From NCBI GenBank assembly GCA_017551165.1, contig JAFZMO010000125.1, forward strand, positions 1 through 35,441: a stretch of 35,441 nucleotides of DNA. Reading direction: 5' to 3'. The stretch is from Lachnospiraceae bacterium. GTDB lineage: Bacteria > Bacillota > Clostridia > Lachnospirales > Lachnospiraceae. The notes under the pieces were generated by a model that did no database searches, was not told where the DNA came from, and saw only the letters and a list, made by a program, of their open reading frames with translations. Shown here piece by piece: positions 1-35,441 of this stretch. Numbering within the stretch: position 1 is the stretch's first letter; the number at the start of each line of letters is the position of its first letter. The position numbers and the translations under genes are program-made.

Positions 1-15
1 AAATTCGGAAAATGA

Positions 16-51
16 AAAAGGTGACAGGGGAACGATCCTCTGTCACCTTTT
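16..51 (-). terminator. Hairpin terminator built from a REP-like repeat copy
   Basis: Seen: a 12-bp perfect stem (AAAAGGTGACAG at 16-27 pairs with CTGTCACCTTTT at 40-51). Read on the minus strand it is followed by a run of T, directly downstream of the ABC exporter stop codon. Its core (21-46) is a diverged copy of the repeat also found at 1934, 10426 and 20620. Inference: the repeat has been adopted as the exporter's transcription terminator. Confidence 0.7.
21..46. repeat. REP-like palindromic repeat, copy 1 (diverged, 26 nt)
   Basis: Both ends keep GTGAC...GTCAC, as in the other three copies, but the middle differs and the copy is one base shorter. The changes in this copy improve pairing between the two halves, giving a longer stem than in the other copies. 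Confidence 0.7.
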
Positions 52-67
52 GTTATGTCAGCAGTCG

Positions 68-1795
68 TTATGCCAGCTGTGATTTCTGCATGTTGTAGTA
101 GATGCCCTTCTTCTCCATCAGTTCGGCGTGCGTACCTCTCTCGGCGATCTCGCCGTCGTTGATCACGAGGATCATGTCGGCGTTCATGATGGTGGAGAGG
201 CGATGTGCGATCGCGATGATCGTGCGCTTGCCGGCGAGGGCGTTGATGGCCTTCTGGATCTGTTTCTCGGTGGCCATATCCACGGAGGCGGTCGCCTCGT
301 CGAGGACGATGATCGGACTGTTGCGAAGGATGGCGCGCGCGATGGCGACGCGCTGTTTCTGTCCGCCGGACAGGCGCAGTCCGCGCTCGCCGACCTGCGT
401 CTCATACCCGTCGGGCATGTGCATGATGTCCTCGTGGATGTGGGCGGCTTTGGCGGCAGCCTCGATCTCCTCCATGGAGGAGTCCGGACGAGCGTAGCCG
501 ATATTTTCCGCGATCGTGCCGTTGAACAGGAAGGTGTCCTGCAGAACGGGAGAAATGTTGTGGCGCAGGCTCTCGAGCGTGACGTTCTTGATGTCCTGGC
601 CGTCGATCAGGATGCGGCCCTCGACGGGGTCGTAGAAGCGGGAGATCAGCTGCGTCGCCGTCGTCTTGCCGACGCCGGTGGGGCCGACCAGGGCGACCAT
701 CATGCCGGGCTCACAGGAGAACGACACGTGCTTCAGCACCGGGATCTGCGGGTTATAGTGGAAGGTGACATCGTCGAAGCGGAGGGCGCCCTTGACATTT
801 TCCAAAGGCTTTGCATCCGGCGAGTTCTGGATCGCGGAGGGCGTCTCGAGGATCAGCGTCACACGCTCGGCGCCCGCGAGCGACTGCTGCAGGCTCTCGA
901 GAAGGTTTGCAAGGCCCGAGACCGGCGCGTAGAACAGCGCGAGGTACAAAACGAACGCGACGATGTCGGCTACCGTGAGCTGGCTCTTGTAGGCGAGGTA
1001 GCCGCCGAAGAAGACAACCAGCACCGTTCCGGTCGAGGAGAGCAGTTCGACGCAGGGATGGAAAATGGCGCTTGCACGCAGGGCGCGGAGCATCGCCGTA
1101 ACCTGCTCAAAGCTCTTCTTGTGCACGCGGCCGCTCTCGTACTCCTCCTGACCGAAGGCCTGGATCTCGTGGAGTCCGGAGAGGCTGTCCTGCAGCTGCG
1201 CGTTCAGCTCGCCCATGACCTTCTGCGAGGCGCGGAAGTAGGGGCGCACGATCTTGGCGAAGATCACGCCGGAGATCAGGATGAGCGGGATCGGGCAGCA
1301 GGTGATCAGCGCCAGCTTCCAGTTGACCGTGAGAAGGATCACCAGGACGCCGACGAAGGTCACAACGTTGGTTATGATATCGGGGATCATGTGGGCGTAG
1401 AGAAGCTCGAAGTCGCGCGTGTCGTTGACGACACGGCTCATCAGATCACCGGTCTGTTTGTCGTGGAAGAAACTGAGATCCAGGCACTGCAGCTTGTCGT
1501 ACAGGCGGCTTCGGAGGTCGCCGACGAGGTACCACGCGGCCCGGTGTGCAAGGTAGTTGCTTAAGAAGCGGAACAACACCCGCAGAAGATAGAGCGCCAG
1601 CAGCAGAAACGCCAGGCGCCGGATGGACGCAAGGGCATCGGAGTCAACGCCGTGCTCCACGATGCCGGTCATTTTCGACAGAACCTTCGGCGCGGTGAGG
1701 TTGACGAGCGTCAGCCCGAACGTCGAGAGGATCGCGATCACATACAGCCCCTTGTAGCGGGCAGCTTCCTTCGTGAGTTTCCAGAGTGTCTTCAT
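68..1795 (-). CDS. ABC exporter half-transporter (membrane domain fused to ATPase)
   Basis: A 575-residue type IV ABC exporter subunit of the MsbA/LmrA/BmrA class. Seen: an N-terminal six-helix membrane domain (about residues 10-310) and a C-terminal nucleotide-binding domain. The latter has Walker A GPTGVGKT near 371-378, signature LSGGQKQR near 475, Walker B IIVLDEAT near 495 and the H-loop His near 531. I start at the ATG at 1795 because AAGGAGA lies 7 nt upstream; an in-frame ATG nine codons earlier has no such site. Family knowledge: such half-transporters work as homodimers or with a second half-transporter and export drugs, lipids or peptides. The substrate cannot be read from the sequence. 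A partner gene, if there is one, would lie beyond the left edge; no second exporter gene of this type is in the window. Confidence 0.93.
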   Translation of the reverse strand: MKTLWKLTKEAARYKGLYVIAILSTFGLTLVNLTAPKVLSKMTGIVEHGVDSDALASIRRLAFLLLALYLLRVLFRFLSNYLAHRAAWYLVGDLRSRLYDKLQCLDLSFFHDKQTGDLMSRVVNDTRDFELLYAHMIPDIITNVVTFVGVLVILLTVNWKLALITCCPIPLILISGVIFAKIVRPYFRASQKVMGELNAQLQDSLSGLHEIQAFGQEEYESGRVHKKSFEQVTAMLRALRASAIFHPCVELLSSTGTVLVVFFGGYLAYKSQLTVADIVAFVLYLALFYAPVSGLANLLESLQQSLAGAERVTLILETPSAIQNSPDAKPLENVKGALRFDDVTFHYNPQIPVLKHVSFSCEPGMMVALVGPTGVGKTTATQLISRFYDPVEGRILIDGQDIKNVTLESLRHNISPVLQDTFLFNGTIAENIGYARPDSSMEEIEAAAKAAHIHEDIMHMPDGYETQVGERGLRLSGGQKQRVAIARAILRNSPIIVLDEATASVDMATEKQIQKAINALAGKRTIIAIAHRLSTIMNADMILVINDGEIAERGTHAELMEKKGIYYNMQKSQLA

Positions 1796-1933
1796 GTGCG
1801 GTCTCCTTGGATGAGATGTCACAGTATTGTATATTCCGCTTACAGTTTACGGGACGCGGCTCTTTCTGAAAATGGATTATGTTGCATTTTTGTGGGCGGA
1901 TGTTCGCCAAGTGAAAAAGTCCCCCTGCCACAG

Positions 1934-1960
1934 GTGACAGAGGGACGGTTCTTTCGTCAC
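1934..1960. repeat. REP-like palindromic repeat, copy 2
   Basis: A 27-nt copy, GTGACAGAGGGACGG...CGTCAC. It abuts the 3' end of the ATPase gene so closely that the gene's TGA stop (1959-1957) lies inside the repeat's terminal GTCAC. The adjoining CCCCCTG (1921-1927) can pair with the AGAGGG part, giving a second hairpin. The remaining 1796-1933 holds no gene or clear promoter that I can see. Confidence 0.85.
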
Positions 1961-3042
1961 AGCTGGATGCAGACCTCCCAGCCGTCGTCCTTTCGGCGGC
2001 TCAGCAGGAAATCCGCGTAGTTGTTGAGAAGCTTTAAGTTCAGCTCGTCCAGGTAGGGCTCGCCGAGCGGATCGTCGGAGACGCCGCGGAAGCATATAAA
2101 GATCGTGTGGCGCGTGCTCGTCTCGCTGCAGAGGAGGCGCAGGCAGGCACTTGTCGCAGGTTTCTCGGGGTGCATCAGCACCGGGTACAGCAACTCGTCG
2201 CACAGCACGGGGAGAAGTCGCTCCTGCTTCTTCTCAAACTCGTAGCGGCGCAGGAATGCGCGCAGCTCGCTCTGCAGTGCGTAGAGGTCGAGCGTCGCGG
2301 GCGTGAGCTCCGTCTCGTACATGCGGGAGCGGTACAGGAAGCGCTGCGTCTGCACGTTGGCCGGGTGGTCGAAGACCTGCTCCGGCGTGCCGTCCTCGCA
2401 GATGCACTTGTCGGCAAGGAAGATGACACGTGATGCGACACGGCGGGCAAACCGCAGGTCGTGCGTGACGATGACGCTTGTGATGCCGTCCTCCGCAAGC
2501 GAGCGGATGACGGACTCTACCTCGTCCACCATCGTCGGATCGAGCGCGCTGGTCGGCTCGTCGAAGAGGATGATCTCGGGGTGCATCGCGAGCGTGCGCG
2601 CGATGGCGACACGCTGCTTCTGACCGCCGGAGAGGTCCGCAGGCATCGCGCTCTCGCGGCCGGACATACCGACCTTGGCGAGCAGCTGCTTGGCCTCCGC
2701 GACGGCGTCCGCGCGGGTTACCCCTGCCACCTTCATCGGTGCGAGGATGATGTTCTCGAGGACGTTTAAGTGGGAGAAGAGGTTAAAGTGCTGGTAGACC
2801 ATGCCCATTTTCCGACGGATCCGATTGATGTCGGTGCCGGGGGCGAGGAGGTTCTCGCCGTCGAGCAGGATCTCACCGGAGTCGGGCTCGATCAGGCGGT
2901 TGATGCAGCGCAGGAACGTGCTCTTGCCCTCGCCGCTGCCGCCGATGATGACGACGGTCTCGCCGTCGACGATCTCGAGGCTTAAGTTGTTGAGAATGAT
3001 GTTGCCGTCGAAGGATTTGTTTAGGTTGCGGATGCTCAGCAT
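1957..3042 (-). CDS. Polar amino acid ABC importer ATPase with RsbW-like C-terminal extension
   Basis: A 361-residue protein. Residues 1-240 are a GlnQ/HisP-type ATPase: Walker A GGSGEGKST (34-42), Q-loop Gln84, LSGGQKQRVAIART from 137, Walker B IILFDEPTSALD from 157, H-loop His194. GlnQ-type proteins usually end near residue 240-250; this one has about 120 more. I read that tail as a decayed GHKL/RsbW fold. A helix ending DELLYPVL sits where RsbW-type kinases have the EEIFVNIANYAY N-box. The last stretch, LLNNYADFLLSRRKDDGW..., lines up with the end of the kinase domain encoded upstream (MVKKSMDDVSYRREDDRN...). The N-box Asn and the glycine box are absent, so it is probably a non-catalytic binding module. 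The ATG has GGGAGGTG 8 nt upstream and overlaps the permease stop by 7 nt, implying translational coupling. ATPase call sure; tail assignment moderate. Confidence 0.92.
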   Translation of the reverse strand: MLSIRNLNKSFDGNIILNNLSLEIVDGETVVIIGGSGEGKSTFLRCINRLIEPDSGEILLDGENLLAPGTDINRIRRKMGMVYQHFNLFSHLNVLENIILAPMKVAGVTRADAVAEAKQLLAKVGMSGRESAMPADLSGGQKQRVAIARTLAMHPEIILFDEPTSALDPTMVDEVESVIRSLAEDGITSVIVTHDLRFARRVASRVIFLADKCICEDGTPEQVFDHPANVQTQRFLYRSRMYETELTPATLDLYALQSELRAFLRRYEFEKKQERLLPVLCDELLYPVLMHPEKPATSACLRLLCSETSTRHTIFICFRGVSDDPLGEPYLDELNLKLLNNYADFLLSRRKDDGWEVCIQL

Positions 3043-3716
3043 TCGGTCGCACCTCCCTTCCTCGGGGACGCGATGCGGCGGATGAGGCGCTTCACGATGA
3101 AGCCGATCACGAAGTAAATGATCGCGATCGTGAAGAGGCCGATGAAGGCGTCCATGGTGCGGCTCGAGACGATCTCCGAGGCGCGCGTCAGGTCGACGAC
3201 GGCGAGGTAGCCGACGATCGAGGTCTCCTCCAGCGTGTCCGTAAACTGCGTCTGGTAGAGCGGGAGCGCGGCGGTGACGGTCTGCGGCAGGACGACATAG
3301 CGGAACGCCTGCCAGCGCGTCATACCGAGCGTTCTCGCGGCCTCCGCCTCGCCCGACGCGATGGTGTCGAGCGCCGAGTCAAAGATCTCCGAGAGGTAGG
3401 TCGCGGCCTTCAGCGTGAGGCCGAAGATGACGACCCACAGCACCGGCAGCGAGCTGCGACCGAAGACGACGTACACGAGGATCATGAGGAGCACCATCGT
3501 GGGCAGTTCCATGAAAAATGTCCTTACGACGGACGCGATCTTACGGACAACGCGGTTCTTCGAGCGCAGCGCCGCGCACAGGGCGATCCCGAGGATCGTC
3601 CCGAGCAGAAAACTCGCGAACGTGATCAGAAGCGTCGTGCCGAGACCGCTTAAGAAGAAGCGGTAGTGGTCGTCGCGGATAAACGTGAGATAGAGCTTGT
3701 GTTTCAATGCCTCCAT
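3036..3716 (-). CDS. Polar amino acid ABC importer permease (GlnP/HisM family)
   Basis: A 226-residue inner-membrane permease. Seen: about five hydrophobic segments, and the EAA loop GEAEAARTLGMTRWQAFRY (about 122-140) through which these permeases contact the ATPase. The N-terminal part (GTTLLITFASFLLGTILG) is typical of the His/Glu/Gln/Arg/opine subfamily. There is only one permease gene, so a homodimer is expected. AGGAGG lies 11 nt before the ATG. The gene follows the solute-binding lipoprotein by 27 nt and overlaps the ATPase, so the three form one importer. The membrane core looks intact, in contrast with the unusual lipoprotein and ATPase on either side. Confidence 0.93.
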   Translation of the reverse strand: MEALKHKLYLTFIRDDHYRFFLSGLGTTLLITFASFLLGTILGIALCAALRSKNRVVRKIASVVRTFFMELPTMVLLMILVYVVFGRSSLPVLWVVIFGLTLKAATYLSEIFDSALDTIASGEAEAARTLGMTRWQAFRYVVLPQTVTAALPLYQTQFTDTLEETSIVGYLAVVDLTRASEIVSSRTMDAFIGLFTIAIIYFVIGFIVKRLIRRIASPRKGGATEC

Positions 3717-3743
3717 CGGATGGCAGTCCTCCTGCGGAAATGT

Positions 3744-4622
3744 TCAATGTTGCGTGTCATCGGCCGGGCTTTTTTGTTCAGGGGTCGATGGGTCGATGAT
3801 CTCGATGTCCTGCTGCGTCTTCTCGATGAAGTACAGCGGGCTCTCGTAGAGCGGGTCGGTCGCGAGCAGATAGGAGCTGAGTGCGGTCGCGTCGATCCGG
3901 TCGCTCAGAGCCCCGACGGCCACGTCGTAGAGGCCGCCCTGCAGGCCGTAGATCATATCGTCATAGCTCGAGATGGTGAACTCGAGCTTGTATCCGTTTT
4001 CGTTGGCGAAGAGCTTGAGAGCCTCGAGGTCGTACCCGGTCGGGATATCCTCGTCGGCCTCCGCGAAGGAACGCGGAAAGCCCTCTGCGTCGATGGCGAC
4101 GCGAAGCGTCTTCCCCGTGCCGGTCAGCGGGATGTCCTTGCCGACGTAACTCTTGCCGTCGAAGGCCTCAAGCCGCATGAGAAAATCCGCGTATTCATCG
4201 GTCTTTTGGTACCGCGCGAGAAACTCGTTGAACTCGTCGCGCATCGGGCGCAGGCTCTCGTGGAAGTAGGCGATGTAGCCCGAGGACGCGAACGCCGGAG
4301 TCACCGCCTTCAGCCCGCCGTGCGAGGTCGCCGTGAACTTCCACAGAAGCTCATCGAGCGCCATCAGATCGATCTTGTCGTACTGCAGCGCCAGCAATAT
4401 GTTCGAGACCTCGTTGTACCGCACGAGCGTCAGGTCCGTCCGCCCGGTCAGCACATAGTCCGTGTCGCACGCGATGCCGACGCCGACACGCCGCCCCTCC
4501 AGCTCGAAGGGGTTCGTGACGGGCTTGTATTCCCACTGCTTCCCGCACCCTGTAAGCAAGAACAGGAGCAGGAGCGCGGCGGGGATCATTTTTTTCGGAA
4601 AATGAGTTCGTCGTTCGTTCAT
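3744..4622 (-). CDS. Solute-binding lipoprotein of the importer, lobes apparently in reversed order
   Basis: A 292-residue lipoprotein: signal peptide with lipobox LLTGC, then Gly-Lys. The mature part resembles family 3 solute-binding proteins, but in an odd order. Residues about 38-160 read like the second lobe (LEGRRVGVGIACDTDYVL..., YDKIDLMALDELLW, a late RDEFNEFLARYQKTDEYADFL helix). Residues about 168-275 read like the first lobe (LRVAIDAEGFPRSF..., TGYDLEALKLFANENGYKLEF, SYDDMIYGLQGGLYDVAVGALS, and finally the PLYESPLYFIEK strand). A canonical protein has the first lobe in front. Either it is a circular permutant, or it is a tandem protein that lost its outer halves. It begins 3 nt after the upstream TGA with no good ribosome binding site, so it is probably translated by re-initiation. 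A second in-frame ATG (codon 12) would still leave a signal peptide. Confidence 0.85.
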   Translation of the reverse strand: MNERRTHFPKKMIPAALLLLFLLTGCGKQWEYKPVTNPFELEGRRVGVGIACDTDYVLTGRTDLTLVRYNEVSNILLALQYDKIDLMALDELLWKFTATSHGGLKAVTPAFASSGYIAYFHESLRPMRDEFNEFLARYQKTDEYADFLMRLEAFDGKSYVGKDIPLTGTGKTLRVAIDAEGFPRSFAEADEDIPTGYDLEALKLFANENGYKLEFTISSYDDMIYGLQGGLYDVAVGALSDRIDATALSSYLLATDPLYESPLYFIEKTQQDIEIIDPSTPEQKSPADDTQH

Positions 4623-4625
4623 GTG

Positions 4626-6917
4626 TCAGAATCGCTTTCGTATCGTTACAATGTTTCGGTCGTCCTCGCGGCGGTAGCTCACGTCGTCCATGCTCTTCTT
4701 GACCATGAAGATGCCAAGCCCGCCGACCGTGCGCTCGTCCGCGGAGAGCGTGACGTCGGGGTCGGGCTTTTCGAGCGGGTTGAACGGCTTGCCGGAATCG
4801 CTGAAGGAGATCGCTGCCTCGGTCGCGCCGTCCGCAACGGGCTCGGTGCCCACCGTGATCGTCGCCTCGCCGGGCTCACCCTCGTAGGCGTAGTTTGCAA
4901 TGTTCACGAAGATCTCCTCGACGGCGACGTCGATCGACATAAGAGTCTTCTCGGGACAGCCGGCGTCGGAGAGAGCTTTTTCAACATAAGTAAGCACCGA
5001 CGGAAGCCGGTCCGTCTGCGCGGGGACAGTCAGGGACTGTGCGGCAACGCCAAAGGACTGCTCTGAACCGCCGGCAGAACCGCCGTCAGACTCTTCCTCA
5101 CCGCGATAGCACAGGCACAGCATGGTGATGTCGTCAAACTGCGGAGCCTCGCCGACAAACTCGGCGACAGCGTCCTTCACGCGCTCGCACACGGCCTTCG
5201 TCGCGGCGTCGCCGGAGCCAAACGATGCGGACAGGACGGAGAGCAGGCGGTCGTTGCCGAACAGCTGCTCGTCGGCGTCCGTCGCCTCGGTCACGCCGTC
5301 GGTGTAGAGGAACAAAAGGTCGCCAGGTTGCAGTTCTAGCGACTGCTCGCGGTACGGAACGCCCTCCATCGCGGCAAATGTGAGGTTGGCCTTCTGCTTG
5401 ATGAACGAAGCCTCGCCGCCGCGGATCAGAACGGGCGGGTTGTGGCCGGCGTTGACGAAGCGCACAAGGCCGGTGTCGGTCTCCAGGAAGCCCATCCACG
5501 CGGTGATGAACATCTCGGCGTCGTTGCCCTCGCAGAGCTTGGCGTTCGCGTTGGTCGCGATCTCCGCGGGAGCATCGCCGCGCTCGGCGTAGTCGCGGAG
5601 CACGGTCTTGCCGGTCATCATGAACATGGCAGCGGGGATCCCTTTGCCGGAGACATCGGCGACGAGGAACGCAAGGCGGTTCTCGTCGAGAAGATAGAAG
5701 TCATAGAAGTCGCCGCCGACCTCCCTGGCCGCGTCCATCGTCGCGTAGAGACTGAAGTCCGTGCGATCGGGGTACGGCGGGAACACCGACGGGAGCGCAG
5801 ACTGCTGGATGCTCTTCGCGAGAGCGAGCTCGCGGTCGATGCGCGCATCCGCGGCGGCGATGTATTGTTTCAGCGTGCTGACGGTCGCGTTGATATCGTC
5901 GGACAGCGAGGCGAACTCAGTGTTGGAGCGCACGTTGACCTGCTCCTCGAGGTCGCCGTCCGTGATCTTCGAGAGTGACGTGTTGACGCGGTTGATGTTG
6001 TTGACGACAAGCTTTCGTACGAGTAGGAAAATGACCCCGAACAGCGTGAGAAACACGAGCACCTCAAGCACCGCGGTCAGGCGCACGGAGGTGTCCCTCT
6101 GGAGGAGGATCTCATTTTCCGGAAGAACGGCCACGATGTAGTAGCCCTCGGTGAAGACGTACATGCATGAGCACGGCTCGCCGTACACGTCGGATCGGAA
6201 CACCTCGTTCTCCTTCATGGTGGCGCGGTCGATCCAGATGCCGGTCACGTCGAGGTTTTGGCCCTCCTCGCTGTGGTTGCGGTCGCTCACGATGTTCCAG
6301 TTGACGTCCGCGATGATGATGCTGCCGTTCTCGCCGACATGGCGGTTCCTCGTGGCGCCGATGACCTGCGTGTCGATGTCGCGCTGGAAGCGCTCGGCGT
6401 CGTAGGCGACCTCGACAAAACCGCCCGCCTTCAGGCAGACGCCCGCGTATTTGCGGCGGAGCGACGGGTCGTAGGAGGTGCGCTGGTAGCTCTGCACATG
6501 CTCGGTCTCGCTGCCGTCGAGCAGGCCGAGGAACTCGGCGGACTGCTTGCCGGAGCGCATATCGTAATTCAGAAAATCAGGGTGTGTCGTGGAGATGATG
6601 ATGCCGCCAGCGTCGATGATGTTAATCTCCGCGATGTCGTAGCGGGACAGAAGCGCGGCAAGGCCGTCCGCGTCCGTCGCAGCGCCGCCGTCAATGTCTG
6701 CGGCGACCTTGCGCGTGAGTGCGAGAAGGTTCGCGTCGGAGGCGTCGATGACGTCCTGCCGCACGTCGGCGATGTTGAGGCGCAGCAGGTTGTATGCACT
6801 TTTCTGCGAGAGCCGCGTCTGAAGAGTCCACGAAAAGACCATGGATACGGCGAACGCCACACCCACGATCAGCAACAGCCATTTTAAAAATGTGCCGGAA
6901 ATCGTTCTCTTCTGCAT
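4626..6917 (-). CDS. Membrane sensor SpoIIE/RsbU-type phosphatase fused to RsbW-type kinase
   Basis: A 763-residue signalling protein. Order: TM helix (about 13-31), extracytoplasmic sensor of about 245 residues (possibly Cache-like), TM helix (about 281-303), HAMP linker (about 304-355), PP2C-type SpoIIE phosphatase (about 363-605), GHKL kinase domain (about 635-763). Phosphatase metal-site motifs are present: EVGGDFYD (399), VADVSGKG (419), NAGHNPP (489), DGVTEA (540), QFDDITML (593). The kinase keeps its N-box (EEIFVNIANYAY, 667) and GGLGIFMVKK (732). Family knowledge: RsbU-type phosphatases remove, and RsbW-type kinases add, a phosphate on a STAS protein Ser/Thr. Both activities in one chain make it a bifunctional switch, comparable in concept to Rv1364c. 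GAGGGAG lies 6 nt before the chosen ATG; an ATG at 6944 overlapping the STAS stop (ATGA) is the alternative and would add nine residues. Confidence 0.93.
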   Translation of the reverse strand: MQKRTISGTFLKWLLLIVGVAFAVSMVFSWTLQTRLSQKSAYNLLRLNIADVRQDVIDASDANLLALTRKVAADIDGGAATDADGLAALLSRYDIAEINIIDAGGIIISTTHPDFLNYDMRSGKQSAEFLGLLDGSETEHVQSYQRTSYDPSLRRKYAGVCLKAGGFVEVAYDAERFQRDIDTQVIGATRNRHVGENGSIIIADVNWNIVSDRNHSEEGQNLDVTGIWIDRATMKENEVFRSDVYGEPCSCMYVFTEGYYIVAVLPENEILLQRDTSVRLTAVLEVLVFLTLFGVIFLLVRKLVVNNINRVNTSLSKITDGDLEEQVNVRSNTEFASLSDDINATVSTLKQYIAAADARIDRELALAKSIQQSALPSVFPPYPDRTDFSLYATMDAAREVGGDFYDFYLLDENRLAFLVADVSGKGIPAAMFMMTGKTVLRDYAERGDAPAEIATNANAKLCEGNDAEMFITAWMGFLETDTGLVRFVNAGHNPPVLIRGGEASFIKQKANLTFAAMEGVPYREQSLELQPGDLLFLYTDGVTEATDADEQLFGNDRLLSVLSASFGSGDAATKAVCERVKDAVAEFVGEAPQFDDITMLCLCYRGEEESDGGSAGGSEQSFGVAAQSLTVPAQTDRLPSVLTYVEKALSDAGCPEKTLMSIDVAVEEIFVNIANYAYEGEPGEATITVGTEPVADGATEAAISFSDSGKPFNPLEKPDPDVTLSADERTVGGLGIFMVKKSMDDVSYRREDDRNIVTIRKRF

Positions 6918-6940
6918 ACAAACTCCCTCTCGGAAAATGA

Positions 6941-7237
6941 TCATTCGATCGTCAGAATGTCGGAAAATCCCGTGATCTCAAAGATCTCCATAATCTCGGG
7001 CGTCACGTTTTTGAGGACCATCGAGCCCTGCTTGTTCATCGTCTTCTGTGCGGAGAGGATGACGCGCAGGCCCGCCGAGGAGATGTAGGACAGACCGGCC
7101 AGGTCAAAGACAAGCTCACTGATCCCGTCCATCTCCGCGCGAAGTTCGCTCTCAAACTGCGGGGCAGTGATGGTGTCGAGGCGTCCGCTCGGGGCAACGG
7201 TCAATTTTCCGCCTTCCAGCGTTTTCGTAACAGTCAT
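6941..7237 (-). CDS. STAS-domain anti-anti-sigma-like protein (RsbV/SpoIIAA family)
   Basis: A 98-residue single STAS domain. Seen: GRLDTITAPQFESEL near the start and SYISSAGLRVIL around residues 50-61, where these proteins carry the phosphorylated Ser (here Ser53/Ser54). Family knowledge: the RsbW-type kinase phosphorylates this Ser and the RsbU-type phosphatase restores it; the unphosphorylated form binds the kinase or another partner. It is first in the operon and its TGA is followed at once by the gene encoding both enzymes. No sigma factor gene is in the operon, so the output partner may be the RsbW-like tail of the importer ATPase or a sigma factor elsewhere. AGGTG sits 6 nt before this ATG; a GTG three codons upstream (7246) is possible. 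Confidence 0.93.
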   Translation of the reverse strand: MTVTKTLEGGKLTVAPSGRLDTITAPQFESELRAEMDGISELVFDLAGLSYISSAGLRVILSAQKTMNKQGSMVLKNVTPEIMEIFEITGFSDILTIE

Positions 7238-7272
7238 AGGGTTCACCTGTCCTTTCCTTCGGAATTGTCAGC

Positions 7273-7301
7273 ATTATACCATATTATGCAAAGAAACAAA
7301 A
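7273..7301 (-). promoter_or_regulatory. Likely promoter of the STAS-importer operon
   Basis: Minus strand: a perfect TATAAT (7278-7273), with TTTTGT 17 bp upstream as a weak -35. It lies about 36 nt before the STAS start, in the short space shared with the divergent Nudix operon. Confidence 0.55.
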
Positions 7302-7314
7302 GAATGAAAAATAC

Positions 7315-7343
7315 TGTGCAAACGCTTTCGAATGCGGTATAAT
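7315..7343 (+). promoter_or_regulatory. Likely promoter of the Nudix-acetyltransferase operon
   Basis: Plus strand: a perfect TATAAT at 7338-7343, but only a poor -35 (TGTGCA) 17 bp upstream. The start of transcription would fall near 7350, about 58 nt before the Nudix start codon. Back-to-back with the minus-strand promoter. Confidence 0.5.
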
Positions 7344-7407
7344 GAGGAAACATCGTTGCCCGCCGGAGGACACGCCGGCGGCGCGGAAACAGGAGGGGAA
7401 ATGCGCT

Positions 7408-7938
7408 ATGGAAGAATTGAGGATCGAACTGAAGGACACGGAGTGGCCGCTCGAATATATCAGCCACGACCGTCGGATCGCCCGGGGCATCGTGTACGAT
7501 GACGAGGGCAACTTTTATTTTGTGAGAGCCACCCGCGACGATCTGTTCGGCAAGGCGACGCACATCGAGACGCCCGGCGGCGGAGTCGAGGAGGGCGAGG
7601 ACCTGGCGGTTGCGATCCGCCGTGAGCTCAGCGAGGAGCTCGGCGTCGAGGTCGAGATCCTCGGCAAGCTCGGCGTCGTCAGCGACTACTACAACGTGAT
7701 CCACCGCCACAACCTCAGCAACTATTTTCTGTGCAGGATCGTTGCGTTCGGGGACAAGCATTTGACGGAGGAGGAGATCAAGGACTTCCACCTCTCCACG
7801 GTGAAGATGAGCTTCGAGAAGGCCGTCGCGGAGTACGAAAACCAGCGCGAGACGCCGATCGGACGGCTGATCACAAGCCGTGAGCTGCCCATCCTGTTGC
7901 GGGCCAAGGAAGTGATCGAGGAGATTGGGGAGAATTAG
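7408..7938 (+). CDS. Nudix hydrolase
   Basis: A 176-residue Nudix enzyme. The complete box GGGVEEGEDLAVAIRRELSE, continuing ELGV, is present around residues 52-75 and fits G-x5-E-x7-RE-U-x-EE-x-GU, so the metal-binding glutamates are intact. Family knowledge: Nudix enzymes hydrolyse nucleoside diphosphates linked to another group (damaged NTPs, ADP-ribose, NADH, sugar nucleotides). The substrate cannot be told here. The start is the ATG with AGGAGG 11 nt upstream; an in-frame start 22 codons earlier lies inside the promoter and is rejected. One nucleotide separates its stop from the next gene, so the two are co-transcribed. Confidence 0.9.
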   Translation: MEELRIELKDTEWPLEYISHDRRIARGIVYDDEGNFYFVRATRDDLFGKATHIETPGGGVEEGEDLAVAIRRELSEELGVEVEILGKLGVVSDYYNVIHRHNLSNYFLCRIVAFGDKHLTEEEIKDFHLSTVKMSFEKAVAEYENQRETPIGRLITSRELPILLRAKEVIEEIGEN

Positions 7939-7939
7939 C

Positions 7940-9277
7940 ATGTTACTGGAAATTAACGATACTACTGTTGTAGAACCACTGCTTGCCGGCTGGCAGGAAA
8001 CGATCCTGTATTCCTGCTTACAGAAGGTGATGGGCAAGATCTTCGTGACGGACGAAAAATCGCCGAGATCGGCGTATGCGTACGCCGGTTGCTTTGCGTT
8101 TCTGGTGGGTGAGCCGGACCGGGAACTGGTCCGTGTCCTGCCGGAGGACTATATGATCCTGACGCCGCAGGATGAGCGCTGGGCAGCGCTCATCGAGGAG
8201 GAGTATCCGAACGCGAGGAGGGAGACTCGCTTTGCGATCAGGAAGGACACGAAATTTGATGTAGAGCGTCTCCGCAAGTACGCGGCGGAGCTGCCGGAAG
8301 GGTACGAGTACCGCGCGATCGACGGTGAGCTCTACGACCGGTGCCTCGAGAACCGGATGACGGCGGATTTTGTGTCTCCGTTCGATGGCAAGGAGCATTT
8401 TCTGAAGTACGGGCGCGGCATCGTGGTCATGAAGGACGGTGAGATCGTCTCGGGAGCGTCCTCGTACACGCGTTACAACGAGGGCATCGAGATCGAGGTT
8501 GAGACAGCGCCGCAGGAGCGACGTAAGCATCTTGCACTCGCGGTCTGCGCGAAGCTGATCCTACAGTGCCTGGAGGAGGGACTGTATCCGAGCTGGGATG
8601 CGCACGACATGAACTCCGTACATCTTGCGGAGAAGCTTGGGTATGAGCTGGATCACGAGTATCCGGTGTACATCGTCACCGAGGGCAGGAGAGTCGGATC
8701 TCTGTTTTCCTCGACGATGAACACGCGCTTCCTTCCGACCGGCGACCGGAAGTATCTGCGCAGCGATTGTCCGGTGCGTATCACGGACGAAGAGGTGGAG
8801 TGGCTTCGGAGCAACAACTACACGACGATCGTGGACCTGCGAGAGCCGGCGGAATGCGAGAAGAGGCCCTGCCGTCTTGAGACAGAGGAGGGCTTTACAT
8901 ACATCCACAGGCCGGTGACCGGCGGAAGCAGGATACCCAGGACGGTGGAGGAGGTTCCCGAGGTGTACATCGGAATGCTGGACGAGCGGATGGACGAGAC
9001 CGTACGCATGATCATGGGCGCGAAGACCAACGTGATGTACTTCTGCTCGGCCGGCAAGGACCGGACCGGAATGGTTTCGGCGTCGATCCTCAGCAGACTC
9101 GGCTTCGACGACCGCACGATCATTGAGGATTATCTGAACACCAAGGGAAATCTGATGAATTTCCTGAAGGGACTCGCGGAGGCACACCCCGGCTTCGACA
9201 TCAACGTGTGCATCCCGAATGTAAACTATATTAAGAGTGCGCTGGATACGCCGTGGATGCGCTCACACCGGGCGTGA
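7940..9277 (+). CDS. Acetyltransferase (GNAT)-tyrosine phosphatase fusion
   Basis: A 445-residue two-domain protein. Residues about 1-250 resemble a GNAT acetyltransferase, with a hinge-like ETAPQERRKHLALAVCAKLI segment (acetyl-CoA binding region) and an AEKLGYE motif near its end. Residues about 255-445 are a tyrosine/dual-specificity phosphatase of the Y_phosphatase3 type: VDLREPAECEKRP, then the P-loop CSAGKDRTG with nucleophile Cys369 and Arg375, and NTKGNLMNF after it. Family knowledge: the CX5R loop dephosphorylates phosphotyrosine or, in some relatives, phosphoinositides or nucleotides. The frame is continuous with no start or ribosome binding site at the junction, so the fusion looks real. 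Its ribosome binding site GGGGAG overlaps the end of the Nudix gene. The acetylated substrate is unknown. Confidence 0.85.
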   Translation: MLLEINDTTVVEPLLAGWQETILYSCLQKVMGKIFVTDEKSPRSAYAYAGCFAFLVGEPDRELVRVLPEDYMILTPQDERWAALIEEEYPNARRETRFAIRKDTKFDVERLRKYAAELPEGYEYRAIDGELYDRCLENRMTADFVSPFDGKEHFLKYGRGIVVMKDGEIVSGASSYTRYNEGIEIEVETAPQERRKHLALAVCAKLILQCLEEGLYPSWDAHDMNSVHLAEKLGYELDHEYPVYIVTEGRRVGSLFSSTMNTRFLPTGDRKYLRSDCPVRITDEEVEWLRSNNYTTIVDLREPAECEKRPCRLETEEGFTYIHRPVTGGSRIPRTVEEVPEVYIGMLDERMDETVRMIMGAKTNVMYFCSAGKDRTGMVSASILSRLGFDDRTIIEDYLNTKGNLMNFLKGLAEAHPGFDINVCIPNVNYIKSALDTPWMRSHRA

Positions 9278-9291
9278 AGGCAGGGAGAACC

Positions 9292-10419
9292 ATGAAGTAT
9301 CAATATTGTCTTTTTGACCTCGACGGAACGTTGACCGACCCCGCCGAGGGCATCACAAATTCGGTCATGTATGCACTCGGAAAATACGGGATCCATGTGG
9401 CGGATCGCAGTGAATTGTTTCCGTTTATCGGACCGCCGCTGGCGGATTCGTTTATGAAGTTCTACGGCTTCTCCGAGGAGCAGGCCGCGGAGGCGGTGGA
9501 GTACTATCGCGAGTACTTCCGCGCCGGCGGGATCTTCGAGAACAAGCTGTACGAAGGAATTTCGCAGATGCTTGCGGCGCTGCGCGCAAAGGGCGTAACG
9601 ATCGCGCTTGCGACGTCGAAACCGTACGAGTTTGCGGTGAAGATACTCAGGCATTTTTCGCTGTATGAATACTTTGATCATTTCGGTGCGGCGACGATGG
9701 ACGGCCGCATCAGCAGAAAATCGGACGTGATCGCGGACCTTCTCGCGCGGCTCGGCGATGTGGACAGGAGCACCGTGCTGATGATCGGCGACCGCGACCA
9801 GGACATTAACGGCGCGAAGGCGAACGGGCTGAAGAGCGTGGGCGTGCTGTGGGGTTACGGCTCCCGCGAGGAGCTTCTCGGCGCCGGGGCAGACTTCCTG
9901 GCGGAAGAACCGGCGGACATCCCGCGGCTGATCGAGGACCGGGAGAATCGGAATATGAGTGAGATCGTCATACGACCGGCGGCCGGCGCGGATTACGAGG
10001 CGGTCGCGCGGATCATGAACCAGGTGCAGGAGATGCATGTGCATTGGCGACCGGACATCTACCGACACACGGAGGAGTTATTGAGCCGCGAGTCGTACGA
10101 GAGCGCGGTCGCAGCGGAAACGATGTATGTCGCGGAGACGGAAGGAATTGTCATCGGTGTCATGGGATTCATGTTCCGCCATATCGAGACGCCCGCGCAT
10201 GTGACGCGAGATGTTCTGTTCATCGACAGCATGGCGGTGGACGAGCCGTACCGCGGCAGAGGCGTCGGGCATGCATTTTTCGAACAAGTAAAGGAAATTG
10301 CGGCACAGAAGAAGTGCGACGGGATCGAGCTTCAGGTGAACGCGCGGAACAAGGCGGCGTACGAGATGTACCGCAAGTGCGGCTTTACGGAGAAATCGAT
10401 CAACATGGAACTGTTGTGA
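9292..10419 (+). CDS. HAD phosphatase-acetyltransferase (GNAT) fusion
   Basis: A 375-residue protein. Residues 1-215 are a HAD hydrolase of the phosphoglycolate phosphatase/Gph-like group: DLDGTLTD with catalytic Asp9 and Asp11, a cap domain, ATSKPYE (motif II) and GDRDQDINGAK (motif IV). Residues about 222-375 are a GNAT acetyltransferase: IRPAAGADYEAVARIM, VDEPYRGRGVGHAFFEQV (acetyl-CoA loop RGRGVG) and NKAAYEMYRKCGF. The chosen ATG follows AGGGAGA by about 6 nt. An internal ATG at 9955, exactly at the GNAT start and preceded by GGGAG, could also make the acetyltransferase alone. It starts 14 nt after the previous gene, so it likely shares the Nudix operon. Which phosphate ester and which acetyl acceptor are involved is unknown. 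Confidence 0.88.
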   Translation: MKYQYCLFDLDGTLTDPAEGITNSVMYALGKYGIHVADRSELFPFIGPPLADSFMKFYGFSEEQAAEAVEYYREYFRAGGIFENKLYEGISQMLAALRAKGVTIALATSKPYEFAVKILRHFSLYEYFDHFGAATMDGRISRKSDVIADLLARLGDVDRSTVLMIGDRDQDINGAKANGLKSVGVLWGYGSREELLGAGADFLAEEPADIPRLIEDRENRNMSEIVIRPAAGADYEAVARIMNQVQEMHVHWRPDIYRHTEELLSRESYESAVAAETMYVAETEGIVIGVMGFMFRHIETPAHVTRDVLFIDSMAVDEPYRGRGVGHAFFEQVKEIAAQKKCDGIELQVNARNKAAYEMYRKCGFTEKSINMELL

Positions 10420-10425
10420 TCACGG

Positions 10426-10452
10426 GTGACAAAAGAACCGTCCCCCTGTCAC
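10426..10452. repeat. REP-like palindromic repeat, copy 3
   Basis: A 27-nt copy, here in the opposite direction (GTGACAAAAGAACCG...CTGTCAC). It lies 6 nt after a stop codon and about 8 nt before the AAGGAGG of the tautomerase gene, so it separates the two genes and sits in the latter's leader. Confidence 0.88.
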
Positions 10453-10474
10453 AAAACAAAAAGGAGGTAGAATC

Positions 10475-10819
10475 ATGCCGTTTATCAATTCAAAAGTCAG
10501 TGTAACGATCACGGGAGAGCAGGAGAAGGAGCTGAAGGCAGGGCTCGGGCGGGCGATCGCCGTTCTGCCGGGCAAGAGCGAGACCTGGCTTATGACCGGG
10601 TTCGAGGACAACTGCCGTCTGTATTTCCGCGGCGACAACAGCCAGCCCACGGCGTTCGTGGAGGTGAGCGTGTACGGAGCACCGGACAGCGGGGCTTTCT
10701 CCGACCTGACGGGCGAGATCACGAAGCTCTTCGGGAAGGTCCTGGGGATCGCGCCGGACCGCATCTACGTCAAGTATTCGGCGACGCAGGACTGGGGCTG
10801 GAACGGGATGAATTTCTGA
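10475..10819 (+). CDS. MIF-like tautomerase
   Basis: A 114-residue member of the macrophage migration inhibitory factor/phenylpyruvate tautomerase family, whose usual length is about 115. Seen: MPFINSKVSVTIT, so that Pro becomes the N-terminal catalytic base after Met removal; ETWLMTGFEDNCRLYFRG; IYVKYSATQDWGWNGMNF at the end, matching the family's closing segment. Family knowledge: the trimer catalyses keto-enol tautomerisation of phenylpyruvate-like substrates; the physiological role in bacteria is mostly unclear. AAGGAGG precedes the ATG by about 8 nt. The gene may be read from the upstream operon, across the REP-like element. Confidence 0.9.
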   Translation: MPFINSKVSVTITGEQEKELKAGLGRAIAVLPGKSETWLMTGFEDNCRLYFRGDNSQPTAFVEVSVYGAPDSGAFSDLTGEITKLFGKVLGIAPDRIYVKYSATQDWGWNGMNF

Positions 10820-10825
10820 GGTGAT

Positions 10826-10861
10826 ATGACTCCGGTCATAGGGAGATGTGACCGCGGTCAC
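10826..10861 (+). promoter_or_regulatory. Tandem Crp/FNR-type operators
   Basis: Seen: two inverted repeats of the same form. ATGAC-N4-GTCAT is at 10826-10839 and GTGAC-CGCG-GTCAC (a full palindrome) at 10848-10861. Their centres are exactly 22 bp apart, two helical turns. The downstream one touches the -35 box. With a start of transcription near 10897, the centres fall near -42 and -64, the classic positions of Crp/FNR-family activators. The TGAC-N4-GTCA core fits that family (FNR, HcpR, Crp relatives). Which regulator binds is inference. Confidence 0.7.
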
Positions 10862-10890
10862 TTGTGGGCCGGGGCTTCCGGGTGTATCCT
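10862..10890 (+). promoter_or_regulatory. Activator-dependent promoter of the small anchored protein
   Basis: -35 TTGTGG (10862-10867), 17-bp spacer, -10 TATCCT (10885-10890). Both hexamers are imperfect, as expected where an activator helps RNA polymerase. The proximal palindrome ends at the base before the -35. Confidence 0.6.
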
Positions 10891-10920
10891 TTGGACAGAA
10901 ACAAAGGGGGTGACCTGGGT

Positions 10921-11349
10921 ATGAAGCGGAAGATCATCATTGGGATCGTTGTGGCAGCAGTGTTCGTGGCAGCCGGGATTTTTGCCGTCGTGTATCACGC
11001 GACCGGCGGGTTTCGGTACTCGTCGAGCTTTGTGACGACCACGTGCATCACGAACAGCAACTCGAAATCTGCGTCGATGAGCTTCGGAAGCCTGAAGGGA
11101 CAGAAGGTGTTCCGCCTGAAGTTCGACGGACATGCGGGCGGGACGATCAGCTACTCCGGCAAGCTCGACAGCGGAAGCCTCACCGTCTACTACGACAACG
11201 ACGGGACCAAGAAGGAGTTGTTCACGCTGAAAGCCGGCGAGACCGTGGACGCGACAGGCGGCGAGCTGACCGAGAAGGGCGCGGTGTTCATCATCGTGAA
11301 AACCGACGGCAAGTGCGAGGACGGAAAGCTGGAATTCAAGATCAAATAA
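10921..11349 (+). CDS. Small membrane-anchored or secreted protein of unknown function
   Basis: A 142-residue protein that I do not recognise. Seen: MKRKIIIGIVVAAVFVAAGIFAVVYHA, a basic start and one hydrophobic helix that may be a membrane anchor or uncleaved signal. About 110 residues with beta-rich character follow (KVFRLKFDGHAGGTISYSGK, GSLTVYYDND, LEFKIK), including a GETVDATGGEL turn. It has two Cys (in TTTCITN and DGKCED), which could form a disulfide outside the cell. The ATG is preceded by GGGGGTG; a longer frame upstream would run through the promoter. It stands alone, with its own promoter, tandem operators and terminator, so it is probably induced by one signal. The CITNSNSKS segment does not fit a lipobox. 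Confidence 0.75.
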   Translation: MKRKIIIGIVVAAVFVAAGIFAVVYHATGGFRYSSSFVTTTCITNSNSKSASMSFGSLKGQKVFRLKFDGHAGGTISYSGKLDSGSLTVYYDNDGTKKELFTLKAGETVDATGGELTEKGAVFIIVKTDGKCEDGKLEFKIK

Positions 11350-11359
11350 CGCAGTTAAG

Positions 11360-11384
11360 GAAGGGCCTTCGGGCCCTTCTTTTT
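11360..11384 (+). terminator. Intrinsic terminator with TTCG tetraloop
   Basis: A perfect 8-bp stem, GAAGGGCC/GGCCCTTC, closed by TTCG and followed by five T. Ends the transcript of the small anchored protein. Confidence 0.95.
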
Positions 11385-11416
11385 GTCGGAAAATGTTTGA
11401 ATGAACCCGCGCGGTA

Positions 11417-11425
11417 TGGTATAAT
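11417..11425 (+). promoter_or_regulatory. Extended -10 promoter upstream of vanZ-like gene
   Basis: TGGTATAAT, an extended -10 with a perfect TATAAT (11420-11425) and no clear -35. Transcription would start near 11432, leaving a leader of about 68 nt before the VanZ-like gene. Confidence 0.65.
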
Positions 11426-11499
11426 TTGGGGTAATATCGAAGAGGAAGCGGAGCGGCGAAAGACCGTTACGCAATAGATTCGTTGGGGGATATTGAAAC

Positions 11500-12174
11500 A
11501 TGAAAAGCAAGAAGATCATTTACCGGACGATCGCAATGCTGTGCTTTGCGTTTGTCCTGCTCATGGTAGTCAGCGCGGCGAGCATTTTCCTGGACACGAA
11601 GTCGCGGTATGACGTGCCGAATCTGGTGCGGAACATGATACTGATGTTCATTGCGGCACTGGTCGGCGCGGTGCTGTGGATCAGCACGACGCCGAAGAAT
11701 CTGCGCGAGAAGCAGTTTTACGGGATGATGACCGGCTTGACGACGATCTATGCGATCACGTTGCTGGCGATCCTGTTCGGAACGCTTGACATCTACCACC
11801 GCACGGTGGGCGGCCAGAGCGCGTACAACCTGGTGCCGTTTCGGACGATCGGGGAGTACATCGAGAAGTTCCGGACCGGGGAGCTGCGGCGCTGGGTCGT
11901 GGTCGAGAACCTGCTCGGCAATCTTGTGTTGTTCGCGCCGGTCGGCGTGATCGCACCGTTCTACGTGAGGGAGTTCCGCAAGCTGAAGTGGTTTGCGTTA
12001 TTCCTGTTCGCGGGGCTGATCCTGACGGAGGTGCTGCAGCGCGTGACGGCGCGCGGATGCATGGACATCGACGACGTCATTCTGAACAGCATCGGCGCTT
12101 TGGTCATGTTCTTCATCATCTGGAACAAGAAGGCGACCAAGCTGTGGACGGACATCGGTATCATCAGTTGTTGA
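11500..12174 (+). CDS. VanZ-family membrane protein
   Basis: A 224-residue membrane protein with about five hydrophobic segments. VanZ hallmarks: NLVPFRTIGEYI, NLLGNLVLFAPVGVIAP, and TEVLQRVTARGCMDIDDVILNSIGALVMF near the C-terminus. Family knowledge: VanZ of Enterococcus gives low-level teicoplanin resistance and related proteins give lipoglycopeptide resistance; most chromosomal family members have no known role. No other van genes are nearby, so resistance should not be assumed. GGGGGA lies about 9 nt before the ATG. The downstream dehydrogenase starts 39 nt after its stop and may be co-transcribed. Confidence 0.88.
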   Translation: MKSKKIIYRTIAMLCFAFVLLMVVSAASIFLDTKSRYDVPNLVRNMILMFIAALVGAVLWISTTPKNLREKQFYGMMTGLTTIYAITLLAILFGTLDIYHRTVGGQSAYNLVPFRTIGEYIEKFRTGELRRWVVVENLLGNLVLFAPVGVIAPFYVREFRKLKWFALFLFAGLILTEVLQRVTARGCMDIDDVILNSIGALVMFFIIWNKKATKLWTDIGIISC

Positions 12175-12213
12175 AAGACTAACGGTTGTTAGAAGACGAT
12201 AAGGAGGCACACC

Positions 12214-13254
12214 ATGGAGAAGATCCGGATCGCATTTTTCGATGCAAAGGATTACGACCGCAACTCGTTCATCAAGGCGAGCGAGGGACGGGAGTTTGAG
12301 ATCAGTTATTTTGAGACGAGGCTGACGGAGGACACGTGCCGCCTTGCCGAGGGCTACGACGTCGTGTGCGTGTTCGTCAACGACGACATCAACCCGAAGG
12401 TCATCGACGCGCTCGTGGAGATGAAAGTCAAGCTGATCGCGCTGCGCTGCGCGGGCTACAACAACGTCGACGTCAAATACGCCTACCGGAAGATCCACAT
12501 CGTGCGCGTGCCGGCCTACTCGCCGTACGCGGTCGCGGAGCATGCCATGGCGCTGCTGCTCACGTCGATCCGCCGTATCCACAAGGCGTACATCCGCACG
12601 AAGGACTTCAATTTCAGCCTGAACGGCCTGACGGGCTTCGACCTGCATGGCAAGACCGTCGGCGTTGTCGGAACGGGTAAGATCGGACGGATTTTTATCG
12701 ACATTTGCCGCGGATTCGGCATGAATGTCATCGCGTATGACAAGTTCCCTGCCGAGGGCAGCGGGATTGAGTACGTGACGCTCGAGGAGCTGTGGAAGCG
12801 AAGCGACATCATCTCGTTCCACTGCCCGCTCACCGACGAGAACTACCACATGGTGGACGAGAAGAGCATCGCGCAGATGAAGAAGGGCGTCGTGCTGATC
12901 AACACATCCCGCGGCGCACTGATCGATGCGGAGGCACTCGTGGAGGGCATCAAGCAGAGAAAGGTCGGCGCGGCCTGCCTCGACGTGTACGAGGAGGAGT
13001 CGAACGTGTTCTTCCACGACTACTCGAACCACATCGTCGATGACGACACGCTGGCGCGGCTCATTTCCATGCCGAACGTCATCGTCACGTCGCACCAGGC
13101 GTTCCTGACGGAGGAGGCGCTCACAAACATAGCAGACACAACGCTCGCGAACGTCGTCGAGTTCTTCGAGCAGGAGTACAGCCGCAACGAGGTGTGCTAC
13201 AAGTGCCCTGAGGTGAAAAACTGCAACCAGAAGCACGAGAAGAAGTGTTTTTAA
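12214..13254 (+). CDS. D-2-hydroxyacid (D-lactate) dehydrogenase with Cys-rich tail
   Basis: A 346-residue NAD-dependent enzyme of the D-LDH group, reducing pyruvate to D-lactate in fermentation or acting on a related 2-oxo acid. Seen: Rossmann motif VGVVGTGKIGRIF (GTGKIG at 153-158) and catalytic Arg233 (NTSRGALID), Glu262 and His294 (VTSHQAFLTEEA). Family length is about 330. The extra C-terminus holds four Cys (328, 331, 337, 345) in a C-x2-C-x5-C-x7-C pattern, suggesting a metal or redox site; ordinary LdhA lacks this. AAGGAGG lies 6 nt before the ATG. It is followed by phosphoglycerate mutase 36 nt later, a plausible glycolysis-fermentation pairing. Exact substrate inferred from family only. 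Confidence 0.9.
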   Translation: MEKIRIAFFDAKDYDRNSFIKASEGREFEISYFETRLTEDTCRLAEGYDVVCVFVNDDINPKVIDALVEMKVKLIALRCAGYNNVDVKYAYRKIHIVRVPAYSPYAVAEHAMALLLTSIRRIHKAYIRTKDFNFSLNGLTGFDLHGKTVGVVGTGKIGRIFIDICRGFGMNVIAYDKFPAEGSGIEYVTLEELWKRSDIISFHCPLTDENYHMVDEKSIAQMKKGVVLINTSRGALIDAEALVEGIKQRKVGAACLDVYEEESNVFFHDYSNHIVDDDTLARLISMPNVIVTSHQAFLTEEALTNIADTTLANVVEFFEQEYSRNEVCYKCPEVKNCNQKHEKKCF

Positions 13255-13290
13255 ACAACGCTCATTCGGAAAATGAAGGGAGACAGCCCT

Positions 13291-14865
13291 ATGATGAAAC
13301 CTGTGGTTCTTGTGATCATGGACGGCGTCGGCGAGACGCCGGAAGAGCTCGGCAACATGGTGCTTCGCGCCAACACGCCCACGCTGGATGTGCTCAAGGC
13401 GAGCTGCCCGTGGACGACGATCAAGGCGCACGGCGGCGCGGTGGGACTGCCGTCCGACGATGATATGGGCAACAGTGAAGTGGGACACAACGCGCTCGGC
13501 TGCGGGCAGATCTACTCGCAGGGAGCGAAGCTGGTGAACGAATCGATCGAGTCCGGCAGCGTGTTCCGCAGCGAGACGTGGAAGGACATTGTGGGCAGCG
13601 TTGCCGCGGGAGGCAAGACGCTTCATTTCATCGGGCTTCTTTCCGACGGCAACGTGCATTCCAACATCCGCCATCTCCTCGCGATGCTTGCGCAGGCGAA
13701 GAAGGAGGGCGTGCGCAGGGCGCGCGTTCACGTGCTGCTGGACGGACGGGACGTTCCGGCGACCTCCGCGCTCGAGTACGTGGGAATGCTCGAGGAGACG
13801 CTCGCGAATCTGAATGACGATACCTTCGACGGACGCATCGCCTCGGGCGGTGGCCGTATGAAGATCACGATGGACCGCTATCAGGCCAATTGGCCGATGG
13901 TGAAGGCCGGCTGGGATGTGCACGTGCACGGCGAGGGGCGACATTTTTCGAATTGTACGGAGGCGATCGAGACGTTGCGGCAGGAGACCGGGGCGATCGA
14001 TCAGGACCTGCCCGCGTTCGTCATCGCGGAGGACGGCGAGCCTGTCGGCGCCATGGCGGACGGGGACGGCGTGATCCTCTACAACTTCCGCGGCGACCGC
14101 GCGCTGGAGCTCTCGATGGCGTTCGATGGGGACGCATCGTTTGACAAATTCGACCGCGGCGTCATCCCGCAGGTGAAGTACGCGGGAATGCTGCAGTACG
14201 ACGGCGACCTTAAGATCCCGAAGAACTACCTGGTGAACCCGCCGCAGATCCGCGAGACGCTCACGGAACTTTTGGTGGCGCATGGTATCCGCGAGTACGC
14301 AGTGTCCGAGACGCAGAAGTACGGCCACGTGACGTACTTCTGGAACGGCAACCGCTCCGAAAAATTCTCCGAGGAGCTCGAGGATTACTGCGAGATCCCG
14401 AGCGACGTGCGCTCCTTCGACGAGTGCCCGTGGATGAAGGGCACGGAGATCGCGGACAAGGTGATCGAGGCGATCGAGAGCGGCCGATACGGCTTTATCC
14501 GGTGCAATTTTCCGAACGGCGACATGGTCGGCCACACCGGAAACCTTGACGCGACCGAGATCGCGGTGGAGAGCGTGGACCTCGAGCTTGCGCGCATCAG
14601 GAAGGCGTGCGACGCGGCGGGGTGCATCCTCGTCGTGACCGCCGACCACGGCAACTCGGACCAGATGCTCGAGAAGAACAAGAAGGGCGCCGTGGAGGTG
14701 CGAACCGCGCACAGCCTTAACCCCGTGCCGTTTATCATCAGCGACGGGGAGACGCGGCATGAGCTGAAGGACGGCAGCTTCGGGCTCGCCAATGTGGCAC
14801 CGACGATCGCCGAGCTGATGGGCATCAAGCCCTATGACAGCTGGGAAGAAAGCATGTTGAAATAA
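13291..14865 (+). CDS. gpmI: Phosphoglycerate mutase, 2,3-bisphosphoglycerate-independent
   Basis: A 524-residue enzyme of the alkaline phosphatase superfamily, interconverting 3- and 2-phosphoglycerate in glycolysis. Seen: VLVIMDGVGE (metal-binding Asp), DDDMGNSEVGHNALG with the phosphorylated Ser62, VLLDGRDVPATSALEYV, LYNFRGDRALELS, NFPNGDMVGHTG and TADHGNSDQM with its metal-binding Asp and His. Length is normal for the family (about 510-550). I start at the first of two consecutive ATGs, with GGGAG 8 nt upstream; an ATG at 13273 lies inside a CGGAAAATG motif and has no ribosome binding site. It lies 36 nt after the lactate dehydrogenase gene, without a terminator between them. Confidence 0.95.
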   Translation: MMKPVVLVIMDGVGETPEELGNMVLRANTPTLDVLKASCPWTTIKAHGGAVGLPSDDDMGNSEVGHNALGCGQIYSQGAKLVNESIESGSVFRSETWKDIVGSVAAGGKTLHFIGLLSDGNVHSNIRHLLAMLAQAKKEGVRRARVHVLLDGRDVPATSALEYVGMLEETLANLNDDTFDGRIASGGGRMKITMDRYQANWPMVKAGWDVHVHGEGRHFSNCTEAIETLRQETGAIDQDLPAFVIAEDGEPVGAMADGDGVILYNFRGDRALELSMAFDGDASFDKFDRGVIPQVKYAGMLQYDGDLKIPKNYLVNPPQIRETLTELLVAHGIREYAVSETQKYGHVTYFWNGNRSEKFSEELEDYCEIPSDVRSFDECPWMKGTEIADKVIEAIESGRYGFIRCNFPNGDMVGHTGNLDATEIAVESVDLELARIRKACDAAGCILVVTADHGNSDQMLEKNKKGAVEVRTAHSLNPVPFIISDGETRHELKDGSFGLANVAPTIAELMGIKPYDSWEESMLK

Positions 14866-14876
14866 CAGGGGAAACT

Positions 14877-16373
14877 ATGGAGAAATTCTATCTGGAAGTG
14901 CCGGGGATCGCCCGGAAGGACGAAGCGCTCGCGTACATCAATGAGTTCTACGAGTACGGCTCGAAGATCAACGGCGCGGGCGGGCTCAATCATTTTCCGG
15001 ACGACTATGAGGCGTGGCTTCGGATGACCGAGGCGCGCAATGTGATGGAGCCAAACGAGCACAAGGTGCCGGCGAGGGAGTATTTCTTTGTCCGCGAGTC
15101 GGACAACAGGATCGTCGGCATGATCAACATCCGCACCGCACTCAACGAGCGGATGGCCACGTACGGCGGCCACATCGGCTACAGCATCCGCCCGACGGAG
15201 CGGGGCAAGGGCTACAACAAGATCAATCTGTACCTGGCGCTCAAGGTGCTCAACCGCTATGGGATCGAGACCGCGCTTTTGGACGCCGACCTCGACAATC
15301 CCGCGTCGTGGAGGACGATGGAGGCGCTCGGGGGCGTGCGCGTGAGAGTGCATTTTGAGGAAGAGCAGAACAAGGAACTCGTGGATTACACCATCGACGT
15401 GCGCAAAGCGCTTGCGGAGCACGAAGAGTTTGAGGAGCAGGTCGCGGGGTTTCGGCTGGAGACGGAGCGGCTTGTCCTTCGGCAAATGACGATGGACGAC
15501 TTCGACGCGCTGTACGCTGTGCTCGGCGATGACGAGATCATGTCGCACTATCCATACGCATTCGATGAAGGTCGTGTGCGCGATTGGATTAAACGCAACA
15601 TGGACCGCTATCAGAAATACGGCTACGGGCTGTGGGCGGTGTGCCGAAAGGACACCGGCGAGATGATCGGCGACTGCGGCCTGACGCTGCAGAACATCGA
15701 CGGCTCGTGGCTTCCGGAGATCGGCTACCACATTCGCGCCGATCAGCAGCACAAGGGATACGCGAAGGAGGCAGCGGCGGCCGTGCGCGACTGGGCGTGG
15801 GCCGAGACGTCGTACCCCGCGCTCTACTCGTACTGCAAATACACGAACATCGCGTCCTACAGGACCGCGGAGGCCATCGGCATGCGCTTCGAGCGCGAGT
15901 ACCCCGACGAGGCGAACGGCACAACGCACGTGTCGGTCATCGAGCGTCGCGGGGTCGAGCGGTGCGAGGACCGCGAGTGGCTCCTCTCGGAGGCTGCCTA
16001 CAGGCTCTACGCGCCGTGCATGTACGAGCCGACCTACGAAAAGTACGTTGCCGAGATGGAGCAGTTCTCGGCAACTCCTGCGACCGAGATCTACGTGTAC
16101 CGCACCGTGAATTACACGGTCGGAATGCTCGTGTTCCGCAGGAAGGGAACCGAGGCGGAGATCGAGGGGATCGCCGTCGATCCGGTCTGCCGCGTCTGCG
16201 GGATCGGTCGGAAAATGATCACCTCCGCCGCACAGCTCGCCGGCATCACCGCATGGTACGCCGAGACCGACGCGGACGCGGTGGAATTCTACAGCAGGAG
16301 TGGATTTGCCGTCGAGGAAGAGGTGAAGGAGTACCCGAACGGGACGGTGACGCGGTATCACTGCAGGCTGTAG
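14877..16373 (+). CDS. Protein with three GNAT acetyltransferase domains
   Basis: A 498-residue chain in which three acetyltransferase domains follow one another. Domain 1 (about 1-185): YFFVRESDNRIVGMINIR, GYSIRPTERGKGYNKI, DADLDNPASWRTMEALGG. Domain 2 (about 190-358), RimJ/RimL-like: LETERLVLRQMTMDDFDALYAVL, EIGYHIRADQQHKGYAKEAA, TNIASYRTAEAIGMRFEREY. Domain 3 (about 360-498): EIEGIAVDPVCRVCGIGRKMI, then DADAVEFYSRSGF. Domain 1 keeps RGKGYN and domain 3 VCGIGRKM as acetyl-CoA loops; in domain 2 the equivalent is HKGYAKEA. All three may thus be active. Domain 2 suggests N-terminal acetylation of proteins, but substrates are unknown. Only 11 nt separate it from gpmI, so it is in the same transcript. 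No internal ribosome binding sites seen. Confidence 0.88.
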   Translation: MEKFYLEVPGIARKDEALAYINEFYEYGSKINGAGGLNHFPDDYEAWLRMTEARNVMEPNEHKVPAREYFFVRESDNRIVGMINIRTALNERMATYGGHIGYSIRPTERGKGYNKINLYLALKVLNRYGIETALLDADLDNPASWRTMEALGGVRVRVHFEEEQNKELVDYTIDVRKALAEHEEFEEQVAGFRLETERLVLRQMTMDDFDALYAVLGDDEIMSHYPYAFDEGRVRDWIKRNMDRYQKYGYGLWAVCRKDTGEMIGDCGLTLQNIDGSWLPEIGYHIRADQQHKGYAKEAAAAVRDWAWAETSYPALYSYCKYTNIASYRTAEAIGMRFEREYPDEANGTTHVSVIERRGVERCEDREWLLSEAAYRLYAPCMYEPTYEKYVAEMEQFSATPATEIYVYRTVNYTVGMLVFRRKGTEAEIEGIAVDPVCRVCGIGRKMITSAAQLAGITAWYAETDADAVEFYSRSGFAVEEEVKEYPNGTVTRYHCRL

Positions 16374-16440
16374 ACCTGATCGCGAAAACCGCAATATCAC
16401 TGAGGACTACAACTGTAGAATAAAGAGGGGGAATACGAAA

Positions 16441-17385
16441 ATGAGAATAGCGATCATTTCCGACATCCACGGGAACTACCCGGCGCTCGCCGCGGTCCTC
16501 GCGGATGCGAAGAAGCAGGGCATTCATGGCTACGTTTTCGCCGGCGACTACTGCCTGAGCGGGCCGTACATGAACGAGTGCCTTGCAGCGGTCCGGGCGA
16601 TCCCGGGCGCATATATCATCCGCGGCAACGAGGAGAATTATCTGGAGCGTCTGATCGGAGCCGACCAAACGAAGTGGACGGACGGTCAGATGCAGATCTC
16701 GTATTACAGCTATCGGATCATGCCGAAGGAGAATCTCGATTACCTGATGGCGCTGCCGTACACGATCGACATCGAGTGTAACGGAGTTCCGATCCACATC
16801 GCGCATGATCGGTCGGCATTTCTCGGCAATGAGATCGACGGCGATCATTGGCGATCCTCAAGCCTCGCGGAGAAGTACGCCGGGCGCACGGTCACGCAGG
16901 AGCAGCTTGGCGAGGACATCCGCCGTGCCAACGATGGCGACGGGCTGTTGCAGGAGAAGCTTAAGAGCATGGCTGCCGGCGTGTACATCTTCGGACACAC
17001 GCACGTGCAGTGGCACTACCGCTCGAAGGACGGGCGCATCGTGCTGATCAACCCGGGCGCCTGCGGACTGCCCCTCGATTGTCAACCCGGAACGGTGCCG
17101 TACGCGGTGCTTGAGGTGACGGACGACGGTGAGGTTACAGTCGATGAGCGGCGCGTGCCGTGGGACCTTGAGGGCTACGTGAAAACACTGATGGAGAGCT
17201 CGCAGTACACCGGGGCGCGAGTCTGGACCGAGGTAATCCGCCGCGAGCTGTTGACGGGCCGCGAGCAGCTGATCTTCTTCCTGCGGTTCGCGGAAGAATA
17301 CGCACAGAGCTTCGGCGATGAGCGCAGGCCGTACGCCATCGACACCTGGGAGAAGGCGTACGAGCTGTGGAGCGCACAGGAATGA
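16441..17385 (+). CDS. Calcineurin-like metallophosphoesterase (predicted phosphodiesterase)
   Basis: A 314-residue enzyme. The two-metal centre is complete: AIISDIHGNYPAL (8-12), FAGDYCLSGP (near 35), IRGNEENYL (near 61), IHIAHDRS, FGHTHVQWHY, and VLINPGACGLPLD. This set matches the YfcE-like predicted phosphodiesterases. They split phosphodiesters such as cyclic or dinucleotides, although natural substrates are mostly unknown. About 80 residues follow the catalytic domain, from VTVDERRVPWDLEGYVKTLM onwards, and are helical. GAGGGGG lies about 10 nt before the ATG. The 67-nt gap from the previous gene holds no strong promoter or terminator. Confidence 0.9.
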   Translation: MRIAIISDIHGNYPALAAVLADAKKQGIHGYVFAGDYCLSGPYMNECLAAVRAIPGAYIIRGNEENYLERLIGADQTKWTDGQMQISYYSYRIMPKENLDYLMALPYTIDIECNGVPIHIAHDRSAFLGNEIDGDHWRSSSLAEKYAGRTVTQEQLGEDIRRANDGDGLLQEKLKSMAAGVYIFGHTHVQWHYRSKDGRIVLINPGACGLPLDCQPGTVPYAVLEVTDDGEVTVDERRVPWDLEGYVKTLMESSQYTGARVWTEVIRRELLTGREQLIFFLRFAEEYAQSFGDERRPYAIDTWEKAYELWSAQE

Positions 17386-17406
17386 AACGGAGAAGGAGGA
17401 AAAACA

Positions 17407-17688
17407 ATGTCTTTGGAAAATGAATTTTGCGTACCGTTCAGAAAAAAGGTGATCTATCGGGATCCGGAGTACGACATGGCGGAGCAGGAGCAGGCAAAGA
17501 TCCAGGCTGCTCTGGAGATGTCGCGCAAGATGCGCGAGGCAGCGGCGAATCCTACGCCGGGACCGATGCCGACACAGCCGATGGCACCGGCAGCAGGCGA
17601 ACTCAAGATCCCGAATTTCTGCCCGAAGTGCGGCAGACCGTCGGGCGGATATCGCTTCTGCGGCGGTTGCGGAAATCGGTTGGCATAG
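17407..17688 (+). CDS. Zinc-ribbon protein ending at an in-frame amber codon
   Basis: A 93-residue product as read to the first stop. It has a helical, charged N-terminal half (EYDMAEQEQAKIQAALEMSRKMREA), a Pro/Ala-rich linker and a zinc ribbon FCPKCGRPSGGYRFCGGCGNRLA (CxxC...CxxC). GAAGGAGG precedes the ATG by about 8 nt, and the gene follows the phosphoesterase by 21 nt. The TAG at 17686-17688 is followed in the same frame by 32 sense codons of plausible protein (see next entry). The gene may therefore be a recent nonsense mutant, or be read through. Function unknown; zinc ribbons of this sort often serve protein-protein or nucleic acid contacts. Confidence 0.75.
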   Translation: MSLENEFCVPFRKKVIYRDPEYDMAEQEQAKIQAALEMSRKMREAAANPTPGPMPTQPMAPAAGELKIPNFCPKCGRPSGGYRFCGGCGNRLA

Positions 17689-17787
17689 AAGATTGATGTC
17701 AACGGCGACACTGCGGATCCGCTGTTCGCGTATCTCGCGACGGAGATGACCGAGGTGCGCAAGGCTGTGGAGGAGCTGCTCGGCTGA
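17689..17787 (+). pseudogene. In-frame continuation of the zinc-ribbon gene beyond an amber stop
   Basis: Directly after TAG the same frame continues with KIDVNGDTADPLFAYLATEM and TEVRKAVEELLG and then a TGA (17785-17787). The composition is protein-like: an amphipathic helix and GC-rich third positions like the neighbouring genes. There is no start codon or ribosome binding site of its own. The ancestral product was probably about 126 residues. Inference: point mutation to TAG, or a stop suppressed in vivo; a sequencing error is a third possibility. Confidence 0.65.
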
Positions 17788-17851
17788 TCGCCGCAGCGCT
17801 GCGGACTGCGAGCTTAAGAGAGGCTTGCGTGAAAACTGAACACAACAAAAG

Positions 17852-17892
17852 AACCGCTTGCGGAGAACTCAAGTCTCCGTAAGCGGTTTATT
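17852..17892. terminator. Bidirectional terminator between convergent genes
   Basis: A 15-bp stem: AACCGCTTGCGGAGA (17852-17866) pairs with TCTCCGTAAGCGGTT (17874-17888), one G-T pair, 7-nt loop. A-rich before and T-rich after, so it can stop transcripts from both the zinc-ribbon gene and the convergent membrane-protein gene. Confidence 0.88.
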
Positions 17893-17958
17893 CATGCACA
17901 ATGTTGTATGTGGTGGCATTGTTGCATTTTTCGAAAAACGCCCGCCTTCAGCAGGGGA

Positions 17959-18810
17959 TCACGACTGCGTCTCGAACGTCTTCCGCGTTGTGCGCAGCGC
18001 ATGCATCTCCAGCAGCGTGTTGACCACGCCGGCGATGAACGTGAAGGCGAGGCTTACGTACATCCAGTAAATGTATGCCGAAAGGTATTCGGGTGTGTCC
18101 ATGACGACGCTGTAGCCCCAATACCTGCGGTTGTCCGCCTGCGCAAGCTTGATGTTGACAAAGCAACCGAAGCCGACCGAAAGGATTGTGAGAACACAGA
18201 AGATCTTCCAATAGAGCGTCCACTGACGGCTCGCCTTGTGATATCTCGGAAGGCAGAGCTCCGACATGGACTCGCAATAGTACTTGATGAGCAAAATGTC
18301 GACAATGCCGCCCGCGAGCGAGATGATCGGGCTGCTTACGAAGATCTCGACGCCCGTGAGAACGACGGACGCGATACCGTAATTGGCTGCCTTTCGGAAG
18401 CTCGGCAGGATACCGGCCAGTTCATGAAGCGCGTAGACCACTCCTGTGAAGAGGAGGAACGTTATCACCTGGATCGCGACAAGGCCCCACTTGAGGAACG
18501 TGGTCAAGTCCTCGAACGTGGTCTCCTCCATAGTTTCCTTGATATAGCTGTTTATGGCGGCGGCCTCAATGATGCCCACAATGAACGCCAGGGCCACTGC
18601 GATCAGCATGAGCAGACGCACCTTGTAAATCTGCTTGATCGGAGCGATCGACTTAAGGTGTCGTCTCGTCTCCTCAACCTGCGGCGGTGTGAGGACCGTC
18701 TCCACTTGCCCGTCTTCGTACATGCTCGGATCGTACAGGACTTCCTCACCGCATACGGGACAGTTCATCAAACCGTCCTTAAATGTAGCACCACAACTCT
18801 TGCAACGCAT
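17959..18810 (-). CDS. Zinc-ribbon membrane protein of unknown function
   Basis: A 283-residue protein. Seen: an N-terminal zinc ribbon, MRCKSCGATFKDGLMNCPVC (Cys3, Cys6, Cys17, Cys20), a soluble linker of about 45 residues, and then about six hydrophobic segments (LLMLIAVALAFIVGII, WGLVAIQVITFLLFTGVVYA, YGIASVVLTGVEIFVSS, IFCVLTILSVGFGCFV, YWMYVSLAFTFIAGVVNTLL). GGAGGT lies 7 nt before the chosen ATG; a longer upstream frame runs into the promoter and is rejected. Strong promoter of its own. It is divergent from the sigma factor gene, so it could be a regulated partner or a membrane-bound anti-sigma, but nothing in its sequence proves this. Confidence 0.85.
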   Translation of the reverse strand: MRCKSCGATFKDGLMNCPVCGEEVLYDPSMYEDGQVETVLTPPQVEETRRHLKSIAPIKQIYKVRLLMLIAVALAFIVGIIEAAAINSYIKETMEETTFEDLTTFLKWGLVAIQVITFLLFTGVVYALHELAGILPSFRKAANYGIASVVLTGVEIFVSSPIISLAGGIVDILLIKYYCESMSELCLPRYHKASRQWTLYWKIFCVLTILSVGFGCFVNIKLAQADNRRYWGYSVVMDTPEYLSAYIYWMYVSLAFTFIAGVVNTLLEMHALRTTRKTFETQS

Positions 18811-18878
18811 AATATATACCTCCATCCCCCTGAAAACCGGACGCCACGGCGGCGCTCCGCAGTAAATTCTTTCCAACG

Positions 18879-18907
18879 ATAATACCATATGTAAATTGAA
18901 ATGTCAA
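18879..18907 (-). promoter_or_regulatory. Sigma-A promoter of the zinc-ribbon membrane protein
   Basis: Minus strand: perfect TTGACA (18907-18902), 17-bp spacer, TATTAT (18884-18879) with TGG just before it. Upstream is GTAAATATTATTGACATT, nearly the same as at the promoter at 23127-23155 (GTAAATGCTATTGACATT). Confidence 0.88.
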
Positions 18908-18926
18908 TAATATTTACCACAAACAA

Positions 18927-18935
18927 TGGTATAAT
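18927..18935 (+). promoter_or_regulatory. Extended -10 promoter of the sigma factor gene
   Basis: TGGTATAAT with no good -35; it points towards the sigma gene, leaving a leader of about 73 nt. Lies back-to-back with the strong minus-strand promoter, about 20 bp away, so the two may compete or share a regulator. Confidence 0.6.
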
Positions 18936-19014
18936 ATTTTCAAAACCTTCCTAACCTTCGGCGGACTTGCGCCACTATAGGGGTGAAAGCTTTCAAAGAC
19001 TGTGAGGAATCACA

Positions 19015-20559
19015 ATGACTAAGGAACAGATGGAACAGATCGTGCTGGCGAACATGCAGAAGATTTATCTGTACTGCGTGCGCAGGCTCGGAAATGCAAC
19101 GGACGCCGAGGATGTGGCGTCGGAAGTGACCGTGGAGCTGCTCAGCTCATTTTCCAAAGTGAAGGATGACAGGGCCGCGCTCGGATATGTGTGGGCCGTC
19201 GCGGACAATTTGTGCAAGAACTACTGGAGAAGGGCCGAACGGTACGGGACCGTGGAGATCCCGGAGGATTACGTCGGAATGCAGCAGATTACCGTGGAGG
19301 AGGACATGATCCACAGCGAGGACATCTCGCTGCTGCGGAGGGAACTGGCGCTCCTAAGCGAAACGTATCGCGAGGTCATGATCGGGCACTACATCCGGCA
19401 GGAGAGTTGCGGGGAGATCGCGCGCAGGCTTGGGATCTCACAGACCAATGTCAAGCAGTATCTGTTCGAAGGAAGAAAGAAGGTAAAACAAGGTATGGAT
19501 AAGCAGAGAGAATACGGTGTCTACAGTTACGCACCCGAAAAATTCACATTTAACTTCTGGGGAGACAATTCCACCGGATACTGGGAACTCTTCGAGAGAA
19601 AGCTCCCGGGCAACATCATGCTGTCGATATGGGACAGCCCCAAGACCATGGAGGAGCTGAGCACGGATGTCGGCGTTGCCGTGCCGTACCTGGAAGAGGA
19701 GGTCGCGAAGCTTGAGGAGTTCAAGCTCCTGATCAAGAAGGGCGGCCGCTACCACAGCGGGCTCGTGATCTACGATAGGGCGTTTGACGACGCCGTCCGC
19801 GAGTCGGCGCGCGCCGTGATCAAGGACAACATCGATTTCATCAAGGCGGCAGTGGAGAAGGGCAAGAGCCTGCTGCCGGAGACTGACTATCAGTGCTATC
19901 AGGACGATGAGAACACGCGCGGATGGTTCATCCTCACGCTCATCCTCTGGGAGGCCGTACAGCAGTCGGAGTCGAAAATGAAGACGCGCCTTACGTTCCC
20001 GCTGTTGGCGAACGGTTACAAGGGCTACGTGATGGGCTTGCGTGGGGAAAATCAGCTCGCAATGTCGGGCATTTACGGTATGTACTCCCTGGATAAGGGT
20101 TACATGCGTATTCTGAATTACAACGTGCTGACGGACAAGGTGGTAAATCCTTTCGAGTCCGGCGCGAGGGGCGTGTTCTGCGCCTGCGAGGATCGTCTCG
20201 GCGAGACGGCGCAGCTTGAGAAGCTCACCGACATGCTTGAGAGACAGATCGTTCACGTCGAGGACGGCAAGATCTGCCCGAACTACGCGGAGATCTCCAA
20301 CAAGGACTACGAGGGACTCATGAAGCAGCTTGCGGCCGAGATCGACACGGTGGCTGCGCTCACCGCCCAGGTGCGCGACAAGGCGGCTGACATCCTTGCG
20401 AGCCGCGTGCCCAAGGAGCATACGGACGCCCGCGAGATCGGCAGCATCGTCTCGATGTGGTCCCTCCTGGAAAATGCGGCTTCCGCCATTCTGGAGACCG
20501 GCTACCTCACCAAGGGCACCCCGGCCCAGAACCTCACCACATTTTATTTCAAAAACTAA
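19015..20559 (+). CDS. ECF-type sigma factor with long winged-helix-containing extension
   Basis: A 514-residue protein, about three times a normal ECF sigma factor. Region 2 lies at about 12-78 (IYLYCVRRLGNATDAEDVASEV, GYVWAVADNLCKNYWRR). Region 4 lies at about 105-162 (LRRELALLSETYREVMIGHY, GEIARRLGISQTNVKQYLFEGRKKV, a full helix-turn-helix). The remaining 350 residues include a winged helix at about 200-255 (NIMLSIWDSPKTMEELSTDV, VPYLEEEVAKLEEFKLLIKKGGRYH). A larger domain follows, with FPLLANGYKGYVMGLRGEN and a helical end. Family knowledge: ECF sigmas with C-terminal extensions use them in place of a separate anti-sigma. Inference: the extension senses a ligand and controls the sigma core or adds DNA contacts. 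Start has GAGG 7 nt upstream. Confidence 0.88.
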   Translation: MTKEQMEQIVLANMQKIYLYCVRRLGNATDAEDVASEVTVELLSSFSKVKDDRAALGYVWAVADNLCKNYWRRAERYGTVEIPEDYVGMQQITVEEDMIHSEDISLLRRELALLSETYREVMIGHYIRQESCGEIARRLGISQTNVKQYLFEGRKKVKQGMDKQREYGVYSYAPEKFTFNFWGDNSTGYWELFERKLPGNIMLSIWDSPKTMEELSTDVGVAVPYLEEEVAKLEEFKLLIKKGGRYHSGLVIYDRAFDDAVRESARAVIKDNIDFIKAAVEKGKSLLPETDYQCYQDDENTRGWFILTLILWEAVQQSESKMKTRLTFPLLANGYKGYVMGLRGENQLAMSGIYGMYSLDKGYMRILNYNVLTDKVVNPFESGARGVFCACEDRLGETAQLEKLTDMLERQIVHVEDGKICPNYAEISNKDYEGLMKQLAAEIDTVAALTAQVRDKAADILASRVPKEHTDAREIGSIVSMWSLLENAASAILETGYLTKGTPAQNLTTFYFKN

Positions 20560-20587
20560 AACACGTACGTATATACGGACGAAACAT

Positions 20588-20614
20588 AAAAACGCCTCGG
20601 ATCGAGGCGTTTTT
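20588..20614 (+). terminator. Intrinsic terminator after the sigma gene
   Basis: A perfect 12-bp stem AAAAACGCCTCG/CGAGGCGTTTTT with a GAT loop. Works in both directions because of the A and T runs. Confidence 0.93.
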
Positions 20615-20619
20615 ATTGT

Positions 20620-20646
20620 GTGACAGGGGGACGATTCTTTTGTCAC
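20620..20646. repeat. REP-like palindromic repeat, copy 4
   Basis: A 27-nt copy GTGACAGGGGGACGATTC...GTCAC, differing by one base from copy 3 (read in reverse). It sits between two terminators, 60 nt after the sigma gene stop. Confidence 0.88.
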
Positions 20647-20661
20647 ATTACAGCACCAGGG

Positions 20662-20690
20662 AGGCGGTCTCTTAGCGGAGACCGCCTTTT
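20662..20690 (+). terminator. Second terminator-like hairpin
   Basis: A perfect 10-bp stem AGGCGGTCTC/GAGACCGCCT with a 6-nt loop, followed by TTTT. With the one at 20588 it brackets the repeat copy; the pair insulates the AT-richer toxin-antitoxin region from the sigma gene. Confidence 0.75.
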
Positions 20691-20910
20691 GGCAGAGAAA
20701 GTGGGAGAATCAGCAATAGTAAACAAAATCCAGGCGTCATTTTCTACGAAAGCGAGGGGAATATAGGAACAACTGCGAAAGTCAATCGCGAATGCATAGA
20801 ATCGAAAGGTGGTATCTCGTATAGTTCGTCAATAGATTCCGGGAAGGGGATTTGGTATGATTTATGCGGAGTTTGCAGCGGAAAATCAGTATCGGTACTG
20901 TGGTTTGTGC

Positions 20911-20938
20911 TTGACAAATGCAAGCGGTGTGATAGTAT
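20911..20938 (+). promoter_or_regulatory. Promoter of the toxin-antitoxin operon
   Basis: Perfect TTGACA (20911-20916), 16-bp spacer, TAGTAT (20933-20938). The 220 bases before it (20691-20910) hold no gene I can support; one frame is open but lacks a start codon. Confidence 0.75.
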
Positions 20939-20942
20939 AAAA

Positions 20943-20956
20943 GTGGGACATCCCAC
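20943..20956. promoter_or_regulatory. Palindromic operator at the toxin-antitoxin promoter
   Basis: GTGGGA-CA-TCCCAC, a perfect 6-bp inverted repeat, begins 5 bases after the -10 box, overlapping the expected transcription start. Family knowledge: antitoxins usually repress their own promoters at such sites. Inference: this is the antitoxin's operator. Confidence 0.6.
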
Positions 20957-20982
20957 AATGTACTTTTGCAGGAGGTGATAGC

Positions 20983-21231
20983 ATGAGCGTTACAGTTCGA
21001 GAATACGATGCAAAAATCGATTCCAAAAGGAGAGTTACTTTGCGCAACACGAAATTTGAGTATTACCACGTAAAAGAAATGTCCGATGGGGTTATTGTCC
21101 TTGAACCGAGAGAACTGACGGTTCCGTTCAGCGTATCTGCCAACACGCTCGCGATGATGGATAGGGCTATGGAGAATTTGAAACGGGGAGAAGTATCTGA
21201 GCCGGTTGATCTTTCGGAGTTTGAGGAGTGA
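20983..21231 (+). CDS. Putative antitoxin
   Basis: An 82-residue protein. Seen: MSVTVREYDAKIDSKRRVTL, then YYHVKEMSDGVIVLEPREL. This resembles the swapped-hairpin fold of AbrB/MazE-type DNA-binding proteins (strand-loop-strand with KRRVTLR and a GVIVLEP strand). A helical acidic C-terminus (MMDRAMENLKRGEVSEPVDLSEFEE) follows, as toxin-binding tails often are. Perfect ribosome binding site GGAGGTGAT 6 nt before the ATG. It lies 3 nt upstream of a RelE-like gene, in the usual antitoxin-first order. Role given mainly by size, order and partner; family assignment moderate. Confidence 0.78.
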   Translation: MSVTVREYDAKIDSKRRVTLRNTKFEYYHVKEMSDGVIVLEPRELTVPFSVSANTLAMMDRAMENLKRGEVSEPVDLSEFEE

Positions 21232-21234
21232 GGT

Positions 21235-21603
21235 ATGTTTACAATTCGATTGGGAGTTCCGGAGATGAGAGAATTCTGGAATAAACTCAAGAATAAGGTT
21301 ACGTCGGGGAAATCCGGCAAGGACGAACAGAGACTCTATCGGAAAATAGGAAAGGCAATGAAGCTGCTTTCCGGTAATCCCAAACATCCCGGACTGGAGT
21401 CTCATTGTGTAAATGCACTTTCCAATCGGTATGGAAAGAAAGTATGGGAATCTTATCTCGAGAACAATACGCCGGCTGCAGGTCGCATGTTTTGGATATA
21501 CGGACCGGAGCAAGGTGAAATCACGATCATCGGACTAGAACCGCATCCAAACGATAAGGGGACGGCGTATGACAGGGTTACGCTTTCTTCTGCGGGGAAG
21601 TGA
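21235..21603 (+). CDS. RelE/ParE-superfamily-like toxin
   Basis: A 122-residue basic protein. Seen: long N-terminal helices (MREFWNKLKNKV, RLYRKIGKAMKLLSGNPKHPGLESH), then a beta sheet with VWESYLENNTPAAGRMFWIYG, GEITIIGLEPHP and a closing GTAYDRVTLS. This order, including NPKHPGL...H and the ENNTPAAGRMFW arginine strand, fits RelE-like mRNA-interferase toxins in which basic residues on the sheet act on ribosome-bound mRNA. Start codon 3 nt after the antitoxin stop, with GGAGTGAGG just upstream inside the antitoxin's end. Strong terminator follows. Activity is inferred, not shown. Confidence 0.78.
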   Translation: MFTIRLGVPEMREFWNKLKNKVTSGKSGKDEQRLYRKIGKAMKLLSGNPKHPGLESHCVNALSNRYGKKVWESYLENNTPAAGRMFWIYGPEQGEITIIGLEPHPNDKGTAYDRVTLSSAGK

Positions 21604-21637
21604 ATTTTTCGGTAGAATAAGTGAATCATAGCAAAGG

Positions 21638-21669
21638 AAAGAAGACACGCCGTGGGACGTGTCTTCTTT
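21638..21669. terminator. Bidirectional terminator between convergent genes
   Basis: A perfect 12-bp stem AAAGAAGACACG/CGTGTCTTCTTT with an 8-nt loop, between the toxin gene and the convergent secreted-protein gene. Confidence 0.9.
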
Positions 21670-21685
21670 GTAGTTTATGGTTTGA

Positions 21686-23068
21686 TTACTGGAAGTAAGC
21701 TATGGTGATAATGTTGTTAAACACGGAAGTAGTGTTGCCATAGTCGTTTACATTCGTTCGCTCGACAGGGCCTGCAGCGGAAGCAATGCCGTTGTCGATG
21801 AAGAGAATCTTGCCGTTAGCACCTAAAACGACAACGAAAGCATGCTGTCCGCCGCCGGATTTCTTTGCATATACGAAAATGCCTTCCGGACGAGTCTTCA
21901 GAAGATTGCGGATCGTGGTTTCGTTGATGACGTTCTGGTTGGTGTTGTGCTCAATCTTGACGGTATAGTTTGCATGGTGAGAAGCACTGTCAAAATAACC
22001 GTAATCTCCAAATGCGTTGATAAATGTAGCACTTTCAGCTGTTGCAGAAGCGAAAATCTTTTCACCACCGTTGCTTGGAGCGCCGTTGATCACGGACGAC
22101 CAAGCCCAGTTGCCATCGTTACGTTTGGTTACGGAAACGTTCTTGTAGTTTTCCTTCGTCAAGCTATTGTTGACTGCAAGGCCTAACAACACGTCGCGAA
22201 CGTCAAAGAAGAAAGTCGTGGACAGACGGCCGTCTCTTGCAAGCTTGCGGTTCAACAGGTCCATCATAGCAGAATCGGTGCAGCAGCCATCGTACTTCTG
22301 CTCGTCGGAATTCCATTTTACAAACCAACCGGCATATGCTTTCTCTTCGTACTTAACCTGAACGCCCTTGCTAGTCAGGTTGAGGAATCTCTTGTATGGA
22401 GTGCCGCCTTCATTTTTCGCTCTAAGACCGGTTGTAAACTGACCGTTAATGTAACTGAGCAGACTCTGCTGAGATACACTTACAGAGAGGCCGTTTCCAA
22501 AATTATCACGGAAATTAATTGTAGCTCCGGTGGTAGTGGTGGCAGTATCCGTTCTCTTCGACATGGATACACTGAACTTAGTATCGCTGCCGGATACTTT
22601 CGATACCCTGACAGAAGAGGAAGAGATCGAATAGACGTTCCACTTGTGTCCGGGAGTTCCCTCGAGGTTAATCACCTGAGTGCCGCCTGCAGCGCTGAAG
22701 GAAAGTGTCGAGAAGGCCTTTACCCAATGCGCGTACAGATGGGTTTCGTTCGAGTAATTGCTGGTCGTAACTCTCTTGCAATTTGAGTTTGTGGCGCTTG
22801 CTACGGAGTACCAACCCAGGAATACATATCCGGAGCAGTATGCTTTCGTAGTATCAATTTTCTTAAGGTCCAGAGCTCTGTCGCGATAGCTGATCTGAAG
22901 GTCCTTAACTACCGGACCGGTCGAAGATCCGATGTGTCCACCCGAGCAGTTCGAGTGCAACGTAATCGTAAAATACTGCGGGTCTGCCTTTGCGTCGTTT
23001 GTTGTTGCCGGAATCAAGCTGAAGAACATCATCAGCACCAGCGTCATTGCCAATAGTTTCTTTTTCAC
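21686..23068 (-). CDS. Secreted InlB-repeat/BACON protein with cysteine-protease-like domain
   Basis: A 460-residue secreted protein. Signal peptide with cleavage after AKA (about residue 28). Residues about 31-115 match a Listeria-Bacteroides (InlB B-type) repeat: YVFLGWYSVAS...THLYAHWV. Residues about 119-202 look like a BACON domain (LSFSAAGGTQVINLEGTPG...SVSVSQQ). The rest may be papain-like: a GCCTDSAMMDLLNRK helix start (Cys262/263), GGGQHAFVVVLG (His409) and ILFIDNG (Asp425) give a plausible Cys-His-Asp triad. BACON domains bind mucin or carbohydrate in gut bacteria. No LPXTG or membrane anchor is present, so it is probably released. Starts at GTG, with AGGGGG 9 nt upstream. AT-richer than the GC-rich genes around it. 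The protease call is inference from motif order. Confidence 0.82.
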   Translation of the reverse strand: MKKKLLAMTLVLMMFFSLIPATTNDAKADPQYFTITLHSNCSGGHIGSSTGPVVKDLQISYRDRALDLKKIDTTKAYCSGYVFLGWYSVASATNSNCKRVTTSNYSNETHLYAHWVKAFSTLSFSAAGGTQVINLEGTPGHKWNVYSISSSSVRVSKVSGSDTKFSVSMSKRTDTATTTTGATINFRDNFGNGLSVSVSQQSLLSYINGQFTTGLRAKNEGGTPYKRFLNLTSKGVQVKYEEKAYAGWFVKWNSDEQKYDGCCTDSAMMDLLNRKLARDGRLSTTFFFDVRDVLLGLAVNNSLTKENYKNVSVTKRNDGNWAWSSVINGAPSNGGEKIFASATAESATFINAFGDYGYFDSASHHANYTVKIEHNTNQNVINETTIRNLLKTRPEGIFVYAKKSGGGQHAFVVVLGANGKILFIDNGIASAAGPVERTNVNDYGNTTSVFNNIITIAYFQ

Positions 23069-23126
23069 GTACCAAATCCCCCTAGGTTATATTATTTGTT
23101 ATTCCGCCCCACGCCGGAATGGGCCT

Positions 23127-23155
23127 ATTTTATCACCAATAATTCACAATGTCAA
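23127..23155 (-). promoter_or_regulatory. Sigma-A promoter of the secreted BACON protein
   Basis: Minus strand: TTGACA (23155-23150), 17-bp spacer, TAAAAT (23132-23127). Upstream GTAAATGCTATTGACATT matches the zinc-ribbon promoter at 18879-18907 in 16 of 18 positions. A hairpin-forming inverted repeat (CCCGATTTATC at 23197-23207 with GATAAAATCGGG) lies beyond it and has no clear job. Confidence 0.85.
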
Positions 23156-23293
23156 TAGCATTTACTCGAAAAATGTGGCATTTTTATTGTACATCTCCCG
23201 ATTTATCATTCTGACAGAAGATAAAATCGGGGTTTGGACAATGCCTCGATGGTTGACCGGATGAGCACTGCTTATTACTAAGGAGGAGACACC

Positions 23294-24190
23294 ATGAAAT
23301 ACGAAGATGCGATGGCGATCAAACAGGATTTTTACGAGATCTCGGAGCCCACGGCGGACGATGAATTCCTGTTCACGGAGGCGCTCGGAGAGCTGATCGA
23401 GATGACGAAGGATCCGAAGAATATGGCTGAATTAGCATGGTTCTACTGCGGTAGAAAGCGGTTTGACCTGGAGCAGAAGTATCTGGAGATGGCTGCCGAG
23501 TGCGGGTACGGACCGGCGTTCGAGGAGCTCGGGTACATGTACTACTACGGACAGAACGGAGACAAGGATTACGCGAAGGCGTTTGAGTGTTACCGCAAGG
23601 GAGCGGAGCCGGACCGGTACGGCAATCAGGGGAGCCTGTGGTGCAAGTTTAAGATCGCGGACATGTATCGGTACGGCTGCCATGTCGCGCAGGACGAGGC
23701 CAAATACCGCGAGCTGATCGAGGAGGCGTACGAGGCGGTAAAGAATCCGATATATTTGAACGAGCCGTTCCCGGAGATTGCGTACCGTCTGGCGGGCATA
23801 CGCGCCGATCAGGGCGAGACGGAGGAGGCGATCACGCTGCTTCGGAGAGGCAAGCGGTTCATGGCGGAGCGCCTGTCCTACGATGTATTTTGGGGCAACC
23901 TCGAGGTGATGGGGCGGATCGTGAGGAAAATGTACCGGCTGACGCCATTTGATGCGGATGAGGCAGACTTCTATGATCTGTTCCACCTGACGCAGACGCC
24001 GGGAGTGTATTCCTTTACACGCAACCGTTGCACCACGCTCCTGATCGTCTCGGGAGAGGGCGAGGACCGCGCGATCGAGTGCGAGGGGCGGTTCTACCGC
24101 GATTTTGCGGACTTCTGCGCCAAGGCGACGGTGGACGGCCGCAAGGTGACGGAACTGTATGACGAGTTCTACGATGTCGGAGAAGTCTAA
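23294..24190 (+). CDS. Sel1-like repeat protein
   Basis: A 298-residue helical protein. Seen: about two Sel1/TPR-like repeats at residues 55-115 (EQKYLEMAAECGYGPAFEEL, GYMYYYGQNGDKDYAKAFEC, YRKGAE) and weaker ones after (WCKFKIADMYRYG, EIAYRLAGIRADQGETEEAI). The C-terminal 90 residues are not repeats and I do not recognise them (SFTRNRCTTLLIVSGEGEDR...). No signal peptide, so it is cytoplasmic. Sel1 repeats are protein-binding scaffolds; partners unknown. AAGGAGGAGA lies 6 nt before the ATG. It stands alone, between the divergent secreted-protein promoter and its own terminator. Confidence 0.82.
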   Translation: MKYEDAMAIKQDFYEISEPTADDEFLFTEALGELIEMTKDPKNMAELAWFYCGRKRFDLEQKYLEMAAECGYGPAFEELGYMYYYGQNGDKDYAKAFECYRKGAEPDRYGNQGSLWCKFKIADMYRYGCHVAQDEAKYRELIEEAYEAVKNPIYLNEPFPEIAYRLAGIRADQGETEEAITLLRRGKRFMAERLSYDVFWGNLEVMGRIVRKMYRLTPFDADEADFYDLFHLTQTPGVYSFTRNRCTTLLIVSGEGEDRAIECEGRFYRDFADFCAKATVDGRKVTELYDEFYDVGEV

Positions 24191-24241
24191 ACGCCGAAAG
24201 TGCAACCGGCGAAAGAGCAATCAACAATTCAGAGGAATACC

Positions 24242-24276
24242 GAGGGTGGACCGAAGCGGCCCACCCTCAACTTTTT
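24242..24276 (+). terminator. Intrinsic terminator after the Sel1 gene
   Basis: GAGGGTGG (24242-24249) pairs with CCACCCTC (24261-24268), followed by AACTTTTT. 52 nt after the stop codon. Confidence 0.85.
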
Positions 24277-24355
24277 GTGCAAAGCGCAACCTATTTTCCA
24301 ACCTACAGTGGAAAAAAGCTCAACTTCTCCACTCAAATATAAACTTCTGTTTGAT

Positions 24356-24391
24356 TTAGCGCTAACACTCAACGCAAAATTGTGTTATAAT
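24356..24391 (+). promoter_or_regulatory. Promoter of the XRE-tldDE operon with upstream palindrome
   Basis: Extended -10 TGTTATAAT (TATAAT at 24386-24391); no good -35. A 10-bp palindrome TTAGCGCTAA (24356-24365) lies just upstream, over the expected -35 position, so a bound regulator, perhaps the XRE protein itself, could control the promoter. Confidence 0.6.
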
Positions 24392-24443
24392 GCAGACAAA
24401 TCAACCGAGAGGCGAAATTACTTGCTGAAGAAAGGAGAAAGCA

Positions 24444-25349
24444 ATGAGTTTTGGGGAATCATTACAGGCGCTCCGCAAGGAGAGCAAGGTGACGCAGGAA
24501 CAGCTCGCGAGCTATCTGGGGGTGAGCGCGCAGGCAGTCTCCAAATGGGAGAACGGCAGTTACCCGGAGGGCGACCTGATCCCGCGGATCGCGGATTATT
24601 TCAAGGTTTCCATTGATTTTCTGTATGGGCGCGAGGGGCGCCGCGACTCGATCGAGCAGCAGGTCGTCAAGGAGCTGTCGGCGCTCTGGCACGACGAAAG
24701 CACGCGAGCGGAGCAGGAGAAGAAATACATGGAGAAGGTGCACCGCATCCTGTGGGCGCTGCAGATCGGCAGCTGGAGGAACGTGGTCGACTACTACGAC
24801 CGGCCGGTGCACGATTACGACAGCGCGCGGATGTCGAGCGCGATCTCGATGGATGAAGGGTACTCGTTCATGCGGCTCGACCGCGACAAGGACTGCTACG
24901 TCTACCTGCACCGGCCGGAGCAGGACAAGGGCTTTGAGACGTGGTTCCGCGACACGACCGACGTGCGCATGTTCTTCTCGATGCTTGCGGATCCGGACAA
25001 CCTGAAGGTGCTCACGTTCATGTACACGCTCGCAAGCGGCGAGCTGGCGAGTTTCACGACGATCCAGAAAATGACGGGCGTGCCCAAGGAGAAGGTCACC
25101 GCGTTCCTCGATTACATGACTGGCAAGCTCAACTTAAGCGGCGAGAGCGCGATCATCGAGGTGCAGCTGATCGGACCCGATGGGAACAACCAGAAGGCGT
25201 ACGGCGTGAACACGACAATGGGCGGCTTGTTTGTGGGGATATTTGCTTTGGCGGATTCGTTTGTGCATGCACCGCAGGGGTACTCGATGCAGACGAACTG
25301 CAAGGAACACAGCTGGGTGGACAGAAAGAAACTGTCTGAATTTAAATAA
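24444..25349 (+). CDS. XRE-family transcriptional regulator with long C-terminal domain
   Basis: A 301-residue protein. Residues about 5-62 are a classic helix-turn-helix: LQALRKESKVTQEQLASYLG, VSAQAVSKWENGSYPEGDLI, and SIDFLYG closing the domain. The other 240 residues are not a known sensor to me. They include FFSMLADPDNLKVLTFMYTL and GELASFTTIQKMTGVPKEKV, which could be a second small winged-helix region, then a beta-rich end. AAGGAG lies 8 nt before the ATG. It is 14 nt upstream of tldD with no promoter between, so it probably regulates its own operon, and the C-terminal part may sense a peptide or protein signal. Confidence 0.85.
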   Translation: MSFGESLQALRKESKVTQEQLASYLGVSAQAVSKWENGSYPEGDLIPRIADYFKVSIDFLYGREGRRDSIEQQVVKELSALWHDESTRAEQEKKYMEKVHRILWALQIGSWRNVVDYYDRPVHDYDSARMSSAISMDEGYSFMRLDRDKDCYVYLHRPEQDKGFETWFRDTTDVRMFFSMLADPDNLKVLTFMYTLASGELASFTTIQKMTGVPKEKVTAFLDYMTGKLNLSGESAIIEVQLIGPDGNNQKAYGVNTTMGGLFVGIFALADSFVHAPQGYSMQTNCKEHSWVDRKKLSEFK

Positions 25350-25363
25350 ACAGGGGGTAAACC

Positions 25364-26710
25364 ATGGGAGAGAAATACCATTTTCCGGAAGGCCTTTACG
25401 CGGACATCCGGATCGAAGAAAAAAACAGCGCGATCATGACGAAATTTAACGGGGAGTTGGTAACCGACACCGTGCTGCAGGAGAGCGGCGCGCTGATCCG
25501 CGTGTACGATGGGGAGCTGTGGTACACGACGTCGACCAACGAGCTCGACCGGATCCAGGAGGAGCTCGATTCGCTGGCGGGGCTGGCGAAACCGAACGCA
25601 GCGATCAACGATGATCCGGCGATCCGGCTGCTGGAGGTGAACCGCGAGGTGCGGATACTGTACGAGGGGGATGTCAAGCTTGCGAACATTTCGCGCAAAA
25701 GGTTCCTCGACGTGATCGACCACTACATTGCAGCGTGCATCGAGCCGCCGATCCCCGAGACAAACTCGTGGACGGTGAGCGCGGGCGGCGAGTACGTGAA
25801 GAAGAGCTACTATTCGTCGAAGGGAAGCGAGATCGTGTATGACTACCAGATGTGCACCGGCGGCGTGTGGTACACATTCGGCGGAGACGGGCAGCCGATG
25901 AACGGCGGAAAGCAGTTCTTCGGGCTGACGCCGGAGGAGCTGCTCGGACATGAGCAGGAGGTGCTGGCGGAGCGCGACCGCTACGTAGATTTCCTGGCAA
26001 ACGCCGTGGATGTGGAGCCGGGCGAGTACACCTGCGTGCTGTCGCCGATCACGACGGCGATGTTCGCGCATGAGAGCTTCGGACACAAGAGCGAGGCGGA
26101 TTTCATGCTCAACGATAAGACGCTCCGCGACGAGTGGGTGATGGGCAAGAAGGTCGGCTCGGATCTCGTGTCGATCTGCGACAACGGCGAGCTCGTGAAG
26201 CACGGCTACATTCCGTACGATGACGAGGGCACGAAGGCCCGCGAGACGTGGCTGATCAAGGACGGCGTGCTGACCGGCAGACTGCACGATTCGCACTCGG
26301 CGGCAGCGCTTGCGGAGGAGCTGACCGGCAACTGCCGCGCGCAGGACTACCACAAGATCCCGGTCGTGCGCATGACCAACACCTATCTGCAGGCCGGCAA
26401 GGACTCGTTCGAGGACATCATCGCCGACACGAAGGACGGCATCTACGTCTACATGGTGTCGGACGGCACCGGCAGCGCGACATTTGTCATGAACGCGACG
26501 GTCTGCTACCGCATCCGCGACGGCAAGATCTGCGAGCCGCTGCGGGTACACATGCTGACCGGCTCGGTGTTCCAGACGCTGTTTGACATCGACCGCGTCG
26601 GCTCGGATTTCGAGCTCTTCGATTCATATACGTGTGGGAAAATGGGCCAGATGGTCCGCGTTTCCGCGGGCGGCCCGAGCATCCGCGTCCGCAAATTACA
26701 GGTGAGCTAA
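25364..26710 (+). CDS. tldD: TldD-family zinc metalloprotease
   Basis: A 448-residue TldD/PmbA-family protein. Seen: zinc motif HESFGH (His236, Glu237, His241) within FAHESFGHKSEADFM, and the C-terminal Cys424 (SYTCGKMGQ), equivalent to the third zinc ligand of Escherichia coli TldD. Family knowledge: TldD and TldE form a heterodimer that digests unfolded peptides, for example removing the microcin B17 leader or degrading CcdA; the active site is in TldD. Ribosome binding site GGGGG about 6 nt before the ATG. It is followed 13 nt later by the tldE-like gene. No peptide precursor gene is visible nearby, so the substrate here is unknown. Confidence 0.9.
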   Translation: MGEKYHFPEGLYADIRIEEKNSAIMTKFNGELVTDTVLQESGALIRVYDGELWYTTSTNELDRIQEELDSLAGLAKPNAAINDDPAIRLLEVNREVRILYEGDVKLANISRKRFLDVIDHYIAACIEPPIPETNSWTVSAGGEYVKKSYYSSKGSEIVYDYQMCTGGVWYTFGGDGQPMNGGKQFFGLTPEELLGHEQEVLAERDRYVDFLANAVDVEPGEYTCVLSPITTAMFAHESFGHKSEADFMLNDKTLRDEWVMGKKVGSDLVSICDNGELVKHGYIPYDDEGTKARETWLIKDGVLTGRLHDSHSAAALAEELTGNCRAQDYHKIPVVRMTNTYLQAGKDSFEDIIADTKDGIYVYMVSDGTGSATFVMNATVCYRIRDGKICEPLRVHMLTGSVFQTLFDIDRVGSDFELFDSYTCGKMGQMVRVSAGGPSIRVRKLQVS

Positions 26711-26723
26711 GGGGGAAAATACA

Positions 26724-27947
26724 ATGGCGATCAAGGAAAAACACAGCACTCACAGGACCGTGTCCAAGATGAGTTATGAGGAAAATAAGCCGAAGGCGTT
26801 CGAGCGCAACAGCACCGTGGAGAGCTCGTACCGCGTGTACGAGAACGACAAGGTGGGGATCTGCTACAGCATCGGCGAGATCAGCGACGAGGAGGGCTTC
26901 GCGAGAGCGCAGGCCGATCCGGAGCGCGCGAGACCGTATCCGTTCACACCGGATGCGGGCGGCGAGAGAGCAAGAGACAAGACCGAGAGCGTCGTGACCG
27001 ACCGCGAGCTGATGGACATGGCGAAGGAGTACATGGACTACGTGCTCGAGAAGTACCCGCAGTACACATTTGCCGCAAGCTTCACGAGCGAGCAACAGTG
27101 CGACACTCTCACAAGCGATCTCGGCACAAACTACAAGAACAGCGATGCGTGCATCGGCGCTACGGTGCGGTTCAAGCACAAGGACAGCCGCGACATCATG
27201 GACGGCGGCTTCGGCTACAACATGCGCACGCCGGACGACGGCAGCGTGTTTAGGTACATGGCGGACCAGGTGCTCGGCAACTACGAGACGATCGCGGAGA
27301 TCCCGGAGGAGATCATCTTCTGTATGCAGTACTACAGCATGACCGGCGGGCTCGCGGGAGAGCTGAATGCGGAAAACCTTGCGCTCGGCACGTCAAGGCT
27401 CACGGGCAAGGTCGGCGAGAAGGTGTTCAGCGAGGATTTTACGCTCGAGCACGATGCGACCGACAAGGAGGCGTGGTTCACCCGGTTCTGGGACGGCGAG
27501 GGCTGCGTGATCGAGGGAGACAAGCTGGTTCTCATCGAGAACGGCGTGATCAAGACCGGCTACTCCGACAAGCGCGTCGCGAAGAAGTACGGCGTGCCGC
27601 ACACGAAGACGGCCGGCCACAACTACATGGACGTTCCGAGCCCGGGCGGCATGAACCTCCGCATCCGCAGAAGCGACAAGACGCTTGGCGAGCTGCTGGC
27701 CGGCAGATCGGCGGTCATTCCGATGAACGCCACCTCCAGCGGTGTGGACGTCAAGGGCGACATGAGCATGGTCGTCAACACTTCGCTGTTGTGGGACGGC
27801 GAGCGCGTCGTGGGACGCCTTCCGGAGTTCCGCGTGACCATGAACTTCTTCGACCTGTTCGGCAAGGATTACATCGGCGTCGGCGCGGACGAAATGCCGC
27901 TCTTCCACGATAAGGCGATCCTGATCAAGGCATATCAGGTGAAATAA
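26724..27947 (+). CDS. TldE/PmbA-family partner subunit
   Basis: A 407-residue PmbA/TldE-like protein without the HExxxH motif, so it is the non-catalytic partner of the TldD-type protease just upstream. Family-like parts: ENLALGTSRLTGKVGEKVFS, IEGDKLVLIENGVIKTGYSD (strand-turn-strand where TldE proteins bear their substrate groove), GGMNLRIRRSDKTLGELLAG, and VDVKGDMSMVVNTSLLWDGE. The N-terminal 60 residues differ from ordinary TldE (MAIKEKHSTHRTVSKMSYEE...). AAGGGGG precedes the ATG by about 9 nt. Spacing to tldD is 13 nt, so the subunits are co-produced. The exact subfamily is uncertain, hence no gene symbol. Confidence 0.85.
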   Translation: MAIKEKHSTHRTVSKMSYEENKPKAFERNSTVESSYRVYENDKVGICYSIGEISDEEGFARAQADPERARPYPFTPDAGGERARDKTESVVTDRELMDMAKEYMDYVLEKYPQYTFAASFTSEQQCDTLTSDLGTNYKNSDACIGATVRFKHKDSRDIMDGGFGYNMRTPDDGSVFRYMADQVLGNYETIAEIPEEIIFCMQYYSMTGGLAGELNAENLALGTSRLTGKVGEKVFSEDFTLEHDATDKEAWFTRFWDGEGCVIEGDKLVLIENGVIKTGYSDKRVAKKYGVPHTKTAGHNYMDVPSPGGMNLRIRRSDKTLGELLAGRSAVIPMNATSSGVDVKGDMSMVVNTSLLWDGERVVGRLPEFRVTMNFFDLFGKDYIGVGADEMPLFHDKAILIKAYQVK

Positions 27948-27959
27948 TCGGAAAATGAG

Positions 27960-28000
27960 GGAATACCGATAGAAATTGTATCGGTATTCCTTTCTTTTTT
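27960..28000 (+). terminator. Strong terminator after tldDE
   Basis: A perfect 12-bp stem GGAATACCGATA/TATCGGTATTCC with a 7-nt loop, followed by TTTCTTTTTT. It also marks the edge between GC-rich DNA to the left and AT-rich DNA to the right. Confidence 0.93.
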
Positions 28001-28167
28001 GGGGGGACATGGAAGATGGTTGAAGAAGGATTTATCAGAAATCATAATAATTTGGTATTTCGTACTTTAATATAATAGGACTTCGTTTTGCGCTTTTATA
28101 CGTTAAAAACTGATGTAACAGGCGCATCTATGCACGAAAATGCGAAGGCCAAGAACGAGAAACTGGA

Positions 28168-28220
28168 TTGACATTTTTTCAATAATCGTGTATCATAACG
28201 TATTGCAAGAAAACTTGCAA
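28168..28220 (+). promoter_or_regulatory. Promoter and inverted repeat before a secreted-protein gene
   Basis: Perfect TTGACA (28168-28173), 17-bp spacer, TATCAT (28191-28196). An inverted repeat TTGCAAG-AAAA-CTTGCAA (28203-28220) follows at the expected transcription start and could be an operator or a 5' hairpin. The 160 nt before it (28001-28167) are AT-rich and hold no gene I can support. Confidence 0.75.
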
Positions 28221-28248
28221 AAAATATTTTATGTGGAGGGAATTGTTT

Positions 28249-29274
28249 ATGAAAGTAATGAAGTCTGTCGGCTTGCTTTTGCTATGTGCCGTCATCGTCC
28301 TTGGGGGGGCTCTGAATCATGTAGATGCAAGTCCGGCCAAATCACCCGACAGCGTATTCGAAAAGGATACGATAGGAGTTTTTCATACTCCGACCTCTTA
28401 TGATAGCAGTCAGTATAAGATTGCTAGAACTGTAACGAAGCGCTATACGGCATGTAGTCCTGTCGAGGCAACGAATGTTACGGTAGCCAATAAATCATGC
28501 GGTACGGTTTATGTCAGATTAGTTTATTTGATTTCAAAAAATTATGAAATTGTGTCCAGTGATCAGGTTTATCGTTACCCCACAATAATTCATTTTGAAA
28601 TGGAAATCGACCCTAATATTAACACCGGTCGCTGGTCGGCGATGTCATCGTGGGCAGAGATGAGAATCCGGACGCAATATCCGGGAGAACAAAGAGCGCT
28701 TCCGTTGAAAACCCCGATTATGTCTACACAGACCGTTTCGGCAACAAATACCAAGCAACAGAAGGTTGCATTTACTGCTTCCCGCGAATCGGCAACGGGC
28801 ACTACACCCAAAAAATGGACTGTTTCGGGTACATATGAACGGTCAAAAACTTATGCGGTGACTTCTTCATTTACGTTTGATACTTCGCAGTTAAACTGGC
28901 TTACTACTAATCTAATCAGCGGCAATTATTCAAGGTGGCAGTATGTTTACCAGCCGATATGGGCAGATGAAAGCAAAAGAAAGGCAGTTGTGGCTTCTGT
29001 TGGCTATTTGGCTGGGACATCATATTTAACCGGAGAAGTGCTTTCGTATACAAAGTGTAAAGCATATCAGGTTGGACCCAATAGTGTTTACTCATCCTCG
29101 GAAGCTATACCGTCATGTGATTGGTGGTGCGAGGTCGTGTTTACAATGGGTGAAACGACTACCGGACAGATGGTGTATGTTAAGAATAAGAAATGGTTGG
29201 TTTTCCCGGTTGGAGCGTGGGATCACGGCGATTATAATATTGGCGGACTAATCCAAAGCGGATCTGTAAACTGA
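28249..29274 (+). CDS. Secreted protein of unknown function
   Basis: A 341-residue protein that I do not recognise. Seen: signal peptide MKVMKSVGLLLLCAVIVLGG with likely cleavage after VDA; the mature part is rich in Ser, Thr and Tyr, with few Lys clusters, and probably all beta. It has five Cys (in TACSP, KSCGT, YTKCKAY, SCDWWCEV), so disulfides are possible. Distinct strings include CDWWCEVVFTMGETTTG and FPVGAWDHGDYNIGGL. The ATG has GGAGGGA 8 nt upstream; an ATG six codons earlier has no site. It leads an AT-rich set with an anchored protein and a MacB-like ABC transporter. Confidence 0.82.
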   Translation: MKVMKSVGLLLLCAVIVLGGALNHVDASPAKSPDSVFEKDTIGVFHTPTSYDSSQYKIARTVTKRYTACSPVEATNVTVANKSCGTVYVRLVYLISKNYEIVSSDQVYRYPTIIHFEMEIDPNINTGRWSAMSSWAEMRIRTQYPGEQRALPLKTPIMSTQTVSATNTKQQKVAFTASRESATGTTPKKWTVSGTYERSKTYAVTSSFTFDTSQLNWLTTNLISGNYSRWQYVYQPIWADESKRKAVVASVGYLAGTSYLTGEVLSYTKCKAYQVGPNSVYSSSEAIPSCDWWCEVVFTMGETTTGQMVYVKNKKWLVFPVGAWDHGDYNIGGLIQSGSVN

Positions 29275-29296
29275 TTGTAAGAAAGGATTAGTTAAA

Positions 29297-29920
29297 TTGA
29301 AAAAGAGACTGGCTGTTTATTGCTTTCTTGCTGTTGCAGCTGTCTGCGGTATTGTATGCGTAATCATTCATTTTACGGCCGATGATAATAGTACTGCTGA
29401 TGATAGATACAAGGAAGTTGTTTCAGATTGGCAGACGCTGCAGAATGGATATAAAACCGATATCGTAGTATTTGGGGATATTGTACCGGATGCTCAGTTT
29501 GATTTTAAATATCGTAATGCATCGACTACAGCAGAAATAACTGATAAGAAACAAGAATTAATAAACGTGTATAGAGTAGTAATCTTCGCTGATGTATATA
29601 ACAGCAAGGACTATTCGGATGCAGAAATAACTTCAATCCGATCTTTCTGTGAAGCGGAGCATATTGATTTCTTGTACATCGGCAAGAAGTATTTAAACAT
29701 TCTTTCTTTTGGTACCGACGTGATACCGGGAGAAGATGATAATGATAGTCAAGAGACCGGTGGGATTTCGTTTTTGTCCTATAAAATAGAATCCCCGGAA
29801 GAATACCAAGAGGAAGTTGTTGAATGTATATTTGAACGTGGAGAGATTACCGAGGCTGTAGTATGGTGGTCTGCGTTTACAGATGTTCAGCACGCGTTAG
29901 CAAGGCGCGAAAAGAATTAG
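29297..29920 (+). CDS. Membrane-anchored protein of unknown function
   Basis: A 207-residue protein, not recognised. One N-terminal hydrophobic helix (RLAVYCFLAVAAVCGIVCVIIHF) makes it membrane-anchored with the rest outside. The outer part is acidic (TADDNSTADDRYKEV..., GEDDNDSQETGG), with a YRVVIFADVYNSKDYSDAEI stretch. Starts at TTG, with AAAGGA 10 nt upstream; no ATG lies near the front. Lies 22 nt after the secreted-protein gene, so the two are likely co-transcribed. Followed by a terminator or attenuator, then the ABC transporter. Confidence 0.75.
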   Translation: MKKRLAVYCFLAVAAVCGIVCVIIHFTADDNSTADDRYKEVVSDWQTLQNGYKTDIVVFGDIVPDAQFDFKYRNASTTAEITDKKQELINVYRVVIFADVYNSKDYSDAEITSIRSFCEAEHIDFLYIGKKYLNILSFGTDVIPGEDDNDSQETGGISFLSYKIESPEEYQEEVVECIFERGEITEAVVWWSAFTDVQHALARREKN

Positions 29921-29926
29921 GTTTGG

Positions 29927-29960
29927 AAATGTCGGCTGTCAAAAAAGACGGCCGACATTT
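29927..29960 (+). terminator. Terminator or attenuator before the ABC transporter gene
   Basis: Continuous stem of 14 pairs: AAATGTCGGCTGTC with GACGGCCGACATTT (one T-G pair), loop AAAAAA. Only a short T run follows (ATTTTG), so it may be leaky and set a lower level of the downstream ABC transporter. No separate promoter for that gene was seen. Confidence 0.7.
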
Positions 29961-29986
29961 TGACAATGAGCGAAGGGTTTAGGTAG

Positions 29987-32311
29987 ATGATAAAGGTAAG
30001 CAACTTAAGTAAGCAATTTACTCAGGAAAATGGAACGACAAGAGCATTAAAGGGAATTAACTTTGAATTCCATAAAGGATTGATTGCGATAGTGGGGGAA
30101 AGCGGTAGCGGGAAAACTACTTTGCTGAATATTTTGTGCGGGCTGGATCTTCCGTCAGAAGGAGAGGTATATTACAACGATACGCCAATATCAAAACAAA
30201 ACGAGAAATGGCTAGACGATTATCGAAATACGGAAATCGGAATAGTTTTTCAAGATTTTTTATTGATGGATGAAATGTCGGTTGCTGACAATGTGAAACT
30301 GGCGTTAAGTATACAAAGATGTATCGATCGGGATATAGAAAAAGAGATATCGGAAGTATTACGGTTAGTCGGTCTTGAAGAGCAAAGCAAGCAAAAGGCA
30401 GTTACCTTAAGCGGAGGACAAAAACAACGCGTAGCAATTGCAAGAGCTCTGATTAAAAAGCCGAAAGTGATTATTGCAGATGAGCCCACAGGCAATCTTG
30501 ATGAAGAAAACAGTAGCAGAATCTTTGAGTTGCTGAAGAAAATCTCAACGGACAGATTGGTTATTGTTGTAAGTCATAATAGCAAATTGTGTGAACAGTA
30601 TGCGGATCGTATTCTTTGCCTAAACAGCGGAATGATCGTGTCAGAAGAGGTGGTTGGGGAAAATGATGTTGTAAGAGAACAACCGAATGACGAAAAGGAA
30701 TCCATTCCAACCGAAATGGGAATGTCAGATTGCTTACTAACAGCTGTTAGAATGATAAGTAAAAGAGTTCCGAGATTGATTGTTTTCGGATTGACAATGT
30801 CGATAGCGTTGTTGTTGATGATTATGTGTATGTTGCTCAAAAAGAGTGATTATCCTAAAGCAATCGCTGATTATTTGCGAGACGAAAATGTTGCCGTTGT
30901 TCCGTTGTGTATAGAAGAGAAAAAACAACCACCCATAGAGATGCCCGGAGCAGATTATATCCGCAGGGGACGAAAGACAAAAGAATTCATGGCTTCTTTC
31001 TTCGGTGAGGAAAGAATAGCATCGTCGGTAAAGTGTGATTTGGAAATGCTTAAAGATGACGTGAACCTCACGAAAACGGAGTCGATAGGGACCGACCTTT
31101 TCGTTGTTCAACCCGAAGCGTTAAGTAGAGTTACCTTAGAAGGAACTGCTCCGCAACGGCAAGACGAGATTGTAATCACATCGGGTCTTGCCGGAAGATT
31201 AGGAGTCTCAGAGAAAAACTTACCGCAAAAATGTTTGGTGAATTCGGTTGAGCATACAGTCGTTGGGATTGTCGTGCTTGTTGACGATGTTCATTTAGGC
31301 ACATCCGTGAAGGATCATAACCTCGGAACAAGTAATGATGGTATCTGGATGGTGGGACCGCGTAGGTGCGAGGGATCGGAGGCGCTGCAAGTGGTCGGCT
31401 TTGATTCCATTACGACATCAGGGTTGCGAGAATGTTTATACAGTAGCCAGATGTTGACATCCGTATCAAAACTGGACGAAAGTGCAAAGTTAATTGCGGG
31501 TTCGTTCCCGAAACAGATCAATGAGATTGCAGTGGCAGATTATTATTTGGCAGCCATGGGACTGGAGCAGGAAGACGTACTGGGGAAAACCTTCTTAACC
31601 GAAGATTTATACGATGAGCGGTATGGAAAATGGTTGTGGGAATACTGTAATTTGTTCGATTTCGCGGGAAAAGAAGTCACAATAACAGGTGTTTATTCAA
31701 TTGATGATGCCAGGGATTTCGTGGTGTCTGACGAATTGTTTGAGAAGTTGGATCTGTGGGATTCTCAGTTTAATATGATCGAGGATTATGTGTTGCTCGA
31801 TCGAATTGAAAGGGACGAATTGTCGCAGTTTATGCAAGCCGGCGGACGAATAGAGGTTACAACGTTGGAACCGGTTTATCAGATGATGAAAACCATGGAG
31901 TCAATTTCATCGGTTTTTTACATAGTGATACTTGGCTCGGCAATCTTGTTCCTGTTGCTTGCGATTTCATTTTTCAGTTATAGCATTCGGGACAACATGA
32001 AAAGGATTGCTATTTTGCGTTCCATTGGTGTGAGAAAATGGTCGGTAGCAAGGATATTCTCCCTTGAGGCGTTTTTGATTTCTTCGCTTGTATTTATTGT
32101 CTCAACCGGAGTTTCTATTGGTCTTTCGTTCGCATGGAACGCATGGTGCATTCGTACATTTTTCGAAGGTGAGGCGATTTCGATGATTTCGCTTCAAATA
32201 CCTGTTTATCTGGCTGTTGCATTGTTTTGTCTTGTTGCTACGGCAGCCACCGTTTTTGTTCCGATTTGGAAGTTGAATCGGAAGACTCCGATGGAAATTA
32301 TAAAGGGATAA
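29987..32311 (+). CDS. MacB-type ABC transporter (ATPase fused to FtsX-like permease)
   Basis: A 774-residue mechanotransmission-type ABC transporter. N-terminal ATPase: Walker A GESGSGKT (37-44), LSGGQKQRVAIARAL from 141, Walker B VIIADEPTGNLD from 161, H-loop SHNSK. Membrane part: TM1 about 263-284, a large extracytoplasmic domain of about 340 residues, and TM2-TM4 in the last 135 residues (about 643-665, 692-718, 739-760), with RIAILRSIGVRKWSVARIF between TM2 and TM3. This matches the MacB/FtsX layout of four TM helices. Family knowledge: such proteins export or release peptides and lipoproteins or give resistance to peptides, without moving the substrate through a channel in the ATPase. 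With the two surface proteins in front it likely serves them, but that is inference. AT-rich codons. Confidence 0.92.
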   Translation: MIKVSNLSKQFTQENGTTRALKGINFEFHKGLIAIVGESGSGKTTLLNILCGLDLPSEGEVYYNDTPISKQNEKWLDDYRNTEIGIVFQDFLLMDEMSVADNVKLALSIQRCIDRDIEKEISEVLRLVGLEEQSKQKAVTLSGGQKQRVAIARALIKKPKVIIADEPTGNLDEENSSRIFELLKKISTDRLVIVVSHNSKLCEQYADRILCLNSGMIVSEEVVGENDVVREQPNDEKESIPTEMGMSDCLLTAVRMISKRVPRLIVFGLTMSIALLLMIMCMLLKKSDYPKAIADYLRDENVAVVPLCIEEKKQPPIEMPGADYIRRGRKTKEFMASFFGEERIASSVKCDLEMLKDDVNLTKTESIGTDLFVVQPEALSRVTLEGTAPQRQDEIVITSGLAGRLGVSEKNLPQKCLVNSVEHTVVGIVVLVDDVHLGTSVKDHNLGTSNDGIWMVGPRRCEGSEALQVVGFDSITTSGLRECLYSSQMLTSVSKLDESAKLIAGSFPKQINEIAVADYYLAAMGLEQEDVLGKTFLTEDLYDERYGKWLWEYCNLFDFAGKEVTITGVYSIDDARDFVVSDELFEKLDLWDSQFNMIEDYVLLDRIERDELSQFMQAGGRIEVTTLEPVYQMMKTMESISSVFYIVILGSAILFLLLAISFFSYSIRDNMKRIAILRSIGVRKWSVARIFSLEAFLISSLVFIVSTGVSIGLSFAWNAWCIRTFFEGEAISMISLQIPVYLAVALFCLVATAATVFVPIWKLNRKTPMEIIKG

Positions 32312-32365
32312 CGAGGGTGTCAGTTCTATAGCGGGATAATAACAGAAAAACATAGAGCAATTACG

Positions 32366-32393
32366 AAAAATGCGGTCTTACGGCCGCATTTTT
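32366..32393 (+). terminator. Intrinsic terminator after the ABC transporter
   Basis: A perfect 10-bp stem AAAAATGCGG/CCGCATTTTT with an 8-nt loop, 55 nt after the stop codon. Confidence 0.92.
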
Positions 32394-32461
32394 CTTGTCC
32401 CGGGAAGGTGCGTGGTGTGTTTTGGCTTTAAAAACCATGGAAAAATGATGCTTTTTGGCTT

Positions 32462-32507
32462 TTACCACGAGGGGTGGTAACAAAAAGTGTGGATGATGAT
32501 GTATACT
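32462..32507 (+). promoter_or_regulatory. Operator and promoter of the XRE-NERD operon
   Basis: Inverted repeat TTACCAC-GAGGG-GTGGTAA (32462-32480), widened by outer CTTTTT/AAAAAG arms. The -10 TATACT is at 32502-32507; the -35 position is poor and lies at the operator's right edge. A typical place for a self-repressing XRE protein to bind. Confidence 0.65.
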
Positions 32508-32526
32508 ACTATCGGAGGTGAGATCA

Positions 32527-33036
32527 ATGGACGAAAAAACAATAGGAGAAAGCTTGAGAAGAATTCGTAAGGATGCAGCACTGTCACAGGAGAAAGTTGC
32601 TGAACAAGCTGGATTGTCGCAATCAGAAATCAGTAATATTGAACGTGGTACAGGTTGTTCGCTCTATTCGGGTGAACGCTTTGCAAATGCGCTCTCTTAT
32701 GAACTTTTTCTGAGAAAGATTGGTAATGTTGAATCAATCATAGAGGGAAACGAACCCGTGGAACCTAATAGAAGCGCGTTGTCAGTCCTGGGCGGACTTG
32801 GAGAGATATTATTGCTGATGATTGTATATTCGGTGGCCTGTATCTTGAAAAATTACAATACATCTCAGTTTTTTGCTATTGCGTTTGAGTCATTTGTATG
32901 CCTCCTATTTGCGGTTTGCACGATTTTTAAGGAGAGGAACGAACGAAATTGTTTTGCGGATGTTAAGGGAGTGATTAATGCAATATCGCATGCGACGGTA
33001 TTCGCAGTGTTGGCTATGTCGCCACTTGTGTTATAA
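32527..33036 (+). CDS. XRE-family regulator with membrane segments
   Basis: A 169-residue protein. Residues about 8-58 are a helix-turn-helix: SLRRIRKDAALSQEKVAEQA, GLSQSEISNIERGTG. Three hydrophobic stretches follow (LGEILLLMIVYSVACIL, FFAIAFESFVCLLFAVCTIF, ISHATVFAVLAMSPLVL). It is thus a membrane-bound DNA-binding protein, a layout known in Firmicutes but uncommon. GGAGGTGA lies 6 nt before the ATG; the GTG three codons earlier is less likely. It is 23 nt upstream of a NERD-domain gene; the inverted repeat in front is its likely operator. Confidence 0.85.
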   Translation: MDEKTIGESLRRIRKDAALSQEKVAEQAGLSQSEISNIERGTGCSLYSGERFANALSYELFLRKIGNVESIIEGNEPVEPNRSALSVLGGLGEILLLMIVYSVACILKNYNTSQFFAIAFESFVCLLFAVCTIFKERNERNCFADVKGVINAISHATVFAVLAMSPLVL

Positions 33037-33059
33037 CATGCAAAGAAAGGAGACCGTTT

Positions 33060-33836
33060 ATGAGGAGAAGAAAGCGTAAAGTAATTGTTGAGGCATATGA
33101 CCTCTCTCGGCATCCGTATTTAGATGGGAACCCGAAGCTGGAGGAGATTGATCCGATGCAGCGGGGATTCCACAGGGAGGTAAATCGGCAGAAGACGGAC
33201 TTTGGCGCAGAGGCTGAGAGGCGCATCACGGAGGTGTTGGCCGGTATACCCGGGGGACGAGTTTTAAGTGATGTGTACTTCCTTACGGGGAGATACTCTG
33301 AAGAACTGGAGTTGTACTACTCGATGCAGATTGATGATGTTTTTATCAATAAGTCCGGGGCGTTTGTTATCGAGGTCAAAAATTATGGTGGCAGTGAAGT
33401 TGTGATCAAAGGATGCGCGGACGCCTGCAACTGGAAGAAAAACGGCAAAGGAATGCCAAACGGGAGTGCGCAGAACAGAAATCACGGGGCGTTTGTCAAG
33501 CAGTTGTTTGATTTTCTGGGGCTGGATGTGCCTGTATATACAATTACTGTGATTTGCGGGGTTCGTCGTGACGGTATTTTGGTACAGGAATTTATTGATG
33601 ACAATTTGATTCCTGAGGAGGAACTGGTTGATAGGATAAGCTATCTTGGAAAGCGCAGCATGGCGAGTGTAGATGTTGATGCAGTTTGCGCCGCTATCGA
33701 AAGCTGGAAGTGCATTCCTTCCGAAGAAAGGAGAAGACTGCATATTCGCATGTGTAGAGCTCTAGAGAATAACTCTACGGGTGTTCCGAAGCGATGCAAA
33801 GGCGACAAAAAGTGTTTTGTCGCGTTTAGAAAATAG
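33060..33836 (+). CDS. NERD-domain (nuclease-related) protein
   Basis: A 258-residue protein. The NERD domain spans about 46-160: FGAEAERRITEVL (Glu51), MQIDDVFINKSGAFVIEVKN (Asp93, Glu105, Lys107, the D...ExK core of restriction-like nucleases), then GNGSAQ-like NGSAQNRNHGAFVKQL. The N-terminus is basic (MRRRKRK). Past 165 it becomes VYTITVICGVRRDGILVQEF and a helical end. Family knowledge: NERD is predicted to be a nuclease; biochemical support is limited, and some members act in plasmid or phage interference. AAAGGAG lies 9 nt before the ATG. Co-transcribed with the XRE-membrane regulator. Metal-binding core residues look intact. Confidence 0.85.
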   Translation: MRRRKRKVIVEAYDLSRHPYLDGNPKLEEIDPMQRGFHREVNRQKTDFGAEAERRITEVLAGIPGGRVLSDVYFLTGRYSEELELYYSMQIDDVFINKSGAFVIEVKNYGGSEVVIKGCADACNWKKNGKGMPNGSAQNRNHGAFVKQLFDFLGLDVPVYTITVICGVRRDGILVQEFIDDNLIPEEELVDRISYLGKRSMASVDVDAVCAAIESWKCIPSEERRRLHIRMCRALENNSTGVPKRCKGDKKCFVAFRK

Positions 33837-33870
33837 AGACTGCGACTAGTTCGCATCGGCTGTGATACAT

Positions 33871-33917
33871 ACCCCGCTTTCTTCGCGTCGCACCGGCGTG
33901 AAGAAGGTGGGGTTTTT
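33871..33917 (+). terminator. Terminator after the NERD gene
   Basis: ACCCCGCTTTCTTCGCG pairs imperfectly with CGTGAAGAAGGTGGGGT, with a small loop and five T after. It marks the return to GC-rich DNA on the right. Confidence 0.85.
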
Positions 33918-33966
33918 ATTGTACACATAAAAAAGTATCCTGTGGGTGAAAGAGAGGAACAAAAAT

Positions 33967-34755
33967 ATGAAATACGAAACCACCACAGAATACAACCGCA
34001 ACCTGCAGGAGCTGGAAGACCTTCTGGTGCGCCGCGACCAGATGTACAAGGAAGCAGCGTCCAACCTGATCGAATACACGCGGGAGTTCGGCGACATGAT
34101 TGTCGCGAACTTCGAACTGAAGATCGCGTGCATCGAGCAGAAGAAGGCGATCAGCTACTGCCGCAGGCGCATCAACCGCGGGCTGCCGATTGACGTGGCG
34201 AAGATGCAGGCGGAGCTTGAGCAGGAGATGAAGCTGTACCGGGTGCAGCTGGAGGAACTGGTCAAGGAGACGGACGAGGCGAAGAAGGCGGAGGCGGTCG
34301 ACCAGTACACGTCGAGCCGCGTGAAGAAGATCTACCGCAGACTGGCGAAGCTGCTGCACCCCGACATCAACAAGAAGACGCAGGACAGCGAGGAGCTGCA
34401 GGACCTGTGGACGAGGATTGTGAAAGCGTATCGCGCAAGCAACGTGGAAGAGCTTGAGGACCTCGAAGTCCTGGCGCGCAAGGCCATGGAGAGCCTCGGC
34501 GAGGACGCGTATGAGGTCGAATATGACGATCTCGAGCGGCGCATCGAGCGCGTGGAGCGGCAGATCAACGAGATCCTGACGACGGAGCCGTACACCTACG
34601 GCGAGATGTTGCGGGACGAGGAGAAGAAGGAAGCACACCGCCGGCAGCTGGAGGACGAGCACGACGATTTTGAGCAGTATTTGGCGATGCTGACAAAGAC
34701 GATCGGCGAGATCCTGCAGGGCGGCCAGATGGAGATCGTATTACAGACAGAGTGA
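33967..34755 (+). CDS. J-domain coiled-coil protein
   Basis: A 262-residue protein, mostly helical and very charged. It has an N-terminal coiled coil (about 8-110), then a J-like domain of about 115-165 with the HPD tripeptide at 131-133 (KKIYRRLAKLLHPDINKKTQ, then LWTRIVKAYRASN). A second coiled coil follows, to the end (DDLERRIERVERQINEIL...). Family knowledge: J domains stimulate the ATPase of Hsp70/DnaK; HPD is essential. No Gly/Phe or zinc-finger regions, so it is not a classic DnaJ. Its own client or partner is unknown. GAGAGG lies 9 nt before the ATG; a GTG seven codons earlier is possible. The HIRAN gene follows at once. Confidence 0.82.
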   Translation: MKYETTTEYNRNLQELEDLLVRRDQMYKEAASNLIEYTREFGDMIVANFELKIACIEQKKAISYCRRRINRGLPIDVAKMQAELEQEMKLYRVQLEELVKETDEAKKAEAVDQYTSSRVKKIYRRLAKLLHPDINKKTQDSEELQDLWTRIVKAYRASNVEELEDLEVLARKAMESLGEDAYEVEYDDLERRIERVERQINEILTTEPYTYGEMLRDEEKKEAHRRQLEDEHDDFEQYLAMLTKTIGEILQGGQMEIVLQTE

Positions 34756-34775
34756 GCGCGGGAGGCGCAAGGGAT

Positions 34776-35171
34776 ATGGCAGAAGAGTTGATGATCAATC
34801 CGAAGCAAGTGGTTGCCATCGCGAAGGGCGGCGACCTTAGTACATTACTGAAACCGTTGCAGCATGAAGTGCTGTTGTTCGACTCGTACGTGGCAGGGAC
34901 GAGCCACATCAAGGACGAGACGATCCTCGACGCACTGAAGGTCGGCGACACGCTGTGGCTGCGGCGCGAGCCGGAGAATCGGTTTGACGCCAACGCGATC
35001 CTCGTGCTGGACGGCGAGAAGCGCAAGTGCGGCTACATCCCGGAGAAGGACAACATCGTCTTCGCCCGCCTGATGGACGCCGGCAAATGCCTGATCGCCA
35101 AGATCGTCCGCCTGGAGGAAAAGCGGTCGTTCCGGCAGATCAATATCAGTATTTATTTAATAGACTACTAG
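34776..35171 (+). CDS. HIRAN-domain protein
   Basis: A 131-residue protein, nearly all one HIRAN domain (about 32-125): LLFDSYVAGTSHIKDETILD, LKVGDTLWLRREPENRFDANAILVL, KCGYIPEKDNIVFARLMDAGK. Family knowledge: HIRAN recognises DNA 3' ends in HLTF-type helicases; small stand-alone versions are common in Firmicutes and of unknown role. Start ATG has GGAGG about 10 nt upstream; a GTG at 34752 overlapping the stop of the J-domain gene (GTGA) would add eight residues and couple translation. Either way the two genes are one transcript. A weak hairpin (GGGAATCC/GGGTTCCC, 35216-35236) may end it. Confidence 0.88.
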   Translation: MAEELMINPKQVVAIAKGGDLSTLLKPLQHEVLLFDSYVAGTSHIKDETILDALKVGDTLWLRREPENRFDANAILVLDGEKRKCGYIPEKDNIVFARLMDAGKCLIAKIVRLEEKRSFRQINISIYLIDY

Positions 35172-35441
35172 GATTAGTGTTTGCCTCCTTTCTATAATTT
35201 TTTGAGTGGTCGTAGGGGAATCCATACAGGGTTCCCTTTCGGCTTCTCAGAAGGCATGAAAAATGCTTCAAAAGGTCGTGATATCTGACATTATAACCGG
35301 TGTTAGAGCCCAACAGGATTAGCCATTCCGGGACCAGCAGAAACAGCCAAAACGGGGCCAAAAGAAATCGCCAATGCACCAGCGTTTCCTTTCTATTTGA
35401 TGGTGTTTGATACTGTTGCGGTGTTCCCCGCCGCAAGGGAG
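35172..35441. other. Right-edge stretch without a supported gene
   Basis: The 270 bases hold a weak hairpin with TTT at 35216-35239 and, on the minus strand, a 96-codon open frame at 35146-35436 (WRFLLAPFWLFLLVPEWLIL near its front). That frame overlaps the HIRAN 3' end and has no match I recognise. An AAAGGAGG on the minus strand near 35190 leads to no start codon. It could be the end of a mobile element or of a gene past the edge; I cannot tell. Confidence 0.4.

Follow-up and report, generated by a model that had tools for sequence, protein, structure and literature searches.

A partner-switching module in a conserved amino acid importer operon of Lachnospiraceae and its possible link to a kinase-like tail on the importer ATPase

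Partner switching is the textbook route by which sigma factors are freed. We analyzed a contig of a Lachnospiraceae bacterium (GCA_017551165.1, JAFZMO010000125.1, positions 1–35,441; this whole stretch of 35,441 nt is called the window) on which the genes of such a switch share an operon with a predicted amino acid importer. As in the RsbU-RsbV-RsbW and SpoIIE-SpoIIAA-SpoIIAB systems, a STAS protein with an acceptor serine, a PP2C phosphatase and an RsbW-type kinase are present, and the tail of the importer ATPase has the predicted fold of this kinase. Unlike in these systems, the phosphatase and the kinase are combined in one membrane sensor, a second, apparently dead RsbW-type domain is carried by the transporter ATPase, and no SigB/F/G sigma factor scored above cut-off in seven genomes of the window type. 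C-terminal regulatory domains are also carried by MetN-type ABC ATPases, which resemble the locus in having such a domain on the ATPase of an amino acid importer. The MetN model, however, covered only the ABC part of the window protein (residues 2–236), and the fold predicted for its tail is RsbW-type.

The action of a STAS protein on an ABC ATPase, as proposed here, has a counterpart in MlaFEDB. Parts of one article (PMC7367683) describe that the STAS protein MlaB binds the ATPase MlaF, that MlaF has a C-terminal extension of about 25 residues, and that the phosphomimetic exchange T52E in MlaB weakens the association with MlaF; regulation by phosphorylation was left open by the authors. In contrast to MlaF, the ATPase of the window has an RsbW-type tail of about 118 residues, and a kinase and a phosphatase are encoded within the operon. 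A related switch with an enzyme as output is known from SiaABCD of Pseudomonas aeruginosa, in which SiaC activates the diguanylate cyclase SiaD (PMC8457831, PMC7647112). SiaA was the best NCBIfam match of the window sensor, although its score of 67.9 bits lay well below the 700 required for SiaA, and the output of that system is a cyclase. For the SulP/SLC26 transporters, to which the STAS domain is tied in transport, the domain is built into the transporter, whereas the locus has a free STAS protein and the kinase-like partner on the transporter; the review concerned (PMC8256260) also covers free STAS proteins in gene regulation, and its main text does not contain the term ABC transporter. 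In a search of titles and the first part of abstracts, with subscription journals and bioRxiv mostly outside its coverage, no published description of the design was found.

The window harbors a single minus-strand operon from 7237 to 1957, which comprises the genes for the STAS protein (7237–6941, 98 aa), the sensor (6917–4626, 763 aa from an internal ATG, or 772 aa if the start is at 6944), a binding lipoprotein (4622–3744, 292 aa), a permease (3716–3036, 226 aa) and the ATPase (3042–1957, 361 aa). The genes are spaced by 23 nt, 3 nt and 27 nt, and the permease and ATPase genes overlap by 7 nt. Open reading frames and Pfam matches were in full agreement with the initial annotation regarding the five genes, their domains and their spacing, and also its statement that the operon includes no sigma factor gene was correct. 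A weak promoter-like site precedes the STAS gene (7310–7283, minus strand) and a terminator-like hairpin with 12 pairs, 7 of them G-C, and a T run lies 3' of the ATPase gene (1946–1919, minus strand). Both are consensus matches only, and the promoter-like site is one of 4 in the region with 1.1 expected, hence its rating as weak. By eye, a sigma-like open reading frame was recognized at 19015–20559 on the opposite strand, about 12 kb from the operon. Beyond the initial annotation, the analysis revealed an RsbW-like tail, a putatively permuted binding protein and a design common to other transporter families.

The STAS protein is RsbV/SpoIIAA-like (Pfam STAS, 61.5 bits, cut-off 22.6). Its loop reads Ser53-Ser54-Ala-Gly-Leu-Arg, and S53 and S54 were invariant in all 18 aligned homologs. 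The sensor consists of a dCache-like extracellular part, which is flanked by two membrane helices (by eye), a HAMP domain (5868–6020, minus strand; 22.6 bits, slightly below the cut-off of 25), a SpoIIE (RsbU-type) phosphatase (5106–5687, minus strand; 173.9 bits, cut-off 25) and an RsbW-type kinase domain (4635–5027, minus strand; HATPase_c_2, 87.7 bits, cut-off 27.4). The ATP motifs of the kinase domain were intact, with Glu, N-box Asn, G1 Asp and GGxG present in 16 of 16 aligned domains including that of the window. Judged by its sequence, this is a partner-switching module: it has a STAS protein with acceptor serine, a PP2C phosphatase and an RsbW-type kinase with ATP motifs. The sensory domain (6063–6827, minus strand) was modeled with a pLDDT of 80.2 and a pTM of 0.75. 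Foldseek matched the model to ligand-binding domains of the dCache kind, led by those of Tlp3 and Mlp24, two chemoreceptors for amino acids, with a TM of about 0.4 and an rmsd near 10, so that the overall arrangement differs and any ligand is a guess.

The importer was classed as a predicted polar amino acid uptake system from the matches of its permease and its family 3 binding protein. The permease is of the polar amino acid (HEQRo) type (TIGR01726, 50.4 bits, cut-off 42.2; BPD_transp_1, 79 bits, cut-off 26.4). The ABC nucleotide-binding domain (2323–3042, minus strand) is GlnQ-like, with 125.3 bits for ABC_tran (cut-off 25) and 280.3 bits for NCBIfam GlnQ, the latter under the equivalog cut-off of 379. 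The lipoprotein scored 39.5 bits for SBP_bac_3 (cut-off 26.4) over only half the profile, its residues 173–240 aligning to positions 1–67. Residues 40–147 aligned weakly to positions 128–238 of GlnH (22.9 bits). The PDB alignments gave the same order: residues 172–239 of the C-terminal half aligned to 13–79 of the chain in 5tuj (E 2.9e-6), and residues 29–144 of the N-terminal half, weakly, to 105–219 of the chain in 6svf (E 0.029). Since each half has a counterpart in the family but their order is exchanged, a truncated binding protein that had lost one half was ruled out, and we read the lipoprotein as a probable circular permutant of a family 3 binding protein. In other families a related binding unit is fused to the permease, at times in tandem.

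The ATPase extends beyond its ABC domain by the tail (1960–2319, minus strand), which by profile, model and loss of the ATP site appears to be a degenerate RsbW-type domain (pseudokinase) and is the proposed docking site for STAS. Comparison by hhalign related the tail profile to the RsbW-type domain with 97.4% (E 1.6e-11); the result for an eight-row tail profile was much weaker (43.7%, E 2.4e-4). The model of the tail was confident. Its best PDB matches were anti-sigma-kinase complexes, and the first 16 Foldseek matches all came from complexes of STAS partners, mostly solved together with the STAS protein. The SiaB-SiaC entry was also among the fold matches. MetN-type domains were absent from them, which excludes nothing. 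The ATP site is gone: N-box Asn, G1 Asp and GGxG were each present in 0 of 23 aligned tails, while the catalytic Glu, residue 283 of the ATPase, was retained in all 23. The window tail gave no match to Pfam HATPase_c_2, whose gathering threshold is 27.4 bits. When ten single domains (seven ABC tails including that of the window, two MATE tails and one N-terminal domain of an SDF symporter) were compared with this model, one MATE tail passed (43.1 bits), one ABC tail reached 16.3 bits, the best of the seven and below 27.4, the other MATE tail reached 14.5 bits, and the remaining seven were unmatched. A PDB sequence search with the tail profile returned no kinase among its three matches up to E 1, the best of which was alanyl-tRNA synthetase (E 0.055). 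With no Pfam match for the window tail, a weak result for the eight-row profile and no kinase among the PDB sequence matches of the tail profile, the homology is carried by the wider family and by the fold, and these point to an RsbW-type domain without its former ATP motifs.

With moderate confidence, we favor the view that the output of this partner switch is the transporter, with unphosphorylated STAS docking on the dead RsbW tail and gating the importer. The dCache-like domain would read an extracellular ligand and set the balance of phosphatase and kinase. Dephosphorylated STAS would dock on the tail, and phosphorylated STAS would be released; both the docking and its sign are what we infer. 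The tail should not phosphorylate STAS, and the docked state would therefore be set by the sensor alone. RsbW-type domains pair, and an importer has two ATPases. The two tails could pair like RsbW-type domains, and docking could hold the ATPase dimer apart or help its closure. Docking might either stop or permit transport.

We compared the locus to those of related genomes. The order STAS-sensor-binding protein-permease-ATPase on one strand was kept in all six other loci of the same genus that were compared, and the arrangement is therefore not due to chance; lack of such conservation had been named in the initial annotation as evidence against its proposal. A search with the binding protein (E 0.001) matched 12 of 41 relatives, with strong matches in seven genomes of the genus including that of the window, out of 22 genus genomes covered by the search. 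The eight-row tail profile matched nine of the same 41 genomes, eight of the genus and one of another family (G034). Seven of the tail-positive genus genomes have the five-gene form, one of them (G010) with an extra tail copy at a contig end. In another genus member (G017), a fused binding protein-permease-ATPase-tail is found beside STAS and sensor genes, and in G034 STAS and sensor genes are followed by an SDF symporter gene and then by a 910-aa fusion of binding protein, permease, ATPase and tail. The eight-row profile matched 16 of 392 genomes order-wide, and a 23-row profile matched 37 of 391 class-wide, many of these matches being kinases and not tails. Thirteen loci were taken from the class-wide search, and 11 of them had the tail and an ABC domain in one open reading frame. 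The order of the parts varied. We found STAS-sensor-SDF-fused importer (L024 and kin), SDF-fused importer-STAS-phosphatase/kinase (L101 and L102), a fused importer followed by one gene and then STAS-sensor (L073/L104), STAS-fused importer with SpoIIE upstream (L110 and L111), and MATE-SpoIIE-kinase adjoining the importer with no STAS detected (L226 and L227). In Blautia schinkii DSM 10518, an ABC importer, SDF, MATE and the switch genes are all present in one cluster. That the parts were re-joined in clearly different ways argues for a working link between switch and transporter.

SDF symporters and MATE exporters in such clusters carry kinase-like add-ons as well. For the N-terminal domain of the SDF symporters, profile comparison indicated kinship both with the kinases (95.6%, E 1.1e-8) and with the ATPase tails (94.7%, E 5.7e-8), and this domain had the Glu in 12 of 12 sequences, the Asn in 0 of 12 and the G1 Asp in 0 of 12. 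The add-on of the MATE exporters is a C-terminal domain (99.4%, E 5.9e-22), and two whole MATE proteins passed HATPase_c_2 in Pfam with 38.6 and 41.5 bits (cut-off 27.4). Because of these passes and of the N-box Asn, which was kept in two of five MATE C-terminal domains, some MATE add-ons may still be kinases. Within 8 kb and in the same orientation, module genes accompanied 10 of 14 SDF genes with the add-on and all seven such MATE genes; these counts are descriptive, as the loci were chosen for tails or sensors and the controls comprised two truncated SDF genes and no MATE gene. The logic proposed for the importer may extend to these symporters and exporters. A broader view, that in Clostridia partner switching is a general post-translational control of transporters, in which dead or decaying RsbW-type domains on ABC, SDF and MATE proteins are sockets for a free STAS protein and the phosphorylation of STAS by a sensor picks which transporters run, is a possibility to which we give somewhat less than even credence.

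The tail might instead be a regulatory or dimerization domain of the ATPase that binds something else, such as a small ligand or another tail, with STAS and sensor merely as frequent neighbors, much as MetN-like regulatory C-terminal domains are found on ABC ATPases. Importers with and without the tail were compared in a census. Of the 55 tailed importers, 24 had a same-strand gene for STAS, SpoIIE or a separate kinase no more than 8 kb away, and of the 42 tail-less importers none did. Restricted to importers with an upstream flank of 4 kb or more the numbers were 24 of 45 versus 0 of 35, and for a STAS neighbor alone 20 of 55 versus 0 of 42. The Fisher p values for tailed versus tail-less importers (9.4e-8 and 3.3e-8) are overstated, since related rows were treated as independent, many are from near-identical gut MAGs, and the tailed ATPases form one clade. 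The tail-less set consisted of 4 loci, 37 ABC open reading frames and L097, which lies on the contig of L051 and was scored as tail-less as its frame breaks before the tail; L097 has no upstream flank. When both strands were counted, one tail-less importer (L160) had a STAS neighbor, encoded in the opposite direction. Importers whose ABC domain runs off the contig or is interrupted by a frame break were omitted (L045/L087, L046/L089, L055, L109, L220). In a tree of 94 ABC domains (54 tailed, 40 tail-less), restricted to rows covering nearly the whole domain, the tailed ATPases formed one clade, all 54 lying to one side of a single branch with a support of 98/86, which is compatible with one origin.

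Conversely, 31 of the 55 tailed importers had no same-strand module gene within 8 kb; 10 of these had less than 4 kb upstream, which leaves 21 of 45. Five tailed importers (L149, L150, L176, L177, L179) came from an order-wide permease search blind to tails; they were chosen as tail-less controls, proved to be tailed and were reassigned, and only one of them had a module gene nearby. For the solitary tailed importers, either STAS would have to dock in trans or the tail serves some other function. The former is possible, since at least one STAS domain was present in all 16 genomes searched, several of which have solitary tails. The solitary importers, including four of the five from the permease search, speak for another binding partner of the tail. 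Against it stand the neighbor counts, the 16 leading fold matches to complexes of STAS partners, and the three types of transporter that bear such a domain beside the module, and we regard it as unlikely.

The importer might also report to the switch, with the tail sequestering STAS according to the transport cycle and the flux setting the amount of free STAS for another target. This requires the same parts, the operon layout is compatible with it, and an RsbW-type tail could titrate STAS. A listener would be needed, however. The initial annotation had named a sigma-factor kinase elsewhere as the sole binding partner of STAS as an outcome that would speak against its proposal, but as far as this could be tested, the only RsbW-type match above 32 bits in the window genome and six relatives was that of the operon sensor. 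In the window genome the sensor scored 92.1 bits for HATPase_c_2 and the next match, inside a 496-aa frame, 31.8 bits; in the six relatives with the five-gene form the sensors scored 88–100 bits and the others, among the matches listed, less than 30. SigB/F/G (TIGR02980) was above cut-off in none of the seven window-type genomes, while G034 has two; matches below the cut-off reached 147 bits in the window-type genomes. A sigma factor as target of the switch is disfavored by this result. G000, G003, G010 and G013 are less than 92% complete, and as G003, G010 and G013 are only 79–85% complete, absence from these three counts for little. Besides that of the operon, five of the six relatives have a STAS domain in a frame of about 560 aa, which by eye was a SulP protein in the two cases examined; G003 has only the STAS of the operon. 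Reporting by the importer is thus improbable in our estimate, as the window-type genomes have neither SigB/F/G above cut-off nor another strong RsbW-type match. The initial annotation had considered two possibilities, gating of the importer by STAS and a report on amino acid supply from the importer to the switch. The ATPase tail, for which it had suggested a STAS-binding test, is a degenerate RsbW-type domain, of a sort that STAS would be expected to bind, and the proposal is partly supported; gating is favored over reporting only indirectly.

Further switch genes were detected apart from importers. Among the loci, L071, L072, L075 and L079 have STAS-sensor pairs without an importer; by genome, such pairs were found in G011, G014, G020 and on contig C131 of G000, where this second pair is ended by the contig edge (the last two are on short contigs). 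No tail was detected in G011 with either tail profile. In G014 no tail was detected beside the pair, and a separate phosphatase/kinase-STAS-MATE-tail cluster is present elsewhere. G017 has a further STAS gene side by side with a strong kinase on C19. Control of an unrelated target by the STAS-sensor pair (an unrecognized sigma factor or an enzyme), with the operon shared only for expression, would fit the importer-free pairs at the four loci, G011 and the sigma-like frame 12 kb away, but it is the least probable of these explanations, given the order kept in six of six window-type loci, the different re-joining of the parts in other families, and the SigB/F/G count of zero in seven window-type genomes versus two in G034.

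Gating of the importer by STAS remains our preferred reading. What we describe is a conserved operon, a predicted structural link between switch and importer, based on profile comparison and predicted fold, and a broader group of transporters that bear kinase-like extra domains. The design would bear, in a different setting, on the question posed by MlaFB, whether STAS phosphorylation regulates an ABC transporter (PMC7367683). A dead kinase domain on a transporter would offer gut Clostridia a concrete and testable route to fast control of nutrient uptake without new transcription. Our results suggest that bacteria may use a switch known from gene regulation to control a nutrient transporter directly.

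The binding lipoprotein of the window (3744-4622) was read, from its sequence, as a circular permutant. A unit related to it was joined to the permease in two or three copies in other families (L049 and L055, loci from other genomes). At locus L024 (3124-5985) the sensor carried an additional N-terminal membrane domain, 5TM-5TMR_LYT (Pfam, 90.8 bits), which precedes the region common to the window sensor, and the sensors of the relatives of L024 had similar N-termini. On the strand opposite to the operon and 12 kb away from it, the window harbors a 514-aa ORF (19015-20559) with a beginning that resembles an ECF-type sigma factor by eye and with a long C-terminal extension.

Paralogous STAS-sensor pairs without an adjoining importer were present at four loci (L071, L072, L075 and L079). 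The pair of L071 adjoins a class II tRNA synthetase gene, and that of L072 comes after two exporter-like genes. At L056, a single protein (3884-5185) combines STAS with an APH-type phosphotransferase domain (Pfam), and its gene lies 25 nt upstream of an importer ATPase with the C-terminal RsbW-type tail.

An RsbW-like domain was also found at the C-terminus of MATE-type exporters, with SpoIIE and kinase genes nearby, at six loci: L059 (3073-4836), L077 (9692-11458), L081 (5665-7359), L226, L227 and L231. At the last three, one or two ORFs that are acetyltransferase-like by eye separate SpoIIE from the kinase gene, and no STAS gene was found at these loci.

Transporters and switch genes were joined in a single cluster in Blautia schinkii DSM 10518 (L115, JNKJ01000006.1). 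The switch genes encode STAS, a small kinase, SpoIIE and a second kinase, and a 395-aa STAS protein, the remainder of which is APH-like by eye, is present as well. The transporters are an SDF symporter with an N-terminal RsbW-like domain, a fused importer with a tail and a MATE protein with a tail.
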